Source: Candidatus Hydrogenisulfobacillus filiaventi
Lineage (GTDB): Bacteria; Bacillota; Sulfobacillia; Sulfobacillales; R501
Direction of reading: 5' to 3'
Length of the DNA stretch: 64,000 nt
Assembly (NCBI GenBank): GCA_902809825.1
Contig: LR778114.1
Location: forward strand, 1,984,001 to 2,048,000
Part shown: positions 1 to 64,000 of the stretch, piece by piece
Position numbering within the stretch: the first letter of the stretch is position 1
How the letters are laid out: every line of letters begins with the position of its first letter
Position numbers and translations under genes: made by a program
The notes under the pieces: generated by a model
Told to the model about the DNA's origin: nothing
The model's input: only the letters and a program-made list of their open reading frames with translations
Database searches by the model: none

Positions 1-1
1 T

Positions 2-1858
2 CTCCTCCTGGCCCTCAGCGTGCCGGTGGTGTTCTGGTCGGGCTGGCCCTTTCTGCGCGGGGCCTGGGCCGCCCTCACGCACCGGGTGGCCACCATGGAC
101 CTGCTGGTAGCTCTGGGCAGTCTGTCCGCCTTCGGCTACAGCCTGGCCGTGTTCCTGACCCGCGGCCGCTGGCTGTACTTCGACACCTCCGCCCTGCTCA
201 TTACCTTCCTGCTGCTGAGCCGCAACCTCGAAGTCGGCAGCCGCAACCGGGCCGGGGCGGTGATGCAGGGGCTGGCCCGGCTGGAAAGCCGCTCCGCCGC
301 CCGCCTGACCGCGGACGGGACGGTCGAGACGGTCGCCGCCCGCGACCTCGTGCCCGGGGACCAGGTGCTGGTGCGTACCGGCGGCCGCATCCCCGCCGAC
401 GGCACCGTCCGAGAAGGCCGGGCAGCGGTGGACGAGAGCTGGTTTACCGGGGAGGCGGTGCCGGTCCGCAAGGCTCCCGGTAGCCCGGTGTTCGCCGGCA
501 GCCTGGCAGTGGAAGGCCGGCTGGTGATCACAGTGGCGCGGCGGGCACAGGCCTCCATGCTGGCCGAGACCGCCCGCATGGTGGCGGTGGCGCAGGGGGA
601 AGGCAACCGCTGGCAGCGCCTGGCGGACCGCGTGCTGCGGGTGTTTGTGCCGGCGGTGCTGGCCCTGGCCCTCCTCACCTTCGCCGCCTGGCGCTGGGGG
701 GCGGGGGCCCCGTGGCACACCGCCCTCCTGAACGGCATCGCCGTGCTCATCATTGCCTGTCCCTGCGCCCTGAGCGTCGCCACCCCGGTGGCGGTGGCGG
801 CCGCGGCGGAACGGCTGGGCCGCGCCGGCATCCTCCTGCGCAGCCCGGACGGCATCGAGCGGGCCGCCGGGATCGACACCGTGATGCTGGACAAGACCGG
901 CACCCTCACCCTGGGACGCCTGGTGCTGGAGGAGATGGCAGGGGACGCGGGCGCCCTGTTGGGCCCGGTAGCGAGCCTGGAATTGGCCTCCGAGCACCCC
1001 GTGGCCGTGACCCTGGTCGAGGCAGCCCGTGCCCGCGGGCTCCAGCCGCAGCCGGCAGCCAGTGCCCGGGTCGAGCCCGGCCGGGGCGTGGAAGGGACGG
1101 TGCAGGGCCGGCGCCTCACCGTCGGCCGCTTCCCGGAGCTGAGCTGGCCGGAGGACCTGGCCGCCCGGGCCCGCGGAGCGGAAGCGGCGGGACGCACGGT
1201 GGTGCCGGTGGCGCGCGACGGCCGGGTAGCCGGCCTCTACATCCTCAGTGACACCCTGCGCCCGGAGACGGTCCAGGCGGTGGCCCGCCTCCGGGCCGCC
1301 GGCCTGCGGGTGGTCATCGCCAGCGGCGACGGGGAGGGACCGGTGGCGGCAGCCGCACGGGCAGCCGGCATCACCGAGTGGCAGGCCCGCCTCTCCCCCC
1401 TGGAGAAAGCGGAACGCGTCCGGGCCGAGCAGGCCCAGGGCCACCGCGTGGCCTTTCTGGGGGATGGCATCAATGACGCTGCGGCCCTCATGCACGCCGA
1501 CCTCGGCATCGCCATGGGGGCGGGGGCCGACATCGCCCGCGCCGCCGGGCATTGGACCCTGGTCAGTCCCCGGCTGACGGCAGCGGTGGACGGCCTGGAG
1601 GACACCCGCAAGGCGGTCCGCATCATCCGCCAGAACCTGGGCTTCTCCCTGGTGTACAACCTGGCCGCCCTGCCCCTGGCGGCCGCCGGCTGGGCGACCC
1701 CGGCGCTGGCGGCGGCCGCCATGCTGGCGTCCAGTGCTTCCGTGCTCGCGAACGCCCTGCGGGTCCTGGCCTGGTCGCCGCGACGCCTGTTGTGGTGGGG
1801 GCTGGGGGTGACCGGTACCGGTGCGCTGCTGGCGGTCCTGGCCTGGAGCGGCCTTTAG
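2..1858 (+). CDS. Heavy-metal (copper-type) P1B ATPase, 5' truncated
   Basis: The reading frame is open to the left edge, so the N-terminus (metal-binding domain and first membrane helices) lies outside the window. Counting from the first GTG in frame (position 20), the protein shows the actuator motif TGE at residues 143-145, the membrane metal site CPC at 247-249, the phosphorylated Asp in DKTGT at 291, a SEHPV motif of the nucleotide domain, and GDGIND at 481-486. The last helices carry YN and MLASS, positions where CopA-type Cu(I) exporters have YN and MxxSS. By family knowledge it is an inner-membrane cation pump, most likely exporting Cu(I); a CcoI/FixI-like role in oxidase assembly is an alternative. 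It ends on a stop shared with the convergent lipoprotein gene (TTAG at 1855-1858). Confidence 0.93.
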   Translation, partial: LLLALSVPVVFWSGWPFLRGAWAALTHRVATMDLLVALGSLSAFGYSLAVFLTRGRWLYFDTSALLITFLLLSRNLEVGSRNRAGAVMQGLARLESRSAARLTADGTVETVAARDLVPGDQVLVRTGGRIPADGTVREGRAAVDESWFTGEAVPVRKAPGSPVFAGSLAVEGRLVITVARRAQASMLAETARMVAVAQGEGNRWQRLADRVLRVFVPAVLALALLTFAAWRWGAGAPWHTALLNGIAVLIIACPCALSVATPVAVAAAAERLGRAGILLRSPDGIERAAGIDTVMLDKTGTLTLGRLVLEEMAGDAGALLGPVASLELASEHPVAVTLVEAARARGLQPQPAASARVEPGRGVEGTVQGRRLTVGRFPELSWPEDLAARARGAEAAGRTVVPVARDGRVAGLYILSDTLRPETVQAVARLRAAGLRVVIASGDGEGPVAAAARAAGITEWQARLSPLEKAERVRAEQAQGHRVAFLGDGINDAAALMHADLGIAMGAGADIARAAGHWTLVSPRLTAAVDGLEDTRKAVRIIRQNLGFSLVYNLAALPLAAAGWATPALAAAAMLASSASVLANALRVLAWSPRRLLWWGLGVTGTGALLAVLAWSGL

Positions 1859-2244
1859 GGCCGGACCGGCACGGTGAAGACCGCTCCCGCCCCCGGCCAG
1901 CGCAGGTGCACGGACCAGCTGCCGGCCATGGTGAAAATGGCGCTGCCGCGGTAACGGCCGTCGCCGGCGGGAGCCAGGGCCACCCGCAGGGGCGGCATCA
2001 CCATGCCGTTCATGGTCAGCCGGGCGGTGACCGGCCCGCCGGGGGCGGCGCCGCTGAAGCGGACGCTGAGGGTGGTCCGGCGGTTGGCAACCGGCGCCGG
2101 TCGCAGGGTGAGCCGGATGGTGCGCCCTCCGGCGGCGGCCGTGGCCCAGTAAGGGCCGGCGGGCGCGGCTCCCGGCCCGCAGCCGGCTGCCAGCACCCCC
2201 CACGCCAGTGCCGCCGTGACCATCCGCCTCCACGCCTGTGCCAT
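1855..2244 (-). CDS. Lipoprotein with YtkA/FixH-like domain
   Basis: This 129-residue protein begins with a signal peptide that ends in a lipobox (LAAGC near residue 20), so it should be lipid-anchored outside the membrane. The rest is beta-rich (TIRLTLRPAP, LSVRFSG, RLTMNGMVM) and ends in a pattern resembling the YtkA-like/FixH C-terminal segment (GDGRYRGSAIF, GSWSVHLRW). The ATG at 2244 was chosen over the longer frame because a strong GGAGGAAAGG site precedes it and because it places the signal peptide at the N-terminus. YtkA-like proteins are often near copper handling or oxidase genes. Facing a copper-type ATPase fits that, but the function is inference. Its start lies 127 bp from the divergent DUF255 gene. 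Confidence 0.72.
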   Translation of the reverse strand: MAQAWRRMVTAALAWGVLAAGCGPGAAPAGPYWATAAAGGRTIRLTLRPAPVANRRTTLSVRFSGAAPGGPVTARLTMNGMVMPPLRVALAPAGDGRYRGSAIFTMAGSWSVHLRWPGAGAVFTVPVRP

Positions 2245-2371
2245 GCCCCGGCCCCTTTCCTCCCCGCCCGGCGGCGGGATTTCACACTTCCAGAAGACGG
2301 TTCTTCGGACCATAATAACCACAGTGCCGCGTCCTGTCCCAGAGGCGCGAAGAAAGGGTGACGCGACGTCT

Positions 2372-4156
2372 ATGGCCGAAGCCCAGTTCCGGTTTTCCCC
2401 CCGTCCCAACCGGGCCCACGAGATCCGCTGGCACAGTTGGGGTCCGGAGGCCTTCGAGGAGGCGCGGGCGGCGGAAAAGCCCATCCTGCTCTCCATCTCG
2501 GCCATCTGGTGCCACTGGTGTCACGTGATGGACGAGACCACCTACTCCGACCCCGCCCTCATCGCCCGCATCAACGAGGCCTTCGTGCCGGTGCGGGTGG
2601 ACAACGACCAGCGCCCGGACATCAACCAGCGCTACAACATGGGCGGCTGGCCTACCACCGCCTTCCTGACCCCGGCGGGGGAGATCATCACCGGCGGCAC
2701 CTTCTTCCCGCAGGACCAGATGGGCGCGGTGCTGGATCAGGTACTGGACTACTGGCGTCAACATAAGGATGAGATCAAGGACCAGCTCACCCCGCCCCAG
2801 CCCCCGCCGCTGGACACGGGGCGCACGGAGCCCGACAACCAGGTGGTGGCGGGGATCGTGGAGAGCATCCGCCAGCAGTTCGACCGCGCTTACGGCGGTA
2901 TCGGACTGGCCCCCAAGTTCCCCCTGCCCGAGGTCTGGGAACTTTGCCTGACCTACTTCACCGCGACCGGCGACGGTTGGGCGGCGGGGATGGCCGTCCG
3001 CACCCTGGACGCCATGGCGGGCTCCAGCCTGTTCGACGGGGTCGCGGGCGGCTTTTTCCGCTATTCCACCACGCGGGAGTGGTCGGCGCCCCATTACGAG
3101 AAGCTGCTGGAGGACAACGCCCGCCTGGCCCGCCTCTACCTCCGGGCCTTTCAGATCCTGGGCGACGACTATTACCGGCAGGTGGCGGATGCGGTGCTGG
3201 CCTGGGCCAACCGCACCCTTATGAACCCGCGCGGCCTGTGGGGCGGCTCCCAGGATGCGGATGAGGAGTACTACCGCCTGCCGCCGGAGGAACGCCAACG
3301 GCGCCCCGCCCCGGCCGTCGACCCGGTGGTGCACACCAACTGGAACGCCCTCATGATCTCAGCCCAGCTGCTGGCAGCGGTGCTGATCAACCCCCAGACC
3401 TACGCCGCCGTCGCCCTCACCGCTCTGGAAGGGCTGTGGGACCTCATGTGGGATCCCCAGGAGGAGACCCTCTACCACTTCTACACCGACCGGCCCATGC
3501 TGCCCGGCCTGCTGGTGGACGTGGTCGACCTCTCTCAGGCCCTGCTGGACGCCTACGAGTTCACCGGCGACGCCGAACACCTTCACCGGGTGCGGCAGCT
3601 GCTGGCCTACGCCGACCGCCACCTGCGCGACCCGGAAGGCGTGGGCTATTTCGACCAGATCGAACGCCCCCAGGCCCAGGGCCGGCTGCGGCATCGTCAG
3701 AAGCTGGTGTCCGAGAATGCCGGCTTGGGGCTGGTGCTGCACCGCCTGGGGTCCATCACCGAGGACGAGGAACTCATGGACCGGGCCGAGGCCCTCATCG
3801 CCGCCTTCTCCCCTGCAGCCCAGCAGCAGGGAGCCTTTGCCGCCGCGTGGGCCCTGGCCGCGGACCGCACCGCCGCCCCGCCCCTGACCGCCACGGTGGT
3901 GGAATCGCCCACCCGTTCCGGCCGGGAACTGCGGCAGGCGGCCTTCGGCATCTTCGACCGCAACCGGGCCCTGCGCACCCTGGCCACCGACGACCCCGCC
4001 TTTGCCGCCAGCGGCTTCCCCGACCTGCCGATGCCCGCCCTCTACCTCTGCCGGGGATCGGCTTGTGCCCAGCCCGTGACCAGCCCGGAGGGCATCCTGG
4101 GAGCGCTGGAACAGCTGGCGGGCATGGCGGCGGCCCCGCAAGTGCGCGAGGGCTAG
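2372..4156 (+). CDS. DUF255 thioredoxin-fold protein (YyaL/SPATA20 family)
   Basis: The 594-residue protein has an N-terminal thioredoxin-like domain with the family signature WCHWCHVM (C47 and C50 of a CxxC pair), followed by RVDNDQRPDINQRY and GGWPTTAFLTP, both hallmarks of the DUF255 (PF03190) family. The C-terminal two thirds resemble the helical (alpha/alpha)6 barrel-like part (APHYEKLLEDNA, SQDADEEYY, NWNALMI). The ATG at 2372 is preferred to the longer open frame from 2216 because the homologous region starts just after it; the ribosome site (GAAAGGG) is weak. Bacterial members are poorly characterised, and a thiol-redox or sugar-related role is only suggested by the folds. It is somewhat shorter than many members. 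The next gene starts 28 bp downstream, so the two may share a transcript. Confidence 0.9.
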   Translation: MAEAQFRFSPRPNRAHEIRWHSWGPEAFEEARAAEKPILLSISAIWCHWCHVMDETTYSDPALIARINEAFVPVRVDNDQRPDINQRYNMGGWPTTAFLTPAGEIITGGTFFPQDQMGAVLDQVLDYWRQHKDEIKDQLTPPQPPPLDTGRTEPDNQVVAGIVESIRQQFDRAYGGIGLAPKFPLPEVWELCLTYFTATGDGWAAGMAVRTLDAMAGSSLFDGVAGGFFRYSTTREWSAPHYEKLLEDNARLARLYLRAFQILGDDYYRQVADAVLAWANRTLMNPRGLWGGSQDADEEYYRLPPEERQRRPAPAVDPVVHTNWNALMISAQLLAAVLINPQTYAAVALTALEGLWDLMWDPQEETLYHFYTDRPMLPGLLVDVVDLSQALLDAYEFTGDAEHLHRVRQLLAYADRHLRDPEGVGYFDQIERPQAQGRLRHRQKLVSENAGLGLVLHRLGSITEDEELMDRAEALIAAFSPAAQQQGAFAAAWALAADRTAAPPLTATVVESPTRSGRELRQAAFGIFDRNRALRTLATDDPAFAASGFPDLPMPALYLCRGSACAQPVTSPEGILGALEQLAGMAAAPQVREG

Positions 4157-4184
4157 GCCGTCCCCGCACGAGAGGAGGCCCCGC

Positions 4185-5039
4185 ATGCGCACCGTCGAGT
4201 TCGCCCCTGGCATCACCCTGCCCGCTATCGCCCAGGGTACCTGGCACCTAGGCGAGGACCCCACCCGCCGCCGGGAGGAGGTGGCGGCCCTGCGGGCCGG
4301 CATCGACCTGGGACTGACCGTCATCGACACGGCAGAGATGTACGCCGACGGTGAGGCGGAACGGGTGGTGGCCGAGGCCATCGCCGGCCGCCGGGAGGAG
4401 GTGTTCCTGGTCAGCAAGGTCTGGCCCACTCATGCCCGCCGCGACCTGGTAATGCGGGCCGCAGAAGGTTCGCTGGCACGGCTGGGCACCGACCATCTCG
4501 ACCTCTACCTGCTGCACTGGCCCACCCTGCGGGTCCCGCTGGAGGAAACCCTCGACGCGCTGGTCACCCTGGTCCGGCAGGGGAAGACCCGCGCCATCGG
4601 CGTCTCCAACTTCCCCGCCGCCTGGTTCCGCCGCGCCCAGACCCTGCTGCCGCTGGACGTGCCGCTGCGGGTGGACCAAGTCCCGTATTCCCCGGCCGAC
4701 CGCCGCGCCGAGCGCGACCCCCTCCCGGCCGTGCGGGAGGCCGGCGCCCTCCTGATGGGCTGGGGCCCCCTCAAGTTCGTCAACCAGGCCGCCAGCCCCG
4801 CGGCGCGGGCGGTGCTGGAGACGGTGGCCGTCCGTCACGGGCGCAGCTGGCAGCAGGTGGTCCTCAACTGGGTCACCACCCATCCCGGGGTGCAGGCCAT
4901 CGCCAAAGCCGCCAATCCGGCCCATACCCGCGCCAACGCGGCGGCCACCGACTTCGAGCTGACGCCCGGAGACTTGGCGGAGATTGAGGCTGCCTTTCCC
5001 CTGCCGGAGCACGGGCTGGAGCTGGAGACCATGGACTAG
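4185..5039 (+). CDS. Aldo/keto reductase
   Basis: This 284-residue cytosolic oxidoreductase carries the full aldo/keto reductase tetrad: D48, Y53 (in DTAEMY), K78 (VSKVW) and H111 (LLHWP). The usual GVSNF and late NADPH-binding segment (AIAKAANPAHTRAN) are also present. The family reduces aldehydes and ketones with NADPH; the substrate cannot be told. An AGAGGAGG ribosome site sits 8 bp before the ATG. The gene follows the DUF255 gene closely on the same strand. Its TAG stop overlaps the stop of the convergent yqeK-rsfS gene in a shared CTAG (5036-5039). Confidence 0.93.
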   Translation: MRTVEFAPGITLPAIAQGTWHLGEDPTRRREEVAALRAGIDLGLTVIDTAEMYADGEAERVVAEAIAGRREEVFLVSKVWPTHARRDLVMRAAEGSLARLGTDHLDLYLLHWPTLRVPLEETLDALVTLVRQGKTRAIGVSNFPAAWFRRAQTLLPLDVPLRVDQVPYSPADRRAERDPLPAVREAGALLMGWGPLKFVNQAASPAARAVLETVAVRHGRSWQQVVLNWVTTHPGVQAIAKAANPAHTRANAAATDFELTPGDLAEIEAAFPLPEHGLELETMD

Positions 5040-6028
5040 TTCCGGGTCTCCGGCTCCTCCGCCACCTCCAGGCGGGGGGCATCGCCCCACAGCCGCTCGA
5101 GGTCGTAATAGCGCCGCTCCGCCTCGGTGAAGATGTGCACCACCACCGACCCGTAGTCGAGCAGGACCCACTCCGCCCGGCCCTGCCCGCTGCGGGCCAG
5201 TTTGTGCGCCCCCGCCGCGTCCAGCGCCTCCTCGATGTGGTCGGCAAGGGCCGCCACCTGCAAGGCGGTGCGGCCGGAGACGATGACGAAGAAATCGGCC
5301 ACCAGCGTCACCGGCCGCATGTCCAGGATACGGACATCCTCCCCTTTGTGGCGCAGAGCGGTCGCGGCCGCCAGCTGCGCCCATTCCTCGGCGGCGTCCC
5401 CCGCCGGCCTCACTGCCCGTTGCGTCCGCTCGATGGTCTCCCGTCCCCCTTCTGCTTCCCCCGCCGCCGCCAGCGCCGCCAGGGTGCGGGGATGCAGGCG
5501 GACGCCCCGCCGCCGGTAGAAGGCGGCCGACGCCTCCAGCACCGCCCGGTAGCCCTGGCCCAGGTCGTGCAGGGCCAACCGCTCCAGCGCCCCGCGGCCG
5601 GAATAGCGGCGGCCCGGCTCCACCGCATCCGCCACGTACAGCGCCTGTGCCAATAACCCTACGCCAGGGGCGGCGGTGGTATGAAACCGCACCGCCTCCT
5701 GGACCGCCGGGCCCCCCAGCCCCCATTCCTGCAGCCAGGCCGCCGCCACCGGCCCGTGCAGCAGGACGGGAGCCTCCGTTTCCCAGGCGTCCGGCTGCCA
5801 GCCCAGGCGGGCGGCTTCGGCCAGCAGCGCCGCCGGTGCCCACTCCCGCGCCAGGTCATGGGCCCAGGCGGCGAGGGCTGCCGCTTCCGGATCCTGCCCG
5901 CTGCGCGCCGCCCAGGCAGCCATCCAGGCCGCCACCCGGGCCACGTGGGCCCGCCGGCCGGCACTCAGCCGCTCCAGGGCCCGGGCCACCGGCGGCCACT
6001 TCCCGGGCTCCGGCACCGTTTCCGCCAT
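5036..6028 (-). CDS. Fused YqeK-type HD hydrolase and ribosome silencing factor RsfS
   Basis: One uninterrupted 330-residue frame carries two proteins that are normally separate neighbours. Residues 1-190 are a YqeK-like HD domain with H28, H57-D58, H91, H116 and D134 as metal ligands; YqeK proteins cleave Ap4A symmetrically. Residues 215-330 are a complete RsfS/DUF143 domain ending in the hallmark DYGSVVVHIF and YYDLERLWGDA, which binds L14 on the large ribosomal subunit and blocks joining of subunits. The linker (190-215) is charged and Ala-rich. The ATG at 6028 follows a GGGGGG ribosome site. In most Bacillota the order is nadD-yqeK-rsfS as separate genes. Here they are fused and are separated from nadD by an RRM gene and a terminator. 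No stop or slippery break is visible at the junction. Confidence 0.9.
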   Translation of the reverse strand: MAETVPEPGKWPPVARALERLSAGRRAHVARVAAWMAAWAARSGQDPEAAALAAWAHDLAREWAPAALLAEAARLGWQPDAWETEAPVLLHGPVAAAWLQEWGLGGPAVQEAVRFHTTAAPGVGLLAQALYVADAVEPGRRYSGRGALERLALHDLGQGYRAVLEASAAFYRRRGVRLHPRTLAALAAAGEAEGGRETIERTQRAVRPAGDAAEEWAQLAAATALRHKGEDVRILDMRPVTLVADFFVIVSGRTALQVAALADHIEEALDAAGAHKLARSGQGRAEWVLLDYGSVVVHIFTEAERRYYDLERLWGDAPRLEVAEEPETRN

Positions 6029-6066
6029 GGCACCCCCCGTTATTGTACCTTCCCGTCCGTTCCACC

Positions 6067-6091
6067 AAAAAAAGCCCCGGAGGGCTTTTTT
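6067..6091 (-). terminator. Intrinsic terminator after the RRM gene
   Basis: A GCCC/GGGC stem (6074-6077 with 6082-6085) is extended by A and T runs on both sides (A7 at 6067-6073, T6 at 6086-6091). On the minus strand it ends in seven Ts. It lies between the RRM stop and the yqeK-rsfS start, so these two genes should have separate transcripts. Confidence 0.85.
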
Positions 6092-6112
6092 GGCGGCCGG
6101 GAGCAGCACTCC

Positions 6113-6370
6113 CTAGTACCGGCTCTGACGGGGACGCGCCTCGTTCACAATAATGTCGCGACCGCCCAGCTGGGTGCCGTTCAGGGCCTCCACCGCCCGG
6201 TCCGCGTCCTCCTCCTCCACCTCCACAAATCCGAAACCCCGCGAGCGGCCGGTCTCCCGGTCGGTGATGATGCGGGCGCTAACAACGTGCGCGTGCTGCG
6301 AGAAGGCTGCCACCAGCTGGTCCTCGGTCGTCGACCACGGCAGATTGCCCACGTAAAGGGTGCGCGTCAT
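6113..6370 (-). CDS. Small RRM-domain RNA-binding protein
   Basis: The 85-residue protein is a single RNA recognition motif. RNP2 is LYVGNLPW (residues 5-12) and RNP1 is RGFGFVEV (about 44-51), followed by ALNGTQLGGR, exactly the layout of bacterial glycine-poor RRM proteins. The ATG at 6370 is the only start that gives an RRM N-terminus (MTRTLYVG). It probably binds single-stranded RNA, and cold or RNA-chaperone roles have been proposed for relatives. It is inserted between nadD and yqeK-rsfS, which are normally adjacent, and is followed by its own terminator. A 31-bp gap separates it from nadD. Confidence 0.95.
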   Translation of the reverse strand: MTRTLYVGNLPWSTTEDQLVAAFSQHAHVVSARIITDRETGRSRGFGFVEVEEEDADRAVEALNGTQLGGRDIIVNEARPRQSRY

Positions 6371-6401
6371 GATACAGCGAACCTCCCTGTTGCCCTGCCC
6401 C

Positions 6402-7073
6402 TCATCGGCGGCGGAGGTCGGGTGGCGGGGTCGCCCGCCCCTCCCCGTCGTGCGAATCCGAAGCGTAGAGCCTGTTCTTGTAGATATAGTTTTCCACCGC
6501 CTCGGGCAGCAGGTACCGGATGGATAGCCCTGCCCGCAGGCGTTCCCGGATCTGGCTGGATGAGATCGCCAAGGCCGGTACTTCCAGAGGGTGAATACGC
6601 GCCCTATGCGCGGGACCGAGGCGGGACTCCATCGCCTTGAGTCGGGAGAGGGAGTACCCGGGGCGGCTGGCGGCAATCAGATGGGCGTACTCGAAAATGT
6701 CCTCTGGCGCATGCCAGGATGCGATCTCTAGAATAGCATCCGCGCCGCTGATAAAGTACCAGTCAACGTCCGGTCCCAGGCGGTGAAAATGAGCCAGCGT
6801 GTCGCTTGTATACGACGGCCCGGCCCGGTCGATCTCCACCCGGGAGAGATCGAAGTGCGGATTCGGCGTGATGGCCAGGAAGGTCATCAGATACCGATCC
6901 TCGGCCGGGGCCACGAAAGCCGCCGACTTATGAGGCGGCATCCCCGAGGGGATGAAGATGACCTGCTCCAGTCCGAAGGCATCCCGGGCCGCTTCCGCGG
7001 CCACCAGGTGCCCGTAATGGATGGGGTTGAAGGTCCCGCCCATAAGGCCGATGGCCCGACGCTTTCCGCTCAT
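6402..7073 (-). CDS. nadD: Nicotinate-nucleotide adenylyltransferase
   Basis: The 223-residue protein transfers AMP from ATP to nicotinate mononucleotide, the penultimate step of NAD synthesis. The nucleotidyltransferase loop GGTFNPIHYGHL sits at residues 12-23 and the second ATP motif ISSSQIR near residue 175; SGADAILEIASW is typical of NadD. The C-terminus has a 15-residue charged extension. It lies downstream of obgE, separated by a 66-bp AT-richer gap, in the usual Bacillota context obg-nadD-yqeK-rsfS, here interrupted by an RRM gene. Confidence 0.96.
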   Translation of the reverse strand: MSGKRRAIGLMGGTFNPIHYGHLVAAEAARDAFGLEQVIFIPSGMPPHKSAAFVAPAEDRYLMTFLAITPNPHFDLSRVEIDRAGPSYTSDTLAHFHRLGPDVDWYFISGADAILEIASWHAPEDIFEYAHLIAASRPGYSLSRLKAMESRLGPAHRARIHPLEVPALAISSSQIRERLRAGLSIRYLLPEAVENYIYKNRLYASDSHDGEGRATPPPDLRRR

Positions 7074-7139
7074 TATTCTAGTCTATTCTCCGTTCTTACG
7101 GATTTTTCCTGCTGCCGGACCCGGTGGCTGCAATTTTTG

Positions 7140-9077
<1,938 letters not shown>

Positions 9078-9081
<4 letters not shown>

Positions 9082-9365
9082 ATCCGGGTTTCCTGCACCG
9101 GGATGACCTCCACCACCCGGCGCTGCCCCATCATCTTGCGCTTGAACGACACCCGGCCCTCGGTGAGGGCAAACAGGGTGTAGTCCCGCCCCAGGCCGAC
9201 GTTGGCCCCGGGGTGAAAGTGGGTGCCCCGCTGGCGCACGATAATGGTCCCCGGCTTCACCAGGGTGCCGTCATGCGCCTTGACCCCCAGGTACTTGGGG
9301 TTGGAATCGCGCCCGTTCCGGGTGCTCCCGCCGCCCTTCTTGTGGGCGAACAACTGCAGCCGCAT
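9078..9365 (-). CDS. rpmA: 50S ribosomal protein L27
   Basis: This 95-residue ribosomal protein has the L27 core ([32 protein letters not shown]). It begins [12 protein letters not shown], that is, a Firmicutes-style N-terminal extension ahead of the conserved HKKG. That extension is normally removed by the cysteine protease Prp at a site like LQ-x-F-A, and prp is the next gene upstream. L27's mature N-terminus reaches the peptidyl transferase centre, so removal is needed for function in Staphylococcus. The extension here is short (7 residues). Confidence 0.97.
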
Positions 9366-9398
9366 GCTTTTCGCCTCCCTTCCCTTCCAGCCTCCGGC

Positions 9399-9728
9399 CT
9401 AGGGGGCGTCACCGCCCGCCCCGCCCTCCCAGCGCACATAGCGCGGCTGGGTGTCCGCCAAGTCCTTGAGCCCGGCCACAATGACCGCCACCGCTGCCCG
9501 CCCGTCGGCGGGAAAGGTGGGATCGAAGCGGAAGCGGGCATCCCCTTCCGCCACCTGCGCCTCCCACCCCGGCACATCGATGGCCTTGAGCCCGATGTGC
9601 AGGGTCTCCACCAGGGCGGACACGGCCGCACAGACCAGGTCCTCCCCCTTGGGGGCGGCCCCGGCATGGCCGCTGACGCGCAGCTCGCGGACCACCCGGC
9701 CTTCGCCGCGGACCCGCACCGTAATCAT
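9399..9728 (-). CDS. prp: Ribosomal-processing cysteine protease Prp (YsxB)
   Basis: The 109-residue protein has the catalytic pair of the Prp family: H21 in SGHAG and C33 in [12 protein letters not shown]. It cleaves the N-terminal extension of L27. The gene lies between rplU (2 bp away) and rpmA (33 bp away), the standard position. The match of a short processed-type L27 leader and an intact protease supports function. Confidence 0.94.
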
Positions 9729-9730
9729 CG

Positions 9731-10051
9731 CTAGCGCGCCAGTTCGATGCGCTCCACCCGGATCCGGGTGTAGGACTGCCGGTGGCCCCGGCGCCGGCGG
9801 TAGTTGGCCTTGGGCTTATATTTGAAGATCCGGATCTTGGGCCCCCGGAACTGCCGCAGCACGGTGGCCACCGCCTGGGCCGCGGGAACGTAGGGCGCCC
9901 CCACGGTCAGCCCGCCCTCATCGTCAGCCACCAGCAGCAGCCGGTCGAGACGGATGGTCTCGCCCTCCTCCGCCGGCAGCTTCTCCACGTCCAGGACCGT
10001 GCCCGGTTCCACCCGGTACTGTTTGCCGCCGGTCTCGATTACCGCATACAC
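9731..10051 (-). CDS. rplU: 50S ribosomal protein L21
   Basis: The 106-residue protein shows the L21 pattern from MYAVIETGGKQYRVEPG through KIRIFKYKPKANYRRRRGHR to the basic C-terminus. It binds 23S rRNA in the large subunit. It heads the rplU-prp-rpmA-spo0B-like-obgE run. No strong ribosome site lies directly before the ATG; a GGGGAG is about 18 bp upstream, so initiation may depend on the leader structure. Confidence 0.97.
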   Translation of the reverse strand: MYAVIETGGKQYRVEPGTVLDVEKLPAEEGETIRLDRLLLVADDEGGLTVGAPYVPAAQAVATVLRQFRGPKIRIFKYKPKANYRRRRGHRQSYTRIRVERIELAR

Positions 10052-10140
10052 CGCTTCGCGTCACGCTCCCCACGGGTGGGCCCTTTGTACGGCCGCCGGA
10101 AAAATGTCCGCTAGATGTTACCACGCCGGCCCGGAGCCTG
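10052..10140 (-). promoter_or_regulatory. Leader of rplU, possible L21-type leader RNA
   Basis: This 89-bp gap separates rng from rplU. It holds a TAACAT that could serve as a -10 box and GC-rich inverted segments (CGGA...TCCG around 10098-10112; CCCAC...GTGGG near 10067-10080). Bacillota often have an autoregulatory L21 leader here. I cannot confirm that structure without a covariance model. Confidence 0.3.
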
Positions 10141-12114
10141 TCAAACCTCGCCCGGGGCCGCCGGCGGCCCTTCGGAGGCGGGCGCGGCCCCTTCGGGGGC
10201 CGGGGGTGTCTTGCGCCCGCGGCGGCGGCCGGAGGTCCGCCGGGCCGGCGGCGCCTCGTCCCGGGCCGCGGCCGTCTCCGGCAGGGGCAGTGCCAGGGGC
10301 GGCAGTCCCGGCGCCTCCACCAGGCGGGCGGTGGCAAAGGTGCGCAAAACGCGCGTCACCTCTACCGCCACCTGCTCACCCACCAGCCCGCCCGCCCCCT
10401 GCACGTCGATCACATACCCCTCCCGACGGGCGATGCCGTCCTCGGGATTGGTGGCATGGCGGTCCTCCACCGTGAGGGTCAGGCGCTCGCCTTCCCGGAC
10501 GGGCAGGGCCAGGGCCTCCACCTCGGCGCGGGTACCCAGCTTGCGGATGCGCAGGTCGGTAAGGGCACAGTCCTGGGAACCGCGGATGAAGACGGTCTTG
10601 CCCGCCTCCCGTTCCAGTTCCTTGAGGTTGCTGCCCCCCGGGCCGATGAGATGGGCGGCCACACTGGGATGAGCCTCCGCCAGCACCGCCTCCGCCCCGC
10701 TTTCCCGCAGGCGGGCGAGGATGCGTTGCCGGAACCGGCGCGCCAGCACCGACTCCGAGAGCACGTGCCCGCGGCCTTCGCACTGGGGACAGATGCGGGT
10801 CAACTGGTTGAGCAGGCTTTCCCGCACCTTCTTGCGGGTCAGCTCCAACAGGCCCAGCCGGGTCAGGCCCAGCACCGTCACCCGGGTGCGGTCCCCGCGC
10901 AGGGCGGCCTGGAAGGTGCGGATGACCTCCTTCTGGTCCTCCTCCCGTTCCATATCGATGAAGTCGATGACCACGATCCCGCTGATGTCCCGCAGCCGCA
11001 GCTGGCGGGCGATCTCCACCGCCGCCTCGCGGTTGGTGTTGAGCACCGTGTCGGCCAGGTCGGTGGTCCCCACGTTCTTGCCGGTGTTGACGTCGATAAC
11101 GGTCAGGGCCTCGGTCTCGTCGATGACCAGATAGCCGCCGCAGCGCAGCCAGACCCGCCGTTTCAAGGCACGGTCCAGCTCCGCCTCCACCCCCCGGGCC
11201 TCAAAGAGCGGGACCTCCCCGCTGTAATACTCCAGCCGGTTCAGCAGCTCCGGGGACAAGGCGGCGGTGATCTCCCGCGCCCGCAGATAGGCTTGGGGGT
11301 CATCGACGATGAAGCGGTCGACGCTCTCGTCCAGGTGATCGCGGATGGTACGCCCGATGAGGCTGGCCTCCCGGTGGAGGACAGCCGGGGCTTTGGCCGT
11401 GCGGGCCTTCTGCCGGATCCGCGCCCACAGGCGGCGCAGGTAGGCCAGGTCGCGGGCCAGCTGCCGCTGGGAGGCCCCCTGGGCCACCGTCCGCACGATC
11501 AGCCCCATCCCCCGCGGCCGCAGCTTCTGGGCCAGGGCCCGCAGGCGTTCCCGCTCCGCCGCCCGTTCGATGCGCCGCGAGACCCCGATGGTCTCCGAGT
11601 AGGGGGTCAGGACCAGGTAACGGCCGGGAAGACTGATGTTGGTGGTGACGCGGGCCCCTTTGGTGCCGATGGGCTCCTTGGCGACCTGCACCACCACTTC
11701 CTGGCCGACCTTGAGCACCTCCTGAATCGGCTGCCCCCGCCGCCGGTCCCGGGCCTCGGCGTTGGCATCATCCACATACAGGAAGGCGTTCTTGTCCAGC
11801 CCCAGGTTGACAAAGGCCGCCCGCATCCCCGGCAGCACGTTCTCGACCCGGCCCTTGTAGATGTTCCCGGCCGCCTGGTCGTCATCGTCGCGGTCGATGT
11901 AGAACTCGACCAGTTGCCCGTCTTCCAAAATCGCCAGGCGGCTTTCGCCACCCTCGAAATTTACCAAAAGCTCGCGAAAGGTTTTCGGCTCAGGCTCGCC
12001 GGGGCTGTCCAGCTCCTCTGTCTCCGGCCGGATCTCCTCGCCGGCCTCGTGCTCGACGGCGGCGGGTCCCGACGCCGGCGCTGCCCCCCAGCGGCGACGT
12101 TTACGCCGTGTCAT
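10141..12114 (-). CDS. rng: Ribonuclease G/E family endoribonuclease
   Basis: The 657-residue protein has an acidic N-terminal tail (1-45), an S1 RNA-binding domain (from about 84, NIYKGRVENVLPGMRAAFV), the catalytic DNase I-like core with the metal-binding Asp in VIDVNTGKNVG (about 340), and the Zn-link CPQCEGRGH (about 441). A proline/arginine-rich tail follows. It cuts single-stranded RNA in rRNA processing and mRNA decay. The ATG at 12114 follows AAGGGG; the longer open frame is not conserved-looking. RNase G upstream of rplU is common in Clostridia-like genomes. The 158-bp gap before it (12115-12272) has no clear promoter. Confidence 0.95.
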   Translation of the reverse strand: MTRRKRRRWGAAPASGPAAVEHEAGEEIRPETEELDSPGEPEPKTFRELLVNFEGGESRLAILEDGQLVEFYIDRDDDDQAAGNIYKGRVENVLPGMRAAFVNLGLDKNAFLYVDDANAEARDRRRGQPIQEVLKVGQEVVVQVAKEPIGTKGARVTTNISLPGRYLVLTPYSETIGVSRRIERAAERERLRALAQKLRPRGMGLIVRTVAQGASQRQLARDLAYLRRLWARIRQKARTAKAPAVLHREASLIGRTIRDHLDESVDRFIVDDPQAYLRAREITAALSPELLNRLEYYSGEVPLFEARGVEAELDRALKRRVWLRCGGYLVIDETEALTVIDVNTGKNVGTTDLADTVLNTNREAAVEIARQLRLRDISGIVVIDFIDMEREEDQKEVIRTFQAALRGDRTRVTVLGLTRLGLLELTRKKVRESLLNQLTRICPQCEGRGHVLSESVLARRFRQRILARLRESGAEAVLAEAHPSVAAHLIGPGGSNLKELEREAGKTVFIRGSQDCALTDLRIRKLGTRAEVEALALPVREGERLTLTVEDRHATNPEDGIARREGYVIDVQGAGGLVGEQVAVEVTRVLRTFATARLVEAPGLPPLALPLPETAAARDEAPPARRTSGRRRGRKTPPAPEGAAPASEGPPAAPGEV

Positions 12115-12272
12115 GCCATGCCCCTTCTTTCTGCCTGGGGTACATCCCGTCTCCCGCCCCGGACCCCCTTCCCCGACCGGGCCGGGGTGTCGCGGCGTCT
12201 CCCTCCCTCCCGGCGGCCTCCGAAAAAATTGCCAAGGACCCTTTTTCATCATAGGAATCCGTCCCCGGCCCG

Positions 12273-13163
12273 TCAACGAAGGGGGGGAGGGGCCAGCAGG
12301 CGGGCCACCGGCACCTCCGGCCCGTAACGGGTCAATCCCTCCCAGAGGGCCGCCTCCATCAGGCTGCCCAGAACCTGGAGGTTCTCATCCAGCACCGTCA
12401 CCCGGTGCACCCGGCCCTGGCGCATCGCCGCCAGCACCGCCCGCAGGGGCGCGTCCGCCGCCACCGCCAGGTCCTCCAGCGGCCAGACCGGCCGCCGCCG
12501 GAACGCCAGGGGACGAAGGGCCAGGTCCCGCGCCACCCAGTAGGCGGGGCCCGCCTCCTGGACCCCCGCCGCCCAATACAGGAAGGCGGCGAAGACCCAG
12601 ACCTGCGGGAGGATCCGGCCCAGGGCCGCAGCCAGCAGGCCGAGGCCGGCCAGCCCCAGGGCCAGGGCCTGTCCCGCCCGGCGCGTGCGGCGGGCCGCCG
12701 CCCGGTAGCCGATCCGCCCCCCCCAGTACGCTCGCAGGAGGGTTCCCCCGTCCAGCGGGGCCACCGGCAGCAGGTTGACCAGGCCCAGGGCCAGGTTGAG
12801 ATGAATAAAAGTCTCCAGCCGGGCCGGCGCCCACCCCAGGGCGCGGCCGCCGGTCTCCAGCGCAGCCGCCAGCAGCAGGTTCTCCAAGGGGCCGGCGAGG
12901 GCAACCAGCCCCTGCACCGGCCCCGCCTCCCCCGCCAGCCCCGGCACCTCGGCATGGGCGCCCGCCGGACCCAGTTCCACCCGGCTGACCGGCAGCCCGA
13001 AGCCCCGGGCGACCACCACGTGCGCCAGCTCGTGCAGGGTCACCGCCAGCAGCGCCGGCAAGAGGTCCTCCAGCTGGCCGCCGGCCGCCGCCGCGGCCAG
13101 GACCACCAGCAGGAGCGGGTGCACCCCCCAGCGCAGCGCTCCCGCGCCCGGTGTCCGGGTCAC
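12273..13163 (-). CDS. spoIVFB: Stage IV sporulation protein FB, site-2 protease
   Basis: The 296-residue membrane protein is an M50 metalloprotease. HELAH (44-48) gives two zinc ligands and NLLPVAPLDGG (130-140) the third (D138). Several hydrophobic helices follow, then a single CBS-like C-terminal domain (from about 225, LAVAADAPLRAVL). In spore formers SpoIVFB cleaves pro-sigma-K in the forespore outer membrane. The GTG start follows a GAGGGCGG site and is 13 bp after spoIVFA, the standard pair. Sulfobacillus-like genomes keep such pairs; whether this organism sporulates is not shown. Confidence 0.9.
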   Translation of the reverse strand: MTRTPGAGALRWGVHPLLLVVLAAAAAGGQLEDLLPALLAVTLHELAHVVVARGFGLPVSRVELGPAGAHAEVPGLAGEAGPVQGLVALAGPLENLLLAAALETGGRALGWAPARLETFIHLNLALGLVNLLPVAPLDGGTLLRAYWGGRIGYRAAARRTRRAGQALALGLAGLGLLAAALGRILPQVWVFAAFLYWAAGVQEAGPAYWVARDLALRPLAFRRRPVWPLEDLAVAADAPLRAVLAAMRQGRVHRVTVLDENLQVLGSLMEAALWEGLTRYGPEVPVARLLAPPPLR

Positions 13164-13176
13164 CCCCGCGCCGCCC

Positions 13177-13785
13177 TCAGGGCCGCCAGGCCGGCCCGAA
13201 TACCCCGCGGGCCAGCGGGTCGACCGGCAGCCCCTGCACCGTCACCGCCACCCAGAGGCCGTGGCCGCCCAGGGTGCCCACCGTCCCCGGCAGCCGCCGG
13301 CCGGGGCGCACCGCCGCCTGCACCAGGCCGCCGTACATGATGCGAGTGCCCGCTGCCCCGGCCGGGGCCTCCTCCACCACCCAGGGACCGGCCGCCGCCG
13401 ACCGTTCCACCGCCACCACCCGGCCCGACACCGGAATGCCGAGGGCGGTCCCCGCCGGCGCCTGCACCCACACCCCCTCCGCAAATCCGGCGCCGGCCGT
13501 CCGGCCTTGCCAGCCGAAGGCGGTGCGGAGCCGGGCCCCGGCCAGGGGCGCCGGCCAACGGCCGCCGGGCGCCGCCGCCTGCGGGGCGGGAGCCGGGGCC
13601 GGCCGTACCCACCGGTGCACCAGCGCCGCCCACCCGCGGGGCACCGCCCGGGGGTGCTCATGCATCCAGGCCAGTCCCGCAAACAGCGTCAAGGCGATAA
13701 TCCACCGCACCCGGGTCCCGATGCGGCCCGGGGGCGCCTGTCCGCCCCAGCCGGGCCGGCCGGGGGGTTCCGGCCCCGACAGCAT
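13177..13785 (-). CDS. spoIVFA: Stage IV sporulation protein FA (LytM/M23-like)
   Basis: The 202-residue protein has one N-terminal membrane helix (about 27-41) and a C-terminal LytM-like domain. The domain's end (GHGLWVAVTVQGLPVDP) mirrors the M23 motif HLHFEV..G.PVDP but has lost catalytic His, as in SpoIVFA. It is the scaffold and inhibitor partner of SpoIVFB. Direct adjacency to spoIVFB is the main support. Confidence 0.82.
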   Translation of the reverse strand: MLSGPEPPGRPGWGGQAPPGRIGTRVRWIIALTLFAGLAWMHEHPRAVPRGWAALVHRWVRPAPAPAPQAAAPGGRWPAPLAGARLRTAFGWQGRTAGAGFAEGVWVQAPAGTALGIPVSGRVVAVERSAAAGPWVVEEAPAGAAGTRIMYGGLVQAAVRPGRRLPGTVGTLGGHGLWVAVTVQGLPVDPLARGVFGPAWRP

Positions 13786-13842
13786 GGCTCCCGCCTCCCT
13801 GCGTCCCTGTGCTGGAACCAGGGTATGCGGACGGGCGGGGGA

Positions 13843-13995
13843 TCAGGACAACCGGCGGCCGCCGTTGCTGCGGCGCCGGGGCCGCCGCACCTTCTCCAGA
13901 CGTTCCAGCCGGCGCTCCACCCGCAGCAGCACCGCGATCAGGCCCAGCAGCAGGGCGGCATCAAATGCCAGCAGGGCCGCCACCCATCCCCCCAT
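13843..13995 (-). CDS. Small membrane protein of 50 residues
   Basis: A short frame encodes MGGWVAALLAFDAALLLGLI at its N-terminus, a single membrane helix, followed by a basic amphipathic tail (RVERRLERLEKVRRPRRR). The ATG has a GGCGGAG ribosome site nine bases upstream, and the gene starts 4 bp after the rodA stop. It is too short for many gene callers. Function is unknown. The single-pass plus coiled basic tail and position between rodA and spoIVFA suggest a role at the division or cell-wall machinery, as inference only. Confidence 0.55.
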   Translation of the reverse strand: MGGWVAALLAFDAALLLGLIAVLLRVERRLERLEKVRRPRRRSNGGRRLS

Positions 13996-13999
13996 GACC

Positions 14000-15160
14000 C
14001 TACTCCGCCAGGCTGCCGGCCGCCCGCCCCGTGCGGGCCACCGCCGTCTCGGCGAACAGCTGGGCCTCCGCCCGCATGCGTACGTTCAGCAGCAGGCCCA
14101 GGGCGGCGGCGTCGGTAAGATAGGCGGAGCCACCGTAGGAGATGAAGGGCAGGGGCACGCCCGCCACCGGCATCACCCCCGCTACCATCCCGGCGCTCTC
14201 CAGGACGTGGAAGGCGATGAGGGAGACCACCCCTGCCGCCAATAGACGGCCCAGGCGGTCGCGGGCAAGGCCGGCGGTGTGCATCCCGCGGGCGATGAGC
14301 AGGAAGTACAATAGCAGGATGCCCATCGCGCCCACGAAGCCCGCCTGGTCGGCCACCACCGCGAAGATGAAGTCGGTGGAGGCAGCCGGCAGGAAGCTCA
14401 GCTGGGAGGTGTGGCCGCCGATGCCGAGGCCCAGCAGCCCGCCCGCCCCGACCGCGATGCGGGACTGGATCTCGTTGAAGCCCGCCCCCAGCGGGGCCTG
14501 GTCCGGATGCAGGAAGATCAGCAGGCGTTGCAGCTGATAGTTGTGCATGGGGATGTAGATGTGCCAGGTGAGGTGGGCATAGATCCAGGCCACCACCAGC
14601 CCGAAGCCGCCCCCGAAGAGGAGGAGCATACGCCACCCCGGCGCCCCGGCCATGAACAGCATGCCGATGAGGATGGCCAGGAACACCAGGGAGGTGCCCA
14701 GGTCGGGCTGCTTAATCACCAGTAGCATGGGCAGGGCCACCAGCGCCAGGGGCGATACCCAATCCCGCCAGCGCCGGAGATCCGGCCGCCGGTCCAGGTT
14801 GACCGCCAACGCCAGCAGCACCGCGAACTTGGAGAACTCCGAGGGCTGCAGCTGGAACGGGCCCACGTTGATCCACCGCTGCGCGCCGTAGGCGGTATGC
14901 CCCTTCACCAGCACGAAGGCCAGCAGCAGCACCGCACCCCCGTAGAGATAGGGGGCCCACTGCGCCCAACGCGGATAGGGGATGGCCGCCACCCCCAGCA
15001 GGGTGACCATCCCGGCGGCAATCCACAGTATCTGGTGATACACGTAGTACCGGCCGGAATCCTGGGTAGCCACCCCGATGAAGAAGAGCCCGGCTACCGA
15101 CAGTACCAGCATCAGCCCGATGCTGACCCCATCCAGGCGCCGCCACAACCGCTGCCCCAC
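14000..15160 (-). CDS. rodA: RodA/FtsW-type peptidoglycan glycosyltransferase
   Basis: This SEDS-family membrane protein of about 386 residues polymerises glycan strands. It shows QRWINVGPFQLQPSEFSK, KQPDLGTSLVF with the essential Asp, HNYQLQRLLIFLHP, TDFIFAVVADQAGFVGA, and the C-terminal GVPLPFISYGGSAY. Proximity to mreBCD and minCDE favours a RodA (elongation) role over FtsW. Start choice: the frame opens at TTG 15175, but GTG 15160 has GGGGGG eight bases upstream and is preferred. It lies downstream of minE, separated by a strong hairpin. Confidence 0.92.
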   Translation of the reverse strand: MGQRLWRRLDGVSIGLMLVLSVAGLFFIGVATQDSGRYYVYHQILWIAAGMVTLLGVAAIPYPRWAQWAPYLYGGAVLLLAFVLVKGHTAYGAQRWINVGPFQLQPSEFSKFAVLLALAVNLDRRPDLRRWRDWVSPLALVALPMLLVIKQPDLGTSLVFLAILIGMLFMAGAPGWRMLLLFGGGFGLVVAWIYAHLTWHIYIPMHNYQLQRLLIFLHPDQAPLGAGFNEIQSRIAVGAGGLLGLGIGGHTSQLSFLPAASTDFIFAVVADQAGFVGAMGILLLYFLLIARGMHTAGLARDRLGRLLAAGVVSLIAFHVLESAGMVAGVMPVAGVPLPFISYGGSAYLTDAAALGLLLNVRMRAEAQLFAETAVARTGRAAGSLAE

Positions 15161-15199
15161 GCTGCCGCCCCCCAATCCGTAGTGGTGGCGGGCATCCGC

Positions 15200-15232
15200 C
15201 CGCCGGCGTTCTTTTAATCATAACGCCGGCGG
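15200..15232. terminator. Perfect 11-bp inverted repeat between minE and rodA
   Basis: CCGCCGGCGTT (15200-15210) pairs perfectly with AACGCCGGCGG (15222-15232) around an 11-base AT-rich loop. There is no T run, so it is not a classic intrinsic terminator. It may attenuate or mark the end of the minCDE transcript. Confidence 0.5.
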
Positions 15233-15253
15233 CGGGCACGGGGACAGGGGCGG

Positions 15254-15514
15254 CTACAGGGTGCGCTTCACGCGCAGGATGGGAATGTTGGCGACCAGAG
15301 CCAGGGCGTTGTGGTCGCGCGCCACATCCACCTGAAACCCGCGGTCGTCGATCTCGAGGTACTCGGAAATCACCTTCAGGAGATCCCCCTTGAGGGCCTC
15401 CAGAGTACGGGCCGATAGGCTGGCGCGGTCCTGGATCAGCACCAGGCGCAGGCGCTCCTTGGCCACTTCCTTACTGGAGTCCTCCCGCGTAAACAGCCGC
15501 GACCACAGGTCCAT
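15254..15514 (-). CDS. minE: Cell division topological factor MinE
   Basis: The 86-residue protein starts MDLWSRLFTRED, matching the MinE membrane-targeting N-terminus, then has the anti-MinCD helix (SSKEVAKERLRLVLIQDR) and the topological specificity domain (ALKGDLLKVISEYLEID). It drives MinD off the membrane and places the septum at mid-cell. The ATG at 15514 with GGGGGGG upstream is chosen over a GTG eight codons earlier that overlaps the minD stop, because family members begin here. MinE itself is absent from Bacillus (which uses DivIVA), but present in Clostridia-like groups. Confidence 0.95.
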   Translation of the reverse strand: MDLWSRLFTREDSSKEVAKERLRLVLIQDRASLSARTLEALKGDLLKVISEYLEIDDRGFQVDVARDHNALALVANIPILRVKRTL

Positions 15515-15534
15515 GAGCGTACTGCCCCCCCGGT

Positions 15535-16332
15535 TCACCCGCGGATGCCCATCATCTTGCGCAGACGGGTCAGGAAGCCGGTCTCATCCTCCAGCTTCAT
15601 GATGGGCACCTCCTCTCCCCTCAGGCGGCGCACGATGTTGCGATAGGCCTCCCCCGCCCGCGACTGCGGGTTCATGACCGCCGGTTCACCCCGGTTGGTG
15701 GACACCACAATGGTTTCGTCCTCGGGCACCACCCCCATGAGGTCGATGGCCAGGATCTCCAGGATGTCGCCGATGTCCATCATATCCCCCTTCTTCACCA
15801 TCGCCGGGCGCAGCCGGTTGATGATGAGGCGGGGCCGGTGCTTCTCCTGGGCCTCCAACAGCCCGATAATGCGGTCGGCGTCCCGGACCGACGAGACCTC
15901 GGGGGTGGCCACCACCAGCGCCTGGTCGGCACCGGCCACCGCGTTCTTGAACCCCTGCTCGATGCCGGCGGGGGAATCGATGAGGACGTAATCGAACTCC
16001 GCCTTCAAGGCCTCCACCAGCTCCGCCATCTGAGCCGGGGTAACGGCGGTTTTGTCCCGCGTCTGGGCGGCAGGCAGCAGATAGAGGTTGTCGAACCGCT
16101 TGTCCTTAATGAGGGCATGCTTGAGTTTGGCAAAACCCTCCACCACATCCACCAGGTCGTAGACGATGCGGTTTTCGAGTCCCATCACCACGTCCAGATT
16201 GCGCAGCCCGATATCGGCATCCACCAGCGCCACCTTGAGGTCGAGGCGCGCCAGCCCCGCCCCCAGATTGGCGGTGGTGGTGGTTTTGCCCACGCCCCCC
16301 TTGCCGGACGTGATGACTATGGCTTCACCCAT
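15535..16332 (-). CDS. minD: Septum-site determining ATPase MinD
   Basis: The 265-residue ParA-family ATPase has the deviant Walker A GKGGVGKTT (10-18), the Walker B region (VLIDSPAGIEQG) and a C-terminal amphipathic membrane helix (FLTRLRKMMGIR). It recruits MinC to the membrane and is cycled by MinE. It is followed within 20 bp by minE and preceded by the minC-like gene 45 bp upstream. Confidence 0.97.
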   Translation of the reverse strand: MGEAIVITSGKGGVGKTTTTANLGAGLARLDLKVALVDADIGLRNLDVVMGLENRIVYDLVDVVEGFAKLKHALIKDKRFDNLYLLPAAQTRDKTAVTPAQMAELVEALKAEFDYVLIDSPAGIEQGFKNAVAGADQALVVATPEVSSVRDADRIIGLLEAQEKHRPRLIINRLRPAMVKKGDMMDIGDILEILAIDLMGVVPEDETIVVSTNRGEPAVMNPQSRAGEAYRNIVRRLRGEEVPIMKLEDETGFLTRLRKMMGIRG

Positions 16333-16377
16333 GCCGTCCCATGCCTCCCCGTTCTGCTCCCGCCCCGCGTCCCGTCG

Positions 16378-16941
16378 TCAAGGGGTCCGGAATTTGAGCG
16401 CACTCTTGCGCCAGCGATCGATGACCAGCCGCCCGTCCCGCACCAGGGCCACCTCCGGGGCTTCCGGCGGCCCCGCGTCCCCTGTATCGGGCGCGCGGGC
16501 GATATAGGGGCCGATCCGGATCTGGGTGGGAGTGAGGCGGAAGGCCGCCACCGTGGCACGGATATCGCCGTTGGCGCCCGCGTGCACCACGCCCCGCAGC
16601 CAGCCCATTACCACAATGTCCCCCTCCGCCGTAATCTCGGCACCGGGGTTGACGTCGCCCAACACCACCACGTTGCCGACATAGCGCACCTTCTGGCCCG
16701 ACCGCAAGGTGCGCCGGACCAGCAGGGTCGGCCAGCCGTTGATAGGATCCCGCCCCGCCTCCGGCGGCTGGGCCGCCATCCGCCGGGATTCCGTCCCGGC
16801 CGTCGGGGTCGCCGGAGTCCGGGACCGCCGCGTGCCCCGCTCCCCGTTCCGGGGGGGTGAGGACCGCCGCGCCGGCTTGGCCGCCGCTTCGGTCGCCGCA
16901 GTGCCGGGGACTCCGGTCGACCCTTGCGTCTTCGCGCTCAC
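16378..16941 (-). CDS. minC: MinC-like protein lacking the N-terminal FtsZ-inhibiting domain
   Basis: The last 110 residues match the MinC C-terminal beta-helix (LRSGQKVRYVGNVVVLGDVN, AEGDIVVMGWLRGVVHAG, FRLTPTQIRIG), which dimerises and binds MinD. Upstream of this there are only about 74 residues rich in Thr, Arg, Ala and Pro with no sign of the folded MinC N-domain. The GTG start at 16941 has AAAGGGGGAG seven bases upstream; the ATG ten codons earlier (16971) is possible but has no site. Even the full open frame to 17094 holds no N-domain. A terminator isolates the gene from mreD. It may work as a truncated adaptor, or the N-domain may be too diverged to see. Confidence 0.85.
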   Translation of the reverse strand: MSAKTQGSTGVPGTAATEAAAKPARRSSPPRNGERGTRRSRTPATPTAGTESRRMAAQPPEAGRDPINGWPTLLVRRTLRSGQKVRYVGNVVVLGDVNPGAEITAEGDIVVMGWLRGVVHAGANGDIRATVAAFRLTPTQIRIGPYIARAPDTGDAGPPEAPEVALVRDGRLVIDRWRKSALKFRTP

Positions 16942-17049
16942 CGCAACGCTCCCCCTTTTGTCGCCCGCCATACAAGATTCTCGCCGGGGGAAGGAACTCC
17001 TGCTGCGGAGGCCGGCGGGTGCGCGAAGTTTTTTCCGGCAGCGCACGGC

Positions 17050-17081
17050 AAAAAAACCGGCAGGCCGCCCCGGCCCGCCGG
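17050..17081 (-). terminator. Intrinsic terminator after mreD
   Basis: On the minus strand a 10-bp GC stem (17072-17081 with 17057-17066, one G-T pair, 5-base loop) is followed directly by seven Ts (17050-17056). It sits between the mreD stop and the minC start and should end the mreBCD transcript. Confidence 0.88.
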
Positions 17082-17114
17082 CGTCCTGCGGCAATCGTCA
17101 GCCGCCGCCGGCCC

Positions 17115-17648
17115 TCACATGGGCAGGCGCCGCCGGGGGGCCCCCCGCACCGGCACCTCGATGCCGGCCGCCCGCGCCGGGACCAGCAGCCCTACCAGCC
17201 CCGGGGTGAGAAACATGGCCGACAACACCCAGACCGGCAGAGGCAGGGCGAACAGCGGCCAGGTCGGCGCCAACCCGAAGGGGCGCAGCAGCACCCAATC
17301 CACCGGGGCCAGCAGGGCCTGCGCGAGGCCCCCGATGAGCCCCGGTACGAATACGCGGTCCTTGGCCAGCACCCCGCCGGCCCGGGCGGCCGCCCACCCC
17401 AGCAGGGCCAGGGTGACGGTGTTCAGCCCCCAGGCCCGGCCCGCCAGGAGGTCCTGCAGCCCTCCGGCCAGGAGACCCAGCCACAGCGCCCGGCGCGGGC
17501 TCTCGAACAGACCCAGGGCCACCACCAGCGCCGCGACCACGTCCGGGGTGTAACCGGGGGGGAAAAACCAGGGCAACAGCGCCGTCTGCGCCACCAGCGC
17601 CAGCAGGATGAGTAGCACCCACACCAGGGGATGATAAGGCCACCGCAT
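17115..17648 (-). CDS. mreD: Rod shape-determining protein MreD
   Basis: This 177-residue, very hydrophobic protein has five or six membrane helices and the MreD-like pattern (GYTPDVVAALVVALGLFE, AGGLQDLLAGRAWGLNT). It is part of the elongasome with MreB, MreC and RodA. Its ATG overlaps the mreC stop by one base (TAATG), so translation is coupled. Confidence 0.9.
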   Translation of the reverse strand: MRWPYHPLVWVLLILLALVAQTALLPWFFPPGYTPDVVAALVVALGLFESPRRALWLGLLAGGLQDLLAGRAWGLNTVTLALLGWAAARAGGVLAKDRVFVPGLIGGLAQALLAPVDWVLLRPFGLAPTWPLFALPLPVWVLSAMFLTPGLVGLLVPARAAGIEVPVRGAPRRRLPM

Positions 17649-18520
17649 TAGCCCGCCCCCCCGAGGTCTGCGGGCGCCTCCGAGCCGGGCGGGCGCGACA
17701 CCACCACCAGCACGGTGGACAGGCGGTCGAAGTTGACGGCCGGCGTCACCGTGGCCACGGTGGTCAGCTGGTAATTGCGGGTAGCCACCGCCGTCACCTG
17801 CCCGACCAGCAGCCCCTTGGGGTAATACTGGCTGAAGCCGGAGGTCACCACCACATCGCCCGGCCGCACATCCGGCTGGTGGGAAAAGAGCTGCAGGCTC
17901 AGGGTCCCGGCGGCGCCGCCCTGACCCATGGCCACCCCGGCCGCCTGGGAGCGGGCGTCCATGGCCCCCACCCCGCTCTGGGGGTCCAGCAGCAGCATCA
18001 CGGTGGCGGTGCGGGGAGTGGTGCTGATGACGCGGCCCACCAGCCCGGCCGGCACCAGCACCACCTGCCCGGGCTGGATGCCGGCGGCGCTGCCCCGGTC
18101 CAGGGTGACGGTATCGAACCAGCTGTCGGGATTGCGGGCGATAACATCGGCCGCCACGGTCCGCCAGCTGCCCAGGGCCTGACGCAGGTGCAGGATCCCC
18201 TCCAGCCGGCTGTCGTCCGCCAGCGCCTGCTGCAGCTCCAGACGGGTGGTCCGCAGGGCCAGGGCCTGCTGCCGCAGGCGGGCATTCTCCGACTCCAGGC
18301 GCCCGATGCGCGCCACCCCGGCCGCGACCGCAGTAACCCGGCCTCCCACCCAGCTGAGGCCGGCATCGGCGGGGGCGGTCACGGTACCAGCCAGGCTGGA
18401 CAGGGCCAGCACGTGATGGTGCAGGCGGGCGGTGAGGCTCAGGCTGACGGCCAGCAGCACCATCACCAACCCCGCCACCACCGGCCGCCGCCAGCGATAG
18501 AGGATGCCCACCAGGCCCAC
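17648..18520 (-). CDS. mreC: Rod shape-determining protein MreC
   Basis: The 290-residue protein has one N-terminal membrane helix (about 13-31), a coiled coil (IGRLESENARLRQQALALR) and the MreC beta-domain (VIARNPDSWFDTVTLDRGS, GLVGRVISTTPRTATVMLL, VVTSGFSQYYPKGLLVGQV). It links the cytoplasmic MreB filament to wall synthases. It lies 20 bp after mreB. Confidence 0.95.
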   Translation of the reverse strand: MGLVGILYRWRRPVVAGLVMVLLAVSLSLTARLHHHVLALSSLAGTVTAPADAGLSWVGGRVTAVAAGVARIGRLESENARLRQQALALRTTRLELQQALADDSRLEGILHLRQALGSWRTVAADVIARNPDSWFDTVTLDRGSAAGIQPGQVVLVPAGLVGRVISTTPRTATVMLLLDPQSGVGAMDARSQAAGVAMGQGGAAGTLSLQLFSHQPDVRPGDVVVTSGFSQYYPKGLLVGQVTAVATRNYQLTTVATVTPAVNFDRLSTVLVVVSRPPGSEAPADLGGAG

Positions 18521-18540
18521 AGACCTGCCCCCCTCCTTGC

Positions 18541-19572
18541 TTACCGCCGGTTGCGCCGGCGCAGGGCCGCTAGGTGATGGGGATCGTCCAGCACAATCCC
18601 GGTGCCCTTGACCACCGTCAGCAGGGGATCGTCCGCCTGGTGCACCGGCATGCCCGTCTCGGCGCTGACCAGCTTATCGAAATTCCGCAGCAGGGACCCG
18701 CCGCCGGTCATGACGATGCCGCGGTCCATGATGTCGGCCGCCAGTTCGGGCGGGGTCTTCTCCAGGGTGGCCTTGATGGCCTCGACGATGGTGTTGACGG
18801 TCTCGAACAGCGCCCGCTGGATCTCGGTGGAGGTGACCTTGAGGGTCTTGGGCAGGCCGGTGACCAGGTCGCGACCGCGCACATCCATGGTTTCCTCGGT
18901 CTCGGGCGGGAAGGCCGAACCGATGGTCATCTTGATTTCCTCGGCCGTACGCTCCCCGATCATCATGTTGTACGTACGTTTGATGTGGTTGACAATGGCC
19001 TCGTCCATCTCATCCCCGGCCACCCGGATCGACCGCGAGGTGACGATCCCGTCCAGCGAAATGATGGCCACCTCGCAGGTTCCGCCCCCTACATCGACGA
19101 TCATGTTGCCGGTGGGCTCGTTCACCGGCAGCGCCGCCCCGATGGCCGCCGCCATCGGCTCCTCGATCACCAGCGCCTCCCGCGCCCCCGCCTGCAGCAC
19201 CGCTTCCTTGACCGCCCGTTCCTCCACCCCCGTCACCCCGGACGGCACCCCGATCACCACCAGGGGATGGAAGAGGTGCATATTGGGGACGGCCTTGCGG
19301 ATGAAATGCTGCAACATCGTCTGGGTGGCATCGAAGTCGGCGATGACGCCGTCCTTGAGGGGCCGCACCGCGTGGATATGCCCGGGGGTGCGTCCCACCA
19401 TCTGCTTGGCCTCCTGCCCTACGGCGATGATCTCGCCCGTCATCTGGTCGAGCGCCACCACCGAGGGCTCCTGCAGGACAATCCCCTTGCCCTTGACATA
19501 CACCACGGTATTGGCGGTGCCGAGGTCAATCCCCATGTCCTTGGCGAACGCTCCATACAGGTAACGCAACAT
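18541..19572 (-). CDS. mreB: Rod shape-determining actin homologue MreB
   Basis: The 343-residue protein has the actin-fold motifs: phosphate 1 ([10 protein letters not shown] at 13-22), phosphate 2 ([16 protein letters not shown]) and the adenosine loop ([11 protein letters not shown]). It forms membrane filaments that guide lateral wall synthesis. The ATG at 19572 starts [16 protein letters not shown], typical of the family, with a GGGGGGAG site 13 bp upstream. Gene order radC-mreB-mreC-mreD-min is the classic Bacillota arrangement. Confidence 0.97.
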
Positions 19573-19603
19573 CTGCCCGCTAGCTCCCCCCGCGTTGGTC
19601 TCC

Positions 19604-20290
19604 CTAATCCCAGTCGCCGGCCTCGCCGGGGGCGAACCGGCGCACGCTGACGTGCCCCCCGGCGGCCACCACAATATGATCCAGCACCGGGATGCCCAGC
19701 ACCCGGCCCGCCAGCACCAGGCGCCGGGTCAGGGCCAGGTCCTCCGGACTGGGCAGCGGATCCCCGCTGGGATGGTTGTGCACCACCACCACCGCCGCCG
19801 CCGAACGCCCCACCGCCCGCCGGAACAGCTCGCGGGGGAATACCTCCACCGTATCGAGCCCGCCCCGGAACACCACCTCGGCTGCCAGTACCCGATGCTT
19901 GGTGTTCAGACTGATGACCCGGAACTCCTCCTGGTCCAGAAACGCCATGTCATCCACGAGGCGCACGACATCCTCAGGGGTGCGCACCTCGGGCGGGGCC
20001 GGCACCGCTTGCCGCACCCGGCGGCCGATGTCGAGGGCCGCCGCCAGCAACGCCGCCTTGGCCGGCCCCAGCCCCTCCACCCCCAGGAGTTCCTGCGGAC
20101 GTCGCCGGGCCAGGGCCGCCCATCCTTCCGCCAGCAGCCGTTCCGCGATCACGTGCACCGGGTGGCCGGCGGTGCCGCTCCCCAACAGCACCGCCAACAG
20201 CTCATGGTCGGCCAGGGCCTCCGGCCCCAGCCGCAACAACCGTTCCCGCGGCCGGTCGGCGGCCGGCAGCGCCTTGATTCCGCCCCTCAT
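19604..20290 (-). CDS. radC: RadC-family JAB metalloprotein
   Basis: The 228-residue protein has an N-terminal helix-hairpin-helix ([16 protein letters not shown]) and a JAMM domain with the zinc motif [18 protein letters not shown]. The old DNA-repair role is unproven; the JAMM fold suggests a peptidase or deubiquitinase-like activity. It overlaps maf by 4 bp upstream and is followed by mreB. Confidence 0.95.
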
Positions 20291-20919
20291 CCACGCCTCC
20301 GCACTGCCAGCACGTGGGGGCGCTGGGCCAGGGCCAGCAGCTCCTGCGTGACGTCGAGCGGCAGCCCGATGACGGTTTCCACGTTGCCCCGCAAAGCCGT
20401 CACCCAGGCGCCGGCCCGTCCCTGCACAGCGTAGGCGCCCGCCTTGCCCACCGGCTCGCCGCCGGCCACGTACTCCTCAATCTCCAACGGCGACAACGTC
20501 CGGAACGTCACCGCCGCCACCGCCACCCGTACCCAGCCCTGCCCGCTGCCGTAATCCCAGAGGGCCACCCCGGTGTAGACCTGGTGGGTGCGGCCCGACA
20601 GCAGGCGCAGCATAGCCCGTGCTTCAGCCGCATCGGCGGGCTTACCCAGGATGTCGCCCGCCGCCGCCACCACCGTGTCAGCGCCCAGCGTCCAGGTGCC
20701 GGGCTGGGCCAGGCGTTCCCCCACCGTCACCGCCTTCATCGCCGCCAGCCGGCGCACCAGCGCCCACGGCCGCTCACCGGGCCGGGGCATCTCGTCCACC
20801 TCCGCCGCCTCCACCGTGAACGGACGCCCCAACTGTGACAGCAGGGCCCGCCGGCGCGGCGAACCCGAAGCCAACACCAGCCGCAACAAGGGTGTCGATC
20901 GACGGTTCCTCGCCATCAT
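20287..20919 (-). CDS. maf: Maf-family nucleoside triphosphate pyrophosphatase
   Basis: The protein of about 210 residues has the Maf start LVLASGSPRRRALLSQLG, the substrate motif GADTVV and the region KAGAYAVQGRAG. It hydrolyses dTTP/UTP or modified nucleotides and is linked to septum control in Bacillus. The start is uncertain: GTG 20934, ATG 20919 or ATG 20916. The GTG has no properly spaced site, so 20919 is given. It overlaps radC by 4 bp, and the DUF4321-type gene ends just upstream. Confidence 0.93.
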   Translation of the reverse strand: MMARNRRSTPLLRLVLASGSPRRRALLSQLGRPFTVEAAEVDEMPRPGERPWALVRRLAAMKAVTVGERLAQPGTWTLGADTVVAAAGDILGKPADAAEARAMLRLLSGRTHQVYTGVALWDYGSGQGWVRVAVAAVTFRTLSPLEIEEYVAGGEPVGKAGAYAVQGRAGAWVTALRGNVETVIGLPLDVTQELLALAQRPHVLAVRRRG

Positions 20920-20937
20920 GCCCCCGTCGCCCACTTC

Positions 20938-21201
20938 CTAGGCCCGGCGCAGGTACCAGGCCAATCCCCCCAGCATACCGACCAGGCCCATCAGGTTGAC
21001 CTGCAGCCAGCCTCCCAGCTGGATGCCGAGGATGCCGGCCGAGAGCGTCCAGGGACGGCCGTCCGGGCTGCCCAGGGCCAGCACGTCACGCCCCAGCACC
21101 GCCCACAATGGCATCAGCAGCCGGCCGATCACGTCCCCGGCCACTGCTCCCACCAGGATAAAAAGCAGCGCCACCCCGAAACTGCCCGACCGCTTGCGCA
21201 T
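20938..21201 (-). CDS. DUF4321-like small membrane protein
   Basis: The 87-residue protein has two or three membrane segments (VALLFILVGAVAGDVIGRLL, LGIQLGGWLQVNLMGLVGML). Position and pattern match the DUF4321 family, often found before maf/radC in Bacillota. The ATG at 21201 has GGGGGGAGAGG upstream; the longer frame is not supported. It is the first gene of the run leading to maf-radC-mreBCD. Function is unknown. Confidence 0.72.
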   Translation of the reverse strand: MRKRSGSFGVALLFILVGAVAGDVIGRLLMPLWAVLGRDVLALGSPDGRPWTLSAGILGIQLGGWLQVNLMGLVGMLGGLAWYLRRA

Positions 21202-21287
21202 GGAAGCCTCTCCCCCCGGGGACCATGGCCCGCACCGAAAACCCGGCGCCGTGCCGGTCGCCGGGGATCCCAGGCCATGTCCCGTCC

Positions 21288-21317
21288 AGCATACCATCCC
21301 CCTTTTCTCGAGGGCAA
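21288..21317 (-). promoter_or_regulatory. Candidate sigma-A promoter of the maf-radC-mre run
   Basis: On the minus strand TTGCCC (21312-21317) is followed after 18 bp by TATGCT (21288-21293), 87 bp before the DUF4321-type start. Spacing is acceptable and both boxes match four of six consensus bases. Confidence 0.4.
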
Positions 21318-21339
21318 TCGGCGGATCCTGGCAGGATTT

Positions 21340-22632
21340 TCACCCGGATGCCCGCCGGAAGGCGGCGGAGTCCTGCGGGCCGGGGAGCCCCTGCGCCTTG
21401 AGGCCGGCCATGAGAGCCAGGGATCCCGTCACCAGCAACCCTTCCCCGGGGCCCAGCCGTTCCCGGGCCCGGGCCACCGCCTGCAGGGGATCCGGTTCCA
21501 CGCTGATGGGCACCGTAAACCCCCGCTCGCGCAGCCCCGCGGCCACCGCCGCCGGGTCGGTCCCCCGCTCCCCCGGCACGCGGGTCACCACCACCCCGGC
21601 GGCCAGCGGCGCCAAGGCAGTGGCCATAGCCAGCGCCGGCTTGTCGTTGAGGGCGGCGAACACCAGCTGCCAGCGCCGGCCGGCCCACGGCGGCTGGCGC
21701 AGGGAGCGGGCCAGGCCGGCGGCCCCGTGCAGGTTGTGCGCCCCGTCCAGCACGATCAGGGGATCCCGCGACACCACCTCGAAACGGCCTGGCCATTCCA
21801 CTGTAGACAGGGCCTCCCGCGCCCGCCCCGGATCGGCCCATCCTGCCGCCGCCAGCTCCTCCACCGCCGTCCAGGCCGTGCGCAGGTTATCCAGCTGGTA
21901 GGCCCCCAATAGCGGCACCCGCACCGTGCTGCCGTCGGGGAACTGCAGGTAGGTCCCCTCCTGATCGCTGCCTCCCGGCCAGGCCACCGCCTCCCGCACC
22001 GGCACCCCGGCCTCGGCCGCCCGCGCCCGCACCACCGCTGCCGCTTCCGGATAGGGCTGCCCGGCCAGCACCAGGCGGCTGCCCGGTTTCAGGATGCCCG
22101 CCTTTTCCCCCGCGATGGCGGTGATGGTATGCCCCAGGCGGTCCATGTGGTCGAAGGCGATGGGAGTGATCACGGTCAGGAGCGGCGGAGGGACCACATT
22201 GGTGGCATCCCACCGGCCGCCCAGCCCCACCTCCACCACCGCCACGTCTACCGCCAGCCGGCGGAAGGCCAGGAAAGCCAGGGCGGTCACGGCCTCGAAA
22301 AAGCTGGGCACGTCCGCGAGCCCGGCGCCGGCTTCCTCCACCTCGGCCCCCAGCAGGTCCCAGAGCCGGGGCTCCAGGGGCCGCTCCCCGATTTGGACCC
22401 GCTGGTTGATGGCCCCCAGGTCGGGGGAGACGGTCATCCCCACCCGCCAGCCCTGCCCGCGCAGAGCGGCCGCAATCATGGCCACGGTGGACCCTTTGCC
22501 GTTAGTGCCGGCGACATGAATCACCGGGCAGGCCCGCTCCGGGTGGCCCAGCCGTTCCATCAGTGCCTGCATACGCTCCAGCCCGGGCTTGATGCGGTTG
22601 GGCTCGCGGCCGCCCCACCAGGTCTCCTTCAA
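21340..22632 (-). CDS. folC: Folylpolyglutamate/dihydrofolate synthase
   Basis: The 430-residue Mur-ligase-type enzyme adds glutamate to folates. The P-loop is VAGTNGKGSTVAM (41-53), followed by TVSPDLGAINQRVQI, FEAVTALAF, VGLGGRWDATNV and LDGAHNLHGAAGL. The TTG start overlaps the valS stop (TTGA) and has GGAGGAG six bases upstream, so translation is coupled to valS, a common Bacillota pair. Confidence 0.96.
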   Translation of the reverse strand: MKETWWGGREPNRIKPGLERMQALMERLGHPERACPVIHVAGTNGKGSTVAMIAAALRGQGWRVGMTVSPDLGAINQRVQIGERPLEPRLWDLLGAEVEEAGAGLADVPSFFEAVTALAFLAFRRLAVDVAVVEVGLGGRWDATNVVPPPLLTVITPIAFDHMDRLGHTITAIAGEKAGILKPGSRLVLAGQPYPEAAAVVRARAAEAGVPVREAVAWPGGSDQEGTYLQFPDGSTVRVPLLGAYQLDNLRTAWTAVEELAAAGWADPGRAREALSTVEWPGRFEVVSRDPLIVLDGAHNLHGAAGLARSLRQPPWAGRRWQLVFAALNDKPALAMATALAPLAAGVVVTRVPGERGTDPAAVAAGLRERGFTVPISVEPDPLQAVARARERLGPGEGLLVTGSLALMAGLKAQGLPGPQDSAAFRRASG

Positions 22633-25268
22633 CCCAGCTCCTCCAATCGTGCCGCTAGGCGGGCCAGACGGGCGGCCACCTCTTCGGCCTGCCGGGCAGT
22701 GGCTTCCACCACGTCCGCCGGGGCCCGGTCCAGGAACCCGCGGTCGGCCAGCCGCCGTTGCACCCGTTCCTGCTCGGCCCGCGCTTCGGCCAGCAGCTTG
22801 CCCAGCCGCCGCCGTTCCTGCTCGATGTCCACCACCCCCAGCAGGGGCACGTAGACCGGGCCCCCCAACGTAACGCCGGAAATGGCGGGCTCAGGCCGCC
22901 GCCAGGTCTGGCCCGGCTCCACCACCTCCAGGTGCTCCACCCGGGCCAGCAGGCGGACCGATTCAGCCTCCCGCCGCCACACGCGCGCCGCCTCGCCATC
23001 CTCGGCCACCGCCACCGCGTCCACCGCCTGGGAGGGCGGCAGCTTCAGCTCCGCCCGCAGGTTGCGTAGGGTGCGGATCAGGTCCTGTACCAGCCGCATC
23101 TCCGCTTCCGCCGCCTCATCCTCCCCCGCCGCCTGCGGCCAGGGGGCCACCATCAGGCTTTCCCCTGCGTGCGGCAGGGCCTGCCACAACTCCTCGGTCA
23201 GGAAGGGCATGAAGGGATGGAGGAGGGCCAGGGCCTCCCGGGCCACCCCCACCAGGGTAGCGAGGGCGGCGTCGCGGTCGGGCCCGGAGGTCTTAAGACG
23301 CCGCTTGGCCAGCTCAATGTACCAGTCGCAGTACTCGTCCCAGAGGAAGTCATAGATGGCGCGGGCCGCCTCACCGAACTCGAAGCGGTCCAGGTAGTCG
23401 CCCACCGCCGCCACCGTACGGGCCAGGCGGGACCGGATCCAGCGGTCGGCGGGGGACAGGACCACGGGCAGGTCCTCCTCCAGCCGCCGGCGGTCCTCCT
23501 CCTCGAGGTTCAGGCGCACGAAGCGCACCGCATTATAGACCTTGTTGGCGAAACGGGCCGCGGCCTCGATCCGCTCCTCGCTGTAGCGGAGGTCATTGCC
23601 GGGGGTGGTCCCCATGACCAGGCCCATGCGCAGGGCGTCGGCCCCATACGCCTCCACCACCTGCAGCGGGTCGACGCCGTTGCCCAGGGACTTTGACATC
23701 TTTCGGCCCTCGCGGTCGCGGATGAGCCCGTGCAGCAGGACGACCGAGAACGGCCGCTGGCCGGTGAAGTGGATCCCCTGCATGATCATGCGCGCGACCC
23801 AGAAGAAGATGATGTCGTAGCCGGTGGAGAGCACCGAGGTGGGGTAGTAGCGGCTGAAGTCGGGGGTGATGTCGGGCCAGCCCAGGGTGGAAAAGGGCCA
23901 GAGCGCGGAGGAGAACCAAGTGTCGAGCACGTCCTCGTCCTGGTGCACCGGCCCCCCGCAGCGGGGGCAGGCCTCGGGGGCGGTGCGGGCTACGGTCACC
24001 TCCCCGCAGGCGTCGCAGTAGTAGGCAGGGATGCGGTGCCCCCACCAGAGCTGGCGGGAGATGCACCAATCGTGGATGTTGGTCATCCAGTTGAGGTAGA
24101 CCTTAGCGAAGCGCTCGGGGACGAAGCGCACCGCCCCTGTGCGCACGGCCTCCAGGGCGGGGCCCGCCAGGGGCGCGATGCGGACAAACCACTGCCGGGA
24201 CAGCAGCGGCTCGATGATGGTGCCGCACTTCTCGCAATGGCCCACGGCGTGGGTAATGGGTTCCTCCGCCACCACCAGCCCTTGGTGGCGGAGGTCTTCC
24301 AACACCAGCTCGCGGGCCTCCTCCCGGGTCAATCCCTGATAACGGGCTCCCGCCTCGGCGGTCATGCGCCCGTCTTCCCCGATGACCTTCACGGCCGGCA
24401 GGCTGTGCCGCTGCCCGATGGCGAAGTCGTTGGGGTCATGGGCCGGAGTGACCTTGACCGCCCCGGTCCCGTATTCCGGATCCACCGCCCGGTCGGCGAC
24501 GATGGGCACCGGCCGCTCCACCAGCGGCACCACGGCGGTGCGGCCGATGAAGTCGCGCCAACGCGGGTCGTCCGGATGCACGGCCACCGCCGTGTCGCCC
24601 AGCAGGGTCTCGGGACGGGTGGTGGCGACGGCAATGAAGCGGCCGCTGCCGTCGGCCAGGGGATAGCGGATGGTGGTCAGGCTGCCCGGCTCCTCGATGT
24701 GTTCCACTTCGATATCGGACAGCGCCGTGCCGCAGGAGACGCACCAGTTGGTGATGTAATCCCCGCGGTAGATGAGCCCCTCCTCCCACAGGCGCACGAA
24801 GACCTCCACCACCGCCTTGGACAGGCCTTCATCCAGCGTGAAGCGCAGGCGGTCCCAGTCCACCGACACGCCCAGCTTCTTCAACTGCTCCAGGATGATG
24901 CCGCCGTACCGCTCCCGCCAGGCCCAGGCCTCCTCCAGGAACGCCTCCCGGCCCATCTCCCGCCGGTCCCGGCCCTGGCTGCGCAGGAGCTCCTCCACCT
25001 TCATCTGGGTGTGGATGCCGGCGTGGTCAGTGCCGGGCACCCACAAGGTGTCGTCCCCCTTCATGCGATGGTAGCGGACCAGAATGTCCTGCCAGGTGCT
25101 GTTCAGGGCGTGGCCGAGGTGCAGCACGCCGGTGACGTTGGGCGGCGGCAGGACCACACTGAACACCGGGCCCGAGCCGCGGGGCCGGAAGTAGCCGCGC
25201 TCCATCCAGAACCGGTACCAGCGATCCTCCACCGCATGATGGTCGTAACGCGATGCCAGCTCCGCCAT
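22629..25268 (-). CDS. valS: Valyl-tRNA synthetase
   Basis: The 879-residue class I synthetase has the HIGH motif in PPPNVTGVLHLGHA, the KMSKS motif in REGRKMSKSLGNG, the zinc-like CxxC pairs (CEKCG; CDAC with CPRCG), an editing domain (GTGAVKVTPAHDPNDF) and the C-terminal coiled coil (LEELG end). The ATG at 25268 has GAGGAGGAGG ten bases upstream. A T-box leader precedes it, so expression should follow the charging state of tRNA-Val. Confidence 0.98.
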   Translation of the reverse strand: MAELASRYDHHAVEDRWYRFWMERGYFRPRGSGPVFSVVLPPPNVTGVLHLGHALNSTWQDILVRYHRMKGDDTLWVPGTDHAGIHTQMKVEELLRSQGRDRREMGREAFLEEAWAWRERYGGIILEQLKKLGVSVDWDRLRFTLDEGLSKAVVEVFVRLWEEGLIYRGDYITNWCVSCGTALSDIEVEHIEEPGSLTTIRYPLADGSGRFIAVATTRPETLLGDTAVAVHPDDPRWRDFIGRTAVVPLVERPVPIVADRAVDPEYGTGAVKVTPAHDPNDFAIGQRHSLPAVKVIGEDGRMTAEAGARYQGLTREEARELVLEDLRHQGLVVAEEPITHAVGHCEKCGTIIEPLLSRQWFVRIAPLAGPALEAVRTGAVRFVPERFAKVYLNWMTNIHDWCISRQLWWGHRIPAYYCDACGEVTVARTAPEACPRCGGPVHQDEDVLDTWFSSALWPFSTLGWPDITPDFSRYYPTSVLSTGYDIIFFWVARMIMQGIHFTGQRPFSVVLLHGLIRDREGRKMSKSLGNGVDPLQVVEAYGADALRMGLVMGTTPGNDLRYSEERIEAAARFANKVYNAVRFVRLNLEEEDRRRLEEDLPVVLSPADRWIRSRLARTVAAVGDYLDRFEFGEAARAIYDFLWDEYCDWYIELAKRRLKTSGPDRDAALATLVGVAREALALLHPFMPFLTEELWQALPHAGESLMVAPWPQAAGEDEAAEAEMRLVQDLIRTLRNLRAELKLPPSQAVDAVAVAEDGEAARVWRREAESVRLLARVEHLEVVEPGQTWRRPEPAISGVTLGGPVYVPLLGVVDIEQERRRLGKLLAEARAEQERVQRRLADRGFLDRAPADVVEATARQAEEVAARLARLAARLEELG

Positions 25269-25284
25269 CCGCGTCCCGTCCTCC

Positions 25285-25520
25285 TCCTCATAAAAAAACA
25301 GCAAGCCCGTTCGCGAAGGGCGAAAGGACTTGCTTCCGCGGTGCCACCTTGCTTCCCCGCCCGGGCGGGGCACTCGGGCGGCGCTAACGGGCCGCCACCC
25401 GGGGCATCCTCCAAGGTCACCCGCGGGATCCCGCCGCCGGCTTTCACCCGTCCCGGCTCGCTGTAGGACAGGAACCCCCCGCTTCACCTTGTCATCGGCG
25501 CCCGCTTGCACCCGGACCCG
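25285..25520 (-). promoter_or_regulatory. T-box riboswitch of valS
   Basis: The leader carries the T-box sequence AAGGTGGCACCGCG (25337-25350), almost identical to the AGGGTGGNACCGCG consensus that pairs with the tRNA acceptor end. It is followed by a terminator: AGCAAG (25300-25305) pairs with CTTGCT (25329-25334) and seven Ts follow (25292-25298). Upstream, the segment AGCGAGCCGG...GTGAAAGCCGG resembles the stem I AG-bulge region. A GTG at 25418-25420 in the 3' side of stem I could be the Val specifier, but this is tentative. Uncharged tRNA-Val should favour the antiterminator. Confidence 0.92.
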
Positions 25521-25565
25521 GGTCAATGCCCGGGGGAACCGGGCCGGCCGAGACGGCAGCCGACC

Positions 25566-25832
25566 CTAGTCCTCCACCATGGCCAAAATGTCGTCGGAGG
25601 ACAGGATGAGGTGGTCCTCGTTGCCAATCTTGATCTCCGTCCCGGCAAACTTGGCAAAGAGAACCTTCTGGCCTTCCTTGACCTTGATGTCTTCGCTGTC
25701 GCCCACGGCTACCACGAGACCGGTCTGAGGCTTGTCCTTGGCGGTGTCAGGAATGTAGATCCCGCTTTGCGTGCGCTCCTGCTCCTGCACCAACTTGACC
25801 AGAACACGATCTCCAAGCGGTCGTACCTGCAT
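25566..25832 (-). CDS. groES: Co-chaperonin GroES
   Basis: The 88-residue protein matches GroES from MQVRPLGDRVLVKLV through the mobile loop (QERTQSGIYIPDTAKDKPQTG) to the end HLILSSDDILAMVED. It caps GroEL. The ribosome site GAGGAGGA is well placed. Unusually no groEL follows: the next minus-strand gene is the valS leader. A consensus promoter lies upstream and no CIRCE element is visible. Confidence 0.97.
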   Translation of the reverse strand: MQVRPLGDRVLVKLVQEQERTQSGIYIPDTAKDKPQTGLVVAVGDSEDIKVKEGQKVLFAKFAGTEIKIGNEDHLILSSDDILAMVED

Positions 25833-25866
25833 CGCTTTGTCCTCCTCAAACGTCTAGGGGCGTCGT

Positions 25867-25880
25867 CGGGGATATCCCCG
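25867..25880. promoter_or_regulatory. 14-bp perfect palindrome in the groES leader
   Basis: CGGGGATATCCCCG reads the same on both strands and lies between the groES promoter and start, about 35 bp before the ATG. It could be an operator or an RNA hairpin in the 5' leader. It is not CIRCE (TTAGCACTC-N9-GAGTGCTAA). Confidence 0.4.
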
Positions 25881-25958
25881 CGTATGCCATGCCGGTATGC
25901 AGGAAGCCAGGGCCGCCCCCTCTTGGCCCTGCTGGTAATCCGGTACAGGCCACTAACC

Positions 25959-25986
25959 ATTATATGCGCGACCGGGGGGCTGTCAA
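25959..25986 (-). promoter_or_regulatory. Consensus sigma-A promoter of groES
   Basis: On the minus strand a perfect TTGACA (25981-25986) is followed after 16 bp by a perfect TATAAT (25959-25964). Such a match is rare in this GC-rich sequence. The start site would be near 25952, giving a leader of about 120 bases with the 14-bp palindrome. Confidence 0.82.
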
Positions 25987-26058
25987 TGAAACCGGCCCGG
26001 GCAGGGCTCACCGCCGGCCCCCCGTCATAAGCTGTCCCGGAAGGAGGTTTCGGATGCC

Positions 26059-26958
26059 TTGCCCCAGCCCTTTGCCCGTGCCCGCTGGGGGCTGCTGGCC
26101 GCCCTCGGCGCCCTGACCGCCGCCGGTTGCGGGGCCCCGCCCCCGACTCCGCCATCCCTGACCGTCTACCTGCCCGCCGGCCCGCCGGCCGCCGGCTGGC
26201 TGCCCCTGTACCTGGCCGCATCCGGCCCCGCCGGACCGGCGTGGCAATGGCGGCAGGGTCCCCCGCCGGCCCGCCCCCCCGGTAGCTGGCTGGCGGTGAT
26301 GCGGCCGGCCGCCGCCCTGCCGGCCCCGGTGGTGGGTTACCTGAGCGAACGCAGCGGCGCCACCCTTCTGGGCCCGGCCCCGGCCTGGGAGCTCGGCTTC
26401 CGCTGGACGGCCCTGCGCGAGCTGCCGCTGGCCACCGCCGGCATCGACCCCTTCACCCGTGCCCTCCTGGAAGGGGTCCTGCGCGAACACGCCGTGCGGG
26501 CGCGTCTGGTGGAGACCCTGCCCCCCGCTGCCGCGCCCCGTCTGCTGCGGAACGGCCATTTGCCCTGGGTCCTGGTGCCCCTGACCGCTATCCCCGCCTT
26601 CGCCCCGGCGCGGGTGCTCACCTACCTGGGCGCCTCCACCGGCCCGGCCCCGGCCTGGGTCCTGGTGGGCCACGGCCCGGAACTGCCCGCCGCCCTGGCC
26701 CGCATCAACCGCGCCCTGACCACCCTGCGCGCCGAGCCGCCGGCGCGGGTGGCCCGCCGGGTGGCGGCCGCCTATCATGAGGCCCCGGCCGCCGTGACCG
26801 GCTGGGTGGCCGCCGGCCTGGCCCTGGGGGTCTGGCCCCGCCTCACTTACCCCTTTCCCGCCCCCTACCGGCGGACCCTGGAGTTGCTGCACCAGGCCCC
26901 TGCCGTCCCGCCCCTCAACCCGGCCCCCGCGGCCCGTGCCCTGGAGATGTGGCCCTAG
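26059..26958 (+). CDS. Lipoprotein, possible substrate-binding protein
   Basis: The 299-residue protein starts at TTG with AAGGAGG 11 bases upstream. The signal peptide ends in the lipobox LTAAGC (cysteine near 24). The opening LTVYLPAGPPAAGWLPLYLA and the layout of the mature part weakly resemble SsuA/ThiY-type (NMT1-like) binding proteins. No permease or ATPase gene lies nearby, so an ABC role is not supported by context. Pro and Ala content is very high. It ends on a CTAG shared with the convergent GNAT gene. Confidence 0.6.
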   Translation: MPQPFARARWGLLAALGALTAAGCGAPPPTPPSLTVYLPAGPPAAGWLPLYLAASGPAGPAWQWRQGPPPARPPGSWLAVMRPAAALPAPVVGYLSERSGATLLGPAPAWELGFRWTALRELPLATAGIDPFTRALLEGVLREHAVRARLVETLPPAAAPRLLRNGHLPWVLVPLTAIPAFAPARVLTYLGASTGPAPAWVLVGHGPELPAALARINRALTTLRAEPPARVARRVAAAYHEAPAAVTGWVAAGLALGVWPRLTYPFPAPYRRTLELLHQAPAVPPLNPAPAARALEMWP

Positions 26959-27488
26959 CCGGCCCGGAAGGCCTCCCGGCGCAGCTCCATCAGGATGAGG
27001 GGCGGCCCCGGCAGGCGCTGCCCGGGCAGGAGTCGGCCCACCGGTCGGAATCCGAGCCGCGCGTAAACCGCCAGCGCCCGCTGGTTGGAGGCGTGCACGC
27101 GCAGATAGACCCGGCGCAGGCTTAACGGCCCGAAGGCCAGCCCCAGCAGCTCCCGGATGGCCGCGGTGCCATATCCCTGCCCCCAGCGGCTGCGATCCCC
27201 GATGGTCACCTGCAACTCCGCCTCGCGCCGCCGCCAGCTGATGTGCTTCAGCATAATGTCCCCCAACAGGCGGCCGGCTTCATCCGCGATGGCAAAGGCC
27301 GCCAGGTGCCGGTCGCGCCGCGCCTGCTCCCACCAGCGCACCGCCTCCGCTTGGCCGGCATGAAACTTCTTGCCCGCCAGCGCCACGATTTCGGGGTCGT
27401 TGTCCCACGCCACCAGTTGAGGCATATCCTCCCGCGCCAGGGGACGCAATGGCCCCTCCATCGCTTTCAGCTGACGCAGCAAATGCAT
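26955..27488 (-). CDS. GNAT-family acetyltransferase (RimJ/RimL-like)
   Basis: The 177-residue protein has the GNAT order: an early PLRPLAREDMPQLVAWDND, the acetyl-CoA loop RSRWGQGYGTAAIRELL (motif A R-x-x-G-x-G/A), then VYLRVHASNQRALAVYARLGF. It probably acetylates an amine, possibly a protein N-terminus or a small molecule. The ATG at 27488 has a distant GGGGAG; an ATG nine codons later is possible. Its stop overlaps the lipoprotein stop (CTAG). Confidence 0.88.
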   Translation of the reverse strand: MHLLRQLKAMEGPLRPLAREDMPQLVAWDNDPEIVALAGKKFHAGQAEAVRWWEQARRDRHLAAFAIADEAGRLLGDIMLKHISWRRREAELQVTIGDRSRWGQGYGTAAIRELLGLAFGPLSLRRVYLRVHASNQRALAVYARLGFRPVGRLLPGQRLPGPPLILMELRREAFRAG

Positions 27489-27790
27489 GAATCCCGCATC
27501 TCCCCGTCCCGTCGTCACGGGCGTCCCGCGAGCGGACGCCGGCATGCTGTTCTTCGACGGGCCGGCAGGTTTCCCTGCCGTATTCTCCTGGGCGGGCTGC
27601 CAGCTTGGGGGCGCGGGACCGTCCCCTGACAGTCCTGCCGCACCCTCCCAGGGGCGAAATCCGGTATGATAGGGCATGCTGCCGCGCGTTGCCGCTCCGG
27701 CCGGCGCGGCCATCCCGTTCCAGGCTACGCGGCCGCAGGGTGCGGCGTGCGGGGCCGGCGCATCAGCGGACAGGCGGAGGGACAACCACC
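27489..27790. other. Divergent 302-bp intergenic region
   Basis: No gene is seen. It holds a 7-bp hairpin with a TTTC loop (CGGCAGG with CCTGCCG near 27562-27579) and, on the plus strand, CGGTATGATA (near 27663) that could be an extended -10 box for the phosphatase gene. No good -35 is present. Confidence 0.3.
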
Positions 27791-28417
27791 ATGGAGGGCG
27801 ATACCCCGGGAATCCTCTGGGTCATCCGCCACGGGCGGCCGGCCGTGGAACCGCCGCCGGCGCTGGTCGACCGCGAGGGCTTCAACCGCTACCTCCGGCG
27901 CTACGATGTGGCCGGCCTCAGCCCGGCAGAAGAGGAGCGCCTGCGCCGGCGCTTCCGGGCCCTCCAGGCCGACCTGGCGGTGGCCTCCGACCTGCCGCGG
28001 GCGGTCGCGACCGCCCGGGCCCTGCCGCCGGATATCCCCTTTGTGGTCGACGAGGCGTTCCGGGAAATCGCGGTAGGCCTGCCCGATCCCGCTGACGTGA
28101 CCGGGGTGGCCGAACGCTGCTTCCTGCAGGGCCGCTGGCCGGCCGAGGTGTGGTGGAGCTACATCCGCTGGGCATGGTTCCGGGACCGGGGCGCCGAATC
28201 GCGGGCGGTGAGCGACGCCCGGGCGCAGGCCGCCATCCGCCGCCTGCTCACCACCTATCAGGCCCCGCGGCGGCAGCTGGTGGTCATCGGCCACGCCGGC
28301 TTCCTTTCCCTGCTGGTCTGGACCCTGCGCCACCAGGGCCGGCTGCAGGGGCCGTGGCTGCCCCACCCGGGCTTTGGCCACCCGACCAGATACCTTTGGC
28401 GGCCGGGGGCGGGGTAA
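27791..28417 (+). CDS. Histidine phosphatase family protein
   Basis: The 208-residue protein has the RHG motif (VIRHGRP, H14 the likely phosphoenzyme) and the second catalytic His in [12 protein letters not shown]. It is a phosphoglycerate mutase-like phosphatase; the substrate is unknown. GGAGGG lies nine bases before the ATG. Its last 134 bp overlap, on the opposite strand, the 3' end of engB. Confidence 0.88.
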   Translation: MEGDTPGILWVIRHGRPAVEPPPALVDREGFNRYLRRYDVAGLSPAEEERLRRRFRALQADLAVASDLPRAVATARALPPDIPFVVDEAFREIAVGLPDPADVTGVAERCFLQGRWPAEVWWSYIRWAWFRDRGAESRAVSDARAQAAIRRLLTTYQAPRRQLVVIGHAGFLSLLVWTLRHQGRLQGPWLPHPGFGHPTRYLWRPGAG

Positions 28418-28982
28418 GGCCCAGCTTGCGCAGTTCCCCCGCCAGCCGGTCCACCCCTTCCCCGGTGCGGGCAGAAAGGAGGAAGACCGGCCCCGGATAG
28501 GCGGCCGTCAGAGCCGCCTCCCGTTCCTGCCGTTCGCGGCGGTTGAGCTTATCCACCTTGTTGGCCGCCACCCATAGCCAGACATTGCGGGCCGCCGCCC
28601 ACTCCACCAGCAGCCGTTCCTCCTCGCCCGGGTCCCGGCGCACATCCTGGATGAGAATGGCGCCGATCAGGGCGGAACGGGCGGTCAGGTAGCGTTCCAC
28701 CGCCTCGCCGAAGGCCTCGCGTTCGGCCCGCCCCACCCGGGCATAGCCGAAGCCGGGCAGGTCCACCAGGTACCAGCCGTCCATGCGGTAGAAATGCAGA
28801 CGCCGGGTCCGACCCGGCGTCCCGCTGACGTGGGCCAGGCGCTGCCCGGCCAGGCGGTTGAGGAGGGAGGATTTGCCGCTGTTGGAGCGGCCCGCCATGG
28901 CCACCTCCACCGCGCCGTCAGCCGGCATCTCCTCCGCCTCCAGGGCCGAAGCGGCCAGGAACGGGGGTCTACGCTCAGACAT
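28284..28982 (-). CDS. engB: GTPase EngB/YsxC with C-terminal extension
   Basis: The 232-residue GTPase has G1 [11 protein letters not shown] (31-41), G3 DLPGFGYA and a G4-like NKVDK. It acts in late 50S assembly. EngB proteins usually end near GLTP (about 195 residues); this one continues about 38 more residues rich in Gly, Ala and Pro, and that tail is read antisense to the phosphatase gene. The ATG overlaps the lonA stop by 8 bp (lonA-engB is the classic order). Confidence 0.95.
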
Positions 28983-31347
28983 GGCTCTCCACCGGGGGCA
29001 GGGCCTGCATGCGGGCCCCCAGCTCGGGCAGGGCCACGTTCAGCACCTCATCCAGCCGCTCGACCAGGTGGAAGGTGAGGATGCGGCGCACATGAGCCGG
29101 CAGCTCCTCCAGGTCGTTCTTGTTGGCCTTGGGCAGGATGATCTCGCGGATGCCGGCGCGGTGGGCCGCCAGCACCTTCTCCTTGATGCCCCCCACCGCC
29201 AGCACCCGGCCCCGCAGGGTGACCTCCCCCGTCATGGCCACATCTGACCGCACCGCCACCCCGCTCAAGGCCGAGATCATGGCCACCGCCATGGTGATGC
29301 CCGCCGAGGGCCCGTCCTTGGGAATGCCCCCCTCGGGGACATGCACATGGATGTCCCGCTTTTCATAGAAGTCCGGCTCAATGCCCAGTGCCACCGCCCG
29401 CGAGCGGACGTAACTGAAGGCGGCGCGCGCCGACTCCTGCATGACGTCCCCCAGCTGGCCGGTCAGCACCAGCTGCCCCTTGCCGGGCATGGTGGTGACT
29501 TCGATGGGCATCACATCCCCGCCCACCTCGGTGACCGCCAGCCCGGTGGCCAGGCCGACCTGGTCCTCGTGCTCGGCCTCGGTGTGGTGCACCCGCGCGG
29601 GGCCGAGGTAGCGCAGGACATGCGCGCGCGTCAGGTGGACCGGGCCGGTCTTGCGGCCGGAAACCACCTCCCGGGCCACCTTGCGCAGCACCGACCCGAT
29701 CTCCCGCTCCAGCTGCCGGACCCCGGCCTCCCGGGTGTAGTTGCGGATGATGAGCGCGAGGGCGGAGGCGCTCATGGTCACCCGGCGGTCGGCCAGGCCG
29801 TTGGCCTCCAGCTGCTTGGGCAGCAGGTACCGCTGAGCGATGCGCAGCTTTTCCTCCTCGGTGTAGCCGGCGATGGAGATGGTCTCCATCCGGTCCAGCA
29901 GCGGCCGGGGGATGGTGTGCAGTACGTTGGCGGTGGTGATGAACATCACCTCGGACAGGTCAAAGGGAATTTCGATGTAGTGATCCGAAAAATGGCTGTT
30001 CTGTTCCGGGTCCAGCACCTCCAGGAGGGCAGCCGACGGGTCGCCCCGGAAGTCCATGGCCATCTTGTCGACCTCATCCAGCAGGAAGAGGGGGTTCTTG
30101 GCCCCGGCCTGGCGCATACCCTGGATGATGCGCCCGGGCATGGCACCCACATAGGTGCGGCGGTGGCCCCGGATCTCAGCCTCGTCCCGCACCCCGCCCA
30201 GGGAGACCCGCACAAAGTTGCGACCGGTGGCGCGGGCAATGGAACGCGCCAGGGAGGTCTTGCCCACCCCCGGCGGACCCACCAGGCACAGGATGGGCCC
30301 CTTCATGTTCCGGGACAGCTGGCGCACGGCCAGGTATTCCAGGATGCGCTCCTTCACCCGCTCCAGCCCGTAATGGTCCTCCTCCAGGATGCGCTCCGCC
30401 TCGCGGACGTCCAGGCGTTCCTCGGTCCGCACCGTCCACGGCAGGCTCAGCAGCCACTCCAGGTAGTTGCGCACCACCACCGCCTCAGCCGCCATGGCCG
30501 GCATCTTGCTCAAGCGGTCGATCTCGCGCTGGATCTTCTCCTCCACGTCCTTGGGCAGCTCGCCCAGCTGTTCCAGACGGTTCTGGAACTCCTCCACCTC
30601 GTTCTGGTGCTCGTCCGGCTCGCCCAGTTCCTTCTGAATGGCCTTCAGCTGCTCGCGCAGGTAGTATTCGCGCTGGCTCCGTTCCATCTGCTTGCGGACG
30701 CGCACGTTAATCCGCCGCTCGAGCTCCAGGAGCTCAATCTGATGGGAAAGAATGTCGTAAACTTTCTTGAGCCGCTCTTCGATATCGAACAGTTCCAGCA
30801 CCGCCTGCTTCTCTGCGGTCCGGACGTCCAGGTAGCTGATGATGGTGTCCGCCAGCCGCCCGGGGTCGTCGACGTTCATGGAGATGGCCGCTTCCTCGGG
30901 CATCCGCTTGGAATTTTTGATGTACTGTTCGAAGAGCTCGACCACGCCGTGCATCAGGGCCTCGACATCATCGGACAGGGCCCCGGCCTCGGGCACCACC
31001 TCCACCCGGGCCTTAAGATAGGCGGGGTCCGCGTCGGCGGTCACCAAGTCCAGCACCCGCGCCCGGGCCTTGCCCTCCACCACCACCTTGGAGGCGCCGC
31101 TGGAAAGCTTCAGCAGCTGCTTGACCTCGCCCACCACTCCGACGCGGTAGAGGTCGTCCGGCCCGGGTTCGTCGAGGCGGGTATCCTTCTGGGACACAAA
31201 AATGAGTTCGCGGCTGCCCACCATGGCCGCTTCCAGGGCGGCCAGGCTCATGGCGCGGCCCACCTCCAGCGGGACCACCATGTACGGGAAGACGAGCACC
31301 CCCCGCAAGGGCAATAGCGGGAGTTCCTGGGGGCTTTCGGTACCCAT
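28975..31347 (-). CDS. lon: ATP-dependent protease LonA
   Basis: The 790-residue protein has the LAN N-domain ([19 protein letters not shown]), a coiled coil, the AAA module with Walker [12 protein letters not shown], and the protease domain with the catalytic Ser in KDGPSAG (about 680) and Lys in [12 protein letters not shown] (about 722). It degrades damaged and regulatory proteins. The ATG at 31347 is chosen over a GTG two codons earlier because GGAGG is seven bases upstream of it. A terminator separates it from lonB. Confidence 0.98.
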
Positions 31348-31430
31348 TTGCACCCCTCCTTCTCGCTCTCTTCGTGTTTTCCTATTCTATCCTAACCCTC
31401 AAGCCAATTCACGTGCCCGCCCGCCGGGGC

Positions 31431-31458
31431 AGAGAAAACCGCCGAGCGAACTCGGCGG
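31431..31458 (-). terminator. Intrinsic terminator between lonB and lonA
   Basis: On the minus strand CCGCCGAG and CTCGGCGG form an 8-bp stem closed by a TTCG tetraloop, followed by TTTTCTCT. It starts right after the lonB stop. Confidence 0.9.
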
Positions 31459-31463
31459 CGGGG

Positions 31464-33170
31464 TCAGCTGCCGGCCTCGAACCCCGGCGGCGAGGCGGGG
31501 GAGGCCGCCGCCGGTCCCGGGTGGGCCGGGGCGGGCCCGTAGAGCGCGGCCCCCGCCACCGGGCCGCCGCACGCCCAGCGCACCACGTCCTCCCAGCTCT
31601 CCACCGGCACCACCTCCAGACCGGACAGACGGGCGAACCGGGCCTGCCAGTTGCCACGCGGGATGAGCACCCGCCGGCACCCGGCCCGGCGCGCCGCCTC
31701 CACCTTGTCGCTGATCCCCCCCACCGGGCGGACTGCCCCCCGGATGGTGAGCTCCCCGGTCATGGCCAGACTGCCGTCCACCGGGCGGCCGGTGATGGCG
31801 GAGAAGACGGCGGTGGCCACCGCCACCCCGGCCGAGGGGCCATCGAGGGGCACCCCCCCGGGGAAGTTCACGTGCAGGTGATAGCGGGAGGGGTCGATCC
31901 CCGCCCGCGTCCGCAGCACCGTGAGCACATTCTCCACCGAGGCCCGGGCGGTGGAGCGGCGGCGCACGGTGCGGCCCATGGCCCCCATCTCCTCCTCGTC
32001 CACCACCCCGGTGACGGTCAGGCTGCCGGCTCCTTCCGCCGGCTGGGCCACCGCCTCCACCTCCAGGACCAGACCGTTGCCGGGTCCGGTCACCGCCAGG
32101 CCGTTGACCACCCCCACCGCCGACTCCCCGCTGACCCGCCCTTCCAGGCGCGGCGTGTAGCGGCCCGAGCTCACCACCCACTCCATCTGTTCCTGGGTGA
32201 TGCGGCCAGTGCCCTCCGTCACCGCCAGCCCGGCCGCGATCTGGATCATGTTGACCGCCTCGCGCCCGTTGTGGGCATACCGGGTCAGCACCGCCAGGGC
32301 CCCGCCCTCCAGGTCCATGCCGGCCCGTCGTGCCGCTCCTTCCGCGATCGCCCCCACCTCAGCCGGGTCCAGGCCGCGGAAGAAGATCTCCACACAGCGC
32401 GAGCGCAGGGCCGGCGGCAGTTCCTGGGGCTGGCGGGTGGTGGCTCCCACCAGGCGGAAATCGGCCGGCAGCCCGTTCTCGAAGATGTCCTGGATGTGGA
32501 GGGGGATGTTGTGGTCATCGCGGTTGTAATAGGCTGACTCCAGGAAGACGCGCCGGTCCTCCAGCACCTTCAACAGCTTGTTCATCTGGATGGGGTGCAG
32601 CTCGCCGATCTCGTCGATAAAGAGGATGCCGCCGTGCGCCTTGGTCACCGCCCCCGGCTTCGGCTGCGGGATGCCGGCCATCCCCAGCGGCCCCGCCCCC
32701 TGATAGATGGGGTCGTGCACGGTACCGATCAGCGGATCGGCAATGCCGCGCTCGTCAAACCGGGCGGTGGTGGCGTCGACCTCCACAAAGCGGGCTTCGG
32801 GCCCGAAAGGAGAAAGCGGGTTCCGTTTCGCCTCCTCCAGCACCAGCCGGGCGGCTGCCGTCTTGCCCACCCCGGGCGGGCCGTAGAGGAGGACGTGCTG
32901 GGGATGCGGCCCGCACAGGGCTGCCCGCAGCGCCCGGATGCCGTCATCCTGACCCACGATGTCGGCGAAGGAGGCCGGGCGCGTCCGTTCCGCCAGGGGG
33001 ACGGTCAGGTGGATGGACCGCAGATGATGCAGCTTCTCCAGCTCGCGCCTCGACTCGCGTTCCACCGCCACCCGGCTGCCCTGCTGCCCCCGCAGCAGGC
33101 TCCAGAAATAGAGCCCCGCCACCACCACGAAGAAGAACTGCACAAAGTTGACCAGCGTCGCCAGGCTCAC
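31464..33170 (-). CDS. lonB: Membrane-anchored ATP-dependent protease LonB
   Basis: The 568-residue protein begins with a membrane helix (8-25), then an AAA domain with Walker A GPPGVGKT (97-104) and sensor regions, and a Lon protease domain with Ser in LDGPSAG (about 445) and Lys in ISDKVEAARRAG. It lacks the LAN domain of LonA, as in Bacillus LonB. In Bacillus it is sporulation-linked. The start is GTG 33170. The order clpX...lonB-lonA-engB is conserved; here an ammonium transporter is inserted on the opposite strand between clpX and lonB. Confidence 0.95.
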   Translation of the reverse strand: MSLATLVNFVQFFFVVVAGLYFWSLLRGQQGSRVAVERESRRELEKLHHLRSIHLTVPLAERTRPASFADIVGQDDGIRALRAALCGPHPQHVLLYGPPGVGKTAAARLVLEEAKRNPLSPFGPEARFVEVDATTARFDERGIADPLIGTVHDPIYQGAGPLGMAGIPQPKPGAVTKAHGGILFIDEIGELHPIQMNKLLKVLEDRRVFLESAYYNRDDHNIPLHIQDIFENGLPADFRLVGATTRQPQELPPALRSRCVEIFFRGLDPAEVGAIAEGAARRAGMDLEGGALAVLTRYAHNGREAVNMIQIAAGLAVTEGTGRITQEQMEWVVSSGRYTPRLEGRVSGESAVGVVNGLAVTGPGNGLVLEVEAVAQPAEGAGSLTVTGVVDEEEMGAMGRTVRRRSTARASVENVLTVLRTRAGIDPSRYHLHVNFPGGVPLDGPSAGVAVATAVFSAITGRPVDGSLAMTGELTIRGAVRPVGGISDKVEAARRAGCRRVLIPRGNWQARFARLSGLEVVPVESWEDVVRWACGGPVAGAALYGPAPAHPGPAAASPASPPGFEAGS

Positions 33171-33456
33171 ACCCGCCGCCCCCTCACCTCAAGCCGCCTT
33201 CGCGGCTAGTTTGCGCGCGCAGGCCGGTTTCATGCCGGGCCGGCAGGCCGGCGGCAGGTCCGGCGTATCCCCGGCTGGGAGCGGGGCGTCAGGTTCGTTG
33301 GAGGGGGAGCCGGCGGGCACCGTTCCCGGTGCTGTTTTCACACTATTCTTGTTTGTTCCACGCAAGATTCTAGCATCTCAGTTACAACATTTTCATGGCG
33401 ACGCCGCGCAATCTCGGTCATAATGGATACTAACCGACGACCACGGAGGGGTCAGG
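33171..33456. other. Divergent region between lonB and the ammonium transporter
   Basis: No gene is seen in 286 bp. The stretch 33325-33425 is markedly AT-richer than its surroundings and is the likely promoter zone. For amt, TTGTTT followed by TAGCAT at 16 bp (near 33349-33376) is a weak candidate. Boxes for lonB are not clear. Confidence 0.35.
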
Positions 33457-34686
33457 ATGGTGACAGCGATCAACACTGTATGGGTGGCCGTGGCGGGAGC
33501 CCTGGTCTTCTTCATGGAAGGGGGCTTTGCCCTCCTGGAGGCTGGCCTGGTGCAGGCCAAGAATACCCTTTCCATCGTGATGAAGGTCACGGCGGATGTC
33601 TCCCTGGGTTCACTGGTCTACGCCCTGGCAGGGTTCGGGCTTATGTTCGGCTTCGGCAACGGCTGGGCAGGGTGGACAGGCTTTTTCGCCCACGGTCCCG
33701 TCAACGGCCCCGCCTCGGTGCCGGTCTGGGTTTTCTGGTTCTTCGAAATGGCGTTCGCGGTCGCCGCCATCTCCATCGTGTCGGGCGCGGTGAGCGAGCG
33801 GATGCGCTTCGACGCCTACCTCCTCTACATCATCGTCGGGATCCTGGCCTACTCCCTGGCCGGCCACTGGATCTGGAACAGCCAGGGCTGGCTGAACCGC
33901 CTGGGCATGGAGGACTTCGCGGGGTCCGCGGTGGTGCACACCTTCGGGGGCTTCTCGGCCCTAGCCGCCGCCTGGATGGTGGGTCCCCGCACCCAGTGGA
34001 ACGGGGGCCGGACTGTCTTCCGGCCGTCCAACCTGCCCTTGGCCTTCGCGGGGACGTTCATCCTCTGGTTCGGCTGGTTCGGCTTCAATGGCGGCTCCAC
34101 CCTGAACGCCTTCTCCCCGCTGGTCGGGCCCGTCATCGCCAATACCATGCTGGCCGCGGCGGCGGGCGGACTGGCCGCGGTGCTGTGGAGCCGCATACGC
34201 AGCGGGCATTATGACGCGGTGATGGCCATCAACGGGGTGCTCTCCGGCCTGGTGGCGATTACCGCCGGCGCCGGCTACCTGCCGGTATGGGCCTCGCTGC
34301 CGGTCGGCATCATCGCCGGCCTCATCGTGGTGGAGGGCACGCCCCTGGTCACGCGCCTGAACGTGGACGACCCGGTGGGGGCGGTACCGGTACACGGGTT
34401 CAACGGGCTGTTCGGCACCCTGGCGGTCGGACTCTTCGCGAGCCGGGGCGGGCTCCTGACCACGGGACATCTGCACCTCTTGGCGGTCCAGGCCCTGGGG
34501 GCCGGAGTCGTGGCGGTCTGGGCCTTCGCGGTCACGGCCGGTGCGCTGGGGCTGGTACAGCGGCTGACCCCCCTCCGCGTCACCGCCAGTCAGGAAAGCA
34601 TCGGCCTCGATTGGGTCATGCACGGCAGCCAGGCCTATGCTCAGGCGCTGGAGGGCAGCGCCTCCGTCCGCCAGCCCCGCCGCTAA
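33457..34686 (+). CDS. amt: Ammonium transporter (Amt family)
   Basis: The 409-residue protein has about eleven membrane helices and the twin pore histidines H161 (SAVVHTFGG) and H313 (VPVHGFNG), with the Amt signature AHTFGG-like block and the phenylalanine gate region. It moves ammonium across the membrane. GGAGGGGTCAGG precedes the ATG. No glnK/P-II gene is adjacent, so regulation by P-II would need a gene elsewhere. A 12-bp hairpin follows. Confidence 0.96.
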   Translation: MVTAINTVWVAVAGALVFFMEGGFALLEAGLVQAKNTLSIVMKVTADVSLGSLVYALAGFGLMFGFGNGWAGWTGFFAHGPVNGPASVPVWVFWFFEMAFAVAAISIVSGAVSERMRFDAYLLYIIVGILAYSLAGHWIWNSQGWLNRLGMEDFAGSAVVHTFGGFSALAAAWMVGPRTQWNGGRTVFRPSNLPLAFAGTFILWFGWFGFNGGSTLNAFSPLVGPVIANTMLAAAAGGLAAVLWSRIRSGHYDAVMAINGVLSGLVAITAGAGYLPVWASLPVGIIAGLIVVEGTPLVTRLNVDDPVGAVPVHGFNGLFGTLAVGLFASRGGLLTTGHLHLLAVQALGAGVVAVWAFAVTAGALGLVQRLTPLRVTASQESIGLDWVMHGSQAYAQALEGSASVRQPRR

Positions 34687-34697
34687 GAAGAACGCGC

Positions 34698-34731
34698 AGC
34701 GGGCCCCGGGCACATGGCTCCGGGGCCCGCT
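34698..34731. terminator. 12-bp perfect hairpin between amt and clpX
   Basis: AGCGGGCCCCGG (34698-34709) pairs perfectly with CCGGGGCCCGCT (34720-34731) over a 10-base loop. It sits between two convergent genes and lacks a T tract on either side. It probably serves as a bidirectional stop or 3' stabiliser. Confidence 0.65.
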
Positions 34732-34757
34732 CACGGTGAGCCTGGCAGCCCGCCGGC

Positions 34758-36038
34758 TCAGGCGGTCTCCTCCTTCTGCTTCTTGCCGCGGGCCTTGCCC
34801 CGCTCCTGGGTCACCAGGATCGGCGGCTCCCGCCGCTCCACCACATCCCGGGTCACCACGCACTTGGCCACGTCGGTGCGGCTGGGCATCTCGTACATCA
34901 CGTCCAACATGATGTCCTCGATGATGGCCCGCAGCGCCCGCGCCCCCGTGTTGCGGCGGATAGCCTCGCGCGCAATGGCCCGCACCGCGTCCTCCTTGAA
35001 CTCCAGCTCGATGTTGTCGAGGCCCATCAGCTTCTGGTACTGCTTGACCAGCGCGTTGCGCGGCTCGGTCAGGATGCGGACCAGGTGGTCCTCGTCGAGG
35101 GCGTCCAGGGTGACGGTGATGGGCAGGCGGCCAACAAACTCCGGGATCAGCCCGAATTTGAGCAGGTCTTCCGGCATGATCTGGGACAGGATCTGCCCCA
35201 CGTTCTGCCCAGTGGCCTTGGTGCCCAGCTCGGCGTTGAAGCCCAGCCCCTTGCGCCCGATCCGGCGCAGGATGATCTTCTCAATCCCGTCGAAGGCACC
35301 GCCCACAATGAACAGGATGTTGGTGGTGTCGATTTGGATGAACTCCTGGTGGGGGTGCTTGCGCCCGCCCTGCGGCGGCACCGAGGCCACCGTACCTTCC
35401 AGGATCTTCAGCAGCGCTTGCTGGACCCCTTCACCCGAAACATCCCGCGTGATGGAGGGATTCTCCGACTTGCGGGCGATCTTGTCGACCTCATCGATGT
35501 AGACAATGCCCTTTTCGGCCTTCTCCACATCGTAATCGGCGGCCTGAATCAGCTTCAGGAGGATGTTCTCGACGTCCTCACCCACGTAGCCGGCCTCGGT
35601 CAGGGAGGTGGCATCGGCAATAGCGAAGGGCACGTTGAGAATGCGGGCCAGGGTCTGGGCCAGGAGGGTCTTCCCGGATCCAGTGGGGCCGAGCATGAGG
35701 ATGTTGGACTTCTGCAGCTCCACATCATCCACCTTGGCCCCGATGTTGATCCGCTTGTAGTGGTTGTAAACCGCCACCGAGAGGGTGCGCTTGGCGCGCT
35801 CCTGCCCGATCACGTACTGGTCCAGGATGGCCTTGATCTCCTGGGGCTTCGGGATGTCCTTCAGTTCAAACTCGACGTCATCGTTGAGCTCCTCCTCAAT
35901 GATCTCGGAGCACAGCTCCACGCACTCGTCGCAGATGTACACCCCGCCGGGCCCTGCGATCAGGCGCTTGACCTGGTCCTGGTACTTCCCGCAGAACGAG
36001 CACTTGAGCTGCCCTTTCTCGTCGGTGAACTTGAACAT
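34758..36038 (-). CDS. clpX: ATP-dependent unfoldase ClpX
   Basis: The 426-residue AAA protein has the zinc-binding domain (C13, C16, C36, C39), Walker A GPTGSGKT (116-123), Walker B (IVYIDEVDK), the pore loop GYVGEDVE and the ClpP-binding IGF-type loop region (GLGFNAE). It feeds substrates, including ssrA-tagged proteins, to ClpP. The tail is Lys/Arg-rich. It follows clpP by 12 bp. Confidence 0.98.
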
Positions 36039-36050
36039 CAGAGCCCCTCC

Positions 36051-36662
36051 TTACTGGCCGCCGATCTGGGCCTTCCCGCGAGGCGTCACGACCTCATCGA
36101 TGAGATGATATGCCTTCGCCTCTTCCGCAGTCATCCAGTAGTCGCGCTGGGTCTCCTCCAGGATCTGCTCGACAGAGTGATCGGTATGGTGGGCCAGAAT
36201 CCGGGCCAGGGCCTCACGGCTCCGCAAAAGCTCCCGCATCTGAATCTCCACGTCCGTGGTCTTCCCGCCCAGGTTGTTGATCCACGGCTCGTGAATCATG
36301 ATGCGGGCATTGGGCAGCGCGAACCGTTTACCGGTTGCGCCCCCGGCCAACAGCAGGGCTCCCATGCTCGCCGCCATGCCGACGCAGATGGTCGACACGT
36401 CCGGCTTGATGTATTGCATGGTGTCGTAAATTCCGAGTCCCGCGCTCACCGAGCCTCCCGGCGAGTTGATGTAGACGTGAATGTCCCGCTCGGGGTCATC
36501 GCTTTCCAGGAACAAAAGCTGGGCCACCACCAGATTGGCCACATCGTCGTCGATGGGGCTACCGATGAAGATGATGCGCTCCCGCAGCAGCCGCGAGTAG
36601 ATGTCGTAGGACCGCTCCCCGCGGTTGGTCTGCTCGACGACAATCGGCACCAGGTAGCTCAT
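36051..36662 (-). CDS. clpP: ClpP serine protease subunit
   Basis: The 203-residue protein has the catalytic triad S99 (GMAASMGA), H124 (MIHEP) and D174 (TQRDYWM). It forms the tetradecameric chamber used with ClpX. It is 36 bp downstream of tig and 12 bp upstream of clpX, the universal tig-clpP-clpX order. Confidence 0.98.
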
Positions 36663-36698
36663 GCCTTTTCCCTCCGCTTCCTCACCGGCCCCCCAGGG

Positions 36699-38018
36699 CT
36701 ACCCGGCTTGCGCGGGTTGCTCCACTTGACCTGCCAGGTAGGCCTCGGCGCGTTCCAGAACCATATTGTCGCGTACCCATTCGAAGCGTCCCAGTTTCTT
36801 AAAGCTCTCCACCAGGGTCTCCACCGGCGTGTTGTAGGCGGCGGCCACCTCGGTGAGGGAGGCGATGACATCCTGGTCGCTGACGGAGATGCCTTCGGCC
36901 CGGGCTACCGCCTCCAGCAGCAGCTGGTCCCGCACCCGCCGCTCGGCCTCCGGCCGCATTTCCGCCCGAAGCTGGTCGAGCGTAATGTTGCGGTTGCGGA
37001 GGTAGGCGTCGATGCTCAGCCCTAGCATGCCCAACCGCTCCTGAAGGTCCTGGAGCTCGTGGTCGATGGCGGAACGCACCAGCGCCTCGGGCACCTCCAG
37101 GGGGATCCGCTCCCGCAGGTCGGCCAGGATGGCGGCAACCCGCTCCCGGCGCGCCTTGTCGGCATTGGCGGCCTCCACCCGTTTGCGGGCCTCCTCCCGC
37201 ATCGCCTCCAGATTATCATAGCCCAGCGTCGCCGCGAGGTCGTCGTCCACCGGGGGGACATCCTTCCGCTTGTTCTCCTTCACCGTCACCTCAAACCGGG
37301 CCCGCTTCCCGGCCAGTTCCTGGTTGGGATAGTCCTCGGGATAGGTCACCTCCAGGGTGGCCGGTTCCCCCACCTTCAGCCCCACCAGCTGCCGTTCCAA
37401 CTCCTCCAGCAGGCCCCCGCTGCCGACGTGCACCACGTACTCGTCGTGATTCACGAACGGCTCCGCCTCCTGACCTTCCGGGACCTCGGCCAGGGTGCCA
37501 CGGATGGCCAGCACCACGCGGTTGCCCGTTTCCACCGGGTCCTCATCGGCGGGCACGAACTGCGCCTGCGTTTCCGCCTGGCGCTTCAATTCGAATTCGA
37601 CCGCCTCCTCCCCCACCGGTTCCACCGTCAGGGGATGGGCGTCAAGGACCGAGCGGTAGTCGCCCAGCTCCACCTGGGGCTTGACCTCCACCTCAAGGGT
37701 GAAGCGGAAGGGCTGGCCGTCCTCCAGCTGTTCCACCGTCAGGCGGGGCTGGGCCACCGGCTCCACTCCGGCCTCGGCCAGAATGGATCCGTAGCGCTCC
37801 TCCACCAGGTCGTCGGCTGCCCGCGTCAGCAGCACCTCCCGGCCGACAAACCGTTCAAAGATGAAGCGGGGGGCCTTCCCGCGCCGGAAACCCGGGATGT
37901 TGTACTGGGAATTGACCTTGTGAAACGCGCGATCCATCGCCTCGGCCAACTCGTCGGCCTCGATCACCACTGCCAGCCGGGCGACGGAATGCGGCAACCG
38001 TTCCACCTGCACCTGCAT
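36699..38018 (-). CDS. tig: Trigger factor
   Basis: The 439-residue chaperone has the ribosome-docking signature GFRRGKAP (43-50), a central FKBP-type prolyl isomerase domain (about 160-245) and the helical arms (C-terminal half). It binds nascent chains at the exit tunnel. It heads the tig-clpP-clpX group. Confidence 0.97.
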   Translation of the reverse strand: MQVQVERLPHSVARLAVVIEADELAEAMDRAFHKVNSQYNIPGFRRGKAPRFIFERFVGREVLLTRAADDLVEERYGSILAEAGVEPVAQPRLTVEQLEDGQPFRFTLEVEVKPQVELGDYRSVLDAHPLTVEPVGEEAVEFELKRQAETQAQFVPADEDPVETGNRVVLAIRGTLAEVPEGQEAEPFVNHDEYVVHVGSGGLLEELERQLVGLKVGEPATLEVTYPEDYPNQELAGKRARFEVTVKENKRKDVPPVDDDLAATLGYDNLEAMREEARKRVEAANADKARRERVAAILADLRERIPLEVPEALVRSAIDHELQDLQERLGMLGLSIDAYLRNRNITLDQLRAEMRPEAERRVRDQLLLEAVARAEGISVSDQDVIASLTEVAAAYNTPVETLVESFKKLGRFEWVRDNMVLERAEAYLAGQVEQPAQAG

Positions 38019-38121
38019 GAACCCCGCTCCTCCTTAGCCGTTGGAAGGATGCTCCATTATAGCACGGGCATCCTGACTCGTCCAAAAACGACAAATGGGG
38101 CAGCCGCCGCTGCCCGCAAAC

Positions 38122-38196
38122 TGGAGCGGAAGACGGGATTTGAACCCGCGACCCCCGCCATGGCAAGGCGGCGCTCTACCGCTGAGCTACTTCCGC
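38122..38196 (-). tRNA. tRNA-Gly (GCC)
   Basis: A complete cloverleaf is visible: acceptor GCGGAAG/CTTCCGC, anticodon loop TTGCCAT on a CCGCC/GGCGG stem (anticodon GCC), T-arm with TTCAAAT, and encoded CCA. It reads GGC/GGT codons. It is 7 bp from tRNA-Leu. Confidence 0.97.
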
Positions 38197-38203
38197 AAGC
38201 AGA

Positions 38204-38287
38204 TGGTGCGAGGGAAGGGACTTGAACCCTTACGCCTTACGGCACGAGATCCTAAGTCTCGCATGTCTGCCATTCCATCACCCTCGC
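38204..38287 (-). tRNA. tRNA-Leu (TAG)
   Basis: The long variable arm marks a class II tRNA. The acceptor is GCGAGGG/CCCTCGC, the anticodon loop CTTAGGA gives TAG, the T-loop has TTCAAGT, and CCA is encoded. It reads CTN codons, chiefly CTA/CTG. Confidence 0.97.
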
Positions 38288-38355
38288 CCGGGCCGCCGTC
38301 CGGATACCCCCCGGACGGAAACAGCCTGATCATAGCATACGGGGCGGGCCGGGGG

Positions 38356-39600
38356 CTAGAGGCCCACCCGCGCCCGTACCGCATCCAGGGCCCCTTCCAG
38401 CTCCAGCACCTCCTGGGTGCCGTCGGCCAGGTTGCGCAGGGTGACCTGCCCTGCCTCCCATTCCCGGGCGCCCAGGATGAGCACCCAACCTGCCCGCCGG
38501 GCGGCCTCCTTCATCTGGGCCTTGAGGCTGCGCCCCATGAGGTCCACCTCGGCGGCCACGCCCGCCTGGCGCAGGGTGCGGGCCCAGCGGAAGGCCTCAT
38601 CCCGCAACTCGTCGAGGGCGGCCACATAGACGGCCGGGATGGGCGGGGCTGCAAAGTCCGGCACCGCGGACAGGATGCGCTCCACCCCCATCCCGAATCC
38701 CACCGCCGGCACCGGCGGGCCATCGAAGCCGGCCGTAAGCCCGTCGTACCGGCCGCCGCCGAACAGGGCCACCCCTTCCCCCAGGCTGGGATGGCCGACC
38801 TCGAACACCGTCCGCGTGTAGTAATCGAGCCCCCGCACCAGCTGGGGATCCCGCCGCACCCGCCGCCCGGCGCCCTCCAGCAGGCCGGTCAGGCGCTCAA
38901 AGTGGACACGGCAGTCGCTGCACCAGTAGTCGGCGATGTCGGGGGCCTCGGCCTTCAGGTCGACATCCACCTTGCAGTCCAGCAGCCGCAAGGGGTTGGT
39001 GTCCAGCCGTTCCCGGCAGTCATGGCACAGGGCCGCCGCCCGGCTGCGGTAGAAGGCGGTGAGGGCCTCGCGGTAACGGGGCCGGCACACGGGGCAACCC
39101 AGGGAATTCACGCGCACCACCGGATCGGTCAGGCCCAGGGCCTCCACCAGGTCGGTAGCCAGCAGGATGACCTCCGCGTCCGCCTCCGGCCGCTCGGATC
39201 CGTACAACTCCGCCCCGAACTGGGTGTGCTGGCGGAAGCGGCCGGCCTCCGGCCGTTCGCGCCGGAACATGGGGGCCCAGTAGAACAGCTTGACTGGCTG
39301 CGGGCCGTTGGCCAGGCCATGTTCCACATACAGGCGCGCCACGGCGGCCGTTCCCTCCGGCCGCAGGGTAAGGTCGATGCCGCCGGCATCCACGAACCGG
39401 TAGCGCTCATGCTGCACGATATCAGTGGTCTCGCCCACCCGGGCGAACACCCCGCTCTGCTCGAACACCGGGGTCTCGATGTAGCGGAAGCCGTAACGCC
39501 AGGCCCGCTCAAAGGCCAGCCGCCGCATGGCCTCAATCCGCTCCCCCTGCGGGGGGAGCACGTCAAACGTCCCGCGCGGCCGCTGTAGGTCCACCCTCAT
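38356..39600 (-). CDS. hisS: Histidyl-tRNA synthetase
   Basis: The 414-residue class II synthetase has motif 1 (FRYIETPVFEQ), motif 2 (FYWAPMFRRERPEAGRFRQ), the His motifs (LVRGLDYYTRTVFE, GGGRYDGL) and motif 3 (AVGFGMGVERIL), plus the anticodon domain. It also has four cysteines in CPVCRPRY and CHDC and CSDC that look like a zinc-binding insertion. The ATG at 39600 has GGAGGAGGG nine bases upstream and overlaps the stop of the gene upstream (ATGA). tRNA-His lies in the same neighbourhood. Confidence 0.97.
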   Translation of the reverse strand: MRVDLQRPRGTFDVLPPQGERIEAMRRLAFERAWRYGFRYIETPVFEQSGVFARVGETTDIVQHERYRFVDAGGIDLTLRPEGTAAVARLYVEHGLANGPQPVKLFYWAPMFRRERPEAGRFRQHTQFGAELYGSERPEADAEVILLATDLVEALGLTDPVVRVNSLGCPVCRPRYREALTAFYRSRAAALCHDCRERLDTNPLRLLDCKVDVDLKAEAPDIADYWCSDCRVHFERLTGLLEGAGRRVRRDPQLVRGLDYYTRTVFEVGHPSLGEGVALFGGGRYDGLTAGFDGPPVPAVGFGMGVERILSAVPDFAAPPIPAVYVAALDELRDEAFRWARTLRQAGVAAEVDLMGRSLKAQMKEAARRAGWVLILGAREWEAGQVTLRNLADGTQEVLELEGALDAVRARVGL

Positions 39601-39929
39601 GATGGCCGGCCCTCCTCCCCGCTTCCCGACGGCCACAGACCGGCCGCCTTCAACCGGGCCTCCAGGGCCGCGGCTGCCTCCTCCCAACCTTCCCCCTCCC
39701 CCGGGAACAGGGGCCGCCGGGGCAGGCCGTAGTAGGCGCTCAGAAAATCGCACACATTCTCCACCCAGTCGAGGTCGGCCCCGGCCTCCGCCAGCCAGGC
39801 CGCCACCGGGTGGGCCGCTTCCTCCCCCTCCAACCAGGCCAGGAAACGGGCCAGCTTCCGGCCGTCGGGCTCGGGCAGGCGTTCGGCAGCGAACAGCTTG
39901 GCCATCACCCGCTCATCGGCCGTGCTCAT
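39597..39929 (-). CDS. Unknown 110-residue protein, coupled to hisS
   Basis: The frame starts MSTADERVMAKLFAAERLPE and is rich in acidic and Trp residues (WLEGEEAAHPVAAWLAEAG, WVENVCDFLSAYYGLPRR). No family is recognised. The ATG has GGAGGAG ten bases upstream, and the stop overlaps the hisS ATG (ATGA), so it is translated with hisS. It looks like a helical cytosolic protein without membrane segments. Coupling suggests a shared operon, not a shared function. Confidence 0.72.
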   Translation of the reverse strand: MSTADERVMAKLFAAERLPEPDGRKLARFLAWLEGEEAAHPVAAWLAEAGADLDWVENVCDFLSAYYGLPRRPLFPGEGEGWEEAAAALEARLKAAGLWPSGSGEEGRPS

Positions 39930-40288
39930 GCCCCCGTCTCCTCCCACCAGCGGTTGCCGGGCGGATACTTCCCCTGCTCGAGGGCCACCGCCAGCCGTGC
40001 CCGGGCCGGTGCCCCCTGCCGCTCCCAGAGCGCGGCCCGCAAGGCCGTCTCCTCCTGCCCGGGCGCCAGCCGGCTCTGCAGGAAGCGCATGAATGCCTCC
40101 GAGCGGCCGCCCAGGAACTGGTACTGCAGGAAGGCCAGACTGTCGCGGTCCGCGCGGGTGAGCAGCCAATCCAGACAGTCGTCCAGGCTCAGGCGGAATT
40201 TCTGACCGTCCCAGCTGGCGCGATGCAGGTACCAGGCCAGCAGGATCTTCTCATACACGGGCCGGAAGCCCTCGGCTTCGGCATTCAT
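39926..40288 (-). CDS. Unknown 120-residue protein upstream of hisS
   Basis: The frame starts MNAEAEGFRPVYEKILLAWY and is helical and charged (LSLDDCLDWLLTRADRDSLAFL, FMRFLQSRLAPGQEE). No family is recognised. The ATG at 40288 has GGGGAGG eight bases upstream; a second ATG 12 codons earlier lies close to the tRNA terminator. It overlaps the next unknown gene by 4 bp. Both proteins are similar in size and helical content, which could mean a paired or complex-forming unit, as inference only. Confidence 0.7.
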   Translation of the reverse strand: MNAEAEGFRPVYEKILLAWYLHRASWDGQKFRLSLDDCLDWLLTRADRDSLAFLQYQFLGGRSEAFMRFLQSRLAPGQEETALRAALWERQGAPARARLAVALEQGKYPPGNRWWEETGA

Positions 40289-40326
40289 GCCTGCATCCTC
40301 CCCGGCGGCCGGGGCCACCGCCATAG

Positions 40327-40350
40327 AAAAATCCCCGCCGGATGGCGGGG
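40327..40350 (-). terminator. Terminator after the tRNA-Pro/Arg/His cluster
   Basis: CCCCGCC (40333-40339) pairs with GGCGGGG (40344-40350) with a 4-base loop. On the minus strand ATTTTTC follows. A-runs on both sides make it potentially bidirectional. Confidence 0.85.
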
Positions 40351-40358
40351 GGAAAAAA

Positions 40359-40436
40359 TGGGGTGAATGAGGGGACTCGAACCCCCGACCCCCAGGGCCA
40401 CAACCTGGTGCTCTAACCAACTGAGCTACATCCACC
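40359..40436 (-). tRNA. tRNA-His (GTG)
   Basis: The anticodon loop TTGTGGC gives GTG. The acceptor GTGGATG pairs with CATTCAC, the discriminator is C, and the base 5' of the acceptor is G, giving the G-1:C73 pair typical of tRNA-His. CCA is encoded. Confidence 0.97.
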
Positions 40437-40443
40437 GCATATC

Positions 40444-40519
40444 TGGTGTCCCCGGCAGGAATCGAACCTGCGACGCCGGGATTAGAAGTCCCGCGCTCTA
40501 TCCGCTGAGCTACGGGGAC
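40444..40519 (-). tRNA. tRNA-Arg (TCT)
   Basis: Acceptor GTCCCCG/CGGGGAC, anticodon loop CTTCTAA (anticodon TCT), T-loop TTCGATT and encoded CCA are all present. It reads AGA/AGG codons, which are rare in this GC-rich genome. Confidence 0.97.
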
Positions 40520-40526
40520 GCTTGCA

Positions 40527-40603
40527 TGGTCGGGGCGGAGGGATTTGAACCCCCGACCCCTTGCTCCCAAAGCAAGTGCGCTACCAAGCTGCGCCACGCC
40601 CCG
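40527..40603 (-). tRNA. tRNA-Pro (TGG)
   Basis: Acceptor CGGGGCG/CGCCCCG, anticodon loop TTTGGGA (anticodon TGG), T-loop TTCAAAT and encoded CCA are visible. First gene of the three-tRNA run. Confidence 0.97.
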
Positions 40604-40636
40604 CAGGCAGCATGGTACCACGCCGCATCGCCTCCG

Positions 40637-41956
40637 TCAACCGCAGCCGGGCGGCCGCCGCCCGGCGCGGCGCGGGAGCCACACCTCCACCGTCGTGCCC
40701 TGGCCCTCCCGGCTCCGGATGCGCCAGCGGCCCCGGTGGGCATGGACAATCCAGTCCGCAATGGCCAGGCCCAGGCCGCTGCCGCTCACCTCTCCCCGTC
40801 CGCGACCCCGGTAGAACCGGCGACGCACCAGGGGCAGTTCCGCCGCCGGAATGCCCCGCCCGCCATCCGCCACCTCCAGCAGAACCTGGTTGCGCTCCGC
40901 AGCCACCCGCAGCGCCACCCAGCCTCCGGGCCGGTTGTACTTGACCGCATTATCCACCAGGATGTACACCAGCTGCCGGAGGCGCCGGGCGTCACCGCAC
41001 ACCTCCACCGGCGGCCCGCAGCCCCCGGCCTCCAAGCGGAGGTCCCGGCACGCCGGAAGGGTCTCCATGGCCGCCAGCACCTCTACCGCCAAGGCCGCCA
41101 GGTCCACCGGTCCCTGCTGAAGGGGGGTCGCCCCCGACTCCGCCCGCGCCAGGGTGGCCAGGTCCCCGACAAAGGTACCCAGGTAATCCACCTCCACCAG
41201 GGCCTCCCCAATCCCGGCCCGCACCGCCGCCGGGTCGGGATCCTCCCGGGCTAGCTCCAGGGTCGCGCGCAGCACTGCCAGGGGGGTGCGCAGCTCGTGG
41301 GAGGCATCCTGAACGAACCGGCGTTGGGCCTCCATCGCCGAGCGGATGGGTCCCACCGCCCGCCCGGCCACCAGGAAAGCCAACGGGACGGCAACCACCA
41401 GGCTACCCGACAGGATGGCCACGTCCGCCCGCACCGCCGCCTGCAAGGCCTGCCGGGTGCGGGTCAGGCTGTAGGCCGACTGCAGGCTGCCGGCCAAGCG
41501 GCTGTGATCATAGACCGGATCGGTCCCGATGAGAAGCGGCGTCCCCTGCCAGACACAGGTGGTCCACACCGCCCGGCCTGCCTCCCGGGCGGCCCGGATC
41601 TGCCCCTGTAACGGCAGTAAGGTCCGCAAGGACCGTCCCGTTCCCAGCAGATGGTTGTCCCGTTTAAGGAGCCGCCCCTGGGCATCCCAGACCCAGGTGG
41701 CCACCAGCTCCGCCCTGCGGTCCACTCCGGCCTCCACCGCCCGGCCCGCTTCCAGGCGCAACACCTCCGGCCGTTTGCCGGACCATTCCTCCTCCACCAC
41801 TTGGCGGTCGAGACGGTAGAGGTCCTGGTACACAGCTGCGTAGGCGGCCCCCATGATGAGCACCTCCAGCACCAGGAAGGCCAGCAGGGTCCAGGCGGCC
41901 AGCCGCCAGCGGGCGGTGGTGAGCAGCCGGTGCTCAACCGGCAGTTCCGTTCTCAT
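40637..41956 (-). CDS. Membrane sensor histidine kinase
   Basis: The 439-residue kinase has two membrane helices (about 20-42 and 178-197) enclosing an extracellular sensor domain of about 135 residues, a short linker, the HisKA motif [13 protein letters not shown] with H220, and the ATPase domain (N box DNAVKYNR, G1 ADGGRGIP, G2 GSGLGLAI). The sensor region has no recognised fold. Its start overlaps the response regulator stop by 4 bp, so the pair is coupled. The signal is unknown. Confidence 0.95.
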
Positions 41957-42621
41957 GGGTCAATCTTATAACCGAACCCGCGGACCGTACGGATAAGGGG
42001 CGACGCCCCGGCATCCAGCTTGTGGCGCAGGCGCGCGATCACCGCCTCCACCACATTGGCGGACGGCTCCCGGTCCGCCCCCCAGACCCGGTCCAGGATG
42101 CGGTCCCGCGAAAACACCTGGCCGGGCCGGGAGGCCAGGAGTTCCAGCACCGCAAACTCCTTGGGGGTGAGAGCCAGGACCCGACCGCCCCGCACCGCGG
42201 TGCGCCGCGTCAGGTTGAGAACCAGATCCCCGGCCCGGATCTCATCCTCCCCCCGGTAGACCGGCGGCCGGCGGCTCAGGGCCGCCAGGCGCGCAATCAG
42301 CTCCCCGAAGGCGAAGGGCTTAACCAGGTAATCATCGGCCCCGGCCTCCAGGCCGGCAATCCGGTCATCCACCGAATCGCGGGCGGTCAACACCAGCACC
42401 GGCAGCGCCCGGCCCTGGCGCCGCAGCTGCCGGCAGAGGTCCAGGCCGTCCCCGTCCGGCAGCAGGCGGTCCAGTACCATGCCGTCATACTCGCTGGCGG
42501 CCAGGAAGTCCAGGGCCTCCCCGACCGTCGCCGCCAGGTCGCAGGGATGGCCGGCTGCCGCCAGGCCCTTGCGCAGGAGGGCGGCCAGCCGGCCCTCATC
42601 CTCCACCACCAGCAGCTTCAT
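41953..42621 (-). CDS. OmpR/PhoB-family response regulator
   Basis: The 222-residue protein has a receiver domain with acidic pocket E7-D8, phospho-acceptor D51, T80 and K102, and a winged-helix DNA-binding domain (LTPKEFAVLELLASRPGQVFSR, ANVVEAVIARLRHKLD, TVRGFGYKID). OmpR-type regulators bind direct repeats with about 11-bp spacing, and such repeats are found just upstream (42690-42733). The ATG has GGAGG five bases upstream. Confidence 0.96.
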   Translation of the reverse strand: MKLLVVEDEGRLAALLRKGLAAAGHPCDLAATVGEALDFLAASEYDGMVLDRLLPDGDGLDLCRQLRRQGRALPVLVLTARDSVDDRIAGLEAGADDYLVKPFAFGELIARLAALSRRPPVYRGEDEIRAGDLVLNLTRRTAVRGGRVLALTPKEFAVLELLASRPGQVFSRDRILDRVWGADREPSANVVEAVIARLRHKLDAGASPLIRTVRGFGYKIDP

Positions 42622-42657
42622 GGGCCTCCCTCCCCGTCTGCAGCCTAGCAGGCGGGG

Positions 42658-42745
42658 ATGATAACCGCATGATAAACAGCCCGATCCCGTTGTCATCCTC
42701 CGGTCATGGCACCGTCAGGCGGCTGTCATCCGGCAGGTGCATAAT
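42658..42745. promoter_or_regulatory. Divergent regulatory region with four 11-bp GTCA repeats
   Basis: Four consecutive 11-bp units (42690-42700, 42701-42711, 42712-42722, 42723-42733) each carry GTCA at the same place; GTCA starts at 42692, 42703, 42714 and 42725. The last unit contains CTGTCAT, identical to the PhoB half-site. A -10-like CATAAT (42740-42745) follows 10 bp after the last GTCAT, the geometry of PhoB-activated promoters, facing the small membrane gene at 42806. On the minus strand ATGACA (42691-42696) and TATCAT (42669-42674) with 16-bp spacing could drive the response regulator. A pair of ATGATAA repeats at 42658 and 42669 is also 11 bp apart. Confidence 0.7.
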
Positions 42746-42805
42746 CGCCCTACCGGCTGGCAGAGAGGACGCCGGCCGCGCGGAACCAGGAAGGAGGAAG
42801 CCCGC

Positions 42806-43003
42806 ATGCCCCTTTGGCAGGCCCTGGCGCTCGTCGCAGGCTTCAGCGGATTGATGACCGCAATCTGGCTGCTGCTCCCGGATAGCCCGGCCGCCGCTCC
42901 GCCGGCCCACCCCGCCCCGGGTCACCGCCGTCTGCCGGACGGGTGGCACGTGCTGCCCGGCGGCCGGCAGCCGCCGCCGTCCGCCCTCTCTTCCCATAGT
43001 TAG
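42806..43003 (+). CDS. Small membrane protein of 65 residues
   Basis: The protein opens with one membrane helix (LWQALALVAGFSGLMTAIWLL) and continues as a Pro/His-rich tail (APPAHPAPGHRRLPDGWHVLPG), which could bind metal or protons outside. AAGGAGG sits nine bases before the ATG. It is divergent from the two-component genes and lies just after the 11-bp repeats, making it the likely regulated target. Function is unknown. Confidence 0.62.
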   Translation: MPLWQALALVAGFSGLMTAIWLLLPDSPAAAPPAHPAPGHRRLPDGWHVLPGGRQPPPSALSSHS

Positions 43004-43028
43004 CCGGACGCCGGCAGGCGGGGCCCGC

Positions 43029-43211
43029 TCAGCGGGCCCGCGAACGCCACCACAGGGCCGCGCTGACCGCCAGGAAGAGGGTAAGACCGGCGACCAGCCG
43101 GTGCCCGCCGGCGGCCAGCAGGCCCGCCAGCCCCAGGGCCACCACCGCCAGACCCGCCAGCCAGGCGTCGTCGACGAACAAGCCCCAGATTTCCCGCAGC
43201 CAGTGCTTCAT
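43029..43211 (-). CDS. Small membrane protein of 60 residues
   Basis: The protein has an amphipathic start (MKHWLREIWGLFVDDAW) and two short membrane helices (LAGLAVVALGLAGLLAAGG, LVAGLTLFLAVSAALWW). Its ATG overlaps the stop of the upstream gene (43208), so they form an operon. The stop lies in the loop of an 8-bp hairpin (43021-43039). Function is unknown. Confidence 0.65.
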   Translation of the reverse strand: MKHWLREIWGLFVDDAWLAGLAVVALGLAGLLAAGGHRLVAGLTLFLAVSAALWWRSRAR

Positions 43212-43927
43212 GCCGGTTCCCGCTCCGGCCCACGGCGGGTCAGGGAGCTGATGATGCGCCAGCTCACCGCCAGGTAGCCCCCGATCAGGAGCAGGATGGC
43301 CAGGTCATGGCCCGGCCAGCGGATCCCGAGGCTGCTGCCCGCCCAATAACTGCCAAAGCTGGTCAGCATAATGCCCACTACGAACTTCATCACGTTCTCC
43401 GGCACCCGGGCCAGGGGGGCCCGCAAGGCCAGACCCAGCGCCCCCACCGCCAGGAGGCCAGCCAGCGCTCCCGCCACCGCGCTGGCGTAGGCCGCCCCGG
43501 CCGAACCCATGGTGAGGACAATCACCGCCACCTCCAACCCTTCCACCAGTACCCCGTTGAAAGCGGTGGCCTGCCCTTCCCGCCGGGCCCGGCCGCGCAG
43601 GCGCTCCACGGCCCCCGCATAGGCCCGGGCTTCGTCATGCACCGCCCGCAGCCCGGCGAAGCGCTGGATGGCCTTGCGCAACCACTTGGTCCCCATCAGG
43701 AGCAAGAGGCCGCCCACCACCCCCCGCAGGAGGTTCAGGGGCACCACCCGCACCAGGCCCGCCCCCAGGACCGCCACCACCACCGCCAGCACCGCCACTG
43801 CCGCCAGGGATCCGCGCAAGGCGGGGCGGGGCCCGAAAACCGCCGCGACCGCCAGCACGATGGTAAGGGCCTCCACGAACTCCACCGAGGAAGCCAGCGC
43901 GGTGGCCACGGCCACTGACCAGTGCAT
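43208..43927 (-). CDS. Polytopic membrane protein with two ExxE motifs (Ftr1/COG4280-like)
   Basis: The 239-residue protein has about six or seven membrane helices in two halves, each with a conserved-looking ExxE in a helix: SVEFVEALT (E16, E19) and LVEGLEVAV (E129, E132). This resembles the duplicated REGLE motifs of Ftr1-type iron permeases and related predicted ion exporters. A cytoplasmic charged loop (RAYAGAVERLRGRARRE) joins the halves. Substrate is unknown; a metal ion is a reasonable guess. It is followed by a small membrane gene with overlapping start. Confidence 0.65.
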   Translation of the reverse strand: MHWSVAVATALASSVEFVEALTIVLAVAAVFGPRPALRGSLAAVAVLAVVVAVLGAGLVRVVPLNLLRGVVGGLLLLMGTKWLRKAIQRFAGLRAVHDEARAYAGAVERLRGRARREGQATAFNGVLVEGLEVAVIVLTMGSAGAAYASAVAGALAGLLAVGALGLALRAPLARVPENVMKFVVGIMLTSFGSYWAGSSLGIRWPGHDLAILLLIGGYLAVSWRIISSLTRRGPEREPA

Positions 43928-43942
43928 CGGGCGCCTCCTTCC

Positions 43943-44533
43943 CTACTCCGGTCGTCCGGCGGCCTCCCAGGCGGCGAGCAGGGCCCGCAGAGCCTGCCCG
44001 CGATGGCCGACGGCATCCTTTTCGGCCGGGTCCATTTCCGCCAGGGACGTCCGCCCATCCAGGCTGAAGATGGGGTCCACCCCGAATCCGCCCTGCCCCC
44101 GGGGCCAGCCCAGGATGACCCCGCGCAGGGTGCCTTCGCCCGCCAGTTCGCGCCCGTCCGGCCAGGCCAGCACCACCGCCGCCCGCAGCGCGGCCCCCCG
44201 GGCCGGGCGGGGTACCTCCATCAGCGCCAGCAGCACCTCGCGGGTGTTGTGCCAGGGATCCTCCCCCGCCCAGCGGGCGGAATAGATGCCGGGCCGGCCG
44301 TCCAAGGCGTCCAGCTCAATCCCGGAGTCATCGGCCAGGGCCGGGCGCCTCAGTCGGCGGGCCACCGCGTGCGCCTTAGCCCGGGCGTTTTCCAGGTAGG
44401 TGCTGCCGTTTTCCTCCGCCACCGGCTCCCCGGCCGCGAACAGCGGTTCCACCCGGATACCGGTGCCGGCCAACAGGCGGCTGAATTCCCGAGCCTTACC
44501 GGGATTGCGGCTGGCCAGGACCCAGGACGGCGG
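43943..44533 (-). CDS. rdgB: XTP/dITP pyrophosphatase (RdgB/HAM1)
   Basis: The 196-residue protein has LASRNPGKAREF, ALADDSGIELDALDGRPGIYSARW and GFGVDPIF, the HAM1 family motifs. It removes non-canonical purine triphosphates. The TTG at 44533 is chosen because GGAGGTGGAGG is nine bases upstream; there is no ATG or GTG in a better place. It overlaps the rph 3' end by 38 bp, and rph-rdgB is a classic pair. Confidence 0.93.
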   Translation of the reverse strand, partial: PPSWVLASRNPGKAREFSRLLAGTGIRVEPLFAAGEPVAEENGSTYLENARAKAHAVARRLRRPALADDSGIELDALDGRPGIYSARWAGEDPWHNTREVLLALMEVPRPARGAALRAAVVLAWPDGRELAGEGTLRGVILGWPRGQGGFGVDPIFSLDGRTSLAEMDPAEKDAVGHRGQALRALLAAWEAAGRPE

Positions 44534-45299
44534 CAAGCCCCTCCACCTCCCCGGCCGCGGCCCGGGTGCGGGCCATAACCCGCTCGATCCCGTGCTCGCC
44601 GGCGTCCAGCAAGGCCAGGAGCGCAGCCCGGTCAATGCCCTCCCGCTCGCCGGTGCCCTGAATCTCAACGATGCGTCCGCCCGCCGTCATCACCAGGTTG
44701 AGGTCGACGGCGATGCGGCTGTCCTCTTCATAGTCCAGGTCCAACAGGGGGCCCTCCGGGCCCCAGCCGATGCTGATGGCCCCCAGCCAGTCCCGCAGGG
44801 GCGGTGCGGCGAAGGGCTGCTGGGCGTGGACCCGGGCCAGGGCCTGGGCGGTGGCGACCACCGCCGCGTTGACCGCACACGTGCGGGTGCCCCCATCTGC
44901 CTGCAGCACATCGCAGTCGAGCAACACCGTGCGCTCGCCTAATGCCACCAGGTCCACCATCCCCCGCAGGCTACGCCCGATGAGGCGCTGGATCTCCACG
45001 GTGCGCCCGCCCTGGCGGCCGCGCTGGGCCTCCCGGGGGGTACGATCCGCGGTCGCCCGCGGCAACATGCCATACTCGGCGGTTACCCACCCCTGGCCGG
45101 TGCCGCGCAGGAAGGGCGGCACCCGCGACTCCACGGTGGCGGTCACCAGCACCTTGGTGTCCCCCATTGCCATCAGGCAGGATCCCTCCGCCCAGCGGTT
45201 CCATCCCACCTCGATGGTGATGGGCCGCAGTTCCAGGGGTCCCCGACCATCCCGCCTCGTAGGCCTCGACCTCCCGCTCCTCCGCCGGCACCGCTGCAA
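44496..45299 (-). CDS. rph: Ribonuclease PH
   Basis: The protein of about 267 residues trims tRNA 3' ends by phosphorolysis. It shows RRDGRGPLELRPITIEVGW, EGSCLMAMGDTKVL, TAEYGMLPRAT, and the active-site region DCDVLQADGGTRTCAVNAA. The start is a TTG at 45299 with GAGGA 12 bases upstream; no better codon lies before RRDGR. It lies 38 bp after the tmRNA gene (minus strand order) with a terminator between. Confidence 0.94.
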   Translation of the reverse strand: MQRCRRRSGRSRPTRRDGRGPLELRPITIEVGWNRWAEGSCLMAMGDTKVLVTATVESRVPPFLRGTGQGWVTAEYGMLPRATADRTPREAQRGRQGGRTVEIQRLIGRSLRGMVDLVALGERTVLLDCDVLQADGGTRTCAVNAAVVATAQALARVHAQQPFAAPPLRDWLGAISIGWGPEGPLLDLDYEEDSRIAVDLNLVMTAGGRIVEIQGTGEREGIDRAALLALLDAGEHGIERVMARTRAAAGEVEGLAAVLGPGQPQSR

Positions 45300-45303
45300 G
45301 CAC

Positions 45304-45332
45304 GAAAAATCCTCGCCGCCAAGCGCGAGGAT
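45304..45332 (-). terminator. Terminator after tmRNA
   Basis: On the minus strand ATCCTCGC (45325-45332) pairs with GCGAGGAT (45309-45316) and T5 follows. The hairpin begins 6 bp after the tmRNA CCA end. Confidence 0.88.
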
Positions 45333-45337
45333 AAAAC

Positions 45338-45684
45338 TGGTGGAGGCGGGGACGTGCTGCCCGTCCCGTCCGAAGATACGTCACACCGGACCTCTACGAG
45401 CGTAGCCCCGCGTTTGTCGTCATTCCCGCCGGCCGCACGGGGCGCGGCGGCGGGAACCCAGCCCTCGTTTCCCGCGGCGGCCGGGCACCCCGCCGCGGTA
45501 GCCTGCCGCTTTTACGTTAGCCGGTGCCGGGCAGGCGCCGCGCCGGTAACGTTAGCTGGTTAAGCAGCTAAAGCGAGTTCTTCGGACTCGTTGGCACTTG
45601 TAGCGTTCCCGCGGATTAACGAGGGACGGGTCCTCGGCTCGCTATCCGGCGCACCGCCATCCCCGTCGAATCTAGTTCGCCCCC
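45338..45684 (-). ncRNA. ssrA: Transfer-messenger RNA with non-canonical T-arm
   Basis: The 347-nt RNA starts GGGGGCGAACTAGATTCGAC, the standard tmRNA 5' end, and closes an acceptor stem with CGCCTCC plus discriminator A and encoded CCA (45338-45348). The tag frame (45560-45595) reads GCC AAC GAG ... TAA and encodes ANESEELALAA, a normal ssrA tag for ClpXP. The flanks of the T-arm are normal, but the T-loop is not: GGGAC/GTCCC encloses GGGCAGCAC instead of TTCRANN. It begins 3 nt after the smpB stop, so it probably is processed from the smpB transcript or uses a promoter within smpB. Confidence 0.95.
45560..45595 (-). other. tmRNA tag reading frame (ANESEELALAA)
   Basis: Eleven sense codons from GCC to GCT end in TAA. 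With the alanine carried by tmRNA, the added tag is A-ANESEELALAA. The ending ALAA is the ClpX recognition signal, and clpXP is in this window. Confidence 0.93.
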
Positions 45685-45687
45685 GGG

Positions 45688-46149
45688 TTAGCGTCGCGCC
45701 CTCATGGCCTGCTCCATCCGCCGCTGGGCCTCACGCCGCGCAATCGACTCCCGCTTGTCGTAGGTCTTCTTGCCCCGCGCCAGCGCCAGCGCCACCTTGG
45801 CCCGCCCGTGGCGGTCGAAGTAGAGCCGGAGCGGCACCAGCGTGTAGCCGGGATTGCGCACCTTTTCGGCCAGGCGCCGGATTTCGTCCTTGTGCAGCAG
45901 CAGCTTGCGAACCCGGTAGGGATCGTGATTCCACCGGTTGCCCTGCTCATAAGGCGCCACATGACAATTGTACAAAAAGACCTCGCCGTTTTCCACCCGC
46001 GCATGACTGTCGCGCAGGTTCACCCGTCCCAGGCGGATGGATTTGACCTCGGTGCCGGTGAGGACCATGCCGGCCTCCAGCACCTCTTCGATGAAATAGT
46101 CATGGTGCGCCTTGCGGTTCTCCACCACCGGCGTCTCCGTGCGGGCCAC
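45688..46149 (-). CDS. smpB: tmRNA-binding protein SmpB
   Basis: The 153-residue protein has the SmpB OB-fold ([39 protein letters not shown]) and the basic C-terminal tail ([20 protein letters not shown]) that enters the mRNA channel. The GTG at 46149 has GGGGAG eight bases upstream; the longer frame is a shadow. The stop is 3 nt before the tmRNA 5' end. Confidence 0.96.
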
Positions 46150-46284
46150 GGCTGCCGCTCCCCTCCCGGGGTCCCCCAGCCTCCCCGTTTCCGCGCGTAG
46201 TCTACCGCGCCCCTCCCCGGCCGTCAACCGGAGGGCATATGCGGCGCAGCCGCCGTGTATGGTCCAATGAGGAGGTGAACCGCC

Positions 46285-46473
46285 GTGCGTTGGGTCATCT
46301 GGCACGTCCGCATCGAACGGCCTCCCGAGCCACCGCTGGTCTTCCCGGCCTGGACGGAGCCCGGCACGGCCGATCCGGGCATTGCCCCGGCCCCGGAGCC
46401 GGGACCCGCCGCCCCCGCCGTCCCCGGATGGCTGGAACGGCTCCGTCGCCTGATCAATCCGCCGCCGCCCTAA
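46285..46473 (+). CDS. Small proline-rich protein of 62 residues
   Basis: The frame starts at GTG with a full AGGAGGTGA ribosome site eight bases upstream, the best in the window, which argues for a real gene. The product is [20 protein letters not shown] followed by a Pro/Ala-rich stretch and an amphipathic end ([14 protein letters not shown]). No family is recognised. It ends on CTAA shared with the convergent gene. Confidence 0.55.
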
Positions 46474-46901
46474 CCCAGGAACCGCGGGGGACGATGGGGG
46501 CGGCCCTGGGAGGGACGCTCGTCTCCCGCCTCCCGCGTGTGCCGTACCTCCACGTCCACGCTGCCGGGGCGGGGCAGGTCGATAAACAGCCCCCGCCCGT
46601 GCAGGATGGCCACCTGCTCCCATTCCCCCTGGCGCAGCCGCAGGGCCCACACCTCCGGCTCCGGCAACACCGCCAGGCGGCGCCCGCGCTGCCCGATCCA
46701 CAGGTTTCCCTCCGCCGGCCGCCGCCAGTGCGCGGGCCGGGGCGTCCACAGAAAGCGGAATCCGTACAACCAGACCGGAGGTCCGCCCCAGCGGCTGAAG
46801 GCGATCATGTCCCGCCCCTGCCGCAGCACCAGCCGCCAGCGGTAGGGCCGGCTCCCGAACGGCCCCAGCGCCCATCTCCCCAGCCAGACCGGCCCCCGCA
46901 T
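46470..46901 (-). CDS. Unknown 143-residue basic protein
   Basis: The protein is unusually rich in Trp and Arg ([35 protein letters not shown]) with beta-strand-like periodicity; no family is recognised. GGAGGGGG lies ten bases before the ATG. It could be a small beta-sandwich protein. It overlaps the 62-residue gene's stop by 4 bp and lies divergent from the NicO-like gene. Confidence 0.55.
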
Positions 46902-46993
46902 CGGCCCACCCCCTCCGTCCGATGTTTTACCCCTTTATAACGCCAGCCGCGGCCGGGGGGTTGCGGGACATACTACGGGCAAGGAGGTGAGCT

Positions 46994-47881
46994 ATGAACC
47001 TGCCGCCGGAACTCTGGCAGACGTCACTGCCGCTGGCCCTGGGCACCGCCTTCGTGCTGGGCCTGCTGCACGGCATCACCCCCGACGAGCACACCTGGCC
47101 CATCACCTTCAGCTACGCCATCGGCGCGTATTCCACCCGGCGGGGACTGGCGGCCGGGCTGTGGTTCTCGGCCGCCTTCACCCTGCAGCGGGCGCTGGCC
47201 TCCGAACTGGCCTACCTGGCTCTGGCCCCCTGGCTGCGCAACCCGGTGGTCGACGCGGTGGTCTACCTGCTGGTGGGGGCGGCCATGTGGGCGGCCGGCC
47301 TCTATGTGCGGCGGGAGGGACAGGTCTGGCACCTGCACCTCGGGCCCTCCCAGGAGCACCGGCTGGCAGCCCGGGCGCCGGGGGCCTTCCGGCTCTCGCC
47401 CCGCTGGGCGGTGGTGCACGGCTTCCTGGCGGGCTGGGGGTTCGGCGCCTACGCGCTGGTCATCTACACCGTGCTGGCACCGGCCATGAAAAGCCCCTGG
47501 CTGGGATGGCTGCCCGGCGCCCTCTTTGGCCTGGGCACCATGGCAGTGCAGGCGGTGGCCGGGGCGCTCTTCGGTTACTGGATGGCCCGGCGGCGGCTGC
47601 CGGAGGAGGCCATCCGCCGGGTAGCCCAGGGAACCGCCGGCAGTACCCTCTACTGGGGCGGCCTGGCCTTCGCCCTGGCGGGGGCGGTGAGCCTGCTCTT
47701 CCCGGCCGTACGGGGATGGGCGGTGGTAACGCCGGTTGCCATCCCCAACCTGCATCACCTGGGACTGGGCTTCGCGCTGGTCATCGTCACGGTGGTGGGG
47801 GTGGGCCTGGGCTCACTGGCCCGCAACCTGGCCCGGGTGGGGCGGGACCGGCCGGAGGCCTGGGCCCGCGGCGGCCCTTAG
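46994..47881 (+). CDS. NicO/UreH-like membrane protein
   Basis: The 295-residue protein has about seven membrane helices. Helix 1 ends in LGLLHGITPDEHTWP, resembling the H-x4-D metal motif of NiCoT/NicO transporters and UreH-like proteins; a second half carries HHLGLGFALVIV. A His-rich loop (WHLHLGPSQEH) lies between. Nickel or cobalt movement is a family-based guess; no urease or hydrogenase genes are near. AAGGAGGTGA precedes the ATG. Its stop is shared with rnr (TTAG at 47878-47881). Confidence 0.7.
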   Translation: MNLPPELWQTSLPLALGTAFVLGLLHGITPDEHTWPITFSYAIGAYSTRRGLAAGLWFSAAFTLQRALASELAYLALAPWLRNPVVDAVVYLLVGAAMWAAGLYVRREGQVWHLHLGPSQEHRLAARAPGAFRLSPRWAVVHGFLAGWGFGAYALVIYTVLAPAMKSPWLGWLPGALFGLGTMAVQAVAGALFGYWMARRRLPEEAIRRVAQGTAGSTLYWGGLAFALAGAVSLLFPAVRGWAVVTPVAIPNLHHLGLGFALVIVTVVGVGLGSLARNLARVGRDRPEAWARGGP

Positions 47882-50073
47882 GCCCGGGCCGCCGTGCGCC
47901 GCCGGCGGCGGCCGGCGGGGGTGACCGGCACCGCCGCCAGGGCCCCCTCGGCCGGGACGAAATTGATCCGGTGCAGGGTGATGTCCACCGAGGCCACCCG
48001 CACCCGCAGGCGCTCCCCCAGCCGCACCACCCGTCCGGAGCGGGCGCCGGTCAAGGTGTGATGGACGGGGTCGAAGCGCCAATGGTCGCCGGACAGGTCC
48101 TCGAGGCGGATGAGACCCTCGACCAGGTTGTCCAGCTCGACGAACACCCCGAACCCGGTCACGCCCGAGACCACGCCTTCATACTCCTGCCCGACCTTCT
48201 CCTGCATATACAGGGCCTGCTTGGCCTCCACCGAATCCCGTTCCGCCTCCATGGCCTCCCGCTCACGCTGGGAACTTAAGGTGCCCACCTCCTCCACCCG
48301 CGCCTCCCAGCGGGTGAGGGTGTCGGGGGCGATCGCCCCCTCCAGCGCCCGCGTGAGCACCCGGTGCACCCACAAGTCGGGGTAGCGCCGGATGGGGGAG
48401 GTGAAATGGGTGTAGGCGCGCGAGGCCAGCCCGAAGTGGCCCAGGTTAGCAGGGGCATAGTGGGCCTGCCGCATGGTACGCAGCATGACGGTCTGGATCA
48501 CGCGCTCCTCGGGTTTGCCCGCGACTTCGGCCAGCAGCCCCTGCAAGGCTTTGGGGGTGACCGGTCGCGGCAGCCGGTAGCCGAAGCTGCCCAGCAGCAG
48601 CCGGAACTCCTCCAGCTTCTCCTCCGCCGGCGGCTCGTGCACCCGGAACAGGCCCGGCAGCTTGCGGCGCAAGAGCTCGCGCGCCACCGCCTCGTTGGCC
48701 AGGATCATGAACTCCTCGATCAGCATCTGGGCCTCGCCGCGCTCGCGGACGGTGAGCTCCGCGGGGTAGCCGCGGGGATCCAGCAGGATCTTGGGCTCCG
48801 GCAGGTCGAAGTCCAGCGCCCCCCGCTTGAGCCGTTTGGCGCGCAGGATGTCCTTGACCGCCATCGCCTGGCGGAGCCAGGGCAGGATGGGGCCCAGTTC
48901 ACCGGGATCCTCGCCGGCCAGGACCCGGTTGACCGCCTCGTAGGTGAGCCGGTGCTTGCTCACGATGAAGGACCGGCGGAAGCGGGTCCGCTGCACCACC
49001 CCGCGCGCGTCCAGGTCAATGAAGGCGGAGACGGTCAGACGGGGCACGCCGGGATTGAGGCTGGCCAGCCCGTTGGAGAGGGCGGGCGGGAGCATGGGAA
49101 TAACGCGGTCCACCAGGTAGACGCTGGTGCCCCGCGCCAGGGCCTCCTCGTCCAGCGCCGACCCCTCGCGCACATAGTGACTGACGTCGGCGATGTGGAC
49201 CCCCACCCGCCAGCCGTCCTTCAGCGGTTCCAGGGAGATGGCGTCATCCAGGTCCTTGGCGTCCGCCCCGTCGATGGTGACCACGAACAGGTCGCTCAGG
49301 TCGAGCCGGCCCGGCTCGTGCAGGGCGGCCTCGTCCACCACCCGCGCCAGGCGGCCGGCCTCGGCCATCACCGCACCCGGAAAGGCGCGGGTCAGGTGGC
49401 GTTGGGCCATGATGACCCGGACATCCAGGTCGGGCTGCCCGGCCCGGCCCACCAGGCGCACGATCTCCCCCCGGGCGATCTGGGCACCGGTGGCCCATTC
49501 CCGGATACGGGCCACCACGATGTCCCCTTCGCGCGGCGGGCGGGCCTGACCCGCCTGAGCGGCAGGCGGGGCCGCCACCGCCACCGGGTTCTGCCGCGGG
49601 TCCGCCGGGGTCACCCGCCAACCGGCCCCGGCCCGTTCCAGGCGGCCCACCACCTCGGTCACGGTCCGCTCCACGACTTCCATTACCCGGCCTTCGGGGC
49701 CGGGCCCTTCGGCGTCGGGCCGCACCCAGACGCGCACCACATCATCGTGGTTGCCGCCGCCCAGCGCCCGCGCCGGGATAAAGATGTCCCCCCCGGCCGC
49801 TGCGTTGCCCCCCGCGCCCTCCGGGGCCGGGTTGGGGGTAACAAAGCCGAAGCCGCGCGGATTAAGCCGCAGCCGCCCCTCCACCACCTCCACCCGGAGG
49901 CGGCCCTCGGCGTCGGACCGGATCCACCCCCGCCGGCGCAGCCCTTCCAGGGTGGGGCGCAGCTGCGTCCGCTGGGCCGGGGTCAGCCGCCGGCCCAGCT
50001 CCCGCCAGACCTGGCGCTCCTCCACCGGCCCGGATTCCTCCAGGTATTCGAAGACGGCCGCGTCCAGGCCCAC
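47878..50073 (-). CDS. rnr: Ribonuclease R
   Basis: The 731-residue exoribonuclease has an N-terminal winged helix, cold-shock domains (LNPRGFGFVTP), the RNB catalytic domain with the Asp cluster in IDGADAKDLDDAIS, the HIADVSHYV block, SPIRRYPDL, and a C-terminal S1 domain plus basic tail. It degrades structured RNA and tmRNA-tagged mRNA. The start is GTG 50073, with poor ribosome site; the frame stays open 49 more codons upstream, Lys/Arg-rich, to just after an AAGGAGG site but without ATG, GTG or TTG. secG lies 278 bp upstream, as in Bacillus. Confidence 0.95.
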   Translation of the reverse strand: MGLDAAVFEYLEESGPVEERQVWRELGRRLTPAQRTQLRPTLEGLRRRGWIRSDAEGRLRVEVVEGRLRLNPRGFGFVTPNPAPEGAGGNAAAGGDIFIPARALGGGNHDDVVRVWVRPDAEGPGPEGRVMEVVERTVTEVVGRLERAGAGWRVTPADPRQNPVAVAAPPAAQAGQARPPREGDIVVARIREWATGAQIARGEIVRLVGRAGQPDLDVRVIMAQRHLTRAFPGAVMAEAGRLARVVDEAALHEPGRLDLSDLFVVTIDGADAKDLDDAISLEPLKDGWRVGVHIADVSHYVREGSALDEEALARGTSVYLVDRVIPMLPPALSNGLASLNPGVPRLTVSAFIDLDARGVVQRTRFRRSFIVSKHRLTYEAVNRVLAGEDPGELGPILPWLRQAMAVKDILRAKRLKRGALDFDLPEPKILLDPRGYPAELTVRERGEAQMLIEEFMILANEAVARELLRRKLPGLFRVHEPPAEEKLEEFRLLLGSFGYRLPRPVTPKALQGLLAEVAGKPEERVIQTVMLRTMRQAHYAPANLGHFGLASRAYTHFTSPIRRYPDLWVHRVLTRALEGAIAPDTLTRWEARVEEVGTLSSQREREAMEAERDSVEAKQALYMQEKVGQEYEGVVSGVTGFGVFVELDNLVEGLIRLEDLSGDHWRFDPVHHTLTGARSGRVVRLGERLRVRVASVDITLHRINFVPAEGALAAVPVTPAGRRRRRTAARA

Positions 50074-50304
50074 CCCCGGGCCCGCCGGCCGCCGCCGGGC
50101 GGGTTTGTCCCCCCCGGCCTCCTCCCGCTTCCGCCCGTTGCGTCTGCCCCCCGGCGCGCGGGTTTCCCGCGCGCCGGCCGGGCGCTGCGACGCCGGGCGG
50201 CGCTTGCGGTGCTTCTGCGTGGTCGAATCCCTCCTTCATCCCTTCCGGGTCCTGATAACCTCTCCTACCGCCATTGTGTCCCCGGCCGCCGGCTCAAGAC
50301 AACG

Positions 50305-50331
50305 AAAAAAACCTCTGGGCGGCCCAGAGGT
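50305..50331 (-). terminator. Terminator after secG
   Basis: A 9-bp stem (ACCTCTGGG with CCCAGAGGT, 3-base loop) is followed on the minus strand by seven Ts (50305-50311). It separates secG from rnr. Confidence 0.9.
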
Positions 50332-50351
50332 CGCAACGCCGCGTCCCGCCC

Positions 50352-50570
50352 CTACCGCCAGTAATGGGCAATGGCCAGGGTGAGGACCACGAACACGGCC
50401 ACCAGCACCAGCGAGACCCGCTCCAGGAACTCGTCGACGCCCTTCTTCTTGCCGTACGTCTGCAGGTTGCCGCTGGACCCGGACAGGCCCATGCTGAACC
50501 CGCTCTGCAACAGGATGCTGGCCATGAGCCCGAAGGCCGCCAGCACGTCCAGCACGAACAGTACCGCCAC
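50352..50570 (-). CDS. secG: Preprotein translocase subunit SecG
   Basis: The protein of about 72 residues has two membrane helices joined by ILLQSGFSMGLSGSSGNLQT, the SecG pattern. It assists SecYE. The GTG at 50570 is preferred because AAGGATGA lies just ahead; an ATG three codons earlier (50579) is covered by that site. A TACAAT lies upstream near 50619 as a likely -10 box. Confidence 0.92.
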   Translation of the reverse strand: MAVLFVLDVLAAFGLMASILLQSGFSMGLSGSSGNLQTYGKKKGVDEFLERVSLVLVAVFVVLTLAIAHYWR

Positions 50571-50680
50571 GCGCGTCATCCTTTACCGTGTTGTCCCGGC
50601 CGGTGTCGGTTTCCATTGTACCGCAGGCCGGGGCCGGCCGCCAGCCTGTCCCCGGGCCGGCCCCGGAGCGGGAGCGGGCC

Positions 50681-52018
50681 TCAGGACGGGACCCGGTCGA
50701 GGGCAATCTCCTCCAGCGACTTGCGGGCCGTCTCCCGGCCCAGAACCGCCACCGTCACCGTGGCCACCAGCAGCACCGCCACGAACACCGCGAACACCGC
50801 CGGCAGGGACCAGCGCAACAGGCCCAGCATCCAGCCCACCGCTGCCGGCCCCAGGATTCCGCCCAGCCGCCCGACCGCCATGGCCCAGCCGGATCCGGTG
50901 GCCCGCACGGCTGTGGGGTATTGCTCGGTGGTGTAGGCGTAGGTCACGCCCCAGGCCCCCAGGTTAAAGAAGCCCAGGAGGATGCCGCTGCTCAGCACCG
51001 CCGCCGGGGTGCGGGCGAAGGCAAAGAACGCCGCCATCACGGCCGAGGCCAGCATGTAGACCACCAGCACCGGGCGCCGGCCCCAGCGGTCCACCAGCAG
51101 ACCCGCGGACAGGTAGCCGGGCAGCTGGGCCACCGTCACCGCCAGGGTATAGGCGAAACTGGTGACCAGCGGCAGGCCTTCGCGCACCAGTACCGTGGGC
51201 AGCCACAGGAACATGCCGTAATAGGCGAAGTTCATGCCGAACCACAACACCCACAGCATGATGGTGGTGGCGCGATGCCCGGCCGCGAACAGCTCCCCCG
51301 GGCGCGCCCCGTGCCGCACCACCCGCTCGGCCGGCATCCCGCCGGAGGCGCGGCCCGCCGCCGCCGCCGCGGCCGCCCGGGCCGCCTCCTGGGCGCCCCA
51401 CCGTTCCAGGTAGCGGGGCGATTCGGGCACGTTGCGCCGCAGGTAGAGGACGTACAGGGCCGGCACCGCCCCGATCAGGAAGGCAATCCGCCAGCCGTTG
51501 ACGGGGAAGGCGGGAATCAGCAGAAAGGCCACCAGGGCCGCCACCAGCCACCCCACCGCCCAGAAGCTCTCCAGGAACACAATCCCCCGGCCGCGCCCGG
51601 GTGCCGGCAGGTATTCGCTAACCAAGGTGGCCGTCACCGGCAGCTCGCCACCCAGGCCCAGCCCGACCAGGAACCGCAACCCCACCAGCACCGGCACCGA
51701 ACCGGCCAAGCCGGACAAACCGGTCGCCAGGCTGTAAATGAGCAGGGTGGTCATGAACAGGCGCCGCCGGCCCCACACGTCAGCCAGCAGCCCGGCCAGC
51801 GCCGCCCCCGCCGCCATACCCACCAGGGTGGAGCTGGTGATGACCCCCACCGTGACCGCCTTCAAGTGCCAGGCCACCACCAGGGCGGCCACCACGAAGG
51901 AAACGATACCCACATCCATGGAATCGAAAAGGGTGCCCAGCCCGGCCACGGTGATCAGCCGGTAGTGAAACCGGCCCAGGTGAAGCCGGTCCAGGGTCTC
52001 CGCCACTTTTGCCGCCAT
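50681..52018 (-). CDS. Major facilitator superfamily transporter
   Basis: The 445-residue protein has 12 predicted helices with MFS signatures: GLLADVWGRRRLF between helices 2 and 3, RFLVGLGLGGELPV in helix 4, PESPRYL in the central loop and LLVDRWGRRPV in the second half. These match the sugar-porter/aromatic acid:H+ symporter group. A 30-residue Ala-rich loop lies centrally. The substrate is unknown. The ATG at 52018 has GGGAGGTG 11 bases upstream; a GTG four codons earlier is too close to it. Confidence 0.9.
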   Translation of the reverse strand: MAAKVAETLDRLHLGRFHYRLITVAGLGTLFDSMDVGIVSFVVAALVVAWHLKAVTVGVITSSTLVGMAAGAALAGLLADVWGRRRLFMTTLLIYSLATGLSGLAGSVPVLVGLRFLVGLGLGGELPVTATLVSEYLPAPGRGRGIVFLESFWAVGWLVAALVAFLLIPAFPVNGWRIAFLIGAVPALYVLYLRRNVPESPRYLERWGAQEAARAAAAAAAGRASGGMPAERVVRHGARPGELFAAGHRATTIMLWVLWFGMNFAYYGMFLWLPTVLVREGLPLVTSFAYTLAVTVAQLPGYLSAGLLVDRWGRRPVLVVYMLASAVMAAFFAFARTPAAVLSSGILLGFFNLGAWGVTYAYTTEQYPTAVRATGSGWAMAVGRLGGILGPAAVGWMLGLLRWSLPAVFAVFVAVLLVATVTVAVLGRETARKSLEEIALDRVPS

Positions 52019-52097
52019 GTGCTTGCGCACCTCCCTCGGCCCCAGGGTATGGGGAACCGGGGAGACGGGTGCGACAGCCTGGATTCCAGTTATTGGA

Positions 52098-53129
52098 TCA
52101 GGCGCGGCCGGCGGCAGCCCGCCGGGCTTCCAGCCAGCGCATCAGGGCTTCCACCCCGGTGGTGAGCAACCCCACCCCGCGGTCGCGGAACAGCTGTTCC
52201 GCCACTGCCCCCGGCGAGCCACCCAACACCCCGGCGAACAGGCAGGGAGGGTCGTCCAGCGCGCGTTCCGACTCGTAACGGGCGGCGGTCTGCCAATCAT
52301 CCAGGTTGTCGCCGGCATAGACCATGAGCCGCGGCTCCAGGGCGCGGGCGATGCGGAACAGCCCCTCCGGATTGGGTTTGCGCACCCCGGCATCTTCCGT
52401 GATCATGGCCTCGGGCGGGAAGAGGGGCACCAGCCCGGCGATCTCCAGCGCCGCCAGGGTCTCACGGAAATTGCGCCCGGTGTAGATCCCGTAACGGAAG
52501 GGCAGCCGCTCCAGGGTGCGGGGGGAGACCAGGGGACGTTCATTCCAGAGCAGGCCCCGTTCCCGTACGGTCAGGGCCGGGACGCCGAAGATCTCCTCGC
52601 AGCGCTCCCCGGCGTAGTACTCCTGACAGAGGCGGGTGACCCGGTCGCGGTCCCATTCCTCGCGGGCCGCCTGCCAGTCGCGGGCGTCCAGCAGCGGCTC
52701 CAGCACCTGGAGCAGGCCGGACAGGCCTCCGCCCCGCTGCGCCACCTGACGGGTGATGACCTCCAGGCCCGGCTCCGCCGCCCGCACCGCATCCACCGAG
52801 CGGGTCCCGGCCAGGCGCCCCTTGACCAGATAGACCAGGGCCCCGCCCTGGGCCAGCTGCCAGTCGCTGTTGAATCCCCCGGCCGCCTTGAACAGGCGCG
52901 TCTCCTCGGGGGTGATGGCGACGGTGCCGGGATCGGCCACAAAGCCCTGCTCGGCCAGGAAGGCGTCCACCGCCCGGCTGATGACCACGGGGTAGCTGCC
53001 GTGGACGTCCATGAGCACCCCGTCCACGTCAAAGACCACCACGTCCGCCACCTGCGCCTGCATGGCCGCCTGGGAGGTGGCCAGGACCCCGGGCACCCCG
53101 TCGGCATCGGGACGCAGTTCGGGATTCAT
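52098..53129 (-). CDS. HAD-superfamily hydrolase
   Basis: The 343-residue protein has HAD motif I ([10 protein letters not shown]34 nucleophile and D36), motif II (GIYTGRN), motif III Lys ([12 protein letters not shown]) and motif IV ([10 protein letters not shown]). The large cap (about 50-220) and N-terminal 25 residues are unusual. It resembles HAD proteins annotated near histidine or sugar-phosphate metabolism. It overlaps eno by 4 bp, so it may act on a glycolytic or damaged sugar phosphate, as inference only. Confidence 0.85.
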
Positions 53130-54400
53130 CGCAGCCCCTCCCAGCCGGCGTACCGGCAGTCGGCGTCGGTCGCCTCGATCCAGAGCAGCCGGTTGTACTT
53201 GGCCACCCGTTCCCCGCGGGCCGGAGCCCCGCTCTTCATCTGTCCGGTGGCCAGCCCCACCGCCAGGTCGGCGATACTGGTATCCTCGGTCTCCCCCGAC
53301 CGGTGGGAAATCATGGCCCGCCAGCCAGCCCGCTGGGCCAGGCGTACCGCCTCCAGGGTCTCGGTGACGGTCCCCACCTGATTCAGCTTGATCAGCACCG
53401 CGTTGGCGGCGGCCTCCGCCACCCCCCGCCGGATGCGTTCGGGACTGGTGACAAAGAGGTCATCCCCGACCAGCTGCAGACGGCCGCCCAGCCGCCGGGT
53501 CAGCTCCTGCCAGCCCTCCCAGTCATCCTCGGCCAGCCCGTCCTCCAGCGACACCAGGGGATAGGCATCCGCCAGCTCCTCATACCAGTCGATGAGCTCG
53601 GAGGCGGTGCGCTCCCGGCCCGCCACCCGGTAGCGGCCCTCCCGGTAAAGACCGCTGGCCGCCACGTCCACCGCCAGCGCCACCTGCTCGCCGGGCCGGT
53701 AGCCGGCCCGCTCGATCGCCGCCATCAGCAGGTCCAGGGCCTCGCGGTCCGAGGCCAGGTCCGGCGCGAATCCGCCCTCATCCCCCACCGCGGTGCGCAG
53801 GCCGCGCTCGTGCAGCAGCGCTTTCAGGGCGGCATAGGTTTCAGCCGCCATGCGCATGGCCTCTGCCATGCTGTCCGCACCGCCCGGCACCAGCATGAAC
53901 TCCTGGATGTCGATGTTATTGTCGGCGTGGGCACCGCCGTTGACCACGTTCAGGAAGGGCACCGGCAGCACCCCGCCCGCCAGACCGCCCAGGTAGCGGT
54001 AGAGCGGCAGCCCCAGACCGGCGGCCGCCGCCTGCGCCACCCCCAGCGACACCGCCAGGATGGCGTTGGCCCCCAGCCGCGCCTTCTGGGGATGCCCGTC
54101 AATCTCGCGCAGGACCTGGTCGATCTCGGCCTGGTTGCGGGCGTCCCGCCCTGCGATCGCCGGGCCGAGAATGGTGTCGATGTTGGCGACCGCGTGTTGC
54201 ACCCCGCGCCCGCCGTAGCGGCGGTCCTGGTCCCGCAGTTCCACCGCCTCATGCACCCCGGTGGACGCGCCCGCCGGCACCCGGGCGAAGACCGCCACGC
54301 CCGACTCCAGTTCCACCCGCGCCCCCACCGTGGGCTGACCGCGGGAATCCAGGATCTCCATCCCGCGCACCGCCCGGATGCGCATCCCGTGTTCCGCCAC
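53126..54400 (-). CDS. eno: Enolase
   Basis: The 424-residue enzyme converts 2-phosphoglycerate to phosphoenolpyruvate. It has [23 protein letters not shown], the metal site residues in [32 protein letters not shown], catalytic Lys in LIKLNQVGT, and [10 protein letters not shown]. The GTG at 54400 has AAGGGGGG ten bases upstream. It is followed by the HAD gene with 4-bp overlap and preceded by gpmI. Confidence 0.98.
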
Positions 54401-54449
54401 CGCCGCAATCCCCCCTTTATGATCTTGGCCCGGCCCCCCTGCGGCCGGG

Positions 54450-55976
54450 TTAAATCAGCAGCACCCGTCCCGTCATCTCATCCGGGATGGGGACCCCGGC
54501 CGCTGCCAGCAAGGTGGGCGCCACATCCGCCAGCCCGCCGCCTTCCAGCAGCCGCCGGCCCTTCAAGCGGTCCGACGCCAGCACGAACGGCACCGGGTTG
54601 GTGGTATGCTGGGTGTTGGGCTGCCCGTCGGGGTCCACCATCACCTCAGCGTTGCCGTGATCCGCCACCACCGCCAGCAGGCCGCCGCGCCGCTCCACCG
54701 CCGCCCAGATGCGCCCGATCTGTCCGTCCACCACCCGGATGGCTTCCGTGGCCGCCTCCAGATTGCCGGTATGCCCCACCATGTCCGGGTTGGCAAAATT
54801 AAGCAGGATGAAGGCGTACCGCCCCGACTCCAGCCCCTCCAGCACCACATCCGCGATGGCGGGAGCGCTCATGGCGGGGGACAGGTCGTAGGTCGCCACC
54901 TTGGGGGAGGGAATCAGGCGCCGGTCCTCGCCCGGATAGGGCGTCTCCACCCCGCCGTTGAAAAAGTAGGTCACGTGGGCGTACTTCTCCGTCTCCGCCA
55001 CGTGCAGCTGCGGGTGGCCCAGACGGCTCAGCCACTCCGCAAAATTGTTCGGGACCCCTTGCGGGCCGAACAGGTAGGGCAGCAGAAATCCCCGGTCGTA
55101 TTGCGTCATCCCCAGGAAGCGCCGCACGCGGGCGAACGGCCGCGGGAAGGCGTCGAACTCCGGGTCGGCCAGGGCCCGGATGATCTGGCGCACGCGGTCG
55201 GCCCGGAAATTGTAGACAAAGACGCTGTCCTCCTCGCGGATGAACGGCCCAGGCCCGCCGCCGGTAAGAACCGTGGGCGGGATGAACTCGTCCGTGTGCC
55301 CCGCGGCGTAGGCCGCCTCCACCGCGCTTTCCGCATCCGGGGCCGTCTCCCCCTGCCCTTCCACCATGGCGCGGTAGGCACGTTCGGTGCGGTCCCAACG
55401 GCGGTCGCGGTCCATGGCAAAATAGCGGCCGCTGACGGTAGCGATGCGGCCCACCCCCGTCCGGGCCATCACCTCCTGGAGATACGCCAGCGAGGCGGGG
55501 GCACTGCCCGGCGGGACATCCCGCCCGTCCGTCCAGACATGGATGACCACCTCGTCCCCCTGCAGGCCGGCTTCCCGGGCCGCCTGCAGCACGGCCGCCA
55601 GGTGCTCCTGATGGCTGTGGACGCCGCCCGGCGAGAGCAGGCCCAGCAGATGCAACCGCCCCGGGCGCACGCCGGCCAGGAACTCCTGCAGAAGGGGGAG
55701 ACGGCCGAAACTGCCGTCGGCCACCGCCCGGTGGATGCGGGCCAGGTCCTGAAAGATGACGCGTCCCGCCCCCAGGGTGAGGTGCCCCACGTTGGAGTCG
55801 CCCATCTGACCGGGCAACAGCCCCACCGCCTCGCCTCCGGCATTGAGGGTGGTGTGGGGGTAGGCCTCCCAGAGGCGCGAAAAATGGACGGCCGGGGCGC
55901 GGGCGATGGCGTTGTCGGACCCGTCCGCCCGCTCTCCCCATCCGTCCAGAACCATCAACACCAGCGGTTGCTGCAC
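54450..55976 (-). CDS. gpmI: 2,3-bisphosphoglycerate-independent phosphoglycerate mutase
   Basis: The 508-residue, Mn-dependent alkaline-phosphatase-fold enzyme has D11 (LMVLDGWG), the phosphoserine S61 (MGDSNVGH), [12 protein letters not shown] and the C-terminal ADHGNAE. It interconverts 3- and 2-phosphoglycerate. The start is GTG 55976. The gap to tpiA is 124 bp, the largest in the operon, and holds a possible promoter. Confidence 0.97.
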
Positions 55977-56054
55977 GCCGCCCTCTTCCCTTCCCGGTTA
56001 CGCTGCGCCTTCGTCCCCTGCGGCGCGCCGCGGGCCCGCCGATGGACCCATAGC

Positions 56055-56083
56055 ATTGTATGACATCACTCGACGGGGATGAA
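56055..56083 (-). promoter_or_regulatory. Candidate internal promoter of gpmI-eno
   Basis: On the minus strand TTCATC (56078-56083) and TACAAT (56055-56060) are 17 bp apart, in the tpiA-gpmI gap. The -10 is strong and the -35 weak. Confidence 0.4.
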
Positions 56084-56100
56084 GGGCGGAAAGGGGAGGG

Positions 56101-56904
56101 TCAGGACAGCGGTACCCCGAGCATGGTGAAGAAACGGTCCACGTCCAGCGAAGCCCCGCCCACCAGGGCCCCGTCGATGTCCGGTGCCTGCCAGAATCCG
56201 GCCAGGTTGTGCTCGGTCACGCTGCCGCCGTACAACACGCGCACCGAGGCCGCAGCATGCGGGGAACGCACCCCCACCTGAGCCCGGATGAAGGCAGCCA
56301 CCTCATCGGCCTCCTCCACTTCCGGCACCCGGCCGGTGCCGATCGCCCACACGGGCTCGTAGGCCACAATCAGGCGCCCCAGCTCCGGCTCCGGCACCGC
56401 CTCCAGCACCGGCGCCAGCTGGGAGGCCACCACCTCCGCGGTCCGCTCGGCGTCACGCTCCTCGGCGCTTTCCCCCACGCAGACGATGGGGATGAGCCCC
56501 TCGGCCACCGCGGCCGCTGCTTTCTGGCCCACCAGCTCATTGGTCTCCCCGAAGAACCGGCGCCGTTCGGAATGGCCCACGATGACGTAGCGGGCTCCCG
56601 CCCGCGCGAGCAGGTAGGCCGAGGTGGCGCCCGTCAGGGCCCCCTCCCGGCCCAGCTCCAGGTTCTGGGCCCCCACCTCCACCCGGCTGCCCGCAAACAG
56701 CCGGGCCAGCGGCACAACATAGAGGTCGGGGGGGCAGACCACCACCTCGCGTTCCGGCACCCAATCCGGCCCGCTTTCCTGCAGGCGCATGGTCAGGTCG
56801 CGGGCGTAGGCCTCAGCCTGATCCAGCGTCTTGTACATCTTCCAGTTGGCAATGAGGATGGGCCGGCGCGGTGCCGGCCGGCCCCCTCCCTGACTCCCGG
56901 TCAT
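56101..56904 (-). CDS. tpiA: Triosephosphate isomerase
   Basis: The 267-residue enzyme has LIANWKMYKT (Asn, Lys), the catalytic His in VGHSERR, the catalytic Glu in AYEPVWAIGTG, and loop 8 (VLYGGSVTEHN). The N-terminal 14 residues are a Gly/Arg-rich extension. It lies 19 bp after pgk. Confidence 0.98.
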   Translation of the reverse strand: MTGSQGGGRPAPRRPILIANWKMYKTLDQAEAYARDLTMRLQESGPDWVPEREVVVCPPDLYVVPLARLFAGSRVEVGAQNLELGREGALTGATSAYLLARAGARYVIVGHSERRRFFGETNELVGQKAAAAVAEGLIPIVCVGESAEERDAERTAEVVASQLAPVLEAVPEPELGRLIVAYEPVWAIGTGRVPEVEEADEVAAFIRAQVGVRSPHAAASVRVLYGGSVTEHNLAGFWQAPDIDGALVGGASLDVDRFFTMLGVPLS

Positions 56905-56923
56905 TGGCGGCCCCCTCCCGGAA

Positions 56924-58174
56924 TCACTCGGACGCCGGCACCATCAGGGCCTGCACGCCCGGCAGCACCTTCCCCTCCAGGAACTCCAGCGACGCGCCTC
57001 CGCCGGTGGAGGCGTGGCTGATGCGGTCCACCACGCCGGCCTTGTGCACGGCGGCCAGGGAGTCGCCGCCCCCCACCACCACCGTGGCATCCAGATCGGC
57101 CAGCATCCGCGCCACCGCCATCGTCCCCTGGGCAAACGCGTCGAACTCGAACACCCCCAGGGGGCCGTTCCAGAACACGGTCCGTGCCCCGGCCAGGGCC
57201 CGAGTAATGGCGCTGACGGTGGCGGGACCCACGTCGAGCGCCATTTCATCCGGGCGGAGGTCGTCCAGGGCCGCCACCCGGTGCGGGGCGTCCGCCGCGA
57301 ATGCGGTGGCGGCCACCACATCCTGCGGCAGGACGACGGGAATCCCCGCCTTCTCCGCCCGGTCCAGGATGTCACGCGCGGTGTCGAGCGCCTCCGCTTC
57401 CACCCGCGAAGCCCCCAGGTTATGCCCCTGCGCCGCCAGGAAGGTGTTGGCCATGCCTCCGCCGATGACCAGCCCGTCGGCGACTTCGGCCAGGCGGACC
57501 AGCAGTCCTACTTTGTCCTTGACCTTGGCCCCCCCGATGATGGCCCAGTACGGTCGTTCGGGGTGGTCGCGCAGGGCGGTGAGCGCCCGCAGCTCCCGTT
57601 CCAGCAGGAATCCGGCCGCCCCCGGGATGAAGCTGGGCACCCCCACGATGGAGGCATGGGCGCGGTGGACCGTGCCGAAGGCGTCGTTCACGTAGTATTC
57701 GCCCAGCTCCGACAGCCGCTCCGCGAAGACGGGGTCGTTCTTGGTCTCCCCGGGCTCGAAGCGCAGGTTCTCCACCATCAGTACGTGGCCCGGCACCAGG
57801 GCCCGCGCGGCGCTCTGGGCCTCCGGCCCCGCCACGTCGCGCACGAACGCCACCGGCTGGCCCAACAGCTCGCCCAGCTTGCGGGCCACGGGGGACAGGG
57901 AGAAGCGTTCCTCCCGGCCCTTAGGCCGGCCGAGGTGGCTCATGATGACCAGGCGGGCACCGCGGTCCAGCAGCCAGCGCACCGTCGGCAACGAGGCCTC
58001 GATGCGGCTGGTGTCGGCCACCTGGCCGGCCCCGTCCAAGGGTACGTTAAAGTCGACGCGCAGCAGCACCCGGCGGTTGTGCAGCCCCCGCCGGTCCAGG
58101 TCGTCCAGGGTCCGCAGCACCGGGGTGGTCCGGGACGCGCTTCCGGCAACCGTTCCCGCTTCCGTGGCCCGCAT
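56924..58174 (-). CDS. pgk: Phosphoglycerate kinase
   Basis: The 416-residue enzyme has LLRVDFNVPL, the substrate-binding Arg-rich segment (MSHLGRPKG), the hinge, and the ATP domain (IIGGAKVKDK, VFWNGPLGVFE, VGGGDS). An N-terminal extension of about 35 residues precedes the conserved start. The ATG at 58174 follows GGGGGG and lies two bases after the gap stop. Confidence 0.98.
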   Translation of the reverse strand: MRATEAGTVAGSASRTTPVLRTLDDLDRRGLHNRRVLLRVDFNVPLDGAGQVADTSRIEASLPTVRWLLDRGARLVIMSHLGRPKGREERFSLSPVARKLGELLGQPVAFVRDVAGPEAQSAARALVPGHVLMVENLRFEPGETKNDPVFAERLSELGEYYVNDAFGTVHRAHASIVGVPSFIPGAAGFLLERELRALTALRDHPERPYWAIIGGAKVKDKVGLLVRLAEVADGLVIGGGMANTFLAAQGHNLGASRVEAEALDTARDILDRAEKAGIPVVLPQDVVAATAFAADAPHRVAALDDLRPDEMALDVGPATVSAITRALAGARTVFWNGPLGVFEFDAFAQGTMAVARMLADLDATVVVGGGDSLAAVHKAGVVDRISHASTGGGASLEFLEGKVLPGVQALMVPASE

Positions 58175-58175
58175 G

Positions 58176-59180
58176 TTAAACCCCCCGCCGTCCGACAAGT
58201 TCCGTCAGCTCCACCAGCCGGTTGGAGTACCCCCACTCGTTGTCGTACCAGCCGACCACCTTGGCCAGGTGATCGCCGATGACCATGGTGCTGGCGGCAT
58301 CGATGATGACGGAGTGGGGGTCGCCCTTGAAGTCCATGGACACCAACGGCAGGTCGCAGACGGACATGATGCCCTTGAGGGAACCCGCGGCCGCCTCCCG
58401 CATGGCGGCATTAATGGCCTCCACCGACACCGGACGGGTGGTGTGCACCACCAGGTCGGTCAGGGAGACCACCGGGGTGGGCACCCGGACGGAGAAGCCG
58501 TTCATCTTGCCTTTGAGCTGAGGGAGCACCAGGTGCAACGCGCGGGCGGCCCCGGTGCTGGTGGGGATGATGTTCTGGGCGGCGGCCCGGGCCCGGCGCA
58601 GGTCCTTGTGGGGCTGGTCCAGCAGGCGCTGGTCGTTGGTGTAGGAGTGGACGGTGGTCATGAGGCCGGACTCGATGCCGAAGACCTCATCCATGACCTT
58701 GGCCATGGGCGCCAGGCAGTTGGTGGTGCAGGAGGCGTTGGAGATGACGAAGTCGGTCTCGGGGTCGAAGCGGTCATCGTTAACCCCCATGACGATGGTC
58801 CGGTCGACGTCGGTAGCCGGGGCGGAGATGATGACGCGCTTGGCCCCTGCCTCGAGATGCATGGCCGCCTTCTCCCGCGAGGTGAAGAAGCCGGTGGACT
58901 CGATGACCACATCGACCCCGACCTCCCGCCAGGGAATCCGGGCCGGGTCCCGCTCCGCGAACACGCGGATGCGCTGGTCGCCGACGAGGATCTCCTGGCC
59001 TTCCGCCCGGACGTCCACCGCCATGGTCCCATAATTGGAGTCGAACTTGAGCAGATGAGCCAGTACCTTAGCGTCGGTCAGGTCGTTGACGGCCACCACC
59101 TCGAAATTGCGCCGCTCGAATGCAATCCGGAAGAACCGTCGCCCGATACTGCCGAAACCATTGATCCCGACGCGAAGCAC
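58176..59180 (-). CDS. gap: Glyceraldehyde-3-phosphate dehydrogenase
   Basis: The 334-residue enzyme has VGINGFGSIGRR, Asp33 (VNDLTD) that favours NAD over NADP, the active Cys151 in SNASCTTNC, and NEWGYSNR. This is the glycolytic type. The GTG at 59180 has GGAGGG eight bases upstream. It heads gap-pgk-tpiA-gpmI-eno. No cggR repressor is present upstream. Confidence 0.98.
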   Translation of the reverse strand: MLRVGINGFGSIGRRFFRIAFERRNFEVVAVNDLTDAKVLAHLLKFDSNYGTMAVDVRAEGQEILVGDQRIRVFAERDPARIPWREVGVDVVIESTGFFTSREKAAMHLEAGAKRVIISAPATDVDRTIVMGVNDDRFDPETDFVISNASCTTNCLAPMAKVMDEVFGIESGLMTTVHSYTNDQRLLDQPHKDLRRARAAAQNIIPTSTGAARALHLVLPQLKGKMNGFSVRVPTPVVSLTDLVVHTTRPVSVEAINAAMREAAAGSLKGIMSVCDLPLVSMDFKGDPHSVIIDAASTMVIGDHLAKVVGWYDNEWGYSNRLVELTELVGRRGV

Positions 59181-59389
59181 TGTGCATCCCTCCACTTGGA
59201 TCTGCCCGGGCCAGCCGGAGCGGGTTGACGAATAAAAGGTGCAGCGCCGGCGGGGTGCCGGCCTCATTGGCGCTATTCGTTTCCTGTTTCACAAATAAGG
59301 GCCATAGTCCCAATATTACATCGATTGCGTTAACCCCTAAATAGTTCTTTCGGACTGAGCTCCGTCTGCCCGCGGTCGCGGCGGGGTGG
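59181..59389 (-). promoter_or_regulatory. Leader and promoter region of the glycolytic operon
   Basis: The first 100 bases from phoU are AT-rich for this genome (59290-59345) and are the likely promoter zone, though no clear -35/-10 pair stands out. Nearer gap, GCCGGC repeats (59246-59251, 59257-59262) form a 6-bp hairpin, nested in ACGAATA/TATTCGT (59228-59234, 59274-59280). On the minus strand a GAAAC-AG-GAAAC repeat lies at about 59280-59296. No CggR-type operator is recognised. Confidence 0.45.
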
Positions 59390-60046
59390 TCAATGATTCA
59401 GCTCCTGGCGCTCCCCGGTGACCATGAAGATGACCCATTCCCCGAGGTTGGTGGCATGGTCCGCTACCCGTTCCAGGTAGTTGGCCGCAAACAGCAGGTA
59501 GGTGCCCTGGTCCACCGCTTCGGGATGCTCCTTCATGAACTCCAGGCCCTCCCGGAAGACCTCGGCATACAGGTGGTCCACATCATCGTCCAGCCGGATC
59601 ATGGTCAAGGCTTCGGCTACATCCCGGTGGATGTAGGCGTTGAGGGCCGAGCGCACCATCGAGCCTGCCAGGCGGCCCATGCGGGGGATATGGTCCATCA
59701 GCGCCGGCGGCAGGGGATCCGGCCCCATGCGCAGCGCCGCCCGCGCCAGGTCGGAGGCGTGGTCGGCCATCCGCTCCAGGTCGGTGATGATCTTGAGGAT
59801 GGTGGAGACCACCCGCAGGTCCCCGGCCAGTGGCTGCTGCAGGGCCAGCAGCTTGAGGCAGCGGCGCTCGATGGCCATCTCCATGCGGTCCACCCGGTCA
59901 TCATCGTCCATGACCTCCCGCGCCAAGGCCGCATCGCGGATGACCAACGCCTGCACAGCCCGCCGGATCTGATCCTCCACCAGGGCCCCCATGCGCAGCA
60001 GCTCCTGCTCCAGGTCCCGGAGCTCCCCGTGCAGAAAATCGCCCAT
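59390..60046 (-). CDS. phoU: Phosphate transport regulator PhoU
   Basis: The 218-residue all-helical protein has two three-helix repeats, each with the metal-binding E(D)xxxD pattern (DLERMADHASDLA and YLERVADHATNLG). It links the Pst transporter to the PhoR kinase. It is the last gene of the pst run and lies 22 bp after pstB. Confidence 0.97.
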   Translation of the reverse strand: MGDFLHGELRDLEQELLRMGALVEDQIRRAVQALVIRDAALAREVMDDDDRVDRMEMAIERRCLKLLALQQPLAGDLRVVSTILKIITDLERMADHASDLARAALRMGPDPLPPALMDHIPRMGRLAGSMVRSALNAYIHRDVAEALTMIRLDDDVDHLYAEVFREGLEFMKEHPEAVDQGTYLLFAANYLERVADHATNLGEWVIFMVTGERQELNH

Positions 60047-60067
60047 GGGCCGGCCCCCTTTCCCCGG

Positions 60068-60826
60068 CTACTCAAAGCGGCCGGTCAGGTAATTCTCCGT
60101 GCGGCGATCGCGGGGCGCCGTGAAAAAGGCGCTCGTCTCCGCCACCTCCACCAGCTCGCCGTCCTGGAACAGGGCGGTGGTGTCCGACACCCGCGCCGCC
60201 TGCTGCAGCTGATGGGTCACCAGCACGATGGTGTAGCGGCCCCGCAGCCGCAGGATCAGCTCCTCGATCCGGCCGGTGGACACCGGGTCCAGGGCCGAGG
60301 TGGGCTCGTCCATCAATAATACCTCCGGCCGCACTGCCAGGGCGCGGGCGATGCACAGCCGTTGCTGCTGCCCCCCCGACAGGGAGGCCGCCGGCCGGCG
60401 CAGCTTGCCCCGCACCTCGTCCCATAGCGCCGCCTCTTTGAGGCTCTCCTCCACGATCCGCCGCAATTCGGCCGGATCCCGCCGGCCGAGCAGCCGGGGA
60501 CCGTAGGCGACATTGTCAAACACGGAGAAAGGAAAGGGATTGGGGGCCTGGAAGACCATCCCCACCCGCCGGCGGAGGGCGACCAGATCCACCTCCCGCC
60601 CCAGGACCGGTTCCCCGTCAAGGTAGACCTGCCCCTCCACCCGCACCCCCGGCTCCCGGTCCACCATCCGGTTCAATACCCGCAGGAAGGTGGACTTGCC
60701 ACACCCCGAAGGCCCGATGATGGCCAATACCGATCCCGCGGCCACCTCCAGGCGGATGCGGGACAGCACCCGCCGGCTGCCATAATAGACCGACACATCC
60801 TCCACCCGGATGGCGGGCGGCATCAT
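60068..60826 (-). CDS. pstB: Phosphate ABC transporter ATPase PstB
   Basis: The 252-residue ATPase has Walker A GPSGCGKST, the PstB-specific RVLNRM and FPFSVFDNVAYG, signature LSGGQQQR, Walker B LLMDEPTSALDP and H-loop VTHQLQQA. It powers phosphate uptake. It lies 22 bp after pstA. Confidence 0.98.
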   Translation of the reverse strand: MMPPAIRVEDVSVYYGSRRVLSRIRLEVAAGSVLAIIGPSGCGKSTFLRVLNRMVDREPGVRVEGQVYLDGEPVLGREVDLVALRRRVGMVFQAPNPFPFSVFDNVAYGPRLLGRRDPAELRRIVEESLKEAALWDEVRGKLRRPAASLSGGQQQRLCIARALAVRPEVLLMDEPTSALDPVSTGRIEELILRLRGRYTIVLVTHQLQQAARVSDTTALFQDGELVEVAETSAFFTAPRDRRTENYLTGRFE

Positions 60827-60847
60827 CCTTCCCCCTCCGGCCCCCGA

Positions 60848-61684
60848 TTAGCGGCGGGCAGTGCCCCGAGCCAGGCGGGCGAACCCCCACAGCACCGCCG
60901 CCACCAGCAGCAGCAGCAAAGAGGCCAGCATCGCCGCCTCCCGCGGCGCTGCCGGGCTCACCCCCTCCGTGCGCAGGTGCCAGACCTCCACCGCCAGGCT
61001 GCCCCCCGGCTGGCGCCAATCCAGGCCGGGACGGGCGGGCGCCACCAGGCCGGCGGTATAGATGAGAGCCGCCACCTCCCCCAGCAACCGGGCCACCCCC
61101 ATCCCCACCGCCCCGGTCAGGGCCGGCAGCGCGGCCGGCAGGACCACCCGCACAAACGTCTGGAAACGGGTGGCCCCCAGGGCCAGGGAACCCGCGCGCA
61201 GGCTGTCGGGTACGCCCAGGAAGGCCTCCCGCGCCCCTGCCGCCATCCAGGGCAGGTTGAGGGCGGCCAGGGTCACGGCACCGGCCCCCGTCGAAAAGGG
61301 CCAGCCTGCCTGCGCGATCAGCAGGTCAAAGGCCACCAGGCCCAGGATCACGGTCGGCAGGCTAGTAAGGAGGGTGATGAGGAGGTCGAGGGCCCGCCGG
61401 GCCTGGGGATCGATGAGGTACTCCACGCGGAGGGCGCCCACCCCTACCCCCAGCCCGGCACTGACCGCCCCGGCCCCGCAGGTCATGATCACGGTGTTGG
61501 CCAGGTAGGGCCACCAGGGGGTGAGGCGGCCGTCCCACCAGGCCACGGCCAGGGCCGGCAGCCCCTCGGCCAGCACCCCGGCCACCACCGAGATCAGCAG
61601 GGCCGCCGTCGCCCCCGCGCCGGCCAGTGCCGCCCGGTGCAGCGGCTCCACCCGCCGCAACCGCCCGTCCGTCCTTGCCGTCAT
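60848..61684 (-). CDS. pstA: Phosphate ABC transporter permease PstA
   Basis: The 278-residue protein has six helices and the EAA-like loop AREAFLGVPDSLRAGSLALGATRFQTF, plus LLGEVAALIYTAG. It pairs with PstC. It starts 20 bp after the pstC stop. Confidence 0.95.
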   Translation of the reverse strand: MTARTDGRLRRVEPLHRAALAGAGATAALLISVVAGVLAEGLPALAVAWWDGRLTPWWPYLANTVIMTCGAGAVSAGLGVGVGALRVEYLIDPQARRALDLLITLLTSLPTVILGLVAFDLLIAQAGWPFSTGAGAVTLAALNLPWMAAGAREAFLGVPDSLRAGSLALGATRFQTFVRVVLPAALPALTGAVGMGVARLLGEVAALIYTAGLVAPARPGLDWRQPGGSLAVEVWHLRTEGVSPAAPREAAMLASLLLLLVAAVLWGFARLARGTARR

Positions 61685-61703
61685 CCTGCCCCCGTTCCCC
61701 CCG

Positions 61704-62591
61704 CTAACCGGGCGGCGGGGTACGGGACCCCACCGCGCGCGCTGCCGCCCACATCAGACCCAGCAGGACCACTGCCATCACGTCCAGGGCGGCATGCCCG
61801 GGCGTCCCCACCGGCAGGGCCACCATGTCGGTCAGGATCTGGCTGGTGAGGGTGGCCCCCGGGTGTAGAGGATTCCAGCTGAAAGTGGTCTGCCCGCCCA
61901 CCACCATCTGCACGGCCAGGGTTTCGCCCAGGGCCCGGGCCGTGGCCAGGGCCAGCGCCTGGCGCAGGCCCGCTCCCGCCGCCGGCAGCACCAGCCGCAA
62001 CAAGGTCTGGTCCCCGGTCGCCCCCAGGGCCAGCGAGGCCTGCACCCAGGTATCGGGCACCGCCGCCAGCGCCTCCGCCGCCAGCAGGGCGAACGTCGGC
62101 AGCACCATGATCCCGACCGTCAGGCCGGCCGCTAGCAGACTGAAGCCCGGCCCGCCGGTCAGGGCCCGCACCGCCGGCACCACCACCCCGAGCCCCCACC
62201 AGCCGTAAATGACCGATGGCACCGCCATGAAGGCGGTGAGCAGGGAGCGGGCCGGCCCCCGCCAGGAGGGTTCGAGGATGCGGGTCACCGTCACCGCCGT
62301 GGCGCCCCCCAGGGGCACCGCCACCCCCAGGGCGATGGCCGTCACCACCGCCGATCCCCAGAGAAAGGGTAGCAGGCCGTAGCGGCCCGCCACCGGGTCC
62401 CAGACCCGCCCGGCCAGGACGGTCACCGGACCCTGGCGGGCCAGCAGGGCGGCGGCGGGCAGCCCCAGGCGCACCAGGATCCCCACCGCCAGCACCACCA
62501 GCAGGGCAGTGGCCATGGTGAAGAGATCCGCCTGCAGGCTCTCCATCACCAGGTTGCGGTTGTGCGCCCGGCGCTCGGGGCCGGTCTCCAC
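61704..62591 (-). CDS. pstC: Phosphate ABC transporter permease PstC
   Basis: The 295-residue protein has six helices and the EAA loop (EALAAVPDTWVQASLALGATGDQTL). The GTG at 62591 has GGGGGAG ten bases upstream; an ATG at 62546 is a second choice. This start lies inside the open frame of pstS, read in another phase. The frame is also open further upstream, so a fusion by frameshift is possible. Confidence 0.9.
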   Translation of the reverse strand: METGPERRAHNRNLVMESLQADLFTMATALLVVLAVGILVRLGLPAAALLARQGPVTVLAGRVWDPVAGRYGLLPFLWGSAVVTAIALGVAVPLGGATAVTVTRILEPSWRGPARSLLTAFMAVPSVIYGWWGLGVVVPAVRALTGGPGFSLLAAGLTVGIMVLPTFALLAAEALAAVPDTWVQASLALGATGDQTLLRLVLPAAGAGLRQALALATARALGETLAVQMVVGGQTTFSWNPLHPGATLTSQILTDMVALPVGTPGHAALDVMAVVLLGLMWAAARAVGSRTPPPG

Positions 62592-63405
62592 GGTGATAGG
62601 GCTCCCCCCCTCGGCCCGTCCCGCCGCTGGACGGCGGGCAGGCCCGGATGCCGTAGGCGGCACGCCCCGGCCAGGACGCGGCGAAGGCCGCCAGCTCCGC
62701 CACCTCCGGCGCCACCGGCCGGCGCGCCACCAGGGCGAGGCGGGCCTGAAAGGGCCACGGCCCGTCCCCTCCATAATGATACGGGCCCACGTCCAGAACC
62801 TGCACCCCCGGACGCACAAAGGGCGCCTCCACAAAGCCCACCGCCCCCGGGGTCTCCTGCACCGTGCGCGCCACCGCCCCGTTGGACAGCTGCACCACCG
62901 CCCGCGGGCTGAACCCCCGCAAGTGCAGGCCCTCTTCCAGCACCGCCCGCGCCCCGGATGCCCGCGGCCGCACCACCACCACTACCGGCAGATCGGGACC
63001 CCCGACCTCCCGCCAGTTGCGCACCCGTCCCTCCAGCACCGCCGCCAGCTGCCCGGCGGACAGCCGCCGAAGGCCGAGGCGGGGATGGACGATGGGCACC
63101 ACCGCCAGACAGCCGAGGGGCAACGCGCGCAGCCCCCGCCAGGCAGGCCCCTCGGGCACGGGCAGGTCGCTGAGGCCGGCTTCCACCTGACCGCGGCGGA
63201 CGGCCTCCAGGCCCGCGAAGGATCCGCCGGCGGACAGGCTCACCCGCACCCCCGGCCGCTGCCGCTCAAAGGCGGGGATGACAGCCTGCAGGTAGGGCAC
63301 CAGGGAAGTTGCCCCCATCACCCGCAGCACCTGCGGGCGGGGGCCGGACGGCGGCAGGCCCAGCAGGGCTGCCGCCAGCAGGAGACGCCACACTCCGGAT
63401 CGCAT
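62547..63405 (-). CDS. pstS: Phosphate-binding protein PstS, frame without a stop
   Basis: The protein begins with a Sec signal peptide (RLLLAAALLGLPPSG) and has PstS features: MGATSLVPYLQAVIPAFE, GVRVSLSAGGSFAGLEAV, VVVVRPRASGARAVLEEG (with the GS-type phosphate loop), NGAVARTVQETPGAVGFVE. Homology ends near residue 255 (AAYGIRACPPSS). Beyond a G7 tract (62604-62610) the frame has no stop and would run through pstC in a wrong phase to 61681 (574 codons). The end given is where TGA would occur if the tract had eight Gs; that TGA overlaps an in-frame pstC ATG. Treat the 3' end as unresolved. No lipobox Cys is seen. Confidence 0.8.
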
Positions 63406-63409
63406 GGCC

Positions 63410-64000
63410 CTAGTGTGTCACGCCACCGTCGCATTCCTCCGGCAGCCAGACCACAAAGGTGGTGCCCTGTCCCACCGTGCTGGAGACCTCCACCCGGCCG
63501 CGGTGAATCTCCACGATGTGCTTGACGATGGCCAACCCCAGCCCGGTGCCGCCGGAAGCCCGCGACCGCGCGCGGTCCACCCGGTAGAAGCGCTCAAAGA
63601 TGCGGGGCAGATCCTGGGCGGGGATCCCGATGCCGGTGTCCCGCACGCTGACCGCAACCTCCCCCGCCACCGCCTGGCCGCCAACCGTAATGCGGCCCCC
63701 CCGCGGGGTGTACTGGATGGCGTTGGTGACCAGGTTGAGGAACACCTCCGCCAGCAGGTCGGGGTCCCCGCACACCGGCGGCAGCCGTGCCGGCAGCTCC
63801 TGGGAGAAGCTAAGCCCGGCGGCCTGCATGCGCGGCCCCAGCTTGGCCGCCAGGCCCTCGATGAGCTCAGTCAGGTCCACCGGCTCCCGGCGCACGGGCA
63901 GGCTCCGGTGTTCAATGCGGGAAAGGGTCAGCAGGTCGTCCACCAGCCGGCTCATGCGGTTGGCTTCATCGTGAATTAGCCCGATGAAACGGCGGGCGGC
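63410..64000 (-). CDS. phoR: PhoR-type sensor histidine kinase, N-terminus outside window
   Basis: The visible 196 residues are the C-terminal half of a kinase: the end of HisKA (RRFIGLIHDEANRMSRLVDDLLTLSR), N box (NLVTNAIQYTPRGG), G1 (DTGIGIP), F box (FERFYRVDRARSR) and G2 (GTGLGLAIVKHI). The His box lies beyond the right edge. Position right before pstS strongly suggests the phosphate sensor PhoR; the partner regulator should lie outside. Its TAG is 4 bp before the pstS ATG. Confidence 0.93.
   Translation of the reverse strand, partial: AARRFIGLIHDEANRMSRLVDDLLTLSRIEHRSLPVRREPVDLTELIEGLAAKLGPRMQAAGLSFSQELPARLPPVCGDPDLLAEVFLNLVTNAIQYTPRGGRITVGGQAVAGEVAVSVRDTGIGIPAQDLPRIFERFYRVDRARSRASGGTGLGLAIVKHIVEIHRGRVEVSSTVGQGTTFVVWLPEECDGGVTH

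Follow-up and report, generated by a model that had tools for sequence, protein, structure and literature searches.

YqeK (COG1713, TIGR00488) is a symmetric Ap4A hydrolase that also cleaves NaAD analogues and 8-oxo-GTP, and in most mycoplasmas it is fused to NadD, its neighbour in the operon (PRK07152; PMC9426524). RsfS, also called YbeB or Iojap (TIGR00090), is an anti-association factor of the 50S subunit that contacts uL14; in S. aureus the loss of Y98 removes about 80% of this activity, while E70A costs only about 20%. A third system that bears on the present locus concerns translation initiation: infC (AUU) and Streptomyces sigR (GTC) combine a strong Shine-Dalgarno sequence with a non-canonical start codon and are the precedents for repression of such starts by IF3 (PMC5472188, PMC13009471). 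No description of a YqeK-RsfS fusion was found in the literature, nor anything relevant on non-AUG rsfS starts.

The window analysed here is the whole 64,000-nucleotide stretch from 'Candidatus Hydrogenisulfobacillus filiaventi' R50, a heat- and acid-loving organism. It contains a yqeK-rsfS fused gene, which the original prediction had correctly located at 5036-6028 and which lies on the minus strand, a detail not given there. The features of the locus are as follows.

5036..6028, minus strand: yqeK-rsfS fused gene, 330 aa; ATG at 6028-6026, TAG at 5038-5036
6031..6038, minus strand: Shine-Dalgarno-like GGGGGGTG ahead of the fused gene, with a duplex energy of -12.6 kcal/mol
5480..5971, minus strand: YqeK HD-type phosphohydrolase domain, residues 20-183 (TIGR00488; PDB matches 3ccg, 2o08, 8wmy)
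5393..5470, minus strand: linker spanning residues 187-212; codon usage fits the fused frame; pLDDT <50 at 197-209
5432..5451, minus strand: AAGGGGGACGGGAGACC-ATC, which may serve as an internal start (AUC, residue 199); duplex -10.1 kcal/mol
5411..5413, minus strand: GTG codon 206, the linker's sole canonical start, preceded by a weak Shine-Dalgarno (-3.2 kcal/mol)
5087..5377, minus strand: RsfS domain, residues 218-314 (TIGR00090); W287, D291 and Y308 at uL14-contact positions
6062..6096, minus strand: terminator-like hairpin with a U-run in the gap between the RRM gene and the fused gene (fold of 6029-6113)
6113..6370, minus strand: gene for an RRM RNA-binding protein, located between nadD and yqeK order-wide
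6402..7073, minus strand: nadD (NaMN adenylyltransferase; NF000840, 252 bits)

Both domains are complete, as had been proposed, and each scores above its curated profile cut-off (TIGR00488, 85.8 bits over residues 20-183 against 70.15; TIGR00090, 100.5 bits over residues 218-314 against 56.9). The YqeK part retains all HD metal ligands: H28, H57, D58, H91, H116 and D134, listed in the original prediction, occur at exactly these positions and align with His29, His58, Asp59, His91, His117 and Asp135 in the YqeK-Mg-ADP structure of S. pyogenes YqeK. In sequence the domain also matches the solved structures 3ccg, 2o08 and 8wmy. It differs from the S. pyogenes enzyme at Lys62, which is Arg61 in the window and Arg as well in L005, the locus of a second fusion described below, and it differs from known YqeK proteins in bearing a C-terminal RsfS. 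By homology, the domain would be a phosphohydrolase acting on Ap4A and related dinucleotides; the proposed role in Ap4A turnover is one of several possible ones, since the activity of YqeK is not confined to Ap4A (PMC9426524).

In the RsfS part, an alignment to S. aureus 6sj6 pairs Y308 with Y98, W287 with W77 and D291 with D81, so that three of the four uL14-contact residues considered (E70, W77, D81, Y98) are kept and E70 is replaced by Ser280. By homology, this domain is predicted to bind uL14 on the 50S subunit and to block subunit joining. Apart from Ser280, it departs from RsfS/YbeB/Iojap in its N-terminal YqeK, and from the RsfS of relatives in lacking its own start codon at the position where theirs lies. 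RsfS homologues can carry extra N-terminal sequence on the ribosome, as in human MALSU1 (5ool), where some 65 residues precede the RsfS-domain match.

The claim that the two domains share one open frame was borne out: residues 187-217 contain no stop, and a ribosome making YqeK must therefore continue into RsfS. Since no stop codon closes the YqeK part, a separate YqeK would need proteolysis or frameshifting. Profile searches of the complete genome found neither a second rsfS nor a second yqeK above the curated cut-off, and an extra unfused copy elsewhere in the genome is thereby rejected. At a GC content of 70.7% an open linker is by itself unremarkable; scored against the codon usage of the genes of the 64-kb window, however, linker residues 187-212 give +1.1 nats in the fused frame and -10.7 and -11.1 in the shifted frames, and residues 190-206 give +1.5 nats compared with -4.9 and -11.4. 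The linker codes in the fused frame, and these statistics favour fusion over chance or a frameshift. The locus is a true gene fusion in that it is a single frame, free of stops and coding throughout. An AlphaFold model built on a 44-row alignment (mean pLDDT 88.8, pTM 0.67) consists of two domains predicted with confidence and a linker that is disordered at 197-209 (pLDDT <50), and indicates no inter-domain contact.

The gene order obg-nadD-rrm-yqeK-rsfS is found in every Sulfobacillales locus that is readable far enough, and relatives keep yqeK and rsfS as separate, adjoining genes, in agreement with the original prediction. The mycoplasma NadD-YqeK protein is alike in joining YqeK to an operon neighbour, but the partner in the window is the other neighbour, on the opposite side. 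The RRM protein is 75-85% identical across the order, a conservation exceeding that of its neighbours, and its gene also lies between nadD and yqeK in one genome each of Limnochordaceae and Clostridiales (L036, L051). The hairpin at 6062-6096, which was missed by the terminator rule of the scan and seen by folding, is strong, and the fused gene may thus need its own promoter. The sigma-70 scan returned no minus-strand promoter ahead of the fused gene; the sequence TACAAT is located between the hairpin and the ATG. At the other end, a convergent aldo/keto reductase gene (4185-5039, plus strand) has a stop that shares the palindrome CTAG (5036-5039) with the stop of the fused gene.

Matches spanning both domains were surveyed in 42 genomes of the order, 154 of the class, 398 of the phylum and 201 of the Chloroflexota, in samples that overlap. 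These surveys are E-value-limited, so that very divergent fusions could escape, although a fusion is expected near the top of the match lists. The search for the same fusion in relatives, recommended by the original prediction, yielded one further case, a Sulfobacillus MAG (G006; L005/L035), and several hundred genomes otherwise without it among the matches listed; the only stop-free spanning matches listed are those of G006 and the window genome. All other spanning matches listed contain stops, and a widespread fusion is rejected. In many other genomes yqeK and rsfS stand in the same frame with at least one stop between them, and in several relatives a single stop parts them. Among the matches listed for the 201 Chloroflexota genomes there is no stop-free fusion; in most of that sample RsfS was matched alone, and in one genome (G536) yqeK and rsfS lie on separate contigs. 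A four-gene tree pairs L005 with S. thermotolerans (L019), its unfused sister species, with a support of 0.998 and far from the window, which implies that the fusion arose at least two times independently within this one order, apparently by stop loss in both cases. Other members of the genus of L005 are without it, and the family of the window is represented by one genome, and no conservation of the fusion as such is seen.

Bacteria very rarely use ACG, AUU or AUC as start codons. In the rsfS genes of about two thirds of Sulfobacillales, a strong Shine-Dalgarno sequence is followed by ACG, AUU, AUC or CUG at the expected start; most members of the order have no ATG, GTG or TTG where the Shine-Dalgarno points, and seven loci contain no canonical start whatever in the stretch from the last in-frame stop to the RsfS domain. 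A hand count of 41 loci of the order, with codons numbered back from the conserved W, gave ACG at -6 in 18, ATT or ATC at -7 in seven (one of them the fused L005), ATG at -8 beside ATT in two more, CTG at -5 or -6 in three, ATG at -6 in six and GTG at -8 in four; the window has none of these. The ACG, ATT or ATC loci are L006-L009, L011, L012, L014, L015, L017, L019, L021-L026, L029, L030, L125-L128, L130 and L132. The ACG occupies the column in which six sister genomes have ATG, at a spacing of 5-9 nt from a Shine-Dalgarno of about -8 to -12 kcal/mol. Within family f3 outside genus g6, column -6 is ACG in 18/25, ATG in 6/25 and ATC in 1/25, the codons flanking the ACG are variable, and ACG makes up about a third (64/177) of the Thr codons of the same genes. 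As a control, a canonical start with a Shine-Dalgarno was present at the same loci in 30/30 rrm and 37/40 yqeK genes; nadD was less clear (10/25 by the same rule), its canonical codon being always present. Elsewhere in the class, rsfS begins with TTG in 24/41 and with CTG in some, and among 40 other Bacillota sampled the start is TTG in 19, ATG in 13 and GTG in six. CTG is the apparent rsfS start elsewhere in class and phylum (L104, L107-L109, L120, L149, L165). Overall, weak rsfS starts look general, and extreme in Sulfobacillales.

How the fusion came about, and whether it means anything for function, can be weighed against these data. A sequencing artefact would require a homopolymer indel joining a yqeK whose true end is the TGA within GTGA (5413-5410) to an rsfS that begins at GTG206. 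The TGA, in the +1 frame, does overlap GTG206, the linker holds two G5 runs and the assembly was built from Nanopore reads, but these were polished with Illumina reads via Pilon (PMC10080006), residues 190-206 score +1.5 against -4.9 nats and GTG206 is without a good Shine-Dalgarno; the codon likelihood speaks against a frameshift or an error in sequencing, and we consider an artefact extremely improbable. The original prediction had gone further and read the fusion as a Rosetta-stone link between Ap4A and subunit joining. Such coupling, in which selection favoured the fusion because RsfS action on the 50S subunit is controlled by Ap4A or related nucleotides that YqeK binds or cleaves, would suit two genes that adjoin throughout the order and were fused twice, and that both concern stress and starvation states (PMC7705103, PMC9503621). 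The link is not upheld, however: among the matches listed, the fusion is stop-free in only two of several hundred genomes surveyed, as two independent events, and adjacency eases accidental fusion. YqeK is joined to NadD in mycoplasmas (PMC9426524), which makes the link weak, and the RsfS-only Chloroflexota matches, the split genes of G536, the disordered linker and the model devoid of inter-domain contact all speak against coupling, which we judge improbable. As yqeK and rsfS often occupy one frame with a single stop between them, stop loss can fuse the neighbours without any functional pull, and this is the simplest reading. The fusion is best seen as a rare accident of gene order, and it does not prove that the two proteins share a task.

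It remains to be considered what the gene makes. A single 330-residue protein with two independently folding domains and a flexible linker of about 25 residues is the likely product, presumably made whole and active in both domains. Within the conserved cluster, the window lineage would have lost both the yqeK stop and the separate initiation site of rsfS, and RsfS would then be made with YqeK from a strong AUG, whereas most relatives would make a separate RsfS from a weak non-AUG start. It is important to bear in mind that the relatives' stand-alone rsfS genes are mostly non-AUG and that internal starts are easily missed, so a stop-free frame is not proof of a single product, and the codon bias of the linker, near the weakest of the whole gene, counts against this reading. 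The fused gene could also yield a separate RsfS through internal initiation at ATC199, ACG202 or GTG206: the missing internal ATG is no barrier in an order that uses non-AUG starts, and the Shine-Dalgarno-like AAGGGGGACGGGAG ahead of ATC199 could drive it. The fused L005 keeps GAGGAGGAATGCGTT-ATC; its unfused sister L019, which has no canonical rsfS start, shares this AUC and has a near-identical Shine-Dalgarno, and for this reason L005 probably still makes a separate RsfS. In the window, on the other hand, the relatives' start column (-6/-7 before W216) reads GGG/GCG with no Shine-Dalgarno just upstream, ATC199 lies about 10 codons upstream of that column and its Shine-Dalgarno score is matched by chance at about 6% of such codons in genes of the window. 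The GTG206 site is weak, and GTG206 is rejected as a relic of a normal start. Dual output from the window gene therefore seems unlikely, if less so than coupling or an artefact. Having lost the start column that L005 kept, the window gene is, of the two fusions, the one more likely to be made solely as a single protein, and the chief consequence of the fusion would be both regulatory and stoichiometric, with RsfS made 1:1 with YqeK from the strong AUG site.

The infC genes of the same genomes carry ATC, ATT or ATA at the conserved site in nearly all cases (L053-L082, L134-L141), and that of the window genome (L065) starts at ATA. Like infC and sigR, Sulfobacillales rsfS pairs a strong Shine-Dalgarno with a non-canonical start; it differs from them in that it would extend the set of targets, and in its use of ACG, a much rarer codon. 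The similar starts of infC and rsfS in the same genomes suggest, by analogy, that RsfS synthesis is limited by IF3 in Sulfobacillales. Our tentative model, which we hold as possible and short of probable, is that RsfS, the 50S anti-association factor, is started at ACG, AUU or AUC and kept low by IF3, itself the anti-association factor of the 30S subunit and encoded by a gene with a start of the same kind, so that the two are balanced, and that the window lineage escaped this control through the fusion to yqeK.

YqeK-RsfS is a rare domain architecture, useful for testing how far tethering is tolerated, and weak evidence for linked function; the start-codon result outweighs the fusion itself in importance. 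Gene callers restricted to ATG, GTG and TTG would misplace or miss such rsfS starts. If the model holds, a conserved non-AUG rsfS start, ACG among the codons, would join the very short list of start-codon-gated bacterial genes, and RsfS would be tied to IF3.

Follow-up and report, generated by a model that had tools for sequence, protein, structure and literature searches.

A probable PhoB-like operator-promoter region beside a two-component system of Candidatus Hydrogenisulfobacillus filiaventi, with a predicted order-wide regulon

Genes at the locus

The window analyzed here is a stretch of 64,000 nucleotides from the Candidatus Hydrogenisulfobacillus filiaventi genome. The part of interest is the gap between a two-component system on one strand and a small gene on the other:

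40637..41956, minus strand: histidine kinase gene, identified by family match, the presumed partner of the regulator
41953..42621, minus strand: OmpR/PhoB-type response regulator gene (Response_reg + Trans_reg_C), the presumed binding protein
42793..42797, plus strand: GGAGG ribosome-binding site of the small open reading frame (ORF), eight bases upstream of it
42806..43003, plus strand: 65-amino-acid (aa) ORF, the predicted target gene, with a single hydrophobic segment near the N terminus and a proline-rich tail

The preliminary description of this DNA had an OmpR-type regulator on one side of the gap and a 65-codon ORF on the other, and both are present as claimed. The regulator carries PF00072 and PF00486, the latter giving it the winged-helix domain of the OmpR family. 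The small ORF has a coding-like base pattern, with GC contents by codon position of 0.77/0.63/0.83. Its product has no family match, Pfam included, and the search for homologues outside its own genome returned weak matches, none of them clear. Within the genome there is a weak paralogue of similar shape (L125:1249-1431; G000 2,134,748); each of the two has one hydrophobic segment, followed by RIPRGWRVI in one and RRLPDGWHVL in the other. End-on to the small ORF lie a 60-aa ORF with one transmembrane (TM) segment (window 43029-43211, minus strand) and an OFeT_1 (ferrous-iron permease) gene (window 43208-43927, minus strand), which adjoins the window system and is a possible hint of a link to iron.

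Two repeat arrays in one gap

The gap contains two sets of direct repeats, pointing in opposite directions, and three candidate promoter elements:

42690..42733, plus strand: operator of four 11-bp units, each with a GTCA core, facing the small ORF; geometry kept in L007, L009, L010 and L012
42740..42745, plus strand: predicted -10 hexamer CATAAT, 10 bp past the last unit, CTGTCAT, a spacing shared with the relatives
42658..42673, minus strand: second direct repeat, ATCAT-N6-ATCAT, toward the regulator gene; similar in L009 and L012
42642..42647, minus strand: predicted -10 hexamer TAGGCT of a regulator promoter, 10 bp past the ATCAT pair
42669..42696, minus strand: alternative sigma-70-like regulator promoter, ATGACA-16-TATCAT, whose -35 element overlaps the GTCA unit at 42692

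The plus-strand units are TTGTCATCCTC, CGGTCATGGCA, CCGTCAGGCGG and CTGTCATCCGG. Their GTCA cores start at 42692, 42703, 42714 and 42725, exactly 11 bp apart, and CATAAT follows CTGTCAT at 10 bp, so the positions given in the preliminary description hold throughout. A scan of the 2,570,337-bp genome finds the exact four-unit array once, where about 0.0006 would be expected by chance. Three-unit matches in the 64-kb window number two, both within the array, and none arose in 100 dinucleotide shuffles; with one mismatch allowed, the genome has three-unit matches at just two further positions. Direct repeats with an 11-bp period, together with a fixed distance from the last repeat to the -10 element in place of a -35 element (10 bp, here and in the relatives), are features of OmpR/PhoB-family operator-promoters. 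In the Escherichia coli phoA promoter the -10 element likewise lies about 10 bp past the repeats.

The minus-strand arrangement, ATCAT-N6-ATCAT-N10-TAGGCT (42673-42642), is a weaker copy that the preliminary description overlooked. When about 128,000 positions of the window were scored with a motif model whose training sites came from other genomes, this site ranked first and the plus-strand GTCA site third. Neither score alone exceeds the best of random windows; the 8.2 bits of the plus-strand site fall within the range of such best scores. Chance would not be expected to put two of the top three predicted positions into a single gap of 185 bp. The best match of a relaxed model, at 7058, lies on the antisense strand where a nadD-like gene begins, and we attribute it to chance.

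Conservation beside related regulators

Relatives of the window regulator were gathered by protein similarity alone, the motif playing no part in their selection. At four loci of genus g12, which belongs to another family (L007, L009, L010 and L012), GTCA-N7-GTCA occurs in the same divergent gap, with the -10-like hexamers TACCAT, TAACCT, TACCAT and TAATCT, respectively, placed exactly 10 bp beyond the final unit. These sites face an exported protein of 112 to 128 aa, the copy at L012 being cut to 90 aa; by eye the proteins are PepSY-like, and the two that were tested score no PepSY match in Pfam. L009 and L012 also carry GTCAT-N6-ATCA-N10-NANNNT toward the regulator, and because they share this regulator-facing site, autoregulation from the weaker pair looks conserved. 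At L022 (G032) the site is upstream of a 91-aa, one-TM, Pro-rich protein, which is followed by the regulator and kinase genes.

The regions upstream of 105 regulators were ranked with a model trained on other loci only, and the top five were L007, L009, L010, L012 and L022. Upstream of eight close regulators, five sites were seen, compared to about 0.001 expected at the real density of strict sites. In a tree of an 11-row set the window regulator groups with these regulators (support, 99/97), and the kinase alignment extends through the sensor region, with 37% identity in 424 columns. Regulators of the window's clade at L006 and L015 have no site upstream. Kribbella and Burkholderia regulators have strong-looking sites adjoining them, but these do not face PepSY genes. 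The PhoB-like activation geometry that had been proposed for the small gene is thus borne out in that repeat, spacing and -10 distance recur beside regulators of another family.

Other sites in the genome

A looser form of the geometry finds three sites in the genome, upstream of the 65-aa ORF, of a gene at 92 kb and of an operon at 1.41 Mb. The 92-kb gene encodes a 281-aa PepSY protein. The 1.41-Mb site is a strict operator before a PepSY-regulator-kinase operon (L160:542-3352; G000 1,407,541-1,410,351). Only two PepSY genes in this genome exceed the Pfam cut-off, and both lie behind a site. The regulator at 1.41 Mb belongs to a clade distant from that of the window regulator and has the same operator code; this operator is accompanied by regulators of two clades that are widely separated in the tree, and a regulator from each is present in the genome.

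Allowing one mismatch in the strict pattern gives two further matches in the genome. One has no convincing gene. The other precedes the gene for an exported Peptidase_A4 protein, a glutamic peptidase (L230:1501-2564; G000 ~2,466,834), of note in that PepSY domains have been linked to peptidase control. A scan over 63 gap combinations gave 74 matches in the genome, and because only 3 of these have the true spacing, geometry alone is not enriched. The weight of the predicted regulon is carried by gene association and conservation, not by own-genome geometry.

The operator across the order

The strict form, GTCAY-N6-GTCAY-N10-TANNNT, was searched across the order and gave 46 matches in 42 genomes, compared to 5 for the reversed control. 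The first downstream ORFs at 43 sites include 20 PepSY, 6 FMN_bind and 1 Ferric_reduct match; none of the 43 matches a phosphate-uptake family in Pfam. A PepSY or FMN signature lies downstream of 27 of 45 strict sites and of 0 of 26 sites found by the loose form only; the side facing away has it in 0 of 45 cases. Conservation extends to positions that the pattern leaves free: a T before the first unit, K before the second, a T-rich stretch after the second and a G two bases before the -10 element, as in extended -10 promoters. The plus-strand window site departs from the strict consensus at two letters, with C for T in the -10 hexamer, its single departure from the order consensus there, and G for Y after one unit.

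In G142 the site heads FMN_bind, ApbE and RnfD-like genes, and the run continues with a regulator gene from the window's clade and a kinase gene (L127:2031-6386), and in G145 an FMN_bind-ApbE-RnfD-like operon lies directly behind a strict GTCA operator (L205:1525-3849). In G095, G135 and G144 the same operator precedes PepSY-PepSY-regulator operons, the regulator being of the other clade. The suggestion in the preliminary description that the motif would find further regulon members was well placed, given the PepSY genes of the same genome and the PepSY and FMN_bind targets across the order.

Interpretation and alternatives

The four GTCA repeats are very probably a regulatory switch. We consider it probable, from the layout and its recurrence, that the gap is a divergent, PhoB-like operator-promoter pair of the two-component system and that the operator marks an order-wide regulon. 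On our best reading, the predicted members would be exported PepSY genes, FMN_bind-ApbE-RnfD-like operons, ferric-reductase-like genes and two-component genes. We infer that the adjacent regulator binds the array. Once phosphorylated, it would bind the GTCA units head to tail, and the promoter-proximal pair (42714 and 42725) would take the place of a -35 element at a distance of 10 bp from CATAAT, and by analogy with PhoB would switch on the small membrane-protein gene at 42806. Activation of that gene is predicted because the array is oriented toward it and the 10-bp distance is constant. The two additional upstream units may extend or stabilize binding, and they may also block access to the divergent regulator promoter; they point away from that promoter and overlap one candidate -35 element, so they could repress or merely extend binding. 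The weaker ATCAT pair, 10 bp before TAGGCT, would provide autoregulation of the regulator-kinase operon. The preliminary description had a single operator controlling both the regulator and the 65-residue protein; the array does face the small gene, and the regulator is seemingly served by its own ATCAT pair on the minus strand.

Two readings would make the array either accidental or familiar. That the repeat arose by chance in GC-rich intergenic DNA and that the regulator has only an ordinary sigma-70 promoter would be in keeping with ATGACA-16-TATCAT, which matches at 10 of 12 positions and overlaps both arrays, but the uniqueness of the array in the genome, its absence from shuffled sequence and the layout kept in relatives make this extremely improbable. 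A plain sigma-70 promoter for the regulator is, taken by itself, possible. The resemblance to a PHO box of a phosphate (PhoB/PhoP) regulon is closer. PHO boxes are 11-nt repeats bound head to tail by PhoB, and the last window unit is identical to their E. coli core, CTGTCAT (PMC4415409); the likeness extends to the GTCA core, the direct head-to-tail repeats and a presumed OmpR-family regulator. However, the window array has four units with GC-rich spacers, and its regulator is not a PhoB equivalog, scoring 176 bits against a cut-off of 296.2. The other sites in the genome and the order precede PepSY, flavin (FMN_bind) and two-component genes, not phosphate genes. With neither targets nor regulator family fitting, we rejected the PHO box as very improbable.

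A third reading keeps the regulon and changes the protein: the operator would be bound mainly by the 1.41-Mb regulator, and the window system would be its target or would cross-talk with it. The better sites are indeed those at the 1.41-Mb operon and the 92-kb PepSY gene (24.4 and 35.1 bits, respectively, against 8.2 bits at the window site), and in G095, G135 and G144 it is regulators of the other clade that stand behind the operator. In genus g12, G142 and G032, on the other hand, the operator's immediate neighbours are regulators of the window's clade, and autoregulation, the usual arrangement, also counts against the 1.41-Mb regulator as the main binder. We regard this reading as unlikely and prefer binding by the adjacent regulator.

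Relation to known systems

The operator of BqsRS in Pseudomonas aeruginosa is a direct repeat with an 11-bp period, and its sequence is unlike that of the GTCA array. According to PMC12714742, BqsRS senses extracellular Fe(II) and is a regulator-kinase pair with adjacent PepSY genes, and PepSY genes beside two-component systems are widespread, such modules occurring in several phyla. The same source describes DbfQRS of Vibrio cholerae, in which the gene for a small exported PepSY protein lies beside a regulator-kinase pair, sometimes divergently. In the window, as in the g12 relatives, a regulator-kinase pair likewise adjoins the gene for a small exported protein, and in the window Pfam finds no PepSY domain in it. 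The passages of PMC12714742 considered here concern contact between PepSY protein and kinase, whereas the feature described here is an operator. ApbE-linked clusters for extracytosolic flavin electron transfer have also been described (PMC8238504), and G142 and G145 resemble them in having FMN_bind, ApbE and NqrB/RnfD-like genes together behind the operator. They differ in that a common operator and a two-component system go with them; no such cluster adjoins the window site.

The literature we searched on PepSY regulators, repeats and binding motifs, incomplete in its coverage, gave no description of this operator among the matches listed and contained little regulatory work on the order, and the regulon is apparently undescribed. 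Starting from a single repeat, the analysis arrives at a 32-bp promoter signature that can be searched for, predicts a regulon throughout a bacterial order and names specific genes and positions for direct test. Through the predicted regulon, extracytoplasmic flavin electron transfer would be linked to the PepSY-two-component modules, which are widespread and of poorly understood purpose. The FMN_bind and ApbE genes, the weak ferric-reductase-like match and the OFeT_1 gene, which are the sole indications of a signal, suggest iron or redox. A tentative extension, which we put forward as possible and somewhat doubtful, is that one operator code, read by two distant OmpR-type regulators, coordinates exported PepSY proteins with flavin electron-transfer and ferric-reductase-like modules in Sulfobacillus-type bacteria as a dedicated regulon for the redox or metal state outside the membrane, and that in the window system a new 65-aa membrane peptide that tunes the kinase has taken the place of the PepSY partner.

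Beyond the order, sites are few and heterogeneous, and inspection by eye suggests PepSY-, FMN-binding- or Spy-like targets for a small number of them. In G060, a genome outside the order, an operator match lies upstream of the gene for a 126-aa exported protein that appears Spy/CpxP-like by eye (L226:1536-1913).
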